From positions 1 through 13,768 of the forward strand of contig CALMMO010000359.1 of NCBI GenBank assembly GCA_937868455.1: a DNA stretch of 13,768 nt, read 5' to 3'. Below the pieces are notes generated by a model that saw only the letters and a program-made list of their open reading frames with translations, ran no database searches and was not told the DNA's origin. This DNA is from an uncultured Marmoricola sp. (GTDB lineage Bacteria > Actinomycetota > Actinomycetes > Propionibacteriales > Nocardioidaceae). The position numbers and the translations under genes are program-made. Positions 1-13,768 of the stretch are shown piece by piece; within the stretch, counting starts at the first letter, position 1; every line of letters begins with the position of its first letter.

Positions 1-1430
1 GGATCAATCAACATCGGGTGGGCCAGATCACCACGCTCATCGAGCATGCGCTTGAACCGGCGCGTGATGACTTCATGCATTGAAGCCACATCGTTTTGGC
101 CTTCGACACCTCGGATGACGAACCGGCGATACTCGCTCTTGCGGGCTAGACCGTCCTCAAAGACCACCATGGAGGCCACCACTTCGGTGCCCTGCAGGTT
201 CGAGACGTCGTAACACTCAATCCGCAACGGCGTTGTCGGAAGTTCTAGCGCTTCCCGGATCTCATCGAGCGCGATGTTGCGCGTGGTGAGGTCACTTGCT
301 CGCTTGGTCTTGTGCAACGCAAGCGACTGCTTCGCGTTGGCGGCCACGGTCTCTTGCAGCGTGCGCTTGTCGCCGCGCTTGGGAACCTTGATTGCGACCT
401 TGCTTCCCCGGGCCTCGCTGAGCAACTGGGACAGCACTGCAGAGTCGTCGGGAAGTGCCGGGACCAGAATCTCTCGCGGGATGGCCTGATTGTCCTCTCC
501 TGCGTACAACTGCAAGAGAAAGTCACCCACCAGCGCCGGGGTGTCACTGTCTTCGACCCGATCGGCAACCCAGCCGCGTTGCCCCTTGACCCGCCCACCT
601 CGCACATAGAACACCTGCACCGCGACCTCAAGGGGATCTTCAGCCAGGGCGAGCACGTCAGCATCGGTGCCATCGCCAAACACAATGGCTTGCTTTTCTA
701 GTGCCTTGTTCAGAGCGCCGAGATCGTCGCGCAGCCGAGCCGCCTTCTCGAAATCGAGCGCTTCCGACGCGGCGTACATCTGCTTTTGCAGGCGCTTGAC
801 GAAGGCGGAGGTGTTGCCGGCGACGAAATCGCAGAAGTCTTCAACAATCGCACGGTGTTCTGCTGCGCTCACCCGACCGACGCAGGGAGCACTGCACTTG
901 TCGATGTAGCCCAACAAACAGGGCCGATCGACTTGCGTGGCTCGCTTGAAGACTCCGTTGCTGCAGGAGCGCATCGGGAAGACCCGCAGCAACTGATCGA
1001 CTGTCTCGCGGATCGCCCATGCGTGGCTATAGGGCCCGAAGTACCTCGTGCCTTTGCGTTTGGCTCCCCTGCCCACGTGCACCGTGGGGAATTCATCGCC
1101 AACAGTGACAGCTAGCCACGGATAGGACTTGTCGTCGCGGTATTTGACATTGAATCGCGGGTCGAACTCCTTGATCCAGGAGTACTCCAGTTGCAGCGCC
1201 TCGACCTCCGTCGCCACCACAGTCCAGTCAACGGAGGCAGCCGTGGTCACCATCGTTGCGGTCCGCGGATGCAGTCCCCCGATGTCTTGGAAGTACGACG
1301 AAAGCCTGGACCGAAGGTTCTTAGCTTTACCGACGTAAATCACCCGGCGCTGCGCATCACGAAACCGGTAGACACCAGGATCGGTGGGAATCGACCCGGG
1401 TTTGGGTCGAAAACTCAGGTCCTGGGTCAC
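1..1430 (-). CDS. uvrC: UvrC, excinuclease ABC subunit C (partial, N-terminal 476 codons)
   Basis: UvrC makes the 3' and 5' incisions around a lesion after UvrA and UvrB have located it. The reading frame is open to the left edge, so the C-terminal end (rest of the RNase H-like nuclease and the helix-hairpin-helix DNA-binding region) is missing. Seen: a GIY-YIG nuclease domain (GVY at residues 19-21, YVGKAKNLR at 32-40, conserved Glu in TEVEAL near 77), a cysteine group C156, C171, C179, C183 spaced much like the Fe-S ligands reported for E. coli UvrC, a UvrB-interaction (UVR) motif at about 210-243, and the start of the RNase H-like domain with CYDVSN (D408). The GTG start at 1430 overlaps the TGA of the upstream Rieske gene (GTGA), so translation is probably coupled. 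UvrC proteins are usually a little over 600 residues; about three quarters is present. The family assignment is very secure. Confidence 0.97.
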
Positions 1431-1846
1431 AGGGTCACAATAAGCGAATCCCCATCCACCTTCAGATCAACCTTGCCAAGCGCGCTGGTGGCGGGACCTT
1501 TGACCGCAGCACCGTCTGCGACTGAGAACTGGCTACCGTGCAGCGGACAGGTCATGACCCCATCAGCAATCTTGTTGATAGCAAATCCCTGGTGAGTGCA
1601 CAGCGCTGAAAATGCCAAGAAGGTGCCCTTGGTTGGCTGGGTCACGATCACCTTGGCATCGGTGTAAATCACGCCCCCACCAACCGGCACCTCTGAGGCG
1701 CTCCCGAGTGTGACTGACTTTGACGCCGGGGTCTTCCCCGAGTCCTGAGGCGTCTGGCTCGTGCCACAACCTGAGAGTGCGAGCACTGCACAACCAAGGG
1801 CGCCTTGGAAAACAATCCGTCTGGTAGGGATTTGTGGATGTGTCAT
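1427..1846 (-). CDS. Rieske [2Fe-2S] lipoprotein-like protein
   Basis: A 139-residue protein with a Rieske domain: C83-T-H85 and C100-P-L-H103 are the four cluster ligands, about 15 residues apart. The N-terminus has paired arginines (TRR at 8-10), a hydrophobic stretch and a lipobox LSGC with C27 as the acylation site, so it is probably exported by the Tat route with its cofactor and anchored to the outer face of the membrane as a lipoprotein. A flexible Ser/Thr/Gly/Pro linker (about 28-45) follows. It is much shorter than the QcrA subunit of the bc1 complex and has no oxygenase domain, so it is a stand-alone electron carrier of unknown partner. It lies directly upstream of uvrC with a 4-base GTGA overlap. 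The ATG start is preceded at 6 bases by TAGGGT, which suggests a leaderless transcript covering this gene and uvrC. The fold is sure; the role is not known. Confidence 0.93.
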
Positions 1847-1852
1847 GCGCCG

Positions 1853-1858
1853 ACCCTA
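1853..1858 (-). promoter_or_regulatory. Candidate -10 hexamer of the Rieske-uvrC transcript
   Basis: On the minus strand TAGGGT stands 6 bases before the ATG of the Rieske gene, with no Shine-Dalgarno sequence between. This spacing places the transcription start at or next to the start codon, as in leaderless actinobacterial mRNAs. No clear -35 was found. Confidence 0.5.
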
Positions 1859-1897
1859 AACCTGGCGTCCAACCCGAGCTGGGCAGCCCTAGCCGGC

Positions 1898-1931
1898 TCA
1901 AGGGACCGCTGGGTGGGGAGCAGTCCCTTGA
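1898..1931 (-). terminator. Hairpin after the first secreted-protein gene
   Basis: Arms TCAAGGGAC and GTCCCTTGA are perfect complements and are extended by GCT/AGC across one unpaired position, leaving an 8-base loop. In minus-strand RNA the odd position becomes a U-G wobble, giving a 13-pair stem, while in plus-strand RNA it would be a C-A mismatch. This favours a function for minus-strand transcription. There is no U-tract, so termination would not be a textbook intrinsic one. It lies between the secreted-protein gene ending at 1968 and the Rieske gene. Confidence 0.55.
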
Positions 1932-1967
1932 AGCGACATGAACCGTGCTCGCACCGCGCTCCAGCAA

Positions 1968-2498
1968 CTAAGGCGCAGTGGATGCATCGCCCGTGCGAAG
2001 TGCCCATGAGCCCATGACGTAAGTCTTCGAACTGTTCGTTGAGGTGAGCATCAAGATCATGCGCGAGTTGCCAACTCCAGCCAGACCAGTGACAGGGTTA
2101 AGCACGCGGTATTCGCGGCCCCCTCCGCTGTAATCAGCATGGTGGACATAGATGCACAACCAGCCGGTTTGCGTCACTTGACCGACACCAGGACATTGGG
2201 TGGTGTACGGCGCGCCCTCATCGATCACCGACGTGCGGTGGTCCCGGATGGCATACTTCATCTTTCGCGGCAATTTGATGCTTTGAACGTCCCAGGCGGC
2301 AGCGCCGCCTCCGAGCGCAAACTCCCCACGCAAGACTCTGTTGGGGCCAAGCGCGCCCCTGGAGTTCGGGTGTGCCGAAGACAGAGACGCTGAGACGACT
2401 GGCCCGCCGATCAGCCCGACCGAAATGATCACTGATGCGACGATCACTCGAAAGTCGCGCAACGCGTTGCGAAAGCCGATGTTTGTGTGCTGCTCCAT
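1968..2498 (-). CDS. Small secreted protein, paralogue C of a three-gene tandem family
   Basis: Family not recognised. 176 residues. An N-terminal basic segment is followed by a hydrophobic core (about 18-34) and a plausible signal peptidase I site after VSA near residue 37, so the mature protein should be extracellular or periplasm-side. It aligns without gaps to paralogues A and B up to its last residue: shared blocks include RGEFALGGG / KGEFALGGG, QCPGVGQV, GVGNSRM and GSWA-RTGDASTA. C102 and C115 are conserved in all three and could form a disulphide. Sequence identity to A and B is about half, so this is the oldest copy. It lacks the Gly/Ser/Lys-rich tail of A and B. The ATG at 2498 is the only plausible start; the ribosome site is weak (GGAGAG lies about 18 bases away). 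Followed by a hairpin at 1898-1931. No function is inferred beyond secretion. Confidence 0.85.
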   Translation of the reverse strand: MEQHTNIGFRNALRDFRVIVASVIISVGLIGGPVVSASLSSAHPNSRGALGPNRVLRGEFALGGGAAAWDVQSIKLPRKMKYAIRDHRTSVIDEGAPYTTQCPGVGQVTQTGWLCIYVHHADYSGGGREYRVLNPVTGLAGVGNSRMILMLTSTNSSKTYVMGSWALRTGDASTAP

Positions 2499-2600
2499 AG
2501 CGCAGGCCCCGATTTCTCTCCTGGATGCCGCTATTCAACCCCAACTCAAGCGCAAACTACCTCCAGAATTCGTTCCTGAACACCGTTTGGGTCAAAAGAG

Positions 2601-2630
2601 GGTGGGGCCGAGTAGACGCTCGACCCCACC
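2601..2630 (-). terminator. Intrinsic terminator of secreted-protein gene A
   Basis: Two 12-base arms (2601-2612 and 2619-2630) flank a 6-base loop. On the minus strand the arms pair fully with one U-G wobble and are followed by CTCTTTTG; on the plus strand the same position is a C-A mismatch. The stop codon of gene A lies 15 bases before the hairpin. Confidence 0.8.
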
Positions 2631-2644
2631 TTGTGCGACGCCAG

Positions 2645-3211
2645 TTACTTGACCGACCCCGCCTTGCCTGATCCACCTGACTGGCGGGCAGTGGATGCAT
2701 CGCCAGTGCGCACAGCCCATGAACCGACGACGAAGGTGGCACTTCCGCCATTGCCCTTCAACAAGAACACCATGCGTGAATTGCCGACGCCGAAGCCGCC
2801 CGTCATTGGATTCACCAGCTGGAAATTGGGCGTGCCGCCGTTGTAGTTGGCGTAACGCACGTAGACACAGACAAAGCCTTGAGGGTTCACCTGGCCAACG
2901 CCGGGGCACTGGGCCGTGTAAGGGCCACCGGGGGCGATGTACTGGTAGCGGTCTCCGCTAATGCGGTACTTCATCGTCTTAGGCAACTTGATGTCGTCAA
3001 CGTCCCAAGCTGACGGGCCACCGCCAAGAGCGAATTCACCCTTCATCACCTTGTTGGCAGGCAGACCAGAGCGGTCAGCCTGGTGCGCGGCAGACAATGT
3101 AGCCGAAGCGACCGGAGCCCCAATCAGGCCCACCGAGATGATGACCGAGGCAGCAACGACGCGAATATCTCGCATCGCATTTCGAACTGAACCGAAAACT
3201 GACTTGCGCAT
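2645..3211 (-). CDS. Small secreted protein, paralogue A
   Basis: Family not recognised. 188 residues from the ATG at 3211, which has AGGAG seven bases upstream; an upstream ATG at 3262 in the same frame lacks this site and falls in a hairpin, so it is rejected. Signal peptide: basic n-region with RNAMRDIR, hydrophobic core about 18-34, cleavage likely after ASA near 37. The mature part holds the conserved blocks KGEFALGGG (57-65), QCPGVGQV (101-108), GVGNSRM (141-147) and GSWAVRTGDASTA, with Cys at 102 and 115 as a possible disulphide, then a short tail rich in Ser, Gly and Lys. It differs from paralogue B at only six residues (44, 71, 79, 83, 85, 87); residues 88-188 are identical, and so is the DNA. 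It arose with B by tandem duplication. Secretion is well supported; function is unknown. Confidence 0.88.
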   Translation of the reverse strand: MRKSVFGSVRNAMRDIRVVAASVIISVGLIGAPVASATLSAAHQADRSGLPANKVMKGEFALGGGPSAWDVDDIKLPKTMKYRISGDRYQYIAPGGPYTAQCPGVGQVNPQGFVCVYVRYANYNGGTPNFQLVNPMTGGFGVGNSRMVFLLKGNGGSATFVVGSWAVRTGDASTARQSGGSGKAGSVK

Positions 3212-3254
3212 GATCAAACTCCTAGAAGAGATCGCGGCATCCACTTCGAATGCC

Positions 3255-3271
3255 CACCTCACGCTGAGGTG
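3255..3271. promoter_or_regulatory. Perfect inverted repeat in the leader of gene A
   Basis: CACCTCA-CGC-TGAGGTG, a 7-base perfect inverted repeat about 45 bases before the start of gene A. The same element stands at 4057-4073 before gene B, and a related palindrome CACCTAGGTG lies at 3313-3322. It could be an operator or an RNA hairpin. Paralogue C has no such element. Confidence 0.4.
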
Positions 3272-3315
3272 CGATGTCAGCTAGGAGCCGGTCAGCAGCC
3301 GCCTGATACATCCAC

Positions 3316-3350
3316 CTAGGTGCGAACACGCAAGAGCTTGAGAAATTGCC
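3316..3350 (-). pseudogene. Relic of the 3' end of uvrA carried by the duplication
   Basis: About 29 of 35 bases match 4118-4152, the last codons and stop of uvrA. Read in the uvrA frame it still encodes QFLKLLRVRT and a stop, against [10 protein letters not shown] and a stop in uvrA. Similarity stops near 3350. It marks where the duplicated segment was cut, inside uvrA, and shows that the copy next to uvrA (gene B) occupies the ancestral position. Confidence 0.85.
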
Positions 3351-3402
3351 AGGCGAAAACTACGCCCAGAGCACATTCCTCAATAGCCTTCGGACAAGAC
3401 AA

Positions 3403-3430
3403 GTGGGGCCGAGCGATCGCTCGACCCCAC
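3403..3430 (-). terminator. Terminator hairpin of secreted-protein gene B
   Basis: Arms of 11 bases (3403-3413 and 3420-3430) around CGATCG. As at 2601-2630, the single non-Watson-Crick position is a U-G wobble only in minus-strand RNA. It is followed on that strand by TTGTCTTG, a weaker U-rich tail than in the other copy. The stop codon of gene B is 16 bases away. Confidence 0.7.
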
Positions 3431-3446
3431 CCATGTCCAACGTGGG

Positions 3447-4013
3447 CTACTTGACCGACCCCGCCTTGCCTGATCCACCTGACTGGCGGGCAGTGGATGC
3501 ATCGCCAGTGCGCACAGCCCATGAACCGACGACGAAGGTGGCACTTCCGCCATTGCCCTTCAACAAGAACACCATGCGTGAATTGCCGACGCCGAAGCCG
3601 CCCGTCATTGGATTCACCAGCTGGAAATTGGGCGTGCCGCCGTTGTAGTTGGCGTAACGCACGTAGACACAGACAAAGCCTTGAGGGTTCACCTGGCCAA
3701 CGCCGGGGCACTGGGCCGTGTAAGGGCCACCGGGGGCGATGTACTGGTAGCGGAACCCTGCGATGGGGTACTTCATCTTCTTGGGCAACTTGATGTCGTC
3801 AATGTCCCAAGCTGACGGGCCACCGCCAAGAGCGAATTCACCCTTCATTACCTTGTTGGCAGGCAGACCAGAGCGGTCAGCGGGGTGTGCGGCAGACAAG
3901 GTAGCCGAGGCGACCGGCGCCCCAATCAGGCCTACCGAGATGATGACCGAGGCAGCAACGACGCGAATGTCTCGCATCGCATTTCGAACTGAACCGAAAA
4001 CTGACTTGCGCAT
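3447..4013 (-). CDS. Small secreted protein, paralogue B
   Basis: Family not recognised. 188 residues from the ATG at 4013, preceded by AAGGAG with a 7-base gap; the in-frame ATG at 4064 is rejected because it has no such site and lies in the inverted repeat. Same architecture as paralogue A: signal peptide with core about 18-34 and likely cleavage after ASA near 37, conserved Cys 102 and 115, glycine-rich blocks, and a Ser/Gly/Lys tail. Differences from A are P44, I71, K79, P83, A85 and F87, with four of the six inside residues 79-87. It starts 104 bases after the stop of uvrA and is transcribed in the same direction, so read-through from uvrA is possible, although the leader carries its own palindromes. 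Probably the parent of copy A because it adjoins intact uvrA. Confidence 0.88.
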   Translation of the reverse strand: MRKSVFGSVRNAMRDIRVVAASVIISVGLIGAPVASATLSAAHPADRSGLPANKVMKGEFALGGGPSAWDIDDIKLPKKMKYPIAGFRYQYIAPGGPYTAQCPGVGQVNPQGFVCVYVRYANYNGGTPNFQLVNPMTGGFGVGNSRMVFLLKGNGGSATFVVGSWAVRTGDASTARQSGGSGKAGSVK

Positions 4014-4056
4014 GAGCAGACTCCTTGAAGAGATCGCGGCATCCACTTCGAATGCC

Positions 4057-4073
4057 CACCTCACGCTGAGGTG
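4057..4073. promoter_or_regulatory. Perfect inverted repeat in the leader of gene B
   Basis: CACCTCA-CGC-TGAGGTG, 44 bases before the start of gene B and 45 after the stop of uvrA. It could act as a weak terminator for uvrA (no U-tract seen), as an operator, or as a leader hairpin. Additional CACCT/AGGTG half-sites lie at 4102 and in CACCTAGGTG at 4115-4124, which contains the stop codon of uvrA. Confidence 0.4.
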
Positions 4074-4117
4074 CGATGTCAGCTAGGAGCCAGTCAGCAG
4101 CCACCTGATACATCCAC

Positions 4118-6964
4118 CTAGGTGCGAATAAGCAACGGCTTCAGAAATTGTCCGGTTGCGCTTTCGTCCGTTTGGGCGATCTGCTCGGGGGTGCCTTCTG
4201 CCACCACCATGCCGCCGCGGCTGCCACCCGAGGGGCCCATGTCGATGATCCAGTCAGCGGTCTTGACGACATCGAGGTTGTGTTCGATCACCAACACCGT
4301 GTTTCCCTGGTCAGCCAGGCGTCCGAGTACGACGAGCAACTTGCGAATGTCCTCAAAGTGCAAGCCGGTGGTCGGCTCATCAAGCACATAGACAGTGCGT
4401 CCAGTTGAGCGTTTCTGGAGTTCAGAGCTGAGCTTGACCCGCTGGGCTTCCCCACCAGAAAGCGTGGTCGCGGGTTGGCCCAATCGGACGTATCCCAATC
4501 CGACTTCCACCAGAGTTTGCATGTGTCGCGCGATGGCCGGGATAGCGGCAAAGAAGTCGACTGCCTCTTCGATAGGCATGTCGAGCACTTCAGCGATTGT
4601 CTTGCCTTTGTAGTGGACCTCGAGAGTCTCGCGGTTGTACCTCGCGCCGTGGCACACCTCGCACGGCACGTAGACGTCAGGGAGGAAGTTCATCTCGATC
4701 TTGATCGTGCCGTCACCAGAGCAGGCTTCGCAGCGCCCGCCTTTGACATTGAAGGAGAACCTGCCCTGCAAATAGCCACGCATCTTGGCCTCGGGAGTGG
4801 AGGCAAAGAGTTTGCGGATGTGGTCGAAGACGCCGGTGTAAGTGGCTGGGTTGCTGCGCGGGGTGCGACCGATCGGTGACTGGTCGACATGGATCACCTT
4901 GTCGACATGCTCGAGGCCGGTGATCTTCGTGTGGCGCCCAGGCACGGTGCGAGCGTTGTAAATCTCTTTGGCCAATGAGGTGTAGAGAATGTCGTTCACC
5001 AGCGTCGACTTCCCGCTGCCACTGACTCCAGTCACCGCGACAAACAGGCCCAGCGGGAACGACACATCAATGTTGCGCAGGTTGTTCTCTTTGGCGCCAT
5101 GCACGGTCAATGCTCGTGCGGGATCGCGCGGTCGACGTACGGCGGGCAACGGGATCTGACGACGACCCGAGAGGTATAGGCCAGTTTGAGAGTCGGGGTG
5201 CGCTAGCAATCCCTTCACCGGCCCGGCGTAGACCACCTCACCGCCGTGTTCGCCAGCGCCTGGACCAATGTCGACCACCCAGTCGGCCATGCGAATGGTG
5301 TCTTCGTCATGCTCGACCACGATCAGGGTGTTGCCCAGGTTCTTGAGCCGAACCAGGGTTTCAATCAAGCGCTGATTGTCACGCTGGTGCAGGCCGATAG
5401 AAGGCTCGTCGAGCACATAGAGCACGCCAACCAGACCGGCCCCGATTTGGGTGGCCAAGCGGATGCGTTGGGCTTCGCCGCCCGACAGCGACCCGCTGGG
5501 GCGGTTGAGCGAGAGGTAGTCCAAACCGACATCGAGAAGGAAGTTGAGCCGCTCCAAAATCTCCTTGAGCACACGCTCGGCAATCTGCTTCTCACGTGGG
5601 GTCAGCTCAAGGGTGCTCAGGAAGTCTGCGGTTTCGCTGATCGACATTGAGCACACTTCGGCAATGTTGCGACCGCCCATCGTGACCGAGCGCGACACAG
5701 CTTTGAGCCGCGAACCGTTGCAGGAAGGGCAAGGCACTTCACGCATGAAGCCCTCGAAGCGCTCGCGAGAGGTGTCAGACTCCGCTTCGCGGTGGCGACG
5801 CTCGATGTAGGGAATCACGCCTTCAAATTGCGTGTAGTAAGACCGCTCGCGGCCATAGCGGTTCTTGTGCCGCACATGCACCTTGGTGCCGACGCCGTGC
5901 ATCACCGCAAATTGATGCCGTGCATTGAGGTCGCGCCATGGGGTGTCGATGTCGAACCCAAGTTCGTGACCGAGCGCGTCCAGCAACCGGGTGAAGTATT
6001 CGCTGACTTGCGCACTGGTCCATGGCTGGATCGCACCTTCGCGCAAGGTGGCCTCGGGGTTGGCGATGACGAGTTCGGGATCCACCTCCATGCGAGTGCC
6101 CAGACCGTGACACTGCGGGCACGCGCCGAAAGGTGAGTTGAACGAAAAGCTGCGAGGTTCGAGTTCGTCGGTGTCGAGGGTGTGCTCGTTGGGGCACGCC
6201 ATCTTTTCGGAGAACTTCGCCTCACGCCCCGCCTCACCTTCGGGTACGTCGACGAAATCGAAGACGACGAGCCCACCAGCCAACGTCAGCGCAGTCTCGA
6301 CAGAGTCAGTGAGTCGTCGTTTGGACGATGCCTTCGCTGAAAGCCGATCGATGACGACCTCGATCGTGTGCTTCTTCTGCTTATCGAGCTTGGGCGGGTC
6401 ATCGAGCGTGTGAGTCTCCCCGTTGACGCGGACCCTGGAGTAGCCCTGCGTTTGCAGTTGCCGGAACAACTCCAGATATTCGCCCTTGCGCCCGCGGATG
6501 ACCGGAGCCAGCACTTGAAAGCGAGTGCTCTCGGGGTACTGCAAGATGCGGTCGACAATCTGCTGCGGGGTCTGGCGTTCGATGGGCGATCCACACTCGG
6601 GGCAGTGCGGTCGTCCGGCGCGTGCGTAGAGCAACCGCAGGTAGTCATAGACCTCGGTGATGGTGCCGACCGTCGAGCGAGGGTTCTTGCTCGTTGACTT
6701 CTGGTCGATGGACACCGCAGGAGAAAGGCCCTCGATGAAGTCCACATCTGGCTTGTCCATCTGCCCCAGGAACTGGCGTGCATAGGCCGAGAGCGACTCG
6801 ACGTACCGCCGCTGGCCCTCGGCGAAGATGGTGTCGAATGCCAGACTCGATTTGCCCGAACCTGACAACCCGGTGAACACGATGAGCGAGTCGCGCGGCA
6901 ACTCCAACGACACGTCTTTGAGGTTGTGTTCGCGTGCGCCGCGGATGATGAGTTTGTCAGCCAC
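4118..6964 (-). CDS. uvrA: UvrA, excinuclease ABC subunit A
   Basis: UvrA is the dimeric ABC-type ATPase that finds bulky DNA lesions and loads UvrB. 948 residues, the usual length. Two ATPase modules are complete: Walker [10 protein letters not shown] at 32-40 (K38) with signature LSGGE at 493-497 and LDEP at 518-521, and Walker [10 protein letters not shown] at 646-654 (K652) with LSGGE at 835-839 and LDEPTTG at 861-867. Zinc sites are seen as C257 with C282-PQ-C285, and as C745-EA-C748 with C768-EV-C771. The GTG start at 6964 gives the canonical [15 protein letters not shown] start; only a weak GAGAG ribosome site is present. A LexA box and a -10-like hexamer lie upstream, so SOS induction is expected. 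Divergent from the MBL hydrolase; followed by the secreted-protein cassette. Confidence 0.99.
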
Positions 6965-7026
6965 TGGTGTTCGACTCTCTAAGGCTCGTCTTCTGCAGGC
7001 ATCCAGCGCTTCGCTGGGCTCAGTGA

Positions 7027-7032
7027 AGCCTA
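7027..7032 (-). promoter_or_regulatory. Candidate -10 of the uvrA promoter
   Basis: TAGGCT on the minus strand, about 60 bases before the GTG of uvrA. The LexA box lies 10 bases further upstream, across the expected spacer and -35 region, so bound LexA would block RNA polymerase. No consensus -35 is visible. Confidence 0.4.
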
Positions 7033-7042
7033 AAGCATTGAA

Positions 7043-7058
7043 TCGAACATGCGTTCGT
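7043..7058. promoter_or_regulatory. LexA (SOS) box between uvrA and the MBL hydrolase
   Basis: TCGAACATGCGTTCGT matches the actinobacterial LexA consensus TCGAAC-N4-GTTCGA at 11 of 12 fixed positions; only the last base differs. uvrA is a standard LexA target. The box is about 70 bases before the divergent MBL gene, which may or may not be affected. Confidence 0.8.
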
Positions 7059-7116
7059 TACACGCCCAGGGCTACCAACCAAACTTACCCCGTGTCCTTT
7101 CCGGGCCTGTGCGCCG

Positions 7117-7122
7117 TACGAT
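7117..7122 (+). promoter_or_regulatory. Candidate -10 hexamer of the MBL hydrolase gene (leaderless)
   Basis: TACGAT ends 7 bases before the ATG at 7130. No Shine-Dalgarno sequence fits in between, so a leaderless mRNA is likely. No convincing -35. Confidence 0.5.
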
Positions 7123-7129
7123 CCCCACC

Positions 7130-7801
7130 ATGGCTTACACCGGCAACGTGATTCCTGGCGGCAGCGCCCAGGTGCGAGAACTGCAGGATCTGACCATCAC
7201 CAAGTTTGCGGTCGATGACCAGATGTCGAACAACATCTACTTGCTGACCTGCACCAGCACCGGCGATCAGGTGCTCATTGATGCCGCCGATGACGCACCC
7301 ACGGTGATGAAGTCCGTCGGCAAGTCCGGCCTCACCACCGTCATCACCACCCACCAGCACTGGGATCACCACCGGGCACTGGCTGAGGTCGTCAACGCCA
7401 CTGATGCCGAAACCGTGGCGGGTGCCCTCGATGCCGAGGCCATCACCGAGCAGACCGGCGTAGCAATCGACCGGCCACTAGGCGATGGGGACATCGTGCA
7501 CGTGGGTTGCTGTGAACTTCGCGTGATCCACATCCAAGGCCACACTCCTGGATCGATCGCCTTGGTGTACGCCGACCCGCATGGGCATCACCACCTGTGG
7601 ACCGGCGACTCACTCTTCCCCGGCGGCGTGGGCAACACCTTCGGAGACAAAGAGGCCTTCGTCCAACTCATCGATGACGTAGAAACCAAGATCTTTGGCA
7701 CCTTGCCCGACGACACCTGGTTTTACCCCGGCCACGGCAACGACTCGACGCTGGGGGCCGAGCGCGCGTCGCTGCCGGAGTGGCGGGCGCGTGGCTGGTG
7801 A
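7130..7801 (+). CDS. MBL-fold metallo-hydrolase (glyoxalase II-like)
   Basis: 223 residues. Metal-binding residues of the metallo-beta-lactamase fold are all visible: THQHWDHH at 74-81 (H75, H77, D79, H80), H138 in GHTPGS, D160 in TGDSLF and H202 in GHG. The pattern and size fit the hydroxyacylglutathione hydrolase-like branch, probably a thioesterase or other small-molecule hydrolase; the substrate cannot be told. The frame is open to an ATG at 7049, but that codon lies in the LexA box, and a TACGAT hexamer 7 bases before the ATG at 7130 favours the shorter, leaderless form. A gene of this family next to and divergent from uvrA is a recurring actinobacterial arrangement (from memory, Rv1637c beside uvrA in M. 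tuberculosis). No signal peptide. The next gene overlaps its end by 11 bases. Confidence 0.9.
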   Translation: MAYTGNVIPGGSAQVRELQDLTITKFAVDDQMSNNIYLLTCTSTGDQVLIDAADDAPTVMKSVGKSGLTTVITTHQHWDHHRALAEVVNATDAETVAGALDAEAITEQTGVAIDRPLGDGDIVHVGCCELRVIHIQGHTPGSIALVYADPHGHHHLWTGDSLFPGGVGNTFGDKEAFVQLIDDVETKIFGTLPDDTWFYPGHGNDSTLGAERASLPEWRARGW

Positions 7802-8114
7802 GACCGACTCCCAACCCAACTGGGTGGCACTTGCCAGCTTGAAGCAGGCAATCCTGGGCGAGTTTGAAGCCCAAGGCGTCAACCGAGTCGAGTACGTCAT
7901 CGCCTTCAGCGAACCGTTCAAGTTTTGGGTTTGGCTAGGTACCGAGTCCGACACAGAACGCGATGCCTTGGGCACCGATCACACCATCGATCGCAGTTTC
8001 CGGGCGGTGGCTCAACAATCTGGCGTGAACGAACTCTTTGAGGGCAGCAGCTTCGAGTCACAAGAGACGCTCGACCGCGAGTTTGAGGGCAGTTGGTTCT
8101 ACCGGCTCCGGTGA
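7791..8114 (+). CDS. Small conserved-looking protein of unknown function
   Basis: Not recognised. 107 residues from a GTG at 7791 that overlaps the end of the MBL gene by 11 bases, with GGAG about 10 bases upstream. The frame is open further upstream to 7695, but that part is antiframe sequence of the MBL gene. The protein is acidic and soluble, with no signal peptide, membrane segment or cysteine. It starts with a likely helix (about 12-25), then VEYVIAFSEPFKFWVWLGT, and ends in SWFYRLR. The aromatic-rich centre suggests a compact alpha/beta fold. The overlap indicates translation coupled to the hydrolase. The codon choice follows that of its neighbours, so it is very probably a real gene. 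Confidence 0.75.
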   Translation: MAGETDSQPNWVALASLKQAILGEFEAQGVNRVEYVIAFSEPFKFWVWLGTESDTERDALGTDHTIDRSFRAVAQQSGVNELFEGSSFESQETLDREFEGSWFYRLR

Positions 8115-8164
8115 AGCAGCTACGCGTTTTTTCTGACGGCGGGGTTTGCGCTGCGAGCGCCCGC

Positions 8165-8170
8165 TACGGT
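8165..8170 (+). promoter_or_regulatory. Candidate -10 hexamer of the channel-like gene (leaderless)
   Basis: TACGGT ends 7 bases before the GTG at 8178, the same spacing as at 7117 and 8886. No ribosome-binding site lies between. Confidence 0.45.
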
Positions 8171-8177
8171 TCCATCT

Positions 8178-8873
8178 GTGAACGCCTTTGCCCGGGTCAC
8201 TAAGCACCCATCCGCCATCTTGCTGGGAGTCCAGTTACTCAGCGTGATGGCCTATCCGTTCATGGAGGACACTGCGGTCGGGCGCGCTGCTTTTGGGGTG
8301 CTCGGTGTCGTCGTGCTCGGGGTTGCCGTGTGGGCGGTGCGAGCAAGTCCAGCTCTCACCTGGGTTGCAGGTTTGCTCGGCGTACCTGTCGTCGTACTCA
8401 CGATCCTTGAGGGGATGTGGCCGCATAACTCCGACATCCACCTGGTCTCAGGCATCTTGCACGCGGCGTTCTACGCCTACACCGCTTACGCGATGCTCCG
8501 CTACTTGCTCGCCGACACCCGCATCACCGCGGATGAGTTGTTTGCCGTGGGGGCCGCATTCACGGTGGTCGCATGGTTCTTCGCTTATGTTTACGGCGTA
8601 GTTCAGATCTTGGCGCCAGGGTCATTCACTGCCTATGCGAACCCTGCAGAGCCACGGTCGTGGATGGAGTTGTTGTTCTTGTCCTTCACCGTGCTCACGA
8701 GCACCGGCCTATCCGATGTGACGCCAGTTTTGGGGCATGCCCGCGCGGTAGTCATGCTTGAGCAAGTCACTGGACTGATGTACGTCGCACTCGTGGTCTC
8801 CCGCGCGGTCGGCTTGACACTTAACCCAGCCGTACGTGCCGCAGAACACTCTGCGGGCAACGACAACGATTGA
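8178..8873 (+). CDS. Ion-channel-like membrane protein with degenerate selectivity filter
   Basis: 231 residues, mostly hydrophobic. Segments about 13-28, 35-53, 60-78, 87-110 and 121-145 look membrane-spanning, followed by a pore-like unit: a short helix (162-172), TSTGLSD at 174-180, VTP, and a final membrane helix (188-212). The last part resembles the pore loop and inner helix of the two-TM potassium channel domain (Ion_trans_2), where T-V-G-Y-G-D would be expected; here the filter reads S-T-G-L-S-D, so the GYG triplet is missing. It may pass another ion, be non-selective, or be a regulatory relative. No cytoplasmic ligand-binding domain. The GTG start follows a TACGGT hexamer by 7 bases. 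It precedes psd by 25 bases but psd seems to have its own promoter. Confidence 0.75.
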   Translation: MNAFARVTKHPSAILLGVQLLSVMAYPFMEDTAVGRAAFGVLGVVVLGVAVWAVRASPALTWVAGLLGVPVVVLTILEGMWPHNSDIHLVSGILHAAFYAYTAYAMLRYLLADTRITADELFAVGAAFTVVAWFFAYVYGVVQILAPGSFTAYANPAEPRSWMELLFLSFTVLTSTGLSDVTPVLGHARAVVMLEQVTGLMYVALVVSRAVGLTLNPAVRAAEHSAGNDND

Positions 8874-8885
8874 CCTGCTCTCCCC

Positions 8886-8891
8886 TAGGCT
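8886..8891 (+). promoter_or_regulatory. Candidate -10 hexamer of psd-pssA (leaderless)
   Basis: TAGGCT ends 7 bases before the ATG of psd at 8899; the intervening bases (GACCCCC) hold no ribosome-binding site. Confidence 0.5.
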
Positions 8892-8898
8892 GACCCCC

Positions 8899-9576
8899 AT
8901 GTCCGCACTCGATCGCGAGGCCGGCCCGGCATCCCTGGTTGCCGCCATCCCCGCCGCACTCGCATTGTTCACCGGCCACCGCCGCACTGCAGCCGCACTG
9001 GCATTGCTGCCCGTGGGTGTCGCCGCCTTCTTCCGCGACCCCGTCCGCAGGCCAGACACCCCAGAAGGTGCCGCGCAACTGGCGGCTGATCCCGACTGCG
9101 TGGTTGCCCCAGCCGATGGCAAAGTGATGCACGCTGGCCCGGCTCAGGTTGGTGTGGCTCCCCCAGGCGCTTGGCAGCAGATCAGCATCTTCTTGTCAGT
9201 CTTTGATGTGCACATCAACCGCACCCCCTACGCCGGCGTGGTCACTGATGTGACCTACCGACCGGGTCGCTGGCTTGCGGCGTACAAGTTCGAGAGCGCC
9301 ACGGAAAATGAGCGCAGCGAGATCACGATCGAGCGTGAGGTTGAGGGCCGAGTGCGCCGACTGATCTTCCGCCAGATCGTCGGCCTCGTTGCTCGCCGCG
9401 TTGTCACGCGAGTGGTGCCAGGGCAGCACCTGGTCACCGGTGAGCGCATCGGCTTGATGAAGTTCGGCTCCCGTATGGACATATTCGTCCCGCCGGGTGT
9501 GCAATTGCAGGTCAAACAAGGCGACCGCACAGTTGCCGGCGAGACCGTCATCGCCCGATGGCCGGAGGCAATCTGA
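8899..9576 (+). CDS. psd: Phosphatidylserine decarboxylase proenzyme, short type
   Basis: Psd decarboxylates phosphatidylserine to phosphatidylethanolamine at the membrane. 225 residues, the length of the short (PSD-A) class. Seen: hydrophobic N-terminal segments (about 10-46) for membrane attachment, APADGKV at 70-76, FDVHINRTP at 102-110 and the processing site KFGSRMD at 188-194. Self-cleavage between G190 and S191 makes the beta chain (1-190) and a short alpha chain whose S191 becomes the pyruvoyl cofactor. The ATG at 8899 is chosen over the one at 8836 because the longer form would start inside the channel gene and because TAGGCT stands 7 bases before 8899. Its stop overlaps the start of pssA (TGATG), so both enzymes of the pathway are made together. 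Confidence 0.95.
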   Translation: MSALDREAGPASLVAAIPAALALFTGHRRTAAALALLPVGVAAFFRDPVRRPDTPEGAAQLAADPDCVVAPADGKVMHAGPAQVGVAPPGAWQQISIFLSVFDVHINRTPYAGVVTDVTYRPGRWLAAYKFESATENERSEITIEREVEGRVRRLIFRQIVGLVARRVVTRVVPGQHLVTGERIGLMKFGSRMDIFVPPGVQLQVKQGDRTVAGETVIARWPEAI

Positions 9577-10502
9577 TGAGTCCCTACCCTCCCACCAAGC
9601 CGCGCCGGCGCATTTTGGATCGTTGGCGTCTAGTTTCCCCCAGCGGCGCCGAGGTCGTGTCGCTGCGGCAGCTAAGCCCACGGGAGCGACTTCGGGTCAC
9701 GGCACCGTCGTTCTTCACCACAGCCAACTTGTTTTGTGGCTTTTCATGTGTGCTCATGGCCTTCACCGGCCACTTCCAGATCGCGGCGTCACTCATCGCC
9801 TTCAGCATCATCTTCGATATCGCCGACGGCGCCGTGGCACGTGCAGTCGGTGCTACCTCACCCTTTGGCATCCAACTGGACTCCTTAGCCGACCTGATTT
9901 CCTTCGGCTTGGCTCCCGCAGTGCTGGTCTACACCTGGGCGCTCAAGGAATGGCCTGTGATGGCCTGGGCCGCGGCCTTCTTGTGGCTGGCGTGTGCAGC
10001 GTTCAGATTGGCGCGATTTAACGTCACCATCGATCCGGTCTCTGACAAGAGGTACTGGGTTGGCATGCCCAGCCCCGGTGCTGCTGCCGTCATCATGGCC
10101 ACGATCTTCGCCCTCGACACTCCCGACATCGGCCCCCGAGTCGCCGGAACCTCGCTTCTCCCGGTCGCGATTAGCGTGATTCCGGCCCTCTTGATGGTCT
10201 CGACTGTGCGGTTCCGGTCATTTCGCTACCTGCTCTCGCCCAAGACTGGCCGCGCCAAGCTCACCACCATGTGCGTTGTGGTGGCGATCATCGTTGGCTT
10301 GCTAGTCAACCCGGCAGCCACGCTCTTGGTCTTGGCCTACTCATTTGTGGCGACCGCACCGCTTGGCGTGCTCACTGCGCCGATCCGATCCAAGATTTGG
10401 GGACCCGAGACCGTCGTACCACCACGCACCAGGCTGCGATCGGTGTTCTTGCCGATGGTCGATGAGGACCAACCCGCATCCGAGCCGTGTGAAGGCGACT
10501 AG
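9576..10502 (+). CDS. pssA: CDP-diacylglycerol--serine O-phosphatidyltransferase (PS synthase)
   Basis: PssA joins serine to CDP-diacylglycerol, giving the phosphatidylserine used by Psd. 308 residues, integral membrane. The CDP-alcohol phosphatidyltransferase signature is complete: D81-x2-D84-G85, R89, G98, D102 and D106. At least six hydrophobic helices follow or surround it (about 46-64, 67-82, 107-122, 125-140, 165-180, 190-205, 225-260). The start at 9576 is preferred over the ATG at 9558: GGAGG stands 7 bases before it and it overlaps the psd stop as TGATG. The C-terminal 40 residues are hydrophilic and probably cytosolic. The stop lies 3 bases from the convergent end of kshB. Confidence 0.95.
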   Translation: MSPYPPTKPRRRILDRWRLVSPSGAEVVSLRQLSPRERLRVTAPSFFTTANLFCGFSCVLMAFTGHFQIAASLIAFSIIFDIADGAVARAVGATSPFGIQLDSLADLISFGLAPAVLVYTWALKEWPVMAWAAAFLWLACAAFRLARFNVTIDPVSDKRYWVGMPSPGAAAVIMATIFALDTPDIGPRVAGTSLLPVAISVIPALLMVSTVRFRSFRYLLSPKTGRAKLTTMCVVVAIIVGLLVNPAATLLVLAYSFVATAPLGVLTAPIRSKIWGPETVVPPRTRLRSVFLPMVDEDQPASEPCEGD

Positions 10503-10521
10503 CAGTTACGCGTTGTAACTG
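10503..10521. terminator. Hairpin at the convergent pssA/kshB ends
   Basis: CAGTTAC-GCGTT-GTAACTG, a perfect 7-pair stem starting one base after the pssA stop. It covers the stop and last codons of kshB. No long U-tract on either side, so it is a candidate bidirectional terminator or 3'-end stabiliser. Confidence 0.5.
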
Positions 10522-11606
10522 ATCTTCACTCTCGGGCTCAACGCGGTGGCCTGACAGGCCAAACGGATGCCCTCGCGCAGGTCGTCTTCCTCAAGGACCT
10601 CGTTGTGGTTCATCGCCAAGTCACCTTCAAGCACCACGCACGCGCAGGCCGAGCACTGCCCTGCCTTGCAGGAGTACGGCGCCTCGACGCCCTTAGACGT
10701 CAAGAAGTCCAACAAGGGCTGCTGACCGTCCCAGTCGTCAAAGGTGTAGTCGGTGTCATCGAGATGGGCCTCAACCGTGACCGGTCCGAACGCGACTGGC
10801 GCACCCTCACTGGATGCAGCGTCTTCGAGTGAACTATCAGCGGCGGCTTCCCTTGCCGCAGTGAATTCGGCCATCTCGGGCACGTCGCCAAATGGGTTGC
10901 CGCCCAAAGAAACGAAACGCTCCTGGAGGCGGCGCGAGCGGGGCCACCCCATGTCTTTGAGCACTCCCGTCACGGCATCCATGAAAGGCGCGGGGCCACA
11001 GACCATCGAATTGAAGTCAGGGAAGTTCGCCGCAAAGGCGCGCAGTGAGTCTCGTGATGGGAGGCCTTGGAGGCTCTCTAGCCAGTGAATCAACACGAAC
11101 CGATCGGGGTATTGACTCTGCAATTCACGAAGAACCGAAGCGAAGATCACCGACTGCTCATCACGGTTGGCATAGACCAATACAACGCGGTTGTTGTGTT
11201 CGTGCAACGCAGTGCGCGCGATCGAGAGCACCGGGGTGATGCCCGAACCGCCGGCGAAGAGCAGCAGGTCAGACTCCCACTCTTTGGGGGAGAAGATCCC
11301 CGACGGAGGAATGACACGCAGTTGGCTGCCTGCCTGAACGTTGTCGCAGATCCAGTTGGAGGCGTATCCCCCGACGGTGCGCTTGACGGTCACCTGCCAA
11401 CGATCCTCGTGTGGGGAGGATGAGAGTGAATAGCTTCGGGCCACCAGACCGGTCTGCTCAGAAGGCACGGCCAGGGTGAGGAATTGGCCCGGGAGATAGG
11501 CGAACTCTGCCTTAAGCACCTCGGGCACATCAAAGACCACCGACAGCGCCTCATCGGTCTCGTTGACCACCTCAGCGACGCCTACGACGTATGACTCAGT
11601 ACCCAT
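10506..11606 (-). CDS. kshB: 3-ketosteroid-9-alpha-monooxygenase reductase component
   Basis: KshB passes electrons from NADH through FAD and a plant-type [2Fe-2S] cluster to the Rieske oxygenase KshA, which hydroxylates C9 of 3-keto steroids and triggers opening of ring B. 366 residues from the ATG at 11606. Domains in order: FAD-binding (RSYSLSS at 58-64), NAD-binding (GGSGITP at 119-125, CGPAPFM at 203-209), an Ala/Glu-rich linker (about 247-272), and a C-terminal ferredoxin domain with C313, C318, C321 and C351. The frame continues to a TTG at 11651, but that start lacks a ribosome site and lies inside the preceding small gene. The ATG chosen overlaps that gene by 11 bases. Closely related reductases serve other ring oxygenases; the adjacent kshA makes KshB the best call. 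Confidence 0.92.
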   Translation of the reverse strand: MGTESYVVGVAEVVNETDEALSVVFDVPEVLKAEFAYLPGQFLTLAVPSEQTGLVARSYSLSSSPHEDRWQVTVKRTVGGYASNWICDNVQAGSQLRVIPPSGIFSPKEWESDLLLFAGGSGITPVLSIARTALHEHNNRVVLVYANRDEQSVIFASVLRELQSQYPDRFVLIHWLESLQGLPSRDSLRAFAANFPDFNSMVCGPAPFMDAVTGVLKDMGWPRSRRLQERFVSLGGNPFGDVPEMAEFTAAREAAADSSLEDAASSEGAPVAFGPVTVEAHLDDTDYTFDDWDGQQPLLDFLTSKGVEAPYSCKAGQCSACACVVLEGDLAMNHNEVLEEDDLREGIRLACQATALSPRVKISYNA

Positions 11607-11895
11607 CAATTGCCCCGATCGAGATCGCGCCGTCAGCAACTGCTCGCTCAATGGAGGAGCGCAACCGAGGGCATGGCTCAGCTATGTGTCTCCCACCGGC
11701 GAGCCGCTCTGCTTTGGCGAACTCGGGGCAGTGGGTGAAGTCGTGGTGACGCCATTGGATCGAGGTGTGCTGCTCGGAGTTCTTCTTCACCCCGACCGTG
11801 ACGGTGCAATCAAGGCAAGCCACATCGACGAGTCGGGCCTCGAGGTAGAGGTGCTGATCGCTTCGAGTCGACTCAGACAGTTCGTAGAGCGACAT
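11596..11895 (-). CDS. Four-cysteine protein encoded between kshA and kshB
   Basis: Family not recognised. 99 residues, soluble. The ATG at 11895 overlaps the kshA stop by one base (TGATG) and the gene ends 11 bases inside the start of kshB, so all three are translationally linked in one operon. Cysteines sit at 27 and 30 (C-L-D-C), 56 (HCPEF) and 75 (PCPRL), a CxxC plus two CP motifs, with His 43, 50, 51, 55 and 70 nearby; this could bind a metal or an Fe-S cluster or form disulphides. A CPEFAKAERL block and an Arg-Ser-rich helix (77-90) follow. A 125-residue frame on the opposite strand (11563-11940) would be antisense to both ksh genes and is rejected. Position suggests a role with the Ksh enzyme or its substrate, but this is inference. 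In M. tuberculosis an uncharacterised gene, Rv3527, follows kshA; homology was not tested. Confidence 0.75.
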   Translation of the reverse strand: MSLYELSESTRSDQHLYLEARLVDVACLDCTVTVGVKKNSEQHTSIQWRHHDFTHCPEFAKAERLAGGRHIAEPCPRLRSSIERAVADGAISIGAIDGY

Positions 11896-13049
11896 CAGCT
11901 CACCGGCGCGGCGTCCGGTGCCGCATTGGCGAGGTTTTGAGCGACTTCGGCGCGCCAGTACTCATTGGCCTTGGTGGTGTCGACCTCGAACTCAAACCGA
12001 TCGGTCATGTCTTCGCTGATGTCGGCCACGTCGACGTAGAACTGTTCGTACCAACGCCGCATCTGGTAGACCGGACCGTCTTCCTCGCACAGCAGGGGGT
12101 TTTGGATGGGGGCTTTGTTCAGCCAGATGTTCACATCCTGCATGAACCCTTCAGCGAACAATTGCGTGTAGCGCTCCCCCACCCACTTGGCGGTCTGGTC
12201 ATCAAGACCAGCAGCCTTCTTCACCTTCAAGCCGAACTGCAGCACGAAGGAGTTGGGGCCAGTGGGGATATGGCAGTTGATCAACACCACATCGGTGATG
12301 AAGCCTTTGTAGTCATTGTTGAGCCAGTTGATCATGAATGAGGGACCGAAGTAGGTCGCGTCTGACTTCAGCAGCAGGTTCTCATCGCCGTAGCCCTGTG
12401 CGGTCTTGTCGGGACGCCCAGTGGACTCCATGAACTGGCTAGCCATGTGGCCCTCAAACACGTTGCGGAACTTCAGCGGGAAGGCGAAGTGGATGTAGTA
12501 GAAGTGCGCCATGTCGACGACGTTGTCGACGATCTCACGACAATGTGCGGTCGGCACGTCGAGGCGATTCCAACTCCAGTCGGTGTAGGCATCGGAGTCC
12601 ATGATGTCGTCCAACTCAGGCGGCGCCACGCTCATGTCGGGAGCCGAACCCTCGGGGTCATGCCAGATCATCAACAGACCGTTGCGTTCCATCGCGTGGT
12701 AGGTCTGAGTCTTGGCTCGCAGCGGCACTCGGCGGGCGTAAGGAATCGACTTGCACTTGCCATCGCCGTTCCAGCGCCAGTCGTGGAAGGGGCAAGCCAC
12801 CTCGTCGCCCTTGACGCTGCCTTGGGTCAAATCGCCACCCATGTGCCTGCAGTAGGCATCGATGACCTTCAACTGACCTGCGGTGTCGGCCCACACCACC
12901 AACTTGCCACCAAAGGCACGCACCTCATGAGGTTTGCCGTCGCGGAACTCCGCGGCTGGGCCAAGACAGTGCCAACCACGCGCAAAACGCGTTGGCGTGC
13001 CGCCAGCGTCGAGTTGGCGTTCTTGGGTCGTTGCGGTGTCAGGGCTCAT
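11895..13049 (-). CDS. kshA: 3-ketosteroid-9-alpha-monooxygenase oxygenase component
   Basis: KshA is the Rieske-type non-haem iron oxygenase that hydroxylates C9 of androstadienedione-type steroids or their CoA-linked precursors, leading to cleavage of ring B. 384 residues, the usual size. The N-terminal Rieske domain has C67-R-H69 and C86-P-F-H89 in the family context YCRHMGGDL and VACPFHDWRW. The catalytic iron ligands are H182 and H187 in DMAHFYYIH and D305 in FMQDVNIW. FGPSFMINWL (234-243) and RRWYEQFYVDVADI near the C-terminus are also typical of KshA. The ATG at 13049 has a full AGGAGG site 5 bases upstream. It is the first gene of the kshA-small protein-kshB operon and lies next to a KstR operator. 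The match to mycobacterial KshA is strong from memory. Confidence 0.96.
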   Translation of the reverse strand: MSPDTATTQERQLDAGGTPTRFARGWHCLGPAAEFRDGKPHEVRAFGGKLVVWADTAGQLKVIDAYCRHMGGDLTQGSVKGDEVACPFHDWRWNGDGKCKSIPYARRVPLRAKTQTYHAMERNGLLMIWHDPEGSAPDMSVAPPELDDIMDSDAYTDWSWNRLDVPTAHCREIVDNVVDMAHFYYIHFAFPLKFRNVFEGHMASQFMESTGRPDKTAQGYGDENLLLKSDATYFGPSFMINWLNNDYKGFITDVVLINCHIPTGPNSFVLQFGLKVKKAAGLDDQTAKWVGERYTQLFAEGFMQDVNIWLNKAPIQNPLLCEEDGPVYQMRRWYEQFYVDVADISEDMTDRFEFEVDTTKANEYWRAEVAQNLANAAPDAAPVS

Positions 13050-13054
13050 GAGTG

Positions 13055-13060
13055 CCTCCT
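13055..13060 (-). promoter_or_regulatory. Strong Shine-Dalgarno site of kshA
   Basis: AGGAGG on the minus strand, 5 bases before the kshA ATG. It fixes the start and contrasts with the leaderless genes elsewhere in the window. Confidence 0.85.
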
Positions 13061-13092
13061 AATGCGAACCGACTTGCTTGTCTGCTCAAGAC

Positions 13093-13106
13093 TAGAACAG
13101 GTTATA
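13093..13106. promoter_or_regulatory. KstR operator between kshA and the fadE gene
   Basis: TAGAACAGGTTATA fits the KstR consensus TnnAACnnGTTnnA at every fixed position. KstR is the TetR-family repressor of cholesterol catabolism in mycolic-acid actinobacteria and relatives. The site overlaps a TATAGT hexamer (13103-13108) usable as -10 for the plus-strand fadE and lies 44 bases upstream of the kshA start, so one site could control both directions. Confidence 0.85.
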
Positions 13107-13108
13107 GT
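13103..13108 (+). promoter_or_regulatory. Candidate -10 hexamer of the fadE promoter
   Basis: TATAGT, overlapping the KstR operator. TTGTCT at 13078-13083 could be the -35, although the 19-base spacer is long. It would give a leader of about 50 bases, which agrees with the AGGA site 7 bases before the fadE ATG. Confidence 0.4.
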
Positions 13109-13125
13109 TTTCGTGTCGAGCGGGC

Positions 13126-13138
13126 CAGTGTGACACTG
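13126..13138. promoter_or_regulatory. Second inverted repeat in the kshA-fadE intergenic region
   Basis: CAGTGT-G-ACACTG, perfect 6-base arms, about 29 bases before the fadE ATG and outside the KstR consensus. It may be an operator for another regulator or a leader hairpin of the fadE mRNA. Confidence 0.35.
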
Positions 13139-13166
13139 CGCCCATTTCCCACCTTAGGACTCACTT

Positions 13167-13768
13167 ATGCGCATTGCGCTCACCGATGAGCAGCTCCGCC
13201 TTCGCGACGAACTGAAGGCCTACTTCGACAAACTTGTCACTCCCGAGCGTCGCCGCGCGTTGTCGCTGTCGTCTGGGGAGTTTGGTGAGGTCGAGACCTA
13301 CAAGGACGTGATCCGCGAGATCGGCCGTGACGGCTGGTTGGGCATCGGCTGGCCCACAGAGTACGGCGGGCAAAACCGCTCGATGCTTGAGCAATTGATC
13401 TTCACCGATGTGGCGGCGGTGGCCGGGGTGCCTATCCCCTACCTGACGCTCAACACCGTTGGCCCCACGATCATGCGGTTCGGCTCTGAGGCGCAGAAGT
13501 CGTACTTCTTGCCCAAGATTCTCACCGGTGACCTGCACTTCTCGATCGGCTACTCCGAGCCTGAATCAGGCACCGACATGGCCTCGATGCGCACCCGGGC
13601 ACGCCGCGAGGGCGACGAATGGGTCATTGACGGCCAGAAGATGTGGACCTCCCTGATCCAATACGCCGACTGGATCTGGCTTGGCGTCCGCACAGATCCA
13701 GATCTTCCCCGTCACAAGGGGCTCTCGATCGTCTTGGTGCCCGCTGACTCCAAGGGCTTCTCCTACAC
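13167..13768 (+). CDS. Acyl-CoA dehydrogenase, FadE26/ChsE4-like (partial, N-terminal 200 codons)
   Basis: The frame is open to the right edge; about half of an expected 390-400 residues is present. The visible part is the N-terminal helical domain and the start of the beta domain of an acyl-CoA dehydrogenase: DGWLGIGWP-EYGG (about 50-65), and the FAD/substrate region HFSIGYSEPESGTDMASM (about 124-141) followed by GQKMWTS-IQYADW. The wording resembles FadE26 of M. tuberculosis (ChsE4), which pairs with FadE27 to oxidise the cholesterol side chain as an alpha2beta2 enzyme; this is from memory. The catalytic Glu is beyond the edge, and in such heteromers only one subunit carries it. Start at ATG 13167 with AGGA 7 bases upstream. 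Divergent from kshA across a KstR operator, so probably part of the same regulon. Confidence 0.9.
   Translation, partial: MRIALTDEQLRLRDELKAYFDKLVTPERRRALSLSSGEFGEVETYKDVIREIGRDGWLGIGWPTEYGGQNRSMLEQLIFTDVAAVAGVPIPYLTLNTVGPTIMRFGSEAQKSYFLPKILTGDLHFSIGYSEPESGTDMASMRTRARREGDEWVIDGQKMWTSLIQYADWIWLGVRTDPDLPRHKGLSIVLVPADSKGFSY

Follow-up and report, generated by a model that had tools for sequence, protein, structure and literature searches.

The three genes located between uvrA and the gene of a small Rieske protein in the analysed DNA (hereafter the window, 13,768 nucleotides from an uncultured Marmoricola sp.) most likely encode exported, disulfide-closed heads of a lectin fold, which are probably glycan-binding and represent stalkless members of a mostly stalked protein family. 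The complete account, in which these exported heads are trimeric and bind glycans, and in which their genes were inserted and multiplied at uvrA with conversion between two of the copies, has in our estimation slightly better than an even chance of being correct. The genes themselves, the family, its conserved residues, the consistency of the predicted fold, the insertion and the uneven distribution of differences between two of the copies are directly supported.

The uvrA–Rieske gap contains three ORFs on the minus strand, designated g3, g2 and g1 (188, 188 and 176 aa, respectively; Table 1). Their products can be aligned without any internal gap, a C-terminal stretch of 12 residues being missing in g1, and they have C102 and C115 in common. 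As read by eye, each N-terminus begins with basic residues, continues with a hydrophobic stretch and has an A/V-S-A site whose last residue is 37, and on sequence grounds we infer that all three proteins are exported. The initial annotation had described three adjacent genes of this kind (gap-free, of the secreted type, with the two cysteines) and had proposed that they multiplied in place and act, for example, at the cell surface; the ORFs, alignment, signal-like starts and cysteines were all confirmed, and multiplication in place is accepted for this tandem family of apparently secreted proteins, with a cell-surface role being plausible. A genome search revealed g1–g3 as the only family copies in the 2.50-Mb, 540-contig assembly.

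Table 1. Features of the uvrA–Rieske region, given in window positions.
Feature	Positions	Strand	Basis
uvrC, past the Rieske gene	below 1430	-	NCBIfam
Small Rieske protein, downstream neighbour	1427..1846	-	Pfam PF00355, 1e-11
Hairpin after g1	1898..1930	-	z -3.9
g1, 176-aa diverged copy, 57% identical to g3	1968..2498	-	ORF, alignment
g1 head domain	1980..2348	-	gap-free alignment to g3
Hairpin after g2, then T-rich stretch	2601..2630	-	z -3.6
g2, 188-aa copy, 97% identical to g3	2645..3211	-	ORF, alignment
g2 head domain	2693..3061	-	gap-free alignment to g3
Decayed copy of last 38 nt of uvrA, stop included, between g3 and g2	3316..3353	-	local alignment
Hairpin after g3	3403..3430	-	z -5.0
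g3, first after uvrA, 188-aa apparently secreted head protein	3447..4013	-	ORF, alignment, AF2 model
g3 head domain, residues 51-173, predicted beta-sandwich, discoidin/H-type lectin fold	3495..3863	-	AF2 model, structure comparison
g3 signal-peptide-like N-terminus, residues 1-37	3903..4013	-	translation read by eye; low pLDDT in AF2 model
g3 leader, 99/104 nt identical to g2 leader (3212-3315)	4014..4117	-	alignment
Perfect 7-3-7 inverted repeat in g3 leader; copy in g2 leader	4057-4073; 3255-3271	-	pattern search
uvrA, upstream neighbour	4118..6964	-	NCBIfam NF001503, 1580 bits

Neither Pfam (no match at E ≤ 1 for g1, g2 and g3) nor NCBIfam (no model above cut-off; one sub-threshold match of g1, E 0.23) assigned these proteins to a family, in agreement with the initial annotation, in which none had been recognised. 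That they constitute a family of their own is true in so far as they belong to no curated one; their heads, however, are part of a wider actinobacterial family, most members of which are stalked. This became apparent from a profile search, which had been proposed at the outset together with structure prediction and a survey of the locus in related genomes. The first protein search yielded 4 proteins, and the head of a relative from Nocardioides plantarum, used as the query, retrieved itself and one more. The profile widened with Nocardioidaceae head domains identified, out of 5,259 candidates, 117 proteins at E ≤ 0.01, including g1 (as P0006) and near copies. Nearly all of them are unnamed or listed as "hypothetical protein"; the names of two refer to collagen repeats. 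The organism is named for eight and is Nocardioides, Nocardioidaceae or Solirubrobacterales.

The feature common to the family is a C-terminal head with the pattern CPGxG...GxLCVY...GxWAV. In an alignment of 118 rows, (i) G58, C102 and C115 are invariant, (ii) G163 is present in 117 rows, and (iii) W165 in 115; the window proteins carry all five residues. The cysteine pair, noticed initially as invariant among the three copies, is therefore conserved throughout the aligned family and constitutes its sequence hallmark, although the search profile itself already contained the pair. The alignment omits P0002 (a near copy), P0007 (chimera-like), P0093 (short) and P0121 (in which the head seems disrupted). 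In P0007, which is of metagenomic origin and perhaps an assembly chimera, a PF04286 domain is listed, and the remainder of the protein matches the second half of the head. A PDB sequence search with the family profile returned only unrelated chains (best E 0.22), and among the papers listed by full-text literature searches, which covered few subscription journals, none dealt with the family or the locus.

Permissive patterns of our own making (Gly-X-X, IKxxSVT-like, xADxxxG-like or YTKxxSDAKY-like) detected a repetitive stalk in 98 of the 118 rows. In g3, by comparison, about 49 residues precede the head (the median in the alignment is 105.5), with no repetitive stalk. The 20 rows without a stalk comprise five of the window type and 15 others, and because of the latter the stalk has to be regarded as common in the family, not as defining it. 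A collagen Pfam domain is listed for five of the 117 family proteins, and no match to PF01391 (Gly-X-Y repeats) was found in the window proteins. The collagen-like stalks of some relatives would imply three chains. Such a stalk is shared with Lcl, a collagen-like surface protein of Legionella, described in a passage of PMC11162425 as an extracellular protein recognising sulphated glycosaminoglycans; the window copies, in contrast, lack collagen repeats, and the comparison concerns the stalks. Since, in the nearest listed relatives of the window type (P0008 and P0009), the N-terminal part is longer and contains stalk-like repeats, the window type appears to have lost its stalk, rather than the relatives having gained theirs late.

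Structure prediction made the fold of the head recognisable. For two AlphaFold head models, discoidins, Helix agglutinins, R-pyocin and phage tailspike tips ranked first, with modest scores and, in the case of one of the models, with no gap in the scores below the lectin rows. The predicted beta-sandwich is superposable on HPA or discoidin, which places the head, at the level of a model, in the discoidin/H-type lectin class. Sequence comparison did not lead to the same class: PF09458 (H_lectin) was absent from g1–g3 (E ≤ 1) and from nine scanned relatives, it had no match at E ≤ 0.001 anywhere in the assembly, and hhalign against eight actinobacterial PF09458 segments (of nine extracted, L090 being omitted), a shallow test, gave probabilities of 2.3% over 32 columns and 0.15% over 10. 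As these tests failed, our claim is that the heads have the same fold as H-type lectins and probably work like them, not that they are H-type lectins. The predicted head resembles in fold the Helix pomatia and H. aspersa agglutinins, the C-terminal domain of discoidin I/II and SLL-2, whereas the window heads differ from these H-type lectins in the lack of significant sequence or profile similarity, in the conserved CPGxG...GxLC cysteine pair, and in having no identified sugar-binding residues. The tips of R-pyocin fibres and of the LKA1, phi297 and AP22 phage tailspikes fall into the same fold class, and in relatives of the window proteins, too, the head follows a fibrous stalk; unlike these tips, the window proteins are apparently exported bacterial proteins, stalkless and not parts of phage particles.

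Each of the three genes would give rise to a small exported protein, the mature part of which is a single beta-sandwich head of the discoidin/Helix agglutinin (H-type lectin) fold, presumably closed by a disulfide bond between Cys102 and Cys115. By analogy with the H-type lectin fold, the heads would form homotrimers and probably bind glycans at the loop end; the candidate ligand is the envelope polysaccharide of the producing cell, or a surface or neighbouring cell. Lacking a stalk, the window version may function as a short lectin-like unit that is either secreted or attached to the surface. The absence of a score gap below the lectin rows and the existence of stalkless forms outside the window type make this lectin reading slightly less probable than it would otherwise be.

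The same fold could also serve without sugar binding, as a trimerisation cap or a structural surface subunit, in which case the window copies would be structural envelope proteins. The conserved G58, cysteine pair, G163 and W165 look as though they maintain the fold and do not form a binding site; relatives with collagen-like or tail-fibre-like stalks would presumably need a trimerising end; and, according to a passage of PMC5701251, oligosaccharide binding had not been demonstrated for the LKA1 tip. On the other hand, the window copies, with their short N-terminal part, have no stalk to cap, and, as stated in part of PMC6116203, binding or degradation of surface polysaccharide has been shown or is presumed for the structures closest to the R-pyocin tip. 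We consider the structural role unlikely, albeit a serious contender. Another secreted function on this fold (a protein-binding adhesin, an inhibitor or a stabilising domain) seems improbable, and it is noteworthy in this respect that the window proteins are stand-alone heads with no attached enzyme.

The occurrence of the head fold in phage tips raises the question of whether the genes derive from a tail fibre of a phage or tailocin, their products being secreted decoys or remnants. Several observations are consistent with such an origin: 23 phage records, tail-fibre annotations among them, are similar to the stalk of the relative P0012, PHROGs matches were obtained for two other stalked relatives (several tail-fibre families in one case), and in P. 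acnes phages a protein with a weak H-type lectin domain is located near a collagen-like tail protein, as mentioned in a passage of PMC3094311. However, among the P0012 matches listed (10 of 23) only the stalk (residues 23-75) is covered, and no record covers 80% of P0012; g3 has no match in 50,697 phage records and, in a pattern scan, no close relative in IMG/VR; a PHROGs comparison of g3 and g1 gave nothing at E ≤ 0.1; and there is no phage gene among the identified neighbours in the window. Given the lack of g3 matches in phage records and IMG/VR, phage origin of the window proteins was rejected as very improbable. A plasmid search with the relative P0013 gave no match.

To return to the putative exported lectin-fold heads, their genes occupy a site that is usually empty. 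Some Rieske match is present in each of the 24 genomes of the genus. In 19 of them, uvrA lies beside the Rieske gene, the distance between the two matches being 22-359 nt at 20 loci, of which one genome contributes two; this leaves too little room for a family gene. Three family genes fill this gap in only two of the 24 genomes, the window assembly and G095, which are also the only members of the genus with family proteins in a profile search of 341 genomes of the taxonomic family. In three genomes (G043, G004 and G066) uvrA was not seen beside the Rieske gene in the stretch examined, and no family member was found genome-wide. This distribution points to an insertion, and the proximity to uvrA looks like an accident of it. 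The initial annotation had considered a DNA repair neighbourhood unexpected for secreted proteins; no meaning of this neighbourhood could be found. A role in DNA repair or the UV response, suggested by the position between uvrA and uvrC and by nothing else, is extremely unlikely and was rejected: the N-termini are signal-like, the family genes are absent from the gap in those 19 genomes, relatives sit at other loci, and each gene is followed by a hairpin.

The 341-genome search revealed matches in 21 genomes representing 4 of 26 genera (E ≤ 0.01), of which that of G096 (L064), spanning 35 positions and containing a stop, appears spurious, and there are further weak ones. A match in G103, obtained in the first genome search (E 2e-4), was not recovered. 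Three of 394 genomes in a class sample matched, all of them from the taxonomic family of the window, as did 6 of 396 in a phylum sample, the window assembly included. The family protein of G072, which belongs to the same taxonomic family as the window, is listed as Nocardioides plantarum. The genome scan identified one Nocardioides MAG as the host of P0013 and gave no match for P0003.

Within the genus, the family appears to have entered the uvrA–Rieske gap in one branch and reached three copies, with g2 and g3 apparently homogenised by gene conversion. In a 15-row tree, the window copies, P0004 and P0005 were split from the G095 copies (support 96/93, with a long-branch warning). This clustering by genome implies either separate multiplication or homogenisation within each genome, and the tree fits both. 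The uvrA remnant between g3 and g2 (local alignment score 24, a value that none of 500 single-base shuffles attained) indicates that the duplicated 802-bp unit reached into uvrA. The outer flanks of g2 and g3 have diverged, while their leaders agree at 99 of 104 nt. All 20 differences in the 564 coding nucleotides fall within the first 260, and the last 304 are identical; the probability of such a pattern with evenly spread differences is about 2e-7, for a boundary chosen after the fact. The identical tract looks like gene conversion, unless near-identical tandem copies were merged in the 540-contig assembly. Combined with the diverged flanks, it suggests that part of the likeness of g2 and g3 reflects homogenisation, not fresh duplication. 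Hence, of the "repeated amplification" proposed initially, tandem multiplication stands, but not as the whole source of this likeness. Diversification, also proposed, was not supported: dN/dS between g2 and g3 is about 0.26 (0.021/0.082; NG86), with no overall sign of diversifying selection. Four of the six amino-acid changes cluster at residues 79-87.

The hairpins following g1, g2 and g3, one for each gene as originally described, are real, but only putative terminators. Only that of g2 qualified in a terminator scan, which was no richer in sites than shuffled sequences (2 found, 2.5 expected), and a longer stretch around the g1 hairpin reached only z -1.1. In G095, a strong hairpin follows each of the three copies (L010 5490-7606); the first two are near-identical in sequence, as if hairpin and gene had been duplicated together. 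The 7-3-7 inverted repeat of the g3 and g2 leaders has no counterpart in the g1 leader and no further exact copy in the assembly. It was rejected as a regulon site: one two-mismatch match elsewhere in the assembly equalled the reversed-pattern control, and the stretch folded no better than shuffles. No sigma-70-type promoter was detected in a scan of 1400-4300, which says little for an actinobacterium, and no Rfam match at gathering score was found within the window.

Elsewhere in the window, a 231-aa ion-channel-like protein (8178-8873, plus strand; Ion_trans_2 PF07885, 6.6e-8; no NCBIfam match at E ≤ 1e-10) is encoded directly before a phosphatidylserine decarboxylase-like gene. Beyond the phospholipid genes, two genes on the minus strand encode a protein resembling flavin/2Fe-2S reductases (10509-11603; similar to PaaE, though below the cut-off) and one resembling Rieske oxygenases (11898-13049; with a sterol monooxygenase match below threshold). 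We take this two-gene set (10509-13049) to be suggestive of a KshA/KshB-type steroid hydroxylase. By eye, look-alike ORFs occur in the same order in G095.

The results point to a family, as yet unnamed, of bacterial surface sugar-binders; proteins listed almost exclusively as hypothetical gain a motif, a probable fold and a function that can be put to the test. They also tie the family to the tip-on-stalk design of phage tail fibres and of animal and amoebal lectins. It is possible, and we propose it only tentatively, that the Actinobacteria possess a large unnamed family of self-made stalks with disulfide-closed discoidin-fold tips, i.e. exported glycan receptors outside phage, and that one branch of the Nocardioidaceae freed the tip, dropped it by uvrA and made a concerted array of stand-alone lectins. 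Small as it is, the array at uvrA allows a tandem duplication next to a housekeeping gene, and probably gene conversion as well, to be read from the sequence; the scar that the duplication left of uvrA can still be seen. Should the tips prove to bind sugars, the family would offer bacterial lectins from a source so far untouched, and a clue to the way in which these actinobacteria make contact with surfaces and with each other.
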